From a virus, in the IMG/VR virus record IMGVR_UViG_3300043409_002494, positions 1 to 26,668 of that record: a stretch of 26,668 bases of DNA. One strand, 5' to 3'. The position numbers and the translations under genes are program-made. The notes below the pieces were generated by a model, which was given only the letters and a program-made list of their open reading frames with translations, was not told where the DNA came from and did not search any database. Below, one piece after another: positions 1 to 26,668 of this stretch (positions are counted from its first letter, which is position 1; each line of letters starts with the position of its first letter).

Positions 1-1
1 G

Positions 2-238
2 CTCAAAGGCTACAACGCTCCTGAAATGCACAAGACGCACGCAGCAGACGGCATCAGGGCCAAAGCTGAACTAGAAATGCTGCTCTCAGGCAAGCAATTG
101 GTGATCACGACGACCCAGGACTTTCAGCAGACATTTGCACGCTATCTAGCTGATGTTTACGTGCTGAGTCAGACCGGCATCGAATCGGTATCGGAACATA
201 TGATCAAATCAGGATTCAACGTCTCACAAGGAGATTGA
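2..238 (+). CDS. staphylococcal-nuclease-like protein, C-terminal part (5' end outside window)
   Basis: The open frame runs in from the left edge, and the first visible residues LKGYNAPE match the active-site strand of the staphylococcal nuclease (SNase, thermonuclease) fold, normally L-x-G-[IV]-D-x-P-E. Downstream, G-x-x-A-x-x-x-L-x-x-LL-S-G-K and FARYLADVYV match the usual A-x-x-x-L-x-x-L-x-x-G and YGR-x-L-A-x-V-Y blocks, so the second catalytic Arg is present. The catalytic Glu (NAPE) is present, but the calcium-binding Asp of the D-x-P-E block is Asn here. The first catalytic Arg would lie before the window. Family members cut DNA or RNA with calcium. In this phage it could degrade host DNA or be a virion or lysis-stage nuclease; that role is inferred. 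The stop is followed after one base by the next ATG. An internal ATG at 26 is not the likely start because homology begins before it. Confidence 0.6.
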   Translation, partial: LKGYNAPEMHKTHAADGIRAKAELEMLLSGKQLVITTTQDFQQTFARYLADVYVLSQTGIESVSEHMIKSGFNVSQGD

Positions 239-239
239 C

Positions 240-500
240 ATGAGCGAAGACGAACTCAAGGATCTGCCGAGCCTGCAAGGCTACATTAATATTGAAGAAC
301 TTAAGCTCACGCTTCTAAGGGCTTTTGGGACTGGGTCTTTTTCAGCCTTGATTCTCACGATGCTGACAGTTCTGCTTGAGAATTTTGGAAAAATCTATGT
401 CGGTCCAGCGGCAGCAATCGTCATCTCTGTAGCCTCGGCTCTGGCGGCTCTTTTAAAAGCCCATCAGGTCGGGATGAAGTATTTACAGGAAGGCCAGTGA
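240..500 (+). CDS. small membrane protein with two hydrophobic segments, possible holin
   Basis: An 86-residue protein starting one base after the nuclease stop, with a strong SD (AAGGAG) 6 bases upstream. A charged N-terminus of about 30 residues is followed by two hydrophobic stretches, about residues 32-48 (FSALILTMLTVLLENF) and 52-72 (IYVGPAAAIVISVASALAAL), then a short charged tail. Size and shape fit a class II holin or another small inner-membrane protein, but holins are too diverse to assign from shape. It is the first of several small membrane proteins before a cysteine protease, which suggests a lysis or envelope-interaction cassette. Its 3' end overlaps a candidate promoter for the next gene. 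Confidence 0.7.
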   Translation: MSEDELKDLPSLQGYINIEELKLTLLRAFGTGSFSALILTMLTVLLENFGKIYVGPAAAIVISVASALAALLKAHQVGMKYLQEGQ

Positions 501-511
501 CAGGTTATAAT
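482..511 (+). promoter_or_regulatory. candidate sigma70-type promoter
   Basis: TTTACA (482-487, 5/6 to the -35 consensus), an 18-base spacer, and a perfect TATAAT (506-511). The -35 lies in the last codons of the gene at 240-500 and the expected start of transcription is near 518, just before the SD and ATG of the gene at 536. Transcription starting there would favour the 536 start over an upstream start at 520. This rests on consensus match alone. Confidence 0.5.
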
Positions 512-535
512 ATGTTTATATGAAGAGGCCTAAAA

Positions 536-871
536 ATGTCGTCTTCCGTCGCCACCGTGTCAGTATACGACCGCACCGCACCCCAAGACCCCAAACGGAT
601 CTTGCCGATGCAAACTCCCGACCCTTCGTTCGATCTCCTGAACCCAAATGTGGGGTGGGTAATCGGTCCAATTGCTGTTGCAACGAGCTGGGTGGAGGCG
701 AATCTGGTGCATGTCGATCTGAGCTGGGCAGAGTTGCTTTACAGCGTTGCGGCTGTGATATATGCGTCTGCGGGCTTAGTGAAGAGCTTCAAAGAGAAGA
801 AGCAATCAAACTCCTCCCCGACATCCACATCCTCTACGACTGACAAAGAAAAGACAATCGACCTGAAATAA
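536..871 (+). CDS. small membrane protein with Ser/Thr/Lys-rich tail
   Basis: A 111-residue protein not matching a family I can name. Two hydrophobic segments are visible at about residues 39-54 (VGWVIGPIAVATSWVE) and 65-82 (ELLYSVAAVIYASAGLVK), followed by a hydrophilic tail rich in Ser, Thr and Lys. The SD GAAGAGG lies about 8 bases before the ATG, and a candidate promoter precedes it. An alternative frame starting at 520 is long but Cys- and Arg-rich with no coherent hydrophobic pattern, so I treat it as a shadow. The layout resembles the gene at 240 (two membrane segments, small size), so the two may act as a pair such as holin and antiholin; that is inference. Confidence 0.6.
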   Translation: MSSSVATVSVYDRTAPQDPKRILPMQTPDPSFDLLNPNVGWVIGPIAVATSWVEANLVHVDLSWAELLYSVAAVIYASAGLVKSFKEKKQSNSSPTSTSSTTDKEKTIDLK

Positions 872-948
872 CCTCTGTCCCAGAAGGGTAAGGTGATCTA
901 AGTGCGGTTGGTCAAGCAAGGTATTCACTCACTTGAAAGGTGAACAAC

Positions 949-1191
949 ATGTTTATTGAAACCGTCTTCCTGCTCGCAGCACAACCAGAATGCCAATCCG
1001 GCAACTGCAAGCCCGTTCAGACAACCACAGTGACAACAACTACGGTTGAAAAGACTGTGTCGCCGCTCATCACTTTGCCACCTCGCCCAGGCAATGGTGG
1101 TCGTCGCCCAAGGCTATTTCTTTTCAATCGCAAGCCAGCGGCAACGCAAATGAACTACATCTACATCTGCCCAAACGGGGCGTGTAAATAA
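949..1191 (+). CDS. small Cys-containing secreted-like protein
   Basis: An 80-residue protein if started at ATG 949; a GTG at 940 adds three residues, but the AAAGG SD is about 8 bases before 949 and so favours the ATG. A short hydrophobic N-terminus (MFIETVFLLAAQ) could be a weak signal sequence. Two Cys pairs occur in similar settings, CQSGNC near the N-terminus and CPNGAC at the C-terminus, separated by a Thr-rich stretch and a basic Pro/Arg-rich stretch. Similar C-x-x-G-x-C motifs are common in small exported planctomycete proteins, which gives a weak host hint. No known function. Its TAA overlaps the ATG of the next gene (TAATG), so the two are probably translationally coupled. Confidence 0.5.
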   Translation: MFIETVFLLAAQPECQSGNCKPVQTTTVTTTTVEKTVSPLITLPPRPGNGGRRPRLFLFNRKPAATQMNYIYICPNGACK

Positions 1192-1373
1192 TGTTCACCC
1201 AACTCATCATACGCCTGATGACCCCACTGATCGTGGAGGTGATCAAAGAATTGCTACAGCAACTTGCCAGCGGTGATGTTGTTTGTCTGAATGAAGACAC
1301 GATCAAAGCCGCAATGGTGCAGCGTGAAGACGCAATATCCAGTGCAGTGGCCGCCGCAACGGCAGGACTGTGA
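1191..1373 (+). CDS. 60-residue hypothetical protein
   Basis: A small protein that begins on the last base of the preceding stop codon (TAATG). The N-terminal half is an amphipathic to hydrophobic helix (MFTQLIIRLMTPLIVEVIKELLQQL) and the C-terminus is Ala-rich. I do not recognise a family. The overlap on both sides (TAATG in, GTGA out) supports it as a real gene in a coupled run. It could be a small membrane-associated partner of its neighbours, but nothing in the sequence assigns a function. Confidence 0.5.
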   Translation: MFTQLIIRLMTPLIVEVIKELLQQLASGDVVCLNEDTIKAAMVQREDAISSAVAAATAGL

Positions 1374-1507
1374 CGCAAGTGCTTGCAACAGTTGGATATA
1401 TCGTGCTTGGACTTTTTATTGGCTTGTCCTTATGTCTGTATTTGTCCATGGATGAGGATTGGTACAGCGTGTGGGAACATCAGGACAAGCCGGAAGGGTG
1501 GGATTGA
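1370..1507 (+). CDS. 45-residue single-pass membrane protein
   Basis: A short frame opening with GTG that overlaps the preceding stop (GTGA at 1370-1373) and ending at TGA 1505-1507, three bases before the next ATG. The product has one clear membrane segment at about residues 5-26 (LATVGYIVLGLFIGLSLCLY) followed by an acidic, Trp-containing tail (MDEDWYSVWEHQDKPEGWD). Without it, 1374-1509 would be an empty gap in an otherwise gapless run. The N-in, charged-tail layout is compatible with a spanin-like or holin-accessory role, but there is no specific match. Confidence 0.5.
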   Translation: MTQVLATVGYIVLGLFIGLSLCLYLSMDEDWYSVWEHQDKPEGWD

Positions 1508-1509
1508 AT

Positions 1510-2013
1510 ATGCTTCTTGCTGCATTGATGCTTATAGGTCAGACCTCGATCCCCTCTTTTAACGTACCTCCGGTGACGGAAGTTTCGATAGTTTTTGTGG
1601 ATCGTGGCAGGACATACGTTGTTGGAACGCAATCTGGAACAGTCAAGGCTTATGACGGGCAGGAACCTCCTGACTCCGACAGAAAACCTGCTCCACCGCA
1701 CCTGACGGGGCTTGCAAGCGAGTTCTGGTCGATTGTGATGATTACGGTCCCAGACAAATCCAAACGCAAGCAAGGGGCATTAGCCCTCGACAAATCGATA
1801 CAGATCGCTGAAGCACAGGCTGGAGCGTTGGGCCTTGATATGGCTCAGATTATCGGAGTATTGGCAAAGAGTGCTGAAGACAATGGGATTCGGACTTTTT
1901 GGTCTGGTGTGGCTCTTGGCGATTTGCTTTCAGGCAAGGGATACAAGACACGCGAAGAATTGCTGGCGGCATTGGCTGAGATCAGGAAGGCCTGTGAGGA
2001 GTTGAGCAAATGA
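1510..2013 (+). CDS. exported hypothetical protein
   Basis: The likely start is ATG 1510 (167 residues), preceded by a G-rich SD (GGAAGGGTGGG); an upstream ATG at 1459 would add 17 residues and overlap the previous gene by 49 bases. From 1510 the N-terminus (MLLAALMLIGQTSIPSF) looks like a signal peptide. A beta-rich middle (about 20-50) leads to a helical C-terminal half from about residue 75 with DNGIRTFWSGVALGDLL and a Lys/Glu-rich end. No family recognised. The stop overlaps the next start in an ATGA, so it is coupled to the cysteine protease; it could be its partner or an inhibitor-like propeptide protein, which is speculation. Confidence 0.55.
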   Translation: MLLAALMLIGQTSIPSFNVPPVTEVSIVFVDRGRTYVVGTQSGTVKAYDGQEPPDSDRKPAPPHLTGLASEFWSIVMITVPDKSKRKQGALALDKSIQIAEAQAGALGLDMAQIIGVLAKSAEDNGIRTFWSGVALGDLLSGKGYKTREELLAALAEIRKACEELSK

Positions 2014-2918
2014 CCCCCTATGATGCACTCAACTTCGGTTTCGGCTGGCACAAAGATCCTCAGGAAGTTGCCCGTATTGTTTCCGAGAATGGAATTCAGG
2101 GATTTTCTACAACTGCTCCCCATCTGATGGGTTCCGCTCCCACTGGTCCTGTGATCCTCACAAGGTATATGGACAAACTCTGGGGCAAGGACAAGTGGAT
2201 CTACAATCAGGGTTCCTGCGGCTCATGTGTCGCAAACGGTGCTGGTATGGCAGCAGAGATCCTTGTGGCTGAGGATGTGATCGATAACGGAGCCGAGAAT
2301 CCCGGTCGCCTTGACTGCATGACCATCTATTGGGGAAGTCGTGTTGAGATCGGTGGTGGAAAGCTCTGGGGCGAAGGCTCTGTGGGAGCATGGGCGGCTC
2401 AGTATCTCCAGAAATATGGAGTTCTCCCCCGTAAGAAATACGCATCCGTAGATCTTACAAATTACAGTGCTGCCCTGTGTTGCTCAGGCTACGCCCGCAA
2501 AGGGGTTCCCGACGATCTTGAGCCTACGGCAAAGCTCCACCCGATCAAGTCCTACGCCAAGGTAGACACATGGGAGGAACTGGTCAGCGCGATCACCTCC
2601 GGCTATCCCGTTACGGTTGCCTCCGATCAAGGCTTCAGCTACACGCGAGACGCAAACGGTTTTTCCGCACCGAAAGGTTCTTGGTCTCACCAGCAGATTA
2701 TCATAGGCATTGACCTGTCGGACGAATCTGCGGTCATTTTGAACTCATGGGGCAATGACTGGATCTCAGGACCAAAACCCGACTGGATGCCCGCTGGAAG
2801 TTACAAGGTCCACAAGAAGACTGCGGCAAGCATGCTCAAAGAGGGCGATTCCTGGGCCTTTAGCGATCTTTCTGGATGGCAACGCAAAGAGATCCCCTGG
2901 GCGAAACTCAATTGGTAG
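2010..2918 (+). CDS. papain-family (C1) cysteine peptidase
   Basis: A 302-residue protein with all the hallmarks of the papain fold in order: Gln67 and QGSCGSC with the nucleophile at Cys73, His227 in SHQQIIIGI, and Asn245 in ILNSWGNDW. The Trp that normally follows the nucleophilic Cys is Val here. There is no signal peptide and no obvious long inhibitory propeptide; about 60 residues precede the active-site block. Papain-type enzymes cut peptide bonds in proteins and are uncommon in phage genomes, where amidases, lysozymes and CHAP or NlpC/P60 enzymes are the usual cell-wall cutters. Its place after several membrane or secreted proteins suggests action on a proteinaceous envelope or in lysis; a virion-maturation role is also possible. 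The family assignment is firm and the role is inferred. Confidence 0.85.
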   Translation: MTPYDALNFGFGWHKDPQEVARIVSENGIQGFSTTAPHLMGSAPTGPVILTRYMDKLWGKDKWIYNQGSCGSCVANGAGMAAEILVAEDVIDNGAENPGRLDCMTIYWGSRVEIGGGKLWGEGSVGAWAAQYLQKYGVLPRKKYASVDLTNYSAALCCSGYARKGVPDDLEPTAKLHPIKSYAKVDTWEELVSAITSGYPVTVASDQGFSYTRDANGFSAPKGSWSHQQIIIGIDLSDESAVILNSWGNDWISGPKPDWMPAGSYKVHKKTAASMLKEGDSWAFSDLSGWQRKEIPWAKLNW

Positions 2919-3034
2919 TCTGGTCCCTGTTCCTGCTGGCCTTCCATCTGTACGTGATTCTCAACACAGTCTCTCTGGCAATAGGAACTATCAGACATGC
3001 CTCAAGATCCCAGAGACGACAACGAAGAGACTAG
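2912..3034 (+). CDS. possible 40-residue membrane peptide (overlapping)
   Basis: A short frame starting at TTG 2912 inside the protease stop region and ending at TAG 3032-3034 inside the next gene. The product would have one hydrophobic segment (VVWSLFLLAFHLYVILNTVS) followed by a very basic tail (RHASRSQRRQRRD). It would fill the 78-base gap between the protease and the next gene. The start is non-ATG and the SD is weak, so this may be chance; it is listed because membrane-plus-basic-tail peptides are typical of small holins and lysis regulators. Confidence 0.3.
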   Translation: MVVWSLFLLAFHLYVILNTVSLAIGTIRHASRSQRRQRRD

Positions 3035-3317
3035 AACTCCCAGCATAGAGAACCTTTTGGTCGATCTCGAGAATATTGATGTTCAGGATAACGAAGGCTT
3101 TCAGGCCTGTGTTCTGCATCACTCCCGTTTGCAATCGCTTCTGAGCGTTTGGTTACATGCCGCACAGCTGGATCTAAGCAGCGAAGATGTTCTGGTCATG
3201 GACGAACTCAGGCAGCAATTGAAACTGCTTTTAGCCGACCAGACCCATGACAAATACCTTAAGACGGTCAGCGTGTTTCGTGCAGCAGATTACGATCAGG
3301 AGCCAGAAAAAAAATAA
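2997..3317 (+). CDS. hypothetical protein, charged helical
   Basis: A 106-residue acidic protein, predicted mostly helical, with no membrane segment and no family I recognise. Segments such as LQSLLSVWLHAAQLDLSS and VMDELRQQLKLLLADQ suggest helices. GGAAC about 8 bases before the ATG is a modest SD. It is the last gene before an AT-rich gap and promoter candidate that opens the capsid module, so it may belong to the upstream cassette or be a small packaging or head accessory protein; the sequence does not decide. Confidence 0.55.
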   Translation: MPQDPRDDNEETRTPSIENLLVDLENIDVQDNEGFQACVLHHSRLQSLLSVWLHAAQLDLSSEDVLVMDELRQQLKLLLADQTHDKYLKTVSVFRAADYDQEPEKK

Positions 3318-3318
3318 T

Positions 3319-3348
3319 TTGCATCAATGCTTATTTATCTGTTAATAT
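3319..3348 (+). promoter_or_regulatory. candidate promoter before the capsid module
   Basis: The AT-rich 68-base gap 3318-3385 holds TTGCAT (3319-3324), an 18-base spacer and TAATAT (3343-3348); a second -10-like TATAAG sits at 3350-3355. This is the only sizeable gap in the early rightward genes and lies just ahead of the prohead protease, a sensible place for a late promoter. The match to consensus is moderate. Confidence 0.35.
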
Positions 3349-3385
3349 GTATAAGTGAGTATCTATCAATTGCGAGGAAAATATC

Positions 3386-4144
3386 GTGTCTGAACCGGAA
3401 TTAAGTCTGGTTTACAAGCTGGCCCCAGCACCGAGGGTTGACAATTCCGACTCCGGCGGCTTCGCTGGCTACGCATCGACATTCCATTTTCTCGACTACC
3501 ACGGCGACATCGTTGCACCTGGAGCTTACAAGGCTGATATCCAACGGTTTATGTCCAAGGGGTTCATCGGTGGGATCAACCATGATCACGCCAACCCTAT
3601 CGGCAAGCCAGTGGAACTCTTCGAGGATGCAAAGGGATTGTTTCTTGAAGCGGTTCTGGTGGACACGGTCAAGGCCCAGGAAGATCGCAAGCTGATCACA
3701 TCAGGGGTCGTCAAAGAGCTGTCGGTGGGAATTATCCCATTGCAAATCAAAAGAATGACCAAGAAGGATACGCTCGACTATTGGAAGAAGGCTGGATACA
3801 GCCCCTCCGAAGAAGAGTTGATGCGAGCCGAGAGCGGTTCACGGCTTATCAAACGAGCAAAACTTCTCGAGATCTCCCCAGTCGCCATGGGGGCAAATGA
3901 ACAAACTGCGATCTCGTCATACAAGGCAGGGCGAAAGATTTCGCAAACAACGGCAGACCTTCTGGCTCAAGTGTGCGCCCAGATCGAAGCTGCTCATGAA
4001 ATGCTTGAAACTCTGCTTGTCGATGCCGGAATCAAATCCGAATCGGAAGAAGATGACGCTGAAGCTCCGGCTAAGGCAAAAGCTGTTGTTGAAGATCCAT
4101 TAAACGACCTACTCGAAGCGTTTCGCGCCTACATCAAGGAGTAA
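3386..4144 (+). CDS. prohead maturation protease, HK97 family
   Basis: A 252-residue protein starting at GTG 3386 with SD GAGGAAA upstream. It matches the HK97-type prohead protease: GYAS-x-F near residue 28-33, then D-x-x-G-D-I-V-x-P-G-A at 37-47, the catalytic His in the NHDH/PIGK block (about His66) and the catalytic Ser in KELSVGI (Ser113). This enzyme cuts the capsid protein's N-terminal delta domain and itself inside the prohead so that the shell can expand. The C-terminal 80 residues are helical and acidic (EEDDAEAPAKAKA), as expected for a tail that holds the protease in the prohead. The next gene, five bases on, is its substrate; the SD for that gene (AAGGAG) lies in this gene's last codons. 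Confidence 0.9.
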   Translation: MSEPELSLVYKLAPAPRVDNSDSGGFAGYASTFHFLDYHGDIVAPGAYKADIQRFMSKGFIGGINHDHANPIGKPVELFEDAKGLFLEAVLVDTVKAQEDRKLITSGVVKELSVGIIPLQIKRMTKKDTLDYWKKAGYSPSEEELMRAESGSRLIKRAKLLEISPVAMGANEQTAISSYKAGRKISQTTADLLAQVCAQIEAAHEMLETLLVDAGIKSESEEDDAEAPAKAKAVVEDPLNDLLEAFRAYIKE

Positions 4145-4149
4145 TACCC

Positions 4150-5490
4150 ATGGCAGCATCGCCAAAATTGCGTGCTGAGTTCAAAAGTGCCTTTGCTGAG
4201 GCTGAAGCACTTCGACTGAACGACGACCGCAACGAAGATCAAACAGCCCGATACAAGACCATCCTTCAGGATGTTCTTCCTTCGCTCAAATCCAAAATCG
4301 ACGAAGCCGACGCACTCGACTCTGTCAACCTGGACGCATACCGCGACCTGACAAACAAGGCTATTGGAACACCTTACAGTGGCTCAACCCGCTCCGCTGG
4401 TCACACGACCATTTCGGACACAGGTGAGGCTCACGACGAAGGTTTGGGCATTCTGACCGAGAAGCAAAACAAAGCTGTCTCCACGCCAGAATACAGCCGG
4501 GCTTTCAAGGCCTTCCTCCACTTCGGTGAAGACAAGCTCAAAAATGCCTACCCACGCACATTCAAGACTCTCGTTGAGGGTATTGATGAAGGTGCTGGCT
4601 ATTTCGTACCGCCTGACGTTCTGAATGAAGTCATTCAGCGTAAACCAGCTCCAACAACACTGCGTGGTCGTGTTCGCCAGATCACCACCAATAGCAACCG
4701 TGTTGTCATGCTGCGTACCACCTTCCGCGACGATGTCTACACCAGCCCGATTCAGGGTATGTGGACAGGCGAGTCTGGAACCCCAGCGGCCTCTCTTGAG
4801 CCAACCTTCGGCGAAGTATCGATCCCAGTTCATGAGTACATGGGCCGGATTTCGATGTCCAACACTCTTCTGGAAGACTCAGGATTCAACCTCGAATCCT
4901 ACTTCAATCAAGAGTTGCAAACCTGGCTCGACCTCCACTACGAAAAGCACCTTGCTTACGGCACAGGGGTTGGTCAACCTCGGGGTATCTGGAACTCGAT
5001 TTCCAGCAATGCTGCGGGTGAAGCAGGTAAATTCGGCTTCGTAACTGCATCTGGTTCCAGCTCAACGCTGGACGCTGATACAGTCAAGTCAATGCGATTC
5101 AGCATTCTGCCACAGTACGCACAGCCAAACTTCGCCTTCGTTATGCACCAGCAAACAGCGAAGACTGTGAGCCTGTTCAAGGCTTCCAGCGGTCAGTACC
5201 TGTTCCAAACGGGGCAGAACTACCCTGGTATCGTCCAACCGATCCCCGACTCCATTGACGGGTTCCCAATCAGCTACTGCCAGTTCGCTCCTCTTCAAGG
5301 TACGAGTGGCAACGCAGTTGCGTTCTTCGGATCACTTCAGGGCGTGTTCATGCCAATCCGCATGGGCCTTTCGGTTCGCGTTCTCAATGAGATCGAAGCC
5401 GTGAACAATCGCCGTGTTTACCTCTTCCGTCTGCGTTGGGGTGCTGACACGATCCAGGAACAATACGGCAAATTCATCAAGGTATCTTGA
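4150..5490 (+). CDS. major capsid protein, HK97 fold
   Basis: A 446-residue protein directly after the prohead protease. The first roughly 105 residues are charged and helical, matching the scaffolding-like delta domain, with a likely cleavage near residues 100-112 (EKQNKAVSTPEY). The rest has the standard blocks of the family: GAGYFVPPDVLNEV, a VPVHEYMGRISMSNTLLEDS-type region spread over about 220-245, the QELQTWLDLHYEKHLAYGTG P-domain helix and turn, and a C-terminal VNNRRVYLFRLRWG strand. It forms the icosahedral head shell. SD AAGGAG is 8 bases upstream inside the protease gene. Nothing indicates truncation or frameshift. Confidence 0.93.
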   Translation: MAASPKLRAEFKSAFAEAEALRLNDDRNEDQTARYKTILQDVLPSLKSKIDEADALDSVNLDAYRDLTNKAIGTPYSGSTRSAGHTTISDTGEAHDEGLGILTEKQNKAVSTPEYSRAFKAFLHFGEDKLKNAYPRTFKTLVEGIDEGAGYFVPPDVLNEVIQRKPAPTTLRGRVRQITTNSNRVVMLRTTFRDDVYTSPIQGMWTGESGTPAASLEPTFGEVSIPVHEYMGRISMSNTLLEDSGFNLESYFNQELQTWLDLHYEKHLAYGTGVGQPRGIWNSISSNAAGEAGKFGFVTASGSSSTLDADTVKSMRFSILPQYAQPNFAFVMHQQTAKTVSLFKASSGQYLFQTGQNYPGIVQPIPDSIDGFPISYCQFAPLQGTSGNAVAFFGSLQGVFMPIRMGLSVRVLNEIEAVNNRRVYLFRLRWGADTIQEQYGKFIKVS

Positions 5491-5513
5491 TATAAGCACA
5501 AGAGGAGAATCAC

Positions 5514-6020
5514 ATGTCACGGCATAATCAGTTACTCAGCGGTGTTCAAGTCAAGAACCTTGCATTTACCTCCGGCAACAGCTCTGCCGTACTGGTGAAC
5601 AGTGCCAACGGACTCTTTGGTGGAGTGACCTTTCTGGTCAATTTCGCCTTAGCTGCCGCCTCGGCCATCAAGGTACAAGAATCAGCTGACGGTACGACAT
5701 GGACTGACCTTACAGTCGGTTACCAAGTGTCAACCACATTCGGTGCGCCAATCACTGCCGTTCCTGCTGTTCCTGGTGCTGCAATTTCAGCATCTGCTAC
5801 GACCGCAGCAACCAATCAGTTTCTGGCGATCAGCGTCAATCACCCCGGCAAGGATGCCTCTGTCCAAACGTCCAACACAACCCCATTCGTAAGCAAGCCT
5901 TACATGAGAGTTGTCGCAACGACTGGAACAGCCACCTACGGTGTAGCCCTGCTGCACAACGCCAATCTGACTCCGGTTCCGCAACCTGATGTTGCCATCG
6001 AAGTCAAGGGAACCAACTGA
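5514..6020 (+). CDS. probable virion protein, candidate head decoration protein
   Basis: A 168-residue protein with SD AGGAGA 6 bases before ATG, 23 bases after the capsid gene. It is Ala-, Ser-, Thr- and Val-rich with alternating beta strands, e.g. IKVQESADGTTWTDLTVGY and a C-terminal KPYMRVVATTGTATYGVALL. The strand pattern W-x-D-L-x-V ... P-Y-M-R-V is seen in phage beta-sandwich proteins that coat heads or tails. Its place right after the capsid gene suggests a decoration or head-surface protein present in many copies. The assignment rests on position and composition, not on a specific family match. Confidence 0.55.
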   Translation: MSRHNQLLSGVQVKNLAFTSGNSSAVLVNSANGLFGGVTFLVNFALAAASAIKVQESADGTTWTDLTVGYQVSTTFGAPITAVPAVPGAAISASATTAATNQFLAISVNHPGKDASVQTSNTTPFVSKPYMRVVATTGTATYGVALLHNANLTPVPQPDVAIEVKGTN

Positions 6021-6040
6021 TTCCCACCTTTCGGCCCCTG

Positions 6041-6062
6041 GGGGCGACCTTCGGGTCGCTCC
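6041..6062 (+). terminator. strong UUCG-capped hairpin, terminator or attenuator
   Basis: GCGACC (6044-6049), loop TTCG, GGTCGC (6054-6059) forms a perfect 6-bp stem with a stable cUUCGg tetraloop. It extends to about 9 bp by pairing 6041-6043 with 6060-6062. A short TTT follows at 6064-6066, so termination would be partial. It sits between the abundantly needed capsid genes and the low-copy connector genes, a typical place to reduce downstream transcription or to protect the upstream RNA 3' end. Confidence 0.6.
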
Positions 6063-6090
6063 TTTGGGTTCGAGAGTTTAAGGAGGACTT

Positions 6091-6726
6091 GTGGACATCC
6101 TGCTGACGCTAAACGAGTGTTTAACATATATTCCTGCTCTAGCGGATGCTCCATCGGCTACGGTCCAGGTCTATATCGATGCTGCGTCACGATCAGTGGA
6201 AAAATATTGCAATCGGATTTTCCTGTCTGACACTGTTTCCGAGCGTTATGTCATCAATCAAAGCCAGCGGATTTACTTACGAAGAACTCCTGTCACAGAT
6301 ATTTCCCGTGTTGCTATTTATCAACAGGCCGACCCTGTCAAGGCAGATTCTTGTGGGTACGTCAATTCCTACGATTCAATCGATACGAATTTGACAGAAA
6401 CCAAACTGGATATCGACCTAGAATACAATTTAGAGCCAAACACCGGCGTACTTACATTCCTTAATACTTATGTGTTGGGATTGCAATACTTCTACAAGGT
6501 GGAATACACAGGTGGTTACGAGTCCTGTCCAGAGCCAGTAAAACTCGCCATCGCCCAGATTGCAAGTGGTATGTATTCCTCGGCAAGGTATGACGACTCC
6601 CTGCAATCAGAAAAGATTGGCGACTATTCTTACTCGCGATCCAATTTCAATTCGTCGCTTTCTCACAAACACCCAGCATCACTTCTGCTCGCACCATATA
6701 CGAGGTATTCCGTCAATGGCATTTGA
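6091..6726 (+). CDS. head-tail connector protein (gp6-like adaptor)
   Basis: A 211-residue protein starting at GTG 6091 after an AAGGAGG SD only about 4 bases away. The N-terminal part (LNECLTYIPALAD, then IDAASRSVEKYCNRIF) matches the head-tail connector family, in which a short helical bundle with a V-E-x-Y-C/T-x-R motif packs against the portal ring. A middle beta-rich segment ends in G-V-L-T-F-L and YKVEYTGGYE, and the C-terminal helix CPEPVKLAIAQIASGMY is also typical. It would form the first ring below the portal. At 211 residues it is longer than the shortest family members because of the inserted beta region. Its 3' end overlaps the next gene by 11 bases. Confidence 0.75.
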   Translation: MDILLTLNECLTYIPALADAPSATVQVYIDAASRSVEKYCNRIFLSDTVSERYVINQSQRIYLRRTPVTDISRVAIYQQADPVKADSCGYVNSYDSIDTNLTETKLDIDLEYNLEPNTGVLTFLNTYVLGLQYFYKVEYTGGYESCPEPVKLAIAQIASGMYSSARYDDSLQSEKIGDYSYSRSNFNSSLSHKHPASLLLAPYTRYSVNGI

Positions 6727-7039
6727 CGATTTCCTCAACCAGACTGCCGTAATCAGCGAACTGAGATCTCAAAAGGATGTTCAGGGTGGTGTATTTCAAT
6801 CATGGATTCCTACTCTGACAGTCAAATGCCTTGTTCAGCCGAGATCCGGTGGTGTTGATCGCGAGGATGCCAAGGACGGTTCTGCTGCAACCCACAATAT
6901 TCTGATCAAAGGCTCGCACAACCTCACAGCGCGTAATCAGATAAAGGTTGGAACATATGTTTATAACGTGGTAAGATGTAATGACTGGAATTCACTGGCT
7001 CATCACACAACCGCTGAATGCGTAGTGGAGACATCCTGA
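6716..7039 (+). CDS. head closure / head-tail joining protein
   Basis: A 107-residue protein if started at ATG 6716, which overlaps the end of the connector gene; longer upstream reading would run through the connector gene in another frame. MAFDDFLNQTAVI followed by VKCLVQPRS, HNILIKGSHNLTARNQIKVGTYVYNVV fits the small beta-barrel stopper (SPP1 gp16 / head-tail joining) family, in which D-R-I-x-x-G-x-x-Y-x-V is typical. It would close the head exit channel under the gp6-like ring. Position between the connector and the gp10-like protein supports this. No detailed residue evidence beyond the fold pattern. Confidence 0.6.
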   Translation: MAFDDFLNQTAVISELRSQKDVQGGVFQSWIPTLTVKCLVQPRSGGVDREDAKDGSAATHNILIKGSHNLTARNQIKVGTYVYNVVRCNDWNSLAHHTTAECVVETS

Positions 7040-7890
7040 TGGATATCAACTCCGCAATGAAACTGATCAACCAGATCGCAAAGAGCGGCGTAACGTCCGG
7101 TTCCAGCCAGAGTACAACCAAAACAGGCTCGAAGCAGTGGGTATCCGCAAACAACGAAGTTCACAGAGTCAATTCCGCTGCACTGGACGCCGTGGCTGAA
7201 CATGCTGTCAAACGGGTCAAGAGATCTTTGAGCGAGAAGTACCCACCGTCATCACTGCCCGGCGAAGCCCCTGCGAGAAGAACCGGAACGCTCCACGACT
7301 CAATCCACTGGCGAAAAGGCGTAGAATCCCGTCAATTCCCAGGACCAGCAACCAATTCGGTGGACGGTGAAAAGCGATTTGCCTCTAAAAAGCCAGCGGA
7401 CTACGCATGGCGAGAGAAGATTCAAAAGCAGGCCTACAGCGACAACTCGATCATCACGCCCTATCCTGCTCGGAAGAATCCATCTGCCGGAACCCGAATC
7501 ATCGAAGTTAACCCTCGGGCTGTAGATCACTCAGAACGCAGTCGCCTTGAGTATTACAGCTACTTCCTTGAATCAGGCTGGTGGTCCAAGGGGAATGACG
7601 GGTTTAATGACAAACGCCCTAAAAGCGAAGGTCAGGGCAAGAAAATCAAACGGCAGTCCGTTCCTAAGAGCGAGAAGCGTGAAGGTCCAAAGTGGAATCC
7701 ACCGAGACCCTATCTCTCACGACTGGCCTGGCCTGGAATCGCAAGGGAGCTGGAGAACGTCTACAAGGCTTACCTCAGGGACAATCTTCCAGCCGCCTTC
7801 AAATCGCTCGCAGATAAAGCGACCCTCAAGGTCACTTACAATCGTGGTCTTCGTGTTCCGTACATTTCTGACAACAAAAATCGTATCTAG
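7039..7890 (+). CDS. neck / tail-completion protein, HK97 gp10-like
   Basis: A 283-residue protein from ATG 7039, which overlaps the preceding TGA (TGATG) and has a GGAG SD. It shows the signature of the HK97 gp10 family: AEHAVKRVKRSL, then PGEAPARRTGTLHDSI, then YYSYFLESGWW, and finally PRPYLSRLAWPGIARE. Family members are usually 110-160 residues; this one has about 100 extra residues, including a basic Lys/Arg-rich insert (KRPKSEGQGKKIKRQS) between the E-x-G and A/P-R-P-Y blocks. The protein is thought to sit at the head-tail interface and help tail attachment. An alternative start at 7018 would add seven residues and lacks a good SD. Confidence 0.75.
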   Translation: MDINSAMKLINQIAKSGVTSGSSQSTTKTGSKQWVSANNEVHRVNSAALDAVAEHAVKRVKRSLSEKYPPSSLPGEAPARRTGTLHDSIHWRKGVESRQFPGPATNSVDGEKRFASKKPADYAWREKIQKQAYSDNSIITPYPARKNPSAGTRIIEVNPRAVDHSERSRLEYYSYFLESGWWSKGNDGFNDKRPKSEGQGKKIKRQSVPKSEKREGPKWNPPRPYLSRLAWPGIARELENVYKAYLRDNLPAAFKSLADKATLKVTYNRGLRVPYISDNKNRI

Positions 7891-7905
7891 AGGCGGGTCT
7901 CGTAA

Positions 7906-8469
7906 ATGCCAACCTCAATTGGATCTGACACAGGCAACGGTACTACTACAGGGGGATCCTCCATGGCTATCACAGCTTCCGGCGTAATCAACGCAACCAC
8001 CAGCATGACCTTGACCGACTCGGACGTGAATAGCACATCCACGGTCACCCAGAGCAACTCGCTATCATCCGTCACTCGGCCATCCACAGGGGTTCCCGCC
8101 TCGCCTACAGCGACAGAACTCACCTACATGTATGCCGACCGGATCTTCAAGAAGACCTACACAGGTATCTCTGCCAGTTCCGCGACAACGGTTTCGCTGT
8201 CGTCATTCCCAGACCTGTTCTGCAACACAGGCACGATCTCCAAGATCAACTCTGTGTCGGTCAAGAATACTTCTAATATGCCTATCAAGTTTGTCTTTGA
8301 CGACCTGACTGGTACGACTGGCGACATCATCAAAGTTCCGGCTTACGGATACGTGCAAGTGGGCGCGGCTCTGGATGGGATTGCTGTGACTTCAGCTAAT
8401 TTCACCTTGCAATGTGCCACAGCTAACTCCACAGCCGATGCCCAGGTGACAATCGCTTACCAACGATGA
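7906..8469 (+). CDS. hypothetical virion protein, Ser/Thr-rich
   Basis: A 187-residue protein with a G-rich SD (GAGGCGGG) before ATG 7906; ATG 7963 is an alternative that would drop a 19-residue Gly/Ser/Thr-rich lead. The first half is Ser/Thr-rich and low in complexity; the second half has beta-strand patterns (ISKINSVSVKNTSNMPIKFVF, IIKVPAYGYVQVG). I do not recognise a family. It sits between the gp10-like neck protein and the tail terminator, a slot not usually occupied, so it may be a neck whisker or tail-associated decoration protein. It overlaps the next start in an ATGA. Confidence 0.5.
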   Translation: MPTSIGSDTGNGTTTGGSSMAITASGVINATTSMTLTDSDVNSTSTVTQSNSLSSVTRPSTGVPASPTATELTYMYADRIFKKTYTGISASSATTVSLSSFPDLFCNTGTISKINSVSVKNTSNMPIKFVFDDLTGTTGDIIKVPAYGYVQVGAALDGIAVTSANFTLQCATANSTADAQVTIAYQR

Positions 8470-8834
8470 TTCCATTTGCCCAGATTGTCAACCGCTGGAC
8501 AGCGACTTCAGTAGCTCCGATGTATGTCGGGGCTATTCCTGAAGGTCTGTTGCCACCTTACGCAGCATTAAACGTAGTGCAAAGCAATCAGGTGACCCTC
8601 AGCGGTAACACGATACTCTGGACGGAGTCTCTTTTACAGTTGAGCGTGGCTCACACGACACTGGCCGATTGCGAGTCTCTGGCTTCCGTAGCGATCCAGA
8701 CTTATGACCGCAAGAAATTTGACGGGGTTGCTGACATGACATTGCTCAATCGAGCCACCTCATACAGCGAACAGCCTAATTTGACAGGCAACCGCATATG
8801 GACTGCGACACTGGAATTCCGAGTCAGACACTAA
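8466..8834 (+). CDS. probable tail terminator protein
   Basis: A 122-residue protein starting in an ATGA overlap at 8466. The pattern of an N-terminal helix, a strand after P-P-Y-A-A-L, then W-T-E-S-L-L-Q-L-S-V and a helix with DCESLASVAIQTYDRK, ending in a strand TATLEFRVRH, fits the tail terminator (lambda gpU / DUF3168-like) fold, in which the protein caps the tail tube and joins the head. Position directly before the tail tube gene is the standard one. The sequence match is by pattern only, so the family name is tentative. Confidence 0.6.
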   Translation: MIPFAQIVNRWTATSVAPMYVGAIPEGLLPPYAALNVVQSNQVTLSGNTILWTESLLQLSVAHTTLADCESLASVAIQTYDRKKFDGVADMTLLNRATSYSEQPNLTGNRIWTATLEFRVRH

Positions 8835-8855
8835 TATCCCACCAAGGAGACTCCG

Positions 8856-9476
8856 ATGGCAGCAACGCCAAGACCGACCCCAGTTGACAAGTACGCTCTC
8901 GGGCGAAACAGCTTTGTAGATATCTGGTTTGAGCACATAGGTGCTGGAGGTACAAAGACTTACCCTGGGTTTAGTGTTTGTATTTCAGAAGGCAGCGTAT
9001 CCCTCGACACGGATACTATTGAAATCAACTCGAACTGCCAAAATGGTTGGAAGGTTAAGTTACCGGGCTTAAAGTCTGGTACAGCCTCATTCACGGGCTA
9101 CATTGCCTCGTCAATAAACGGAACGCCTGGGCCTGGAATGAGTTGGGATACTAATGTTACGCACGACAAGTTTGACATCATGCAGTATCTCGGACAGCCG
9201 TGCTACATCTACATCTATTCGCTCCAGAACCCTAGCGAAGCCTCAGCACAGTTTGGGCAAGGGACGACCGGCGATATGGAATCTCCGTTCAACCTGTTCC
9301 CAATGGGCAGCACAGACGCAGGTACGGAGCAAGTGAATGGATTCTTCAAGACAGGCTCTGTAACGATCAGCCCAGACGATGCCGTAAAGGTATCCATGTC
9401 GGTTGAACTGAGTGGCGCACAAGGCTTGTCTGGCTTCATTGCCGTTGGCAGTTTGTCTCCAGTTCCAACCGTTTAA
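8856..9476 (+). CDS. major tail tube protein
   Basis: A 206-residue protein with an AAGGAG SD (AAGGAGACTCCG before ATG). The stretch SEGSVSLDTDTIEINSNCQ followed by GWKVKLPGLKSGTASFTGYI is typical of siphovirus tail-tube subunits, where a strand, a D-x-I-E-x-x-x loop and a G-x-x-S-G-x-x-x-x-x-G beta-hairpin build the tube. The C-terminal half (GFFKTGSVTISPDDAVKVSMSV) gives the second beta sheet, also typical of the family. It would polymerise into the tail tube around the tape measure. Located between the terminator and the chaperone genes as expected. Confidence 0.75.
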   Translation: MAATPRPTPVDKYALGRNSFVDIWFEHIGAGGTKTYPGFSVCISEGSVSLDTDTIEINSNCQNGWKVKLPGLKSGTASFTGYIASSINGTPGPGMSWDTNVTHDKFDIMQYLGQPCYIYIYSLQNPSEASAQFGQGTTGDMESPFNLFPMGSTDAGTEQVNGFFKTGSVTISPDDAVKVSMSVELSGAQGLSGFIAVGSLSPVPTV

Positions 9477-9506
9477 TCATCATCCACTTGAAAGGTGGGA
9501 TTCACT

Positions 9507-9956
9507 ATGTCAGAAGCATTTTACATCGACAAGCTGGCTAACTCAGGAATTGAAGTCAAGATGGCTGGCACTTCTTTTCGGGTTCGTCAGCTTACTCTCC
9601 GCGATCAGGGCGTTCTTCAGGCGATCATCCGTAAACTGCAACCGTACCCTTCCGAGAAAGCCAAGAAATTGGTTTTGGGTATGGATAAGCAAGTGGCGGG
9701 TGAAGTCATGAAGGAGGCTCTAAAAGCCGACCTGTTCTACCCGACTCCGGTTGCATCTCCTGAAGGATTGCAATTGCTGGTCAATTCAGATGAAGGTCAG
9801 AAAGCCCTGTTGAAAGCCGCAATCGGTCGCAATGAAGGTGTCTCTGATGCCACCATTGAGGATCTCTACGGGGAACTGTCCTACGCTGAGTTCATGCGGA
9901 TTGCCGCCATTGCAGTCTCTGGAGAAGATCCAGACAACGACCCAAAAGCGGAATGA
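9507..9956 (+). CDS. tail assembly chaperone, upstream frame (gpG-like)
   Basis: A 149-residue protein started at ATG 9507 behind an AAAGGTGGG SD; a GTG at 9495 is less well placed. It is helical and has the features of a gpG-type tail assembly chaperone: location between tail tube and tape measure, similar length, an N-terminal segment about surface residues (VKMAGTSFRVRQLTLRDQGVL), and an acidic C-terminus (GEDPDNDPKAE). The protein binds the tape measure and recruits tube subunits but is not part of the virion. A slippery heptamer CCCAAAA lies five codons from the stop, in register for -1 slippage into the next gene, as in lambda G-GT. Confidence 0.7.
   Translation: MSEAFYIDKLANSGIEVKMAGTSFRVRQLTLRDQGVLQAIIRKLQPYPSEKAKKLVLGMDKQVAGEVMKEALKADLFYPTPVASPEGLQLLVNSDEGQKALLKAAIGRNEGVSDATIEDLYGELSYAEFMRIAAIAVSGEDPDNDPKAE
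9941..9947 (+). promoter_or_regulatory. candidate -1 ribosomal frameshift slippery site
   Basis: C CCA AAA in the zero frame is an exact X XXY YYZ heptamer. A -1 slip here would continue as AGC GGA ATG AGC and read into the gene at 9953, which is in the -1 frame. A GGAG at about 9921-9924 lies roughly 16 bases upstream and could act as a stimulatory SD. The site is in the 3' end of a tail chaperone gene, the classic place for such frameshifting. Confidence 0.55.
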
Positions 9957-10150
9957 GCAGTGGTTCGCATAAAGGTGATTCAGGAATGAATTATCAGAAG
10001 TTGATCAAGAATCTTGTCGTTGATGGGCATATGTCCTTCCATGAGGTTCTTGATCTAACTCCTTTACAGATCGCTGCTCTGATGGCTGAAAACACGATCC
10101 CGCCAGGCGAAGTTGATCCAGATCTATACCGGAGAATTGTAAATGGCTGA
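9953..10150 (+). CDS. tail assembly chaperone, downstream frame (gpT-like extension)
   Basis: A 65-codon frame whose ATG overlaps the TGA of the upstream chaperone (ATGA 9953-9956). It may be made as a -1 frameshift extension (giving a fusion of about 214 residues), as a coupled separate protein, or both. The sequence contains HMSFHEVLDLTPLQIAALMAEN, which resembles the short helical C-terminal T domain of tail chaperones that contacts the tape measure. The ATG at 9953 and another at 9986 are possible independent starts. Its 3' end overlaps the next gene by eight bases. Confidence 0.6.
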   Translation: MSSGSHKGDSGMNYQKLIKNLVVDGHMSFHEVLDLTPLQIAALMAENTIPPGEVDPDLYRRIVNG

Positions 10151-11786
10151 CCCAATCCCATACTGGAAAATTAATCCTCCGACCCCGACTACTGAGAACG
10201 GAGTACCATACAATCAAATTAATAAAATCCCAGACGAACCAAGCAATGTAGATATTTCGTGGCTCGACCCAGGAATCATTCAATCGCACACCCGCTACTG
10301 GTTTCCTGATATGAATGGCTGGCGTGTGGGCTACGGTAGAAACGGGTTAATGAGTTGCCAGCAGTCATGGGTTGCCCCTTGGAAGTGCAATGTCGAAGCG
10401 GATACCGAAGATGGTCGTCCTACTGAGAAAGCGGTTGCGGCTTATCTGCCAGTTGTTCTCAGGCAAATGCTGAGTTGGAATCGCGAACGATATTCTTACT
10501 ACAATAAATTCTGGGACATGGATATTGCAAAAGCTGGAGACCTTTACAGCCATGGGAAAAACCAGTACAGAGACTTGGTGATTACGGACATTGAGCTTAT
10601 ACCGAGGACAGATCTTCTCGACTCGCAATCAGAATCCAGAATTGTATCAGACACAGGACTTAAAACATCTCTTGGGGTAATGTCTAACACTGGGGATACG
10701 ACTCGATGGGACAAGGATAACGCCGACGTTCTTGAGTTCACGCGAATGGTGCAACAGCAACTCCGCATGACGACCACAGGTGGAGTAGAGACGGACTTCT
10801 TGAAGCTCCATCAGCAACCGTTTCCACGCATCCGTTCTCAGTTCTGGCAAGTCAACATTACTTGGCAACCTGACCCATACCAGAATAGATATGGAATTCG
10901 CTATGCAAAAGTAGAGATACACCCTTCGTTGCGAATGGAATCGCTAAAAAATGTGCCGTTGGGGGTTGTCCCCACTAGGCTTGACGGGCAACCGGAATTC
11001 ACCTTGATTGACCCTAATGTGGTTGTGATCCCCAAAGGGACTCCAGGTGGAGACCAGTCTGCTCCAGGAAACATGACGCTCACCGCGCCTGTAGATTACA
11101 TGGGGAAACCGGATTGGGTCCAGCCAATATCAACAGGGTTTCCTGTTCGAGAACCCCAAATCACTTTCAAAGTTTCATACCCGTGGGTTAGCCTTGAAAA
11201 TATGTTAAACGCTGGGCCTGTCGGCAACCCTGGTCAGCTGGACCCTAAAAGCGAAAAGGGATTTCCAGGGGAAGTCAACCCGCAAACAATACCTGAAGGC
11301 CTGTACATCGGATGCGTCAATAAAAAGTCTTTCTTGGGGTACTCTAGAGGCAGAGTATTATACAATTCCGCAGAGATCACAGAATCTACAAGTCCGATCA
11401 CAGGGAAGATTGGCTACGAGGTGACGCACGAATTCATAATTAATCCCAACATGGAGTGGAACCAGACGAGGTATACGGGGGATTATTTGGCCGGAATTGA
11501 TGTGATTCGATGGTACACAAGAGTCACAACACCAAATTCTATGGGATTCAACCCAAATGACGCTCCGGCTGATGCTAATAACCCATCGTTTAAAACTGGC
11601 TACGTAGTGCAAATGCTTCCATCTTCTGGGGGCAGACGTGTTCACCGAGTGTCGATGACCGCAGTAGAGCCTTATGATTGGCAAGCTGTATACCCTTACC
11701 CGTACAAGGATTTTAAAAACCTGCTTTACTACGGAATGGTTGGCGACAAAGTCCAATTCGACCCAGAAACAACAAAAGAGGGCTGA
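10143..11786 (+). CDS. large hypothetical virion protein
   Basis: A 547-residue protein with GGAG upstream and an overlap with the preceding gene. It is rich in Trp, Tyr, Pro and Asn, has no membrane segments, no signal peptide and no coiled coil, and appears mostly beta with loops. Recognisable stretches include FWQVNITWQPDPYQNRYG in the middle and KIGYEVTHEFIINPNMEWN in the last third, followed by DWQAVYPYPYKDF. I cannot assign a family. Its position between the chaperones and the tape measure is unusual, since in most siphophages those genes are adjacent. It is probably a structural tail protein, for instance an outer tail-tube or tail-surface protein. Confidence 0.65.
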   Translation: MADPIPYWKINPPTPTTENGVPYNQINKIPDEPSNVDISWLDPGIIQSHTRYWFPDMNGWRVGYGRNGLMSCQQSWVAPWKCNVEADTEDGRPTEKAVAAYLPVVLRQMLSWNRERYSYYNKFWDMDIAKAGDLYSHGKNQYRDLVITDIELIPRTDLLDSQSESRIVSDTGLKTSLGVMSNTGDTTRWDKDNADVLEFTRMVQQQLRMTTTGGVETDFLKLHQQPFPRIRSQFWQVNITWQPDPYQNRYGIRYAKVEIHPSLRMESLKNVPLGVVPTRLDGQPEFTLIDPNVVVIPKGTPGGDQSAPGNMTLTAPVDYMGKPDWVQPISTGFPVREPQITFKVSYPWVSLENMLNAGPVGNPGQLDPKSEKGFPGEVNPQTIPEGLYIGCVNKKSFLGYSRGRVLYNSAEITESTSPITGKIGYEVTHEFIINPNMEWNQTRYTGDYLAGIDVIRWYTRVTTPNSMGFNPNDAPADANNPSFKTGYVVQMLPSSGGRRVHRVSMTAVEPYDWQAVYPYPYKDFKNLLYYGMVGDKVQFDPETTKEG

Positions 11787-11789
11787 TCC

Positions 11790-14486
11790 ATGTCCAACTC
11801 GGTCAATATCACTGGGTCAGACTTCGGCGAACTGACAAAAGCTCTTTCCGCGATCAACAGGGCAGCAGCAAAAGCTAACGCCAAGATCGATTCGATGTTT
11901 CAGTTTAGTGCCACTGGGTCAAAGCTGTTTGCTTCTCTGGATGCCCTGAACGGTAAACTTGCAGTCGCCAGAATCCGCGCCGATGGTCTCGCCACAGCTT
12001 TAAAAGGACTTAAAGGCATCGGGACAATCAAGGTTCTCTCTGGTGGTGGATCTGGTGGTGGAGGAGGTGGAGGCGGGAAAAGATCAGGGAAAAGCAAAGG
12101 TGGATTCTGGGTTGACAACACCGAGGACGCTGTCTTTAGAAACCCTGCTAACGACTTAAAGAATAATTTTTCCTCCAGCCTTCACGCTATGCTTCAAGCG
12201 GACAAGTTTAACAAGAAGATGGAGTCCCTCAGGGAGAAGAAGCGAATCAAGGATGAAAAGGATGCTGAGAGGCGAGCCAGAGAGGAAGCCCGTCAAGAGG
12301 AATTAGCCAGCCGTAAACGTCAAAAGCTGATCGCAGAGTCCGCGCCATCCAACACGCTCTACAACCTGACAAAACAGGCATGGCATCGAAGATTAACGGC
12401 TCAGAATCTGTTTGGCTTTAAGTCGGGCATGGGGCTTGATCCTAACGGAACAGGCAATCCGTTCATGGTTTCCCGTTTTGGGAATCCCGGTCAGATGCCC
12501 CTGATGAGCCGATTCAGAGTCTTTCAGCGTCCATTCCCTGGCTCGGAACGCAATCCGTTTGCTCTGGGTGATGCTGCGAACATTATGAACAATGGTGTTT
12601 ACTCTGCTGGTCGTGGGATCGAAGGTCTATTTAAGGGGATCACTTCGGCTGGGTCCGACTCTGTTCGCGCCTTGACAGGTTTCACCCAAATCGGACTGGC
12701 AGCAGGTACAGCCTTGGGAAGTATGATTCCAGGAATCGGGAAATTCGTCGCTGTTATCGGCCAAGGCTTAATGGCAGGACTGGATATTGCTTCCAAAACT
12801 TTGACCTTCTTCGTGGACTCGCTCTCCAAGGCAATCGGTGGATTAGCCAACTTTGTCACGAACCTGACTCTTGGCGTTAGTGGAATTCTCTCCAGAGCCG
12901 TACAAGCCGCATCAGCCCTGACCGAGCTGGAGAACGCCGCAAAAGTTTATGTCGGTAAGGGTTCCGGTCAGCTCGTCAGCACCTCGATGGATTATCAAGC
13001 CAAGTACGGCATCTCCGCAACAGACTCTCTTCGGCTCATGACACGGGTGGCAGGGCAAATTCGCCAAACCACAACTCTATCAAGCGACGAAGCCGCCCAG
13101 CACGCGATTGACATCTTCAAGGCCTCAGCCGAAGCCGGGTCCGTATTGAACATGTCGATTGACGATATCGGCAAAACGATCCAGTCTGCCTTGGCAGGAC
13201 GATACACTCCGCTCAGAAGAATCGGTGTTGCTGCTTCAGCTCCAAGCCTTGATGCCTTTTACAAGAGCAACTCTGGTGGCGGCAAGCCTGGGACCATGTT
13301 TGAAGGTCGGATGATGTCTCTGGTGAGCGAGTTCAAGCGACAAACGCTTCCGTTTGCTGGTGACCTTGAAAAGACCCAGTACGAATTCGCCAATCAGCAG
13401 CGGAAGATTCTTGGTTTGTTTGAAGGTATGTTCGTCCAGTTGGGACGAGTTGTTGAGCCATTCGCCAAGGGATTGCTGATTGTCAGTAACACTCTTTTAG
13501 GGACGGTATACGATAAGCTCAAAGGGTTTGCGGAAGGGGCTAAGTCTTCGATTGAGGACATACGAGCTGGAGGGTCTGGAGGAGGATTCGGCTCTGCCTT
13601 AAAATCATTTGTATACGCTGTATCGCGTGCTGGTGACTATGTCTACGCCTTTGGGCAAGCTGCATATGACGCCAGAGACACGCTCATGGAGTACGGCAAG
13701 GCGTTTGGCATCTCAGTCTTGAACATGGCTCGAGATCTCGTGGTATTTAGCCTGAAGATGACAGGTGTTTTCGTCAAAATCATTGAGTCATTTGGCGGGT
13801 TTGAGACTGCCCTCAAGGATATGGGAAACACGATCATTTCTATTTCAGAGTTCATTGCCAGACAGTCAGGCTACCAGTCTCCCGCCCAAAAGGAAGCGGA
13901 CAGAAAGTTCTATGCAGATCAGCAACTTGTTGAGGGATCTAAACGACTTAGCCGAGAGAATCGTGGGATGATTGCAAGACCTGGAACCAGATTGCCTGGC
14001 GAATCTAAAGCCGTACTGGAAGCCCAGAAGCGAATCCAAGCCATTGCATCAGGAAGCCCTCGCTCATTCGTCTACGGTACACAGGACATGGCTGGCAGCG
14101 GAGCTGGTGACAGGCTCATGAAGTTGGCCGAATCGTTGCAAAACATTAAGGGTATCGACGACCTCAAAGAGTTCTTCAGCAATACTTTCGGCAACGTCCC
14201 CGACTCAGGTGCATGGGAGGAAGTCCTCAAAAGGCTCGCCATGTCCACAGAACGCGAAGCCAAGTTTCAACCGCTCCCGCCGATGGCTGAAAAAGGCCGG
14301 CTCTCAAGCTACTTCTCTCCAGCGGCATTCCGAGATGAGATCCAAGGTGCTGACCGAGGGCTGAACGCTGCCGAGGAGACTGCTGCAAACACCGCCGAAA
14401 TGGCAACATACCTCAAAAAACTTAACGAGAGTGCAAGCGTGAACTCGCTGCTGTCTGGCGGCAAGGTCGCTTATCTGGGGGCATGA
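11790..14486 (+). CDS. tape measure protein
   Basis: An 898-residue protein, the longest in the rightward half, with a GAGGG SD. Features in order: an N-terminal helical region, a long Gly run with a basic tail at about residues 84-106, a highly charged coiled-coil-like segment at about 139-180 rich in Arg, Lys and Glu, a hydrophobic, Gly-rich stretch at about 300-370 (GLAAGTALGSMIPGIGKFVA and onward), and a long helical C-terminal half with FVQLGRVVEPFAKGLL near 550. This is the usual layout of a tape measure, which sets tail length and is ejected with DNA. At about 1.5 angstrom per residue it would give a tail near 130 nm. Confidence 0.85.
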   Translation: MSNSVNITGSDFGELTKALSAINRAAAKANAKIDSMFQFSATGSKLFASLDALNGKLAVARIRADGLATALKGLKGIGTIKVLSGGGSGGGGGGGGKRSGKSKGGFWVDNTEDAVFRNPANDLKNNFSSSLHAMLQADKFNKKMESLREKKRIKDEKDAERRAREEARQEELASRKRQKLIAESAPSNTLYNLTKQAWHRRLTAQNLFGFKSGMGLDPNGTGNPFMVSRFGNPGQMPLMSRFRVFQRPFPGSERNPFALGDAANIMNNGVYSAGRGIEGLFKGITSAGSDSVRALTGFTQIGLAAGTALGSMIPGIGKFVAVIGQGLMAGLDIASKTLTFFVDSLSKAIGGLANFVTNLTLGVSGILSRAVQAASALTELENAAKVYVGKGSGQLVSTSMDYQAKYGISATDSLRLMTRVAGQIRQTTTLSSDEAAQHAIDIFKASAEAGSVLNMSIDDIGKTIQSALAGRYTPLRRIGVAASAPSLDAFYKSNSGGGKPGTMFEGRMMSLVSEFKRQTLPFAGDLEKTQYEFANQQRKILGLFEGMFVQLGRVVEPFAKGLLIVSNTLLGTVYDKLKGFAEGAKSSIEDIRAGGSGGGFGSALKSFVYAVSRAGDYVYAFGQAAYDARDTLMEYGKAFGISVLNMARDLVVFSLKMTGVFVKIIESFGGFETALKDMGNTIISISEFIARQSGYQSPAQKEADRKFYADQQLVEGSKRLSRENRGMIARPGTRLPGESKAVLEAQKRIQAIASGSPRSFVYGTQDMAGSGAGDRLMKLAESLQNIKGIDDLKEFFSNTFGNVPDSGAWEEVLKRLAMSTEREAKFQPLPPMAEKGRLSSYFSPAAFRDEIQGADRGLNAAEETAANTAEMATYLKKLNESASVNSLLSGGKVAYLGA

Positions 14487-14487
14487 C

Positions 14488-14946
14488 ATGGCTGATCGAT
14501 TCAAGGCTGGCGAACCACTCTCGGCTTCTAAGCTGAACCGGAACTCGGCAAGCACCAATACTACAGGCTACTACGGCCCTGGTTCATACGTCAAAAGTGG
14601 ATCGACATTCGGGTCGGTACAACCAGATGTGTCTGGGGTTGAATCATTTTGGGTCTCAATTGACGAAGAACACGCAGAGCAGGTAGATCAAAGTTTTGCA
14701 TCCGGCAGGGTGATTTACAGGTACTCGTGGACGGAGGTACAGTTTGATCAGGGTGCTGGCAGTTGGAGGAAATCGTCATCTCGAAGCGGGCATTTCTCTT
14801 TTGACCCAGTTTACAATTTTGACCCAACACAAAGGATACCGATAACCGCAGAGGGGACTTTAGGGACCTCCTCTTTGAAATACGTCAGTACGGTTTACCC
14901 AGTAACCCGAGATCCTCACACCGGGGTTTTATTTTTTTTTTCCTAG
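14488..14946 (+). CDS. distal tail protein, probably interrupted at a T10 run
   Basis: A 152-residue frame starting one base after the tape measure stop. The N-terminus (MADRFKAGEPLSASKLNR) is the F-x-x-G-x-P-L-x-A-x-x-L-N motif common at the start of phage minor tail proteins. The frame ends abruptly right after a T10 tract, leaving a Phe-rich end (GVLFFFS). In the -1 frame the sequence continues with LEGANSRKIPAGLSVYLGS and ends at TAG 15024-15026, overlapping the next start by 19 bases, so the natural product is probably about 179 residues. A loss of exactly one T would instead fuse this frame to the next gene. The cause may be assembly error, mutation or slippage. Confidence 0.6.
   Translation: MADRFKAGEPLSASKLNRNSASTNTTGYYGPGSYVKSGSTFGSVQPDVSGVESFWVSIDEEHAEQVDQSFASGRVIYRYSWTEVQFDQGAGSWRKSSSRSGHFSFDPVYNFDPTQRIPITAEGTLGTSSLKYVSTVYPVTRDPHTGVLFFFS
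14932..14941 (+). repeat. T10 homopolymer at a probable frame break
   Basis: GGGG-TTTT-A followed by ten T (14932-14941) and CCTAG. It is the longest single-base run in the coding part of the window and coincides with the loss of frame in the gene at 14488. Runs of nine or more T or A are known sites of transcriptional slippage and of sequencing or assembly error. Confidence 0.7.
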
Positions 14947-15007
14947 AGGGTGCAAACTCCCGCAAGATCCCGGCTGGCCTGTCAGTATATTTGGGTTCGG
15001 TGGGATC

Positions 15008-16705
15008 ATGGAATTCGTTTATTTAGATCAACAGGACGATCAGGGAAACTATTACATCAACCCCTCAGTACCGGATAAGGATGACTTAAAAAACATTCAG
15101 GCGTGGCGAGTCGCTGTAATGCAAGGGGACGACGGTAAGACCTATCAGATTCGAGGCTATTCAGGCTGGTATTTTCAAGCGTCCTCAAGCACCTCTGATG
15201 TCGAAGTGAACTCAACCCCAAACGGCGAAGACAACTACTTTGAGGGGCGAAACAAGTGGCACAACTTTACAAAATGGTGGGCAAACAAGCCAAAGGATGA
15301 TCCATGGTATGCTGATCCTGAGTTTTCGCCCAACCTGAAATATTACGGTCTTGAGCATCTATTCCTAGGGCTGGCAGAGTTCGGTGGGCATAATTTCACT
15401 GGAAAAGGCGTAAATCCCGAAAATCCCTCGTTAGGATCTATTTCGAGATATCCTGGGCCTATTCGCATGAGCCATCTTTATGGTCCACATGCACAGTATC
15501 AAACCAACAATATTTATCATACATTGAAGTTTGAGTATTCTGGTAAATGCTCCGCTAGACTAACTGGTAAAGCTCCTACTATCGAGAACTGGGGCAACCT
15601 TGGCTCGATTCTTGACGGAAACGGGAAGACAAAATTCGCCGCAGGGTCAGACACGCTTCTGATAATCGACGGGCAAAGAGGAATAAGGATCAGGGTAAAC
15701 GGCTGGCACGCTCACTTCGGGGACCACATACAGGCGAATTCGGCAAGCAATAACGCAGCGGCAGCAACAGCTAGCCTTTTAGCTTGGCAACTCCCAGGGT
15801 CGCTGTACTCGGTGAACTTAGAGACAGGGGCGATCAACCCAGTAGGAGGCTTTTCAATACGGGCGTTTCACCACTGGTGGATCTGGCAATGGTGTGAAAA
15901 GAACCCGGAGAAAAAGCTGGATCGTTACAACATCTACGCAAGGGCGCAACTGTTCAATCACACGCCTGTCGCACCAGGTGCTGTACCAGTCACCGAATTT
16001 TCTGATCCATACAAAGTCATTAAGGATTCCTCGCACCTGATAATACCTGACGACATTTGTTTCGCAAAAGCGAGGGTCGATAAAACGATTCATGAGCAAG
16101 CCAGACCGCCGTGGATACCTGAACCAACTTACGCCGAGTCGGTCGCCATTGATTTCAGCTTTAAGTACGATTCGTCGAAATGGAGGTATGTCGTCATAGA
16201 CCTGTTCAGTGATGGCACGCACATAGGCTCATGCACGTTAAAGGTTACGCAAGAAGGAGAGAGGGTTTACGTGCTGCCACAGCCCCGCTGGAAACAATTT
16301 ACGGGTGGATACGAAGGAGAAGATGCGGAAGAGCGTGGCCTGCCTGGGCTTGACGAGAATCAGGCGTTTATGATCTGTCTTCCATTTGGTCAAAGAGAAA
16401 AATCAATCCTACCAACATGCGGAGTCCTTGTCACGAAGAAGGGTTCTGTGGGCAAGCCTTACACTTTTGTTCCGTGGTCTCGCGACAACCCTTACGTCAA
16501 AGGCATGCCAATGGGTGGCCCAGCTGTCGAAGGAGTTACTGTGGAGTGGGGCGACGGTAGTGCTGACGCATGCTTACTCGAAACCCCCATAGATCATCAG
16601 TACGACACAGCAGGGGTTTATACGGTCATCGTTAAGGTTCGTTACAAGGCTAGCGATGGACGACAAACAGACGTATCTAAGACCTATATCACTGTGGAGG
16701 CTTAA
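15008..16705 (+). CDS. tail tip / receptor-interaction protein with C-terminal PKD domain
   Basis: A 565-residue protein. The long N-terminal part is rich in Trp, Tyr and aromatic loops with no family I recognise. The last 70 residues or so form a PKD-type Ig-like domain: VEWGDGSADA, then DHQYDTAGVYTVIVKVRY, with the hallmark W-G-D-G-S and H-x-Y-x-x-x-G-x-Y-x-V. PKD domains in phage tail proteins usually bind surface polymers or act as spacers, so a role in host recognition is likely. The start at ATG 15008 has GGTGGG 4 bases before it, a modest SD; the upstream gene reads up to this point in one or another frame, so the start is not certain. Confidence 0.7.
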   Translation: MEFVYLDQQDDQGNYYINPSVPDKDDLKNIQAWRVAVMQGDDGKTYQIRGYSGWYFQASSSTSDVEVNSTPNGEDNYFEGRNKWHNFTKWWANKPKDDPWYADPEFSPNLKYYGLEHLFLGLAEFGGHNFTGKGVNPENPSLGSISRYPGPIRMSHLYGPHAQYQTNNIYHTLKFEYSGKCSARLTGKAPTIENWGNLGSILDGNGKTKFAAGSDTLLIIDGQRGIRIRVNGWHAHFGDHIQANSASNNAAAATASLLAWQLPGSLYSVNLETGAINPVGGFSIRAFHHWWIWQWCEKNPEKKLDRYNIYARAQLFNHTPVAPGAVPVTEFSDPYKVIKDSSHLIIPDDICFAKARVDKTIHEQARPPWIPEPTYAESVAIDFSFKYDSSKWRYVVIDLFSDGTHIGSCTLKVTQEGERVYVLPQPRWKQFTGGYEGEDAEERGLPGLDENQAFMICLPFGQREKSILPTCGVLVTKKGSVGKPYTFVPWSRDNPYVKGMPMGGPAVEGVTVEWGDGSADACLLETPIDHQYDTAGVYTVIVKVRYKASDGRQTDVSKTYITVEA

Positions 16706-16710
16706 CCATA

Positions 16711-17055
16711 ATGGCTCACACATGCTCATGTACAGAACCAGGCAATTGCAATTTCTTCAAACGAGAGATGAGCGATACCGAATTCGATATCTGCCGAAAC
16801 TGCTTCAACAACCAATCGCGAGCCTCGATTGTATCTCAGTGGTATAAAGAAAGGGGCAGAAAATTAGGAATCCTTAACGGTTGTGCCTTGAAAGGCGATC
16901 CTGTGCTGGATGAGTTTGGTAATCAAAAGGTTCGCAGGACATGCGGTTGCAGTGGGCAAAAACCCCAGATCCCTTTATTTGAATGCCATCATCCACAGCC
17001 CAGAACAGCTGAAGAAGACTGCGAAAAGAGGTGTATTGACTACACAAGTTTTTAA
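16711..17055 (+). CDS. Cys-rich hypothetical protein, possible metal binding
   Basis: A 114-residue protein with about 12 Cys: THTCSC-type start (AHTCSCTEPGNC), C-R-N-C at about residue 28-31, then C at 57, C-G-C at about 78-80, and a final C-H-H, C and C pattern. Spacing (C-x-C, C-x-x-C, C-x-C) suggests several zinc sites. The segment QWYKERGRKLGILNGC lies between clusters. It is the last gene of the rightward module, after the tail genes; in other phages this slot may hold a small virion or host-takeover protein. No membrane segment, no known family. Confidence 0.6.
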   Translation: MAHTCSCTEPGNCNFFKREMSDTEFDICRNCFNNQSRASIVSQWYKERGRKLGILNGCALKGDPVLDEFGNQKVRRTCGCSGQKPQIPLFECHHPQPRTAEEDCEKRCIDYTSF

Positions 17056-17075
17056 AAATCGCCCATCCTTTGGGC
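17051..17075 (-). terminator. weak candidate terminator for leftward genes
   Basis: On the minus strand GCCC, loop of seven, GGGC (17075 to 17061) is followed by GATTTTT. The stem is only 4 bp, so this is a weak call. It lies in the 163-base gap 17056-17218 where the two gene blocks converge, which is where a terminator is needed. I see no better hairpin with a T-tract on either strand of the gap. Confidence 0.3.
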
Positions 17076-17218
17076 CACAGAAACTGCTCGCTACTGCCTC
17101 TCAATTGGATCAGTTTTTACTGGGTCATTGCAATTACCTTCGGCTAATCGCTCACCAATAGAACACAGCAATAGCACCGGAAGGACTAGGAAAATCCGGC
17201 GTACAGTTTCCGGCTGTA

Positions 17219-17704
17219 TCAATAACGACTATCAATGACTCCAGAGTTCTTCAGTGATCTCGCATAGATTGCGACACATAAAGCATCTGCTGGGCCATCC
17301 CTAAGTTTCCCCTGGTCGGGCCACCGTTGTTGGCAGTAGATGATTGAGCGAGCCTTGCCCAGTTTCTTGTCCAGCCCCTTGAATACAGCCGATTGCCAGA
17401 CCTGAGGTCTCACAAGGGCAAATGGACTATCCAGAGTGGCAAGAACTGCCTGTAGGCCTCCAAAGCCCATCCCAAACGTGAACATGCTTGTCACGCCTTG
17501 ACCAGGCATTGCACTCACCTTTTCAATCACCGAGAAATCAGGTTCCCACTCTCTGACAAGATTGGCAACAGCATAAAAGTCAATGCTCGAACCTTTCTCG
17601 CCTTTGGTCACAGGCATGGACTGCGTATGCAGGATGTCCCCGAATTCGTTGACCATCGAGATCCCGCCTTTAAGGCCTGGATCAAACCCCATATAAACAG
17701 CCAT
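17219..17704 (-). CDS. RuvC-like Holliday junction resolvase
   Basis: A 161-residue RNase H-fold nuclease. The acidic residues fit the RuvC family: Asp8 in MGFDPGLKGG, Glu61 in SVIEKVSAMPGQG, and the C-terminal DGPADA with Asp136 and Asp140. The middle segment FGMGFGGLQAVL matches the family's G-x-x-x-G-x-L-x-x-x-L helix. RuvC enzymes cut four-way DNA junctions; phage versions resolve branched replication products before packaging. Length is close to that of bacterial RuvC (about 170). The ATG overlaps the preceding stop (TAATG), so it is coupled to the gene at 17704-18030. It is the last gene in the leftward operon. Confidence 0.85.
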   Translation of the reverse strand: MAVYMGFDPGLKGGISMVNEFGDILHTQSMPVTKGEKGSSIDFYAVANLVREWEPDFSVIEKVSAMPGQGVTSMFTFGMGFGGLQAVLATLDSPFALVRPQVWQSAVFKGLDKKLGKARSIIYCQQRWPDQGKLRDGPADALCVAIYARSLKNSGVIDSRY

Positions 17705-18030
17705 TATCGCCCCAGCTTTCTACGTTCGAGAACCACCAGTTCATAGCTCTTTCGCTTGCCCAGAGTGTCCGGCACATCATGCCACCACCACTGGAATGAC
17801 TCCAGATCCGTTTCTGTCTCGCCCTCTTTGACTCCCATCCGAAACAGATGCTCCAGAGCGGAAATCGCACAATGATAAGGCCAACCGACAATTCCATGAT
17901 TCCAGAGGAGCTTGGTCAAATCTGTCGCAGAGAACAACCAAAAAGGCCTTCCATCGGCCAGTCGGTAGTAGTCAGGGCAGTTGTCAATCCTTGGGTTTGG
18001 ACAGGGTCCGTCTTCCGACAAGTTTGCCAT
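17704..18030 (-). CDS. hypothetical protein, possibly DUF3310-like
   Basis: A 108-residue protein. DNCPDYYRLADGRPFW, then LWNHGIVGWPYHCAISALEH, then GETETDLESFQWWWHD follows the pattern D-Y/H-Y ... G-x-x-x-x-x-A-x-x-Y-L-x-R ... K-x-x-x-x-D-L-x-K-A of the phage DUF3310 family (short helical proteins in replication operons, sometimes linked to nucleotide metabolism). I am not certain of the family. Overlaps at both ends with neighbours show tight coupling. The SD is weak (AAAAGAG). Confidence 0.5.
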   Translation of the reverse strand: MANLSEDGPCPNPRIDNCPDYYRLADGRPFWLFSATDLTKLLWNHGIVGWPYHCAISALEHLFRMGVKEGETETDLESFQWWWHDVPDTLGKRKSYELVVLERRKLGR

Positions 18031-18214
18031 TCTCTTTTATCTCGTATCTCTTGAGTGCATGCCCGTCAATATCCCTCTGGATCAGCACCCGATTTGTCAG
18101 GTCGATTTCAACAGAGTGCAGCCTATCAGCCTTGGCGGGTTGCTTTTGCCTGAGTTCCTTGTAAGCCTGAATCTCAAGTCCATCCTTGAACAGTTCAAGG
18201 TGAAAGTTGATCAT
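17984..18214 (-). CDS. 76-residue hypothetical protein
   Basis: A basic, mixed alpha/beta small protein with no family I recognise. It starts in an ATGA overlap with the short gene at 18211-18357 and overlaps the next gene by 47 bases. The segment RLHSVEIDLTNRVLIQRDIDGHALKRYEIKENGKLV looks like a small beta sheet. Its context in the ThyX to RuvC stretch suggests a small phage accessory protein of unknown role. Confidence 0.5.
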   Translation of the reverse strand: MINFHLELFKDGLEIQAYKELRQKQPAKADRLHSVEIDLTNRVLIQRDIDGHALKRYEIKENGKLVGRRTLSKPKD

Positions 18215-18357
18215 TGTATTATTATACTCCTCGACAGGACGTTTATCTCTTTCAGAAGCCTGGTTTCAGCCAGTGGCAACCACCAGTTGAAATTCAAATC
18301 CGGCCTGTCTTCGGAAACTTCACCAATCAGCGATATCAGTCGAATGCATAGATCCAT
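18211..18357 (-). CDS. 48-residue hypothetical protein
   Basis: A short frame starting at ATG 18357, four bases after the thyX stop, with SD AAAGG 8 bases upstream, and ending in an ATGA overlap with the gene at 17984-18214. The product (MDLCIRLISLIGEVSEDRP ... NFNWWLPLAETRLLKEINVL) is helical with a Trp-Trp pair. It fills what would otherwise be a 146-base gap in a gapless operon, which supports it as real. No function can be given. Confidence 0.6.
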   Translation of the reverse strand: MDLCIRLISLIGEVSEDRPDLNFNWWLPLAETRLLKEINVLSRSIIIQ

Positions 18358-18360
18358 GGT

Positions 18361-19158
18361 TCAAACCTTTCTGTGTTCAAATCGCAGAGACTCATACCCA
18401 TCAACATCAATGAATATGTTCATATCTTGAAATACGCTTGTCGCGTAAACGCAAATCTCTCGAGCTATCGTCACAGCCAGTCTTCTGATCTCAAGGTCAG
18501 CATGAATCGAACCCCTCTGCTCGAGGATGTTTCGCCATGCCCTCAGATTCCCCGACATGAAGAGGTGCGTTTCAATCGAGTTTGGCAGAACAGATCTCGC
18601 GGCTTCGCGAGCCTTCTTCCGAATATATGTCAACGCTTCGCGGTCAGCTGTCTCGTCAGGATGATCTTCTTGCCACTTTCGGCTGATCGCAGTGGTGCAA
18701 ATCTTGAGCATCCGGTCATAAGAGGCAGACGCAGCAGTCACTTCCGTTTTAAAGCATTGCTCCGCAACAGCATCCCTAATGATCAAAGGTGGAACAATGT
18801 ACCCCAGATTGTCAGGTTCAACGTACCTTTGAGACAACTGCGAGAACGCTGTACCAGCCCTGTGCCGGATCAACTCATGAGTTAAACTCCGAGATACACC
18901 TGTGATCAATAGACCCACGTAGGAGTGTTCTAGGACGCTTCCATGACCAACCTCGAGGATATGACCAATGTAGCCCCTATTGCCTCCAGGACGAGGGTTT
19001 TTGAACGATTGGTAGCATACTCGGCCAGCAAACTCAGGGATGTGGTCCAAACTGTGTGTATTCTGGGCAGTCATTCCTGAGGCGTAGTCTTTAAGATCGT
19101 AGTCTCGGAAGATCGACACGCTTGCAACTTTTACCTTGGGTTCATATATCAACTGCAT
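18361..19158 (-). CDS. thyX: flavin-dependent thymidylate synthase
   Basis: ThyX makes dTMP from dUMP using FAD, NADPH and methylene-tetrahydrofolate, feeding phage DNA synthesis. The signature RHRAGTAFSQLSQRY is present at about residues 98-112; it has eight residues between RHR and SxRY, one more than the common seven. Other family features include VGHGSVLEH upstream of the signature and a C-terminal NLRAWRNILEQR block with the arginine used in dUMP binding. The start is placed at ATG 19158 (265 residues), with AAGGA 7 bases upstream; an ATG at 19233 would overlap the preceding gene by 85 bases and lacks family similarity in that part. It overlaps the upstream gene by 10 bases. Confidence 0.9.
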   Translation of the reverse strand: MQLIYEPKVKVASVSIFRDYDLKDYASGMTAQNTHSLDHIPEFAGRVCYQSFKNPRPGGNRGYIGHILEVGHGSVLEHSYVGLLITGVSRSLTHELIRHRAGTAFSQLSQRYVEPDNLGYIVPPLIIRDAVAEQCFKTEVTAASASYDRMLKICTTAISRKWQEDHPDETADREALTYIRKKAREAARSVLPNSIETHLFMSGNLRAWRNILEQRGSIHADLEIRRLAVTIAREICVYATSVFQDMNIFIDVDGYESLRFEHRKV

Positions 19159-19403
19159 GAGCATGTCCTTTGAGCTGTTACGTAGGCATGGAATGACCGA
19201 ATTGCTTCTTTTCTCGATGGATGTCCTTCCCACTCCAAGAAGCCAAAGGCTTCATCTTTTACAAAGATCCCATCGACAAGCACATAAACCGTCAAGTAAT
19301 GCAAGTCCTGTTCTTCACGGAAGTAGATCTCGGCCTTGTAAGGCTCATCCACCAGCGTGACTGTTATTCCGTCTATCGTTGACCATCTGTTGGCGTGCTT
19401 CAT
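19149..19403 (-). CDS. hypothetical protein upstream of thyX
   Basis: An 84-residue protein from ATG 19403 with AAGG 7 bases upstream; a start at 19442 would add 13 polar residues and overlap the previous gene by 98 bases. It has a beta-strand pattern (GITVTLVDEPYKAEIYFREE, then LTVYVLVDGIFVKDEAF) and a C-terminal helix. I do not recognise a family. Its stop overlaps the thyX start region, so it is coupled to thyX. Confidence 0.5.
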   Translation of the reverse strand: MKHANRWSTIDGITVTLVDEPYKAEIYFREEQDLHYLTVYVLVDGIFVKDEAFGFLEWEGHPSRKEAIRSFHAYVTAQRTCSCS

Positions 19404-19638
19404 TTCTCTGCCTTGCTCTCCATCCTGGTTCTCTTCCTGCATTTCTTCTCTTCCTTTCTCTCAGTTTCGCACTACGAACGCCGTTGACATGCCCCATATC
19501 CTGCAACTCACAGGGTGGTAAAGGGGCTTCCTGATCCAGCAACTCAGCCGAAGGGCAGAGCATTGTGGCTTTCCTATAAGCCATGACAAACTCCAATCGC
19601 TTGTTCATAGCCTTCAAATAGTTACGGGTGAATTCCAA
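19345..19638 (-). CDS. hypothetical protein with basic C-terminus
   Basis: A 97-residue protein starting at TTG 19638 with AGGA about 6 bases upstream; ATG 19608 is an alternative. The N-terminal half is helical (YLKAMNKRLEFVMAYRKATM), then a Pro- and Cys-containing loop, then a strongly Arg-rich end (RSAKLRERKRRNAGREPGW). It overlaps both neighbours, by 17 bases upstream and about 59 downstream; the Arg-rich tail lies mainly in the downstream overlap, so it may be shaped by the other frame. The tail could bind nucleic acid. Weakest of the three small genes here. Confidence 0.4.
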   Translation of the reverse strand: MEFTRNYLKAMNKRLEFVMAYRKATMLCPSAELLDQEAPLPPCELQDMGHVNGVRSAKLRERKRRNAGREPGWRARQRNEARQQMVNDRRNNSHAGG

Positions 19639-19882
19639 GGTCTTTCCTCATTTTTGCGATCCATCGGGTCACATACCTCCGACTCAGACACTGAACCGCA
19701 GAGCAATCCTTCATGTACACGCAACCGTTCGCAAACTCGCAACAGATCATGAATCTGTCGATATCGATGTCTTGCCTTGAGTCAGGCTCATGCGGGTGAA
19801 CGGTTACAACTTCCACATCAAAGCACCTTGCAATCTCGGTTTGCAGATTATGAATCGTGCTTGGTATGCCACTAATCTTCAT
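19622..19882 (-). CDS. 86-residue Cys-containing hypothetical protein
   Basis: Starts at ATG 19882 inside the 3' end of the helicase gene, with a strong SD (GGGAGG, 6 bases upstream). The sequence has a helical N-terminus, then DIDRFMICCEFANGCVYMKDCSAVQCLSRR with five Cys, and a basic C-terminal helix. The Cys cluster may bind metal. No family recognised. The leader GTACAAGGGAGGA resembles the CsrA-binding consensus, which is worth noting because this operon encodes a CsrA homologue. Confidence 0.5.
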   Translation of the reverse strand: MKISGIPSTIHNLQTEIARCFDVEVVTVHPHEPDSRQDIDIDRFMICCEFANGCVYMKDCSAVQCLSRRYVTRWIAKMRKDLGIHP

Positions 19883-22800
19883 GTTGTCCTCCCTTGTACT
19901 TTTGAATAGCTTCTGATGCTTGCCCGAACTGTAGTCCCCGAGCCTTCTCAGGCTTCATTCCCAACGAAATCAGGTAGTTCAGTTGTTTGATCGAACACAG
20001 CCCTGAATTTCGCCTGTCAATGATCTGGCCGATCAACTGCGAAGCCTGACGTTTGGTCATGTTGTTGACATCTGCCATCCCCGACTTCGCCAGAAAGTCT
20101 TTCTGAGCTGGAGTCGCCAGTTCCCCAAAACGGTTTGCGTTGGTCAGCATGGCCCGAGACATCCCCAGCGAAGCTGCAAGCTCAAATGGGTTAATCTCCA
20201 CTCGCCGATAAGTCATGTCCAGACGAGCCACCGGAACCTTGATCTCCTGCCTCTGTTTCCTTTCTGTCTTGGCTCGCTCGACAGCTTGCCAGAGATCAAC
20301 ACCCTCTTCGACCAACTCCTCGGCACGTTTGGAGTCAACCGTTTCGCAATCTGTCAATGAGCTTGGCCCAATCAGGTCCATGTCCGTTGTGTGCGAAAAA
20401 TCAAGGATCAGGCAGTCCGACTTGCCTTTGCAAAGCCTCGTCCCTCGCCCGACCATCTGGGCATAAGCAATCCGGCTTCGAGTTGGCTTCAGAACCACAC
20501 AGTCTGTAGGCTTGTCGTCAAACCCTTCCGTAAGAATCTGGCAATTGACAAGGATCTTCGTGAGACCGTTTTTATAACGCTGGATTGTGTTGTCGCGGTC
20601 AGGCTTATCGCCGGAAACCCAGTCGCTGGCATGTCCCAGTTGCTTCAAAGCATCAGCCATCGCAATAGAACTACCAACGTCAGGCATGAAGACGATGATC
20701 TTCTTCCGATCCTCAATCTCTTTACTGATCGCGTTTGCTAATAGCTCGATGGCTGGCTGGATCTTACGTCCAAGGTCACCCTGAGCGAAATCGCCATTCT
20801 TACCCGTTGTTTTGCATCCCCTCAGGTCAACCCCCAGAGAACACCGGACAAACTTGACAGGTGACAGAAATGGACCAGCAGGATCATGGATTGCGTCGTA
20901 AAGCGAGTAGCTGTAAACGACATCCTCGAAACGCTTCAGGCTCTGACCGTCAGGTCGATCAATCGTTGCTGTGATTCCTACGAGTTTGGCATCAGAGAAG
21001 TAGTCGTAAACGGACGAATAAGTCTTGTTGGACTCTCCCGCATGATGGCAGTTGTGTACTAATACGCCGTTGGCAAAGTAGTTATTGTTCCCTTCAACCT
21101 CGAGGTTATAAGTAACACCTCCTTTGCACAGTCCTCCGAATGTTCCATCACCTGTTTGTTCGTGAAACGCAACACTTTCCACCCTTGCGAATTCAGACAA
21201 GCCTCTTTTCGCCGATCCTGTTCTTTTCTTGGTATCGAGTTGTGCGATTGACCGTCTATCTCGACCGCTAGCCGAATGTCCTTGCAACCCAAATCTATTT
21301 TGTAATGATTCGGAGTCTTGAAGAGTTGCCGTGATTCCTGCGTTGTTAAGACCGTAATAGGAGTCAGGCCAGTCAGATCCGACAGAGTCTTTTCGGCAAC
21401 CGACATGCCCCTCCCATTCCCCCCTTGCACTGGGGGTTTCCAGCCGATCTCCTTTAGCCTGGCTTTCTGCCTCTCCCGAACCTCCTCCCTCTTCATTGGA
21501 TTGTTGGACTTCATACGACCAGACGCATACTTCCGGTTTGTTGCTGCCATCCTTAGAGAGGAATCGATCCCCTGACATTCTTTTGAGCATGTCGCTCGAT
21601 AACGCCCGTAACCCATTTTCGTCTGTTTCCCGCACACCTTGCATTTGCCATCCATAAACCATGTCTCCTGGAGAAAGATCGCAAGCCTTAACCCATCCCC
21701 GATCTCGGGAAAACAATGGGTGATTCGGCGTGACAGTCATTGCTGAACCGTTTGAGAAACGTACAGTCATTAATTCCGATGGAACTGAAACCAGTTTTTT
21801 CTTAACCGACTTCATTTCAATTTCGCGGCTTGACTCGTTGAATGTAGCGACTAGGTCGCCATTGCAAATTCTTTCAATAGGAATCCCATCCACAAGCGTC
21901 CCAGCGGGAAAACATTCGTCAGTCACAATCAACTGAAAATCGTCTGGCTGATACCGCTTGCATCGCTTGGTCATTGACTGAATGGTTGTGCAAACCACAT
22001 GCGGATCGCCCAGGGCAAACCCGTGATGGGAACCCTGCTCACGACCCACCATCAGTCCGCACAGTTCAAACGTGTCAATCGCCTGTTTTACAAGTTCCGT
22101 TCTGTGGACTGCGAACAAGGCTCGAGAGATAAACCCCTCCTCAATCAGCTGACGAATCAGAATACCTACGGTTACGGTTTTTCCACAGTTATGTGCAACG
22201 ACCCCGTTGGCAATGAAATTGCTTGTCTTGTCTACGCTAACGATGTCATAGGTGTCGATCCAGCCAGCATCCTCAACGGCAAAGACATTGTCTGTTTCAA
22301 CCAGCGTTTTGCCGATGTTCAGGTGATTGCTTTGTTTGCCTTCAAGAGACCAATGCTCCTGATGACTCATAATCGCCAGGTTTTCGCTCCTGTTGTCGGT
22401 ATGGTCTCCGTTGATGTGATGAACTGCGGTTACTGCTGGGTCAAGATAAACCCATGACTTGCCAAGGTCTCCGGTTCTCAAGCATTCAATGTACTTGTCA
22501 AGGGGCATCTCATTCATTTCAGACTCAACCACAAGCCTGTGGTAAGCCACGCGATAAAGCCTTAGAGACTTCCCTCTTCTGTTCGAGACGCATTTCCCAG
22601 CGTACGGGTGATAGTAAAGGTTGTTTACTTGCCTGTATTGCTTCTTAGGCTTCGGCTTTCGGTCGCCGGACTTGCGTTGGCTTGCTTCGACTACGATACT
22701 CTTGCCTGGCGAGTCCTTTGCTTCAATCCATCCGTTCGACGACAAGATCTTATGATCAGGAGTGCATACGAGTTCTCGTCCACTTGCGAATCGGACCCTA

Positions 22801-23159
22801 ACGACAGGCTTGATCCCGCTCGACTGGATGTGGCTGAAGCTATTGCATTCAATGTGCTTACCGTTAAAACTTCGGACACGCTTTACTACATGAGGTTTGA
22901 CCCTTCGGTCAGCCTGAAGCCTAAAGTGATCCCGAAGAGACCGAGTAACACCCTTGCCTCCACGGTTAATAGTTACGATAGCATCACCGGATATACATCC
23001 AGTCGCCATCTGGAGAATTCCAGCCTTATGATCGTCCTCGTAGATCCATGACCTAATCTTATCAATCGCCTCATCCTGATACGGATAAGTCGAAAACTCG
23101 CAATCCATTAACGCAGAATAGGTTAGCTCACGCATAATACCCATGTCCCCCGCATCCAT
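19872..23159 (-). CDS. SF2 DNA/RNA helicase precursor with two inteins
   Basis: A 1095-residue precursor. Removing the two inteins (residues 55-324 and 416-703) leaves a 537-residue DEAD/DEAH-type helicase: YPYQDEAI near 25, Walker A ATG+CGKT (51-54 joined to 325-328), FAVHRTELVKQA (349-360), motif II DE+CHH (414-415 joined to 704-706), VGITATIDRP (727-736), VNCQILTEGFDD (871-882) and QMVGRGTRL (901-909). The C-terminal 100 residues carry two helical repeats typical of phage helicases of this type. It would unwind DNA in phage replication or recombination. Without splicing, both ATP-binding motifs are broken, so the enzyme should be inactive until both inteins leave. The exact start is uncertain: ATG 23159 has a poor SD, and ATG 23135 (residue 9) is an alternative. 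It overlaps the zinc-knuckle gene upstream. Confidence 0.9.
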   Translation of the reverse strand: MDAGDMGIMRELTYSALMDCEFSTYPYQDEAIDKIRSWIYEDDHKAGILQMATGCISGDAIVTINRGGKGVTRSLRDHFRLQADRRVKPHVVKRVRSFNGKHIECNSFSHIQSSGIKPVVRVRFASGRELVCTPDHKILSSNGWIEAKDSPGKSIVVEASQRKSGDRKPKPKKQYRQVNNLYYHPYAGKCVSNRRGKSLRLYRVAYHRLVVESEMNEMPLDKYIECLRTGDLGKSWVYLDPAVTAVHHINGDHTDNRSENLAIMSHQEHWSLEGKQSNHLNIGKTLVETDNVFAVEDAGWIDTYDIVSVDKTSNFIANGVVAHNCGKTVTVGILIRQLIEEGFISRALFAVHRTELVKQAIDTFELCGLMVGREQGSHHGFALGDPHVVCTTIQSMTKRCKRYQPDDFQLIVTDECFPAGTLVDGIPIERICNGDLVATFNESSREIEMKSVKKKLVSVPSELMTVRFSNGSAMTVTPNHPLFSRDRGWVKACDLSPGDMVYGWQMQGVRETDENGLRALSSDMLKRMSGDRFLSKDGSNKPEVCVWSYEVQQSNEEGGGSGEAESQAKGDRLETPSARGEWEGHVGCRKDSVGSDWPDSYYGLNNAGITATLQDSESLQNRFGLQGHSASGRDRRSIAQLDTKKRTGSAKRGLSEFARVESVAFHEQTGDGTFGGLCKGGVTYNLEVEGNNNYFANGVLVHNCHHAGESNKTYSSVYDYFSDAKLVGITATIDRPDGQSLKRFEDVVYSYSLYDAIHDPAGPFLSPVKFVRCSLGVDLRGCKTTGKNGDFAQGDLGRKIQPAIELLANAISKEIEDRKKIIVFMPDVGSSIAMADALKQLGHASDWVSGDKPDRDNTIQRYKNGLTKILVNCQILTEGFDDKPTDCVVLKPTRSRIAYAQMVGRGTRLCKGKSDCLILDFSHTTDMDLIGPSSLTDCETVDSKRAEELVEEGVDLWQAVERAKTERKQRQEIKVPVARLDMTYRRVEINPFELAASLGMSRAMLTNANRFGELATPAQKDFLAKSGMADVNNMTKRQASQLIGQIIDRRNSGLCSIKQLNYLISLGMKPEKARGLQFGQASEAIQKYKGGQHED
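21059..21655 (-). CDS. Vsr/EDxHD-like homing endonuclease, nested in intein 2 in another frame
   Basis: A 198-residue protein read one base out of register with the helicase frame and wholly inside intein 2 (precursor residues 502-701). Its order of parts is that of a homing endonuclease: a Cys4 finger (Cys5, Cys8, Cys23, Cys27), a DNA-binding segment with NNPMKREEVRERQKARLKE, and a nuclease core: KIDLG (Asp121), LAVEIDGQSH (Glu132, Asp134, His138), EQDRRKE (Asp147) and GWKVLRFTN, as in the very-short-patch repair-like EDxHD enzymes described with split inteins and introns. It has its own SD, AGGAG, 9 bases before the ATG. It stops (TAG) three codons before the intein ends. The intein frame stays open through all 199 codons. 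It would cut intein-free helicase genes to spread intein 2. Confidence 0.85.
   Translation of the reverse strand: MDGKCKVCGKQTKMGYGRYRATCSKECQGIDSSLRMAATNRKYASGRMKSNNPMKREEVRERQKARLKEIGWKPPVQGGNGRGMSVAEKTLSDLTGLTPITVLTTQESRQLFKTPNHYKIDLGCKDIRLAVEIDGQSHNSIPRKEQDRRKEACLNSQGWKVLRFTNKQVMEHSEDCAKEVLLITSRLKGTITTLPTAY
21665..21669 (-). promoter_or_regulatory. ribosome binding site of the nested endonuclease
   Basis: AGGAG on the minus strand, 9 bases before the ATG at 21655. It lies within intein codons for the Ser-Pro-Gly-Asp region. Its presence suggests the nested gene is translated independently from the helicase mRNA rather than being a chance open frame. An ATG in the helicase frame just after it encodes an internal Met and may compete. 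Confidence 0.6.
22188..22997 (-). mobile_element. intein 1, HNH-type, in the helicase Walker A motif
   Basis: Residues 55-324 of the precursor (270 residues). It starts with the splice Cys in CISGDAIVTI (block A), has VCTPDHKILSSNGW (block B, T-x-x-H), and ends with DTYDIVSVDKTSNFIANGVVAHN followed by extein Cys325 (blocks F and G; the final His-Asn and +1 Cys are intact). Between them is an in-frame HNH endonuclease motif, HHINGDHTDNRSENL with His266/His269 after it, in place of the more common LAGLIDADG domain. The insertion splits ATG|CGKT of the P-loop. All residues needed for both splicing and DNA cutting appear to be present, so it may be an active homing element. Confidence 0.9.
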
Positions 23160-23541
23160 TGCAATGAGCGATCATAGGATCTTCGCCTGTCCCGTTGCAT
23201 ATCCCACATACCCGCCAACTTCTGGGAGGTCTAACAACTGGGCGTTGCAATCTTGCAAGTAGTGGGCCAGGTGTTTCACCTTCAGCATTGAGCAAACAGA
23301 CCTGAGCCATGTTTAGAAGTTCATTGGCTACCTTATGTAGATATAACCATGCGTTCATATCACATGCAAGAGCAGACCTTTTAGGCTTGGCTAATCGCTC
23401 GTAAATGTACTCGTATTGCCGTTCATCATCATCCTTGTGAGACTCAAAAGCCTCTCGAATCACGCTGACTTTTAACTCTGTCTCAGGCACAGCCTTTTCA
23501 GCGTCCGAAAAAGCATCCCTGATTTTTTGATCTGCGGTCAT
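23128..23541 (-). CDS. hypothetical protein with DnaJ-type zinc knuckles
   Basis: A 137-residue protein from ATG 23541, where a perfect AGGAGG lies 7 bases upstream; a start at 23568 would add nine residues with no good SD. The N-terminal 100 residues are helical and charged (KAVPETELKVSVIREAFESH onward). The C-terminus has two C-x-x-C-x-G-x-G motifs, CGICNGTG and CNGCGGHG, the zinc-binding repeat of DnaJ. DnaJ itself has four; two form one zinc site. Such proteins are common small genes in phage replication blocks and may bind DNA, RNA or a host chaperone. The stop lies inside the helicase start region, so the two are coupled. Confidence 0.65.
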   Translation of the reverse strand: MTADQKIRDAFSDAEKAVPETELKVSVIREAFESHKDDDERQYEYIYERLAKPKRSALACDMNAWLYLHKVANELLNMAQVCLLNAEGETPGPLLARLQRPVVRPPRSWRVCGICNGTGEDPMIAHCNGCGGHGYYA

Positions 23542-23589
23542 GGTTCTGCCTCCTGAAAAGTTGCCCATCCATAGGGCGTTCCCACATCC

Positions 23590-24264
23590 TTAGAAACCGA
23601 ACGTCATGGCGACATTAGGATCTTTTGCAGGGGCTGGAGGTGCGGGTGCTGGTGGAGGTGGAGTGAAGTCCACTTCTGACCCCTTGACCTGTTGACCCAT
23701 GGCAAACGCTGGCTGGCTTAAATTGCCGCCCGTCTTCCGCTTGAACTCTTTGGACTGCATTGCGATCCGAGCCAACCACTCTGGCAGAGAAGCTGTTTCG
23801 TCTTCGTCAACGCACCATGAGTACTCTGCAACCTGTGAATTGAAAGTGCTGGTCGTCGGGAAAACACGGGAGATATTGGAGTAAGTCTCTCCATTCTTTT
23901 TGCTTACGGAGTGGGTGAACACGACAGAAACGAACCTCCCGACAATCGCTTCAATCTTGAACTCACCAGCTTCCGTATTGTTTAGCGGTTTGGCAATCAC
24001 GTTCTCAACCAACCGTCGCAGCTTGGAGGTGGCATACATCGATGCCCCGTAATCATTCCATTTTGTAACTGGCCGACCACCTGTGGTTTCTGGCGGGAAT
24101 TCAAACCCAACCTTAATGATGCGGGAATCTTTCGTGATGCCCTCAAAGGTCTTAGGGTGCGAGCCAACGTCAACGACAGCAAAGATTTTGCCCAGGTGAG
24201 TCCCTTCAGGCATAATGTGTCGAGCTTTCTCGTCAGACTTTGTGTAGTCACTAGCGTAATTCAT
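23590..24264 (-). CDS. probable ssDNA-binding / replication accessory protein
   Basis: A 224-residue protein from ATG 24264 (TGATG overlap with the primase stop; SD AGAGGG). MPEGTHLGKIFAVVDVGSH, then SRIIKVGFEFPPE, GGRPVTKWNDYGASM, LRRLVENVIAK, and IVGRFVSVVFTHSVSKKNG match a phage family that sits in replication blocks and looks like an OB-fold ssDNA-binding protein. The C-terminus has a Pro/Ala-rich linker and ends in TFGF, a short aromatic tip like those of SSBs that bind partner proteins, though here it is not acidic. The family match is by pattern and the function is inferred. Confidence 0.6.
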   Translation of the reverse strand: MNYASDYTKSDEKARHIMPEGTHLGKIFAVVDVGSHPKTFEGITKDSRIIKVGFEFPPETTGGRPVTKWNDYGASMYATSKLRRLVENVIAKPLNNTEAGEFKIEAIVGRFVSVVFTHSVSKKNGETYSNISRVFPTTSTFNSQVAEYSWCVDEDETASLPEWLARIAMQSKEFKRKTGGNLSQPAFAMGQQVKGSEVDFTPPPPAPAPPAPAKDPNVAMTFGF

Positions 24265-25118
24265 CAAATCCCTCTTATTGCCGCCACTGCGGCTTCAACC
24301 GAGTCAAATGCGCGAAGTGCAACCAATGCACCCCAGAAATCCATAGAACCGACACTTGTCCAGACTACCGATCCATCCACTCGCACAGAGGCACTGGGCC
24401 GACTGTCATGCGGGTCACCTGGTCGATAGCAAGGAATCCATCCAGCCTGATTCGGCCTTCCAGCCAGCCTCAAGCCATAACTCTGCAAAATAGAGAGTTT
24501 CTCAGGGATCTCATCGGATGGAGCAAGAGATCGAGACGCAAAAAATGTCAATGAGCCTGTAGAGGCTTGTCTTTTCTGGGTCGTTTTTTCTTCGATTTCA
24601 CTGAGCAACCACTGCGGCGCGATGCCACATTTGCCCGTGAGCGGGTTGACTGAACCCGTCCATTTGTACATTTTCCCAGAGCCGTACTGAGTAGGAGGAC
24701 AAGAGGCAAGTCTTCGGTCACCGAGGACAAGGATCTCTTCGTGTTTTCCACTGCCCTGCCACAGACGCACGTTGGGGATTGGTCGGGTGTACCAATGAGG
24801 TAATCTGAGCCAGATGTGCAAACCGCCCCCGCCAGTAGCAACTTGCCAAGTTCGCGGTAAAGCTGGTCGAGTTTGAAAGTAGTCACGAATCATATCCTGC
24901 GGACCATCCAGGTCCAGTACGAGTAAACGTGATGCCAGCCCTGGCAGTGCAGCAATATTCTTAGGTGATAAATCTTTCATGGCCGACAGTGGAAAACCGC
25001 TCCAGTATTTGGACGTTTGAATCAACGGCATCTTCTGTTCAGAGGACATGGGGACCGTGTTGATCCCGTGATCCTTAAGAATTTTTATCCATCCGAGAGT
25101 GAGTGGATTTTTTCCCAT
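24264..25118 (-). CDS. primase-polymerase (Prim-Pol, archaeo-eukaryotic primase fold)
   Basis: A 284-residue protein from ATG 25118; ATG 25181 would extend it by 21 residues over the csrA gene. The Prim-Pol motifs are present: LVLDLDGP with two catalytic Asp (about residues 69 and 71 from this start), TGGGGLHIWLRLP with the catalytic His, and ASCPPTQYGSGKMYKW, corresponding to the P-P-S-x-H-x-S-G-x-x-Y-x-W motif with Gln-Tyr in place of the usual His. The C-terminal 80 residues (WIPCYRPGDPHDSRPSASV ... GSVVW) look like a degenerate zinc-finger primase segment without its Cys. It would make primers or extend DNA at the phage replication fork with the helicase. It overlaps csrA by 44 bases. Confidence 0.8.
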   Translation of the reverse strand: MGKNPLTLGWIKILKDHGINTVPMSSEQKMPLIQTSKYWSGFPLSAMKDLSPKNIAALPGLASRLLVLDLDGPQDMIRDYFQTRPALPRTWQVATGGGGLHIWLRLPHWYTRPIPNVRLWQGSGKHEEILVLGDRRLASCPPTQYGSGKMYKWTGSVNPLTGKCGIAPQWLLSEIEEKTTQKRQASTGSLTFFASRSLAPSDEIPEKLSILQSYGLRLAGRPNQAGWIPCYRPGDPHDSRPSASVRVDGSVVWTSVGSMDFWGALVALRAFDSVEAAVAAIRGI

Positions 25119-25293
25119 CGTTAGGTCTGCCCACAATCTCGGAACGGGCAATCTGAATATCAAGGTCAGCTTCGATGCCAACCCGAATCTTGTTTAGACC
25201 ACACCTTTCGACATAAAAGACTTTTGCTAAAAGCCTTCCGTCTGGCCCAAAGAAATCAATCGATTCGCCTGGGTTGCGAGTAACTACAAGCAT
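25075..25293 (-). CDS. csrA: CsrA/RsmA-family RNA-binding regulator
   Basis: A 72-residue protein with the CsrA pattern: MLVVTRNPGESIDF at the start (L-T-R-x-x-G-E), a strand region with NKIRVGIEAD, and IQIARSEIV at the end of the core. The two Arg used for RNA contact, Arg6 and the Arg of the A-R-x-E-I block (Arg50), are both present. The extra C-terminal tail is basic. CsrA dimers bind GGA motifs in RNA hairpin loops and block or alter translation. A phage copy may reset host metabolism or time phage gene translation. SD AGGAGG is 7 bases from ATG and is part of a hairpin (next entry), suggesting autocontrol. It overlaps the primase gene. Confidence 0.9.
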   Translation of the reverse strand: MLVVTRNPGESIDFFGPDGRLLAKVFYVERCGLNKIRVGIEADLDIQIARSEIVGRPNDGKKSTHSRMDKNS

Positions 25294-25296
25294 GAA

Positions 25297-25311
25297 TGAT
25301 CCTCCTGATCA
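25297..25311 (-). promoter_or_regulatory. CsrA-type operator hairpin over the csrA Shine-Dalgarno
   Basis: In the csrA leader, TGATC-AGGAG-GATCA is a perfect 5-bp stem with a 5-base loop AGGAG, three bases before the ATG. The loop is the SD itself and presents the A-x-GGA core that CsrA proteins bind in hairpin loops. This is just the form of known CsrA autorepression sites. Identity is by structure and position; binding is inferred. Confidence 0.65.
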
Positions 25312-25318
25312 AAAAATC

Positions 25319-25813
25319 TCAGACAGTGGGTTGATGTGTAAGTCGTTCGGTCATGACCAATGGTCCCACTCGCCCTGCATCCCACAGGTCGGCAAGAGCT
25401 TTACCCTGCTTCTGGAAGTCTGTTTCAGCCCCATCAACAAAGCATTTGTACCAGTGCTTAACCAGACCTTGAGGAGCAACAGCCAGTTCCTGTGACTTCG
25501 CCAGAAGAAAATCCCTGAATGGTTTTTCCGGCTTAATCACAGTGACCTGTGGAACAACCTCCTGCCTGGTAATCTGAGGAGTGGCAGAGACGTTATCCCG
25601 ACCAATTTCCTCGGCAATCTGTTGATCAACAACTTTTTGTACACGGTCGTAAATGCTGCCCAGAAGTTCTGGGAAACGCTCGTCCGTCACCATCCCGAGA
25701 TCGACCGACATTTCAATTTGGCAATTTGCTTCGTACGAGCTAAACTGTGGTCTACCAACCTTTTTGGCAATCCCAGCACGCACCAAAACAACTGCCTGAT
25801 TCTTCAAATCCAT
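25319..25813 (-). CDS. hypothetical protein, first gene of the leftward operon
   Basis: A 164-residue protein from ATG 25813, with GGAG 7 bases upstream; ATG 25846 adds 11 residues but has its G-run too close. Strands (VVLVRAGIAKKV, NCQIEMSVDLGM) and an acidic helical middle (LGSIYDRVQKVVDQQIAEEIG) lead to a C-terminal segment with FRDFLLAKSQELAVAPQGLVKHWYKCF. I do not recognise a family. As the promoter-proximal gene of the replication operon, it may be an early or regulatory protein. Confidence 0.6.
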   Translation of the reverse strand: MDLKNQAVVLVRAGIAKKVGRPQFSSYEANCQIEMSVDLGMVTDERFPELLGSIYDRVQKVVDQQIAEEIGRDNVSATPQITRQEVVPQVTVIKPEKPFRDFLLAKSQELAVAPQGLVKHWYKCFVDGAETDFQKQGKALADLWDAGRVGPLVMTERLTHQPTV

Positions 25814-25867
25814 TACTGGACTCCGTTCGTTAAGACCTCTTGTCATCCCCCAGTTGGGATAGTGGAG

Positions 25868-25894
25868 ATTATCGGGCTACACAAAAAATGTCAA
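25868..25894 (-). promoter_or_regulatory. candidate leftward promoter for the replication operon
   Basis: On the minus strand a perfect TTGACA (25894-25889) is followed after 15 bases by GATAAT (25873-25868, 5/6). The spacer is two bases short of ideal; TAATCT at a 17-base spacing is an alternative -10. Transcription would start near 25860, about 47 bases before the gene at 25813. Confidence 0.45.
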
Positions 25895-26069
25895 CAGTAT
25901 TCCTGAAAAAATTTTCGGATATCCTCTCGCATACTTTAAAAAAGGCAGGAAGTCGCCGTTTCTGCTGATCACTATCTTGTACACCTGCCCCGCCAAACAT
26001 CTGATTTTGCTCTTAATATGAAGGGGTCAACGGGGAGAACACCGCAGAAAAAAATTTTTGACTTTCTTG

Positions 26070-26098
26070 TTGACAATCGATTCTGACCGGACTACTAT
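26070..26098 (+). promoter_or_regulatory. candidate rightward promoter
   Basis: A perfect TTGACA (26070-26075), a 17-base spacer and TACTAT (26093-26098, 4/6). Start of transcription would be near 26105, about 57 bases before the gene at 26162. An inverted repeat sits right at the expected start. Confidence 0.5.
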
Positions 26099-26104
26099 TT
26101 GATT

Positions 26105-26123
26105 GACGCAAACGAATGGCGTC
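26105..26123 (+). promoter_or_regulatory. inverted repeat at the rightward transcription start, possible operator
   Basis: GACGC, nine bases, GCGTC. It lies 6 bases after the -10 of the candidate rightward promoter, where a bound repressor would block initiation. It could also be a 5' hairpin of the transcript. A single copy only; I find no second copy near the leftward promoter. Confidence 0.4.
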
Positions 26124-26161
26124 TTTAACCAACTGTCCCCAATTGGAAGGGTCGTATAGAG

Positions 26162-26419
26162 ATGGCTACATTAAGTTCTGGACCTCGCGTAAATGCCCGT
26201 TCAACCCCTCGGATTCACGAAGGGATCAAAAGGAACTGCATTGAACTATCCGAGCGAGGATTGGTTTTTGAAGGTCGTCAAGTTTCGGCTGAAGCTCTCG
26301 TATCCGCTTTGCTCAAGTGTTACCTGGATCTGTCGATTGATGAGCAAATCCAAATGATGAGACCAGCCCTCAAGGAACTTGAAAAAGAACTTGAGGAAAT
26401 GGATCAAGATTTCTCTTGA
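26162..26419 (+). CDS. small hypothetical protein, possible DNA-binding regulator
   Basis: An 85-residue protein transcribed away from the replication operon. It has a basic N-terminus (RVNARSTPRIHEGIKRN), a middle VFEGRQVSAEALVSALLKCYLDL and an acidic helical C-terminus (RPALKELEKELEEMDQ). The strand-helix-helix order is like ribbon-helix-helix proteins, but no diagnostic residues are clear. Its position opposite the early operon, behind its own promoter and operator-like repeat, is where phages often encode a repressor or switch protein. The SD (GGAAGGG) is about 16 bases upstream, weaker than others here. No family is assigned. Confidence 0.5.
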   Translation: MATLSSGPRVNARSTPRIHEGIKRNCIELSERGLVFEGRQVSAEALVSALLKCYLDLSIDEQIQMMRPALKELEKELEEMDQDFS

Positions 26420-26444
26420 CAGTCAGGTGACGAAACCGTAATTT
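26416..26444 (+). promoter_or_regulatory. weak promoter candidate at the end of the small gene
   Basis: A perfect TTGACA (26416-26421) overlapping the stop codon is followed after 17 bases by TAATTT (26439-26444, 3/6). The -35 is good and the -10 poor. It would transcribe the right edge of the window. Confidence 0.25.
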
Positions 26445-26453
26445 CACTCTTGT

Positions 26454-26474
26454 CCCGTCGAGCTGTTCGGCGGG
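26454..26474 (+). other. 8-bp hairpin downstream of the small gene
   Basis: CCCGTCGA (26454-26461), loop GCTGT, TCGGCGGG (26467-26474): eight pairs including one G-U. There is no T-tract after it, so it is a poor intrinsic terminator; it may be a structured RNA element, a protein site or a 3' stabiliser. The rest of 26420-26604 shows no gene I can support. Confidence 0.4.
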
Positions 26475-26604
26475 AATCCCAACGACCCAGATTTGCCCAA
26501 TACGTTCCAGGCACTTGACTGACGCTCAGGTTGTGTCTCCACAGAGCCTTATCCTTCAGCCAAGCATGTTCATCTTACTTTGAGATAACAAATGCTGACA
26601 CTGG

Positions 26605-26668
26605 ATGAAAGCATATTGGCAGAGAATGCGAGCAATTCCTATGGACGGACGTAACGAACCATTCTATC
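26605..26668 (+). CDS. possible start of a gene cut by the window edge
   Basis: A frame from ATG 26605 (MKAYWQRMRAIPMDGRNEPF...) stays open to the end of the window, 21 codons. No SD of note. Too short to recognise; it is listed as a possible partial gene only. Confidence 0.2.
   Translation, partial: MKAYWQRMRAIPMDGRNEPFY

What the first reader, a model, noticed from the sequence alone, without database searches (positions are those of the whole stretch)
21059..21655. Homing endonuclease gene overprinted out of frame inside an intein
The helicase's second intein has no endonuclease motif in its own frame. A shifted frame of the same strand encodes a complete 198-residue Vsr/EDxHD-like enzyme with a Cys4 finger, a NUMOD-like DNA-binding segment and catalytic-type residues (Asp121, Glu132, Asp134, His138, Asp147), plus its own AGGAG ribosome site 9 bases before ATG. 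The intein frame stays open across the whole gene (199 codons; with equal codon odds chance is about (61/64)^199, near 7e-5), and the last part of the overlap also encodes the intein's conserved F and G splicing blocks. Known inteins carry the nuclease in frame, or as a free gene between split halves. A nested overprinted gene would let splicing and nuclease dose be set separately, by translation start rather than by protein fusion.
Basis: partly seen in the sequence, partly recalled or inferred. Interest (0 to 1): 0.93.

Follow-up and report, generated by a model that had tools for sequence, protein, structure and literature searches.

The report
Homing nuclease gene overprinted inside intein
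A self-splicing protein insert (intein) in a phage helicase carries its DNA-cutting 'homing' enzyme in a different reading frame of the same DNA, and more than a hundred phage and bacterial loci share this arrangement, so it is a real, previously unannotated way of packing a selfish gene.

Summary
Intein 2 of the window's SF2 helicase (21051-21914, minus strand) has an intact HINT splicing domain interrupted by a predicted-disordered linker. A shifted frame of the same strand (21059-21655) encodes a 198-aa zinc-finger + DUF559/EDxHD (Vsr-like) nuclease. In a survey of 175 loci, 107 have the nuclease nested inside a contiguous intein, always in the same phase; none has it in frame; 7 (one clade, inside the nested ones in the tree) have the intein split into two ORFs with the nuclease across the gap. 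Free-standing relatives show about 9 stops per 100 codons in the corresponding frame; nested ones show none in 20,539 codons. Split ones have lost the codon avoidance. The nuclease frame is under purifying selection (dN/dS 0.02-0.3), the intein linker is not (about 0.8-2.6), and the two splicing ends are. Close relatives lacking the intein exist, including C. glutamicum phages phi673 (intein) and phi674 (none), otherwise about 99% identical. In all 40 GenBank records matched, only the host gene is annotated. The closest published case found is the ShiLan element (2025): out-of-frame HNH, no splicing domain. Translation, splicing and cutting are inferred, not tested.

The parts
19872..23159 (-). 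Host gene: phage SF2 (DEAD/DEAH-type, RadD/EcoAI-R-like) helicase precursor, 1095 aa, with two inteins
   Evidence: ORF; ResIII, Helicase_C, PHROG 16 DNA helicase
21051..21914 (-). Intein 2 (288 aa), inserted at DE^C-H-H of helicase motif II
   Evidence: Cys1, T62xxH65, C-terminal His-Asn then Cys+1; Intein_splicing in Pfam; alignment A4; HINT fold by AlphaFold2 + Foldseek; intein-free alleles
21639..21914 (-). N-terminal half of HINT splicing domain (intein residues 1-92)
   Evidence: pLDDT about 91-96 for residues 1-90; dN/dS low in most pairs
21204..21638 (-). Intein-frame linker (residues 93-237), predicted disordered; DNA carries the nuclease in the other frame
   Evidence: pLDDT 32-45 in the linker blocks; intein-frame dN/dS about 0.8-2.6
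21051..21203 (-). C-terminal half of HINT domain (blocks F, G; residues 238-288), dual-coding with the nuclease C-terminus over most of its length
   Evidence: pLDDT 77-94; overlap 142 nt
21059..21655 (-). Nested nuclease gene (198 aa + stop): Cys4 finger, helical linker, EDxHD/DUF559 nuclease domain; intein frame = nuclease frame +2
21665..21669 (-). AGGAG Shine-Dalgarno-like site, 9 nt before the nested ATG
   Evidence: SD enriched at ATGs upstream of the finger family-wide
21575..21643 (-). Cys4 finger of the nested protein (C5, C8, C23, C27)
   Evidence: invariant or nearly invariant in aligned homologues
21113..21310 (-). Catalytic core of the nested protein (residues 116-181; D121, E132, D134, H138, D147)
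   Evidence: DUF559 match, invariant residues, fold match to I-Bth0305I and Vsr
22188..22997 (-). Intein 1 (270 aa) in the helicase P-loop with an ordinary in-frame HNH motif (context, independent element)
   Evidence: absent from L001-L004, present alone in L179-L181 and L187

Best explanation
It is a mobile intein whose homing endonuclease is an overprinted gene. Ribosomes that start at the helicase ATG make a precursor; the two halves of the HINT domain fold together, splice the helicase and release an intein with a disordered spacer (inferred from conserved splicing residues and predicted fold). Ribosomes that start at the internal ATG inside the intein make a separate zinc-finger/EDxHD nuclease (inferred). 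The nuclease cuts intein-free helicase alleles at motif II, and repair copies the whole element plus adjacent extein DNA, including the Cys+1 codon needed for splicing (inferred from empty alleles and flank patterns). The two frames are locked in one phase because the nuclease C-terminus and intein block F share DNA, and the intein frame is kept free of stops by avoiding T-ending nuclease codons before AA/AG/GA codons (shown). In one lineage that avoidance has gone and the intein has become a split ('fractured') intein (shown as a pattern; direction inferred from the rooted tree).
For: Systematic six-frame survey: 107 contiguous inteins with the nuclease at offset +2, 0 in frame, 7 split. Stop avoidance: T-ending codons 0/4028 at risky positions vs 2390/10148 elsewhere in 83 nonredundant nested loci, but 140/428 vs 221/681 in split loci; 603 stops expected, 0 seen. 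Controls: +2 frame of free-standing relatives 9.0 stops/100 codons, third frame of nested loci 7.2, split loci 10.9. Selection: nuclease-frame dN/dS 0.02-0.30 in the linker, intein-frame linker 0.84-2.58, splicing halves mostly 0-0.5 (WIN/L001 N half 1.19 on only 5 changes); 187 of 266 changes at nuclease third positions, p 1e-34. Two folds from one DNA: HINT halves with disordered middle and nuclease like DUF559 3hrl, I-Bth0305I 3r3p, Vsr 1cw0. Start signals: SD at 46/178 upstream ATGs vs 52/667 internal ATGs, p 1e-9. Mobility: alleles with neither, either or both inteins; phi673/phi674 pair with a cluster of differences within 78 nt 3' of the insertion and V-to-C at +1; intein more alike than its flanks, e.g. 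L026/L027 0.93-0.98 vs mostly 0.7-0.83.
Against: No expression, splicing or cleavage data. Only about two thirds of loci show an SD-like site at a candidate start by a loose scan, and six loci have no ATG/GTG/TTG upstream of the finger profile, two of them with truncated nucleases. The frame upstream of the ATG is open for 27 codons in the window, so a +1 frameshift fusion is not excluded for this locus alone. Nei-Gojobori dN/dS is biased where both frames are constrained. The nested class was defined by absence of stops, so the 0/4028 is informative only together with the split and free-standing controls and the recoding test.
Confidence: 0.88

Rival explanations
1. The nuclease is made only as a fusion to the N-half of the helicase/intein by programmed +1 frameshifting, not by internal initiation.
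For: In the close copies of the window the nuclease frame is open for 27 codons upstream of its ATG; the nuclease frame is +1 relative to the intein frame in every locus.
Against: In 55 of 107 nested loci an in-frame stop lies downstream of, or within 60 nt of, the end of the N-intein, often directly before an ATG; SD-like sites are enriched at the candidate ATGs.
Confidence: 0.06
2. The shifted frame is a decaying remnant of a formerly in-frame or free-standing nuclease and is no longer functional.
For: L016 and L115 carry truncated nuclease ORFs and Vibrio phage K389 has a 150-aa mini-intein without it, so loss does occur.
Against: Nuclease-frame dN/dS 0.02-0.3 in several independent close pairs; catalytic residues invariant; no in-frame ancestor among 107.
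Confidence: 0.05
3. Sequencing or assembly frameshift, or a chance open frame.
For: None found beyond the general possibility in metagenome contigs.
Against: Same phase in 107 loci including isolate genomes of Vibrio, Corynebacterium and Pseudomonas phages; recoding test.
Confidence: 0.005

Closest known systems
ShiLan domain and Pacc40 insertion (Arsenault, Gosselin and Gogarten 2025, PMC11855218)
   Same: Out-of-frame homing-type endonuclease hidden in an insertion that keeps the host frame open; patchy distribution suggesting homing; not recognised in the host-frame annotation
   Different: HNH nuclease, no splicing domain of any kind, no detectable ribosome site; described for phage methylases. 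Here the nuclease is EDxHD/DUF559 and the host insertion is an intein with intact splicing blocks at helicase motif II in over 100 loci.
Fractured genes with split inteins and EDxHD/Vsr-like endonucleases (Dassa et al. 2009, from memory and from citations in PMC12350094 and PMC6801210; full text not held)
   Same: Intein plus EDxHD/Vsr-like homing endonuclease in phage genes; loci L009, L013, L059, L065, L091, L103 have this split layout
   Different: In the window and 106 others the intein is one continuous ORF and the nuclease lies on top of it in another frame; the split clade lies inside these in the tree
I-Bth0305I (PDB 3r3p), EDxHD homing endonuclease
   Same: Nuclease fold and motif; VIA-align Z 10.8, 90 residues, rmsd 2.5
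   Different: From memory: encoded in a group I intron. Here overprinted on an intein
Canonical large inteins with in-frame LAGLIDADG or HNH domain
   Same: Same splicing domain and homing life cycle (full, mini, empty alleles)
   Different: Endonuclease here is not part of the spliced polypeptide

Membership tests
Intein (HINT, class-1 type residues) | Cys1, block B TxxH, C-terminal His-Asn, Cys/Ser/Thr at +1 | tested here: met
   Intein alignment: C1, T62, H65, N288 invariant, penultimate residue His in the window; +1 is Cys or Ser in all 114 loci
Intein (HINT, class-1 type residues) | HINT fold | tested here: met
   AlphaFold2 halves pLDDT 77-96; Foldseek top hits are mini-inteins
Intein (HINT, class-1 type residues) | Intein-free alleles of the same gene | tested here: met
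   L176-L178, phi674
Intein (HINT, class-1 type residues) | Protein splicing | not testable with these tools
   Needs expression assay
EDxHD (Vsr-like) homing endonuclease | E-x-D ... H ... D catalytic motif | tested here: met
   E132, D134, H138, D147 invariant in 20 homologues
EDxHD (Vsr-like) homing endonuclease | Vsr/PD-(D/E)xK-type fold | tested here: met
   3hrl Z 12.2, 3r3p Z 10.8, 1cw0 Z 8.8; DUF559 E 4.9e-15
EDxHD (Vsr-like) homing endonuclease | Site-specific cleavage of the empty site | not testable with these tools
   Indirect only: flank conversion pattern phi673/phi674
Fractured split-intein gene | Host gene broken into two ORFs with nuclease gene between | tested here: not met
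   Window and 106 others contiguous; met only in 7 loci of one clade
ShiLan-type hidden endonuclease insert | Out-of-frame nuclease inside an open host frame | tested here: met
ShiLan-type hidden endonuclease insert | HNH nuclease and no splicing domain | tested here: not met
   DUF559/EDxHD nuclease and Intein_splicing domain

The most novel reading that the evidence does not exclude
Overprinting is the ancestral state of this intein family and a route to split inteins: because the spacer between the splicing halves is coded only as the shadow of the nuclease, loss of stop avoidance cuts the intein frame and yields a trans-splicing split intein with a 'free-standing' nuclease in the gap. Some fractured phage genes could then be relaxed overprinted inteins, with nuclease dose set by its own ribosome site throughout.
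Probability: 0.45. Interest if true: 0.88.

Novelty: new variant of a known kind. Interest (0 to 1): 0.84.

Why it matters
Intein surveys look for the endonuclease in the intein's own frame; this large family would be scored as endonuclease-free although its members look like active homing elements. It shows long-lived dual coding, with two predicted protein folds from one DNA and a shared stretch where both are conserved. It offers a concrete, testable path from contiguous to split inteins. It also supplies compact cis-splicing inteins whose spacer is naturally disordered, and a family of nucleases associated with helicase motif II. The phi673/phi674 pair makes the homing prediction directly testable in a laboratory strain.

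Tried and rejected
Sequencing error or decayed fusion: rejected by 107 same-phase loci and no in-frame relative. Chance frame: rejected by recoding and controls. TY-Chap3, YacG and NinG Pfam hits of the nested protein: weak, below cut-off, taken as compositional or finger similarity. L074 first scored as 'no intein': on reading, it is a free-standing relative upstream of an intein-free helicase. Literature: ten searches found no description of an out-of-frame nuclease in an intein with intact splicing blocks; Dassa 2009 and Gorbalenya 1998 are not held, so prior mention there cannot be excluded. Other intein insertion sites or nuclease families were not surveyed for overprinting.

Full report
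What is there. The minus strand of the window carries a 1095-codon SF2 helicase gene (19872-23159) with two inteins. Intein 1 (22188-22997) lies in the P-loop and has an ordinary in-frame HNH motif. Intein 2 (21051-21914) lies in motif II, between DE and CHH. In its own frame it has the splicing blocks (Cys1, TxxH, HN^C) and nothing resembling an endonuclease. The same strand, one frame over, encodes 198 codons from an ATG preceded by AGGAG (21059-21655). That protein has a Cys4 finger and a DUF559 domain with the E-x-D...H...D residues of EDxHD/Vsr-like enzymes.

It is a family. Scans of IMG/VR, GTDB contigs and GenBank phages with the nested protein returned relatives in phages of Vibrio, Corynebacterium and Pseudomonas and in many environmental contigs and bacterial genomes. 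I built profiles of the nuclease, the N-half and the C-half of the intein, and searched all six frames of 175 loci. In 107 the intein is one ORF with the nuclease on top of it; the intein frame is always nuclease frame +2. None is in frame. Seven have N- and C-halves in separate ORFs. Three are cut by contig ends. The other 58 are, except L074, distant free-standing DUF559 genes. In all 40 GenBank records matched, the listed annotation at the match is the host gene; the seven tables I opened show no separate nuclease gene.

It is not chance and both frames matter. In this phase a stop in the intein frame arises only where a nuclease codon ending in T precedes a codon starting AA, AG or GA. In 83 nonredundant nested loci this never happens at 4028 such positions, although 24% of other codons end in T; in the split loci the frequencies are equal, 33% and 32%. 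About 603 stops were expected under synonymous recoding and none is present. Free-standing relatives have 9.0 stops per 100 codons in that frame, and the third frame of nested loci has 7.2. This contrast is the control for the fact that 'nested' was defined by an open frame. In close pairs, changes in the linker fall at nuclease third positions (187 of 266), nuclease-frame dN/dS is 0.02-0.30 and intein-frame linker dN/dS is about 0.8-2.6, while the splicing halves are mostly conserved (positional switch also). So the nuclease is under purifying selection, the linker is its shadow, and the splicing ends are conserved in their own right. The end of the nuclease core (GWKVLRF) and the block F strand (RVESVAF) use the same bases.

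Structure. AlphaFold2 on the nested protein gives pLDDT 82; its nuclease domain matches 3hrl (DUF559), 3r3p (I-Bth0305I) and 1cw0 (Vsr). AlphaFold2 on the intein frame gives a confident HINT domain at residues 1-90 and 238-288 and pLDDT 32-45 in the linker; its best matches are mini-inteins.

Start of translation. SD-like sites are enriched at ATGs upstream of the finger compared with ATGs inside the nuclease (46/178 vs 52/667). In 55 of 107 loci an in-frame stop lies close to or beyond the end of the N-intein, often right before an ATG, which argues against a frameshift fusion as the general mode. The split clade lacks SD sites but has A-rich leaders. Internal initiation is the best inference; it is not shown.

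Mobility. Close relatives of the window's helicase have neither intein (L176-L178), intein 1 only (L179-L181, L187), intein 2 only (L001-L004) or both (window). The closest empty alleles have Val at the position where occupied alleles have Cys+1, though more distant intein-free helicases (L188, L189, Vibrio phage 1.024.O) have Cys there. Corynebacterium phages phi673 and phi674 are about 99% identical in the helicase; phi673 has a 302-residue intein with the nested nuclease, phi674 has none, and seven differences cluster within 78 nt 3' of the site with the next at 464. In several pairs the intein is more alike than its flanks. Vibrio phages show empty (1.024.O), full (1.088.O) and mini, nuclease-less (K389) states. 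These are the signatures of homing; cleavage itself is inferred.

Evolution. In a tree of the nuclease domain the intein-associated forms separate from free-standing DUF559 genes (SH-aLRT 99), apart from L074, and the split loci form one clade (99) inside the nested ones. This suggests that split, 'fractured' organisation arose here from the overprinted one when stop avoidance was lost. Many inner branches are weak and the root rests on a distant outgroup.

Comparison with the literature. The nearest published case found is the ShiLan element, an out-of-frame HNH in a phage methylase insertion without any splicing domain (PMC11855218). EDxHD/Vsr nucleases in split-intein genes are known from Dassa et al. 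2009 (cited in PMC12350094; original not held). No held paper described an out-of-frame nuclease in an intein with its splicing blocks intact.

Verdict. Observation confirmed, interpretation supported with the amendments above; new variant of a known kind. Shown: conserved dual coding, selection, family extent, presence/absence alleles. Inferred: internal initiation, splicing, cutting, homing, and the origin of the split form.

Noticed in passing
22188-22997 (intein 1): Second intein in the helicase P-loop with in-frame HNH motif, absent from L001-L004 and present alone in L179-L181 and L187; the two inteins vary independently.
   Followed up: partly
L074:3956-6093: Free-standing relative of the nuclease directly upstream of an intein-free helicase whose frame appears to break at the motif II insertion site; could be imprecise repair, a split gene or a sequence error.
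   Followed up: partly
L192 (Vibrio phage K389): 150-aa mini-intein at the same site with no nuclease frame: nuclease lost, splicing domain kept.
   Followed up: partly
L016, L115: Truncated nuclease ORFs (303 nt) in still-open inteins of helicases: apparent decay of the nuclease alone.
   Followed up: no
L009, L013, L059, L065, L091, L103: Split form: nuclease overlaps both the N-half and the C-half ORFs by about 100 nt; C-half has its own ATG; insertion a few residues downstream in motif II.
   Followed up: partly
L191 vs L023: Corynebacterium phages phi674 and phi673 are a natural intein-minus/intein-plus pair on laboratory strain ATCC 13032.
   Followed up: yes
18361-19233: Thymidylate synthase gene (PHROG 85, E 2.4e-52); sequence looks like the ThyX type.
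   Followed up: no
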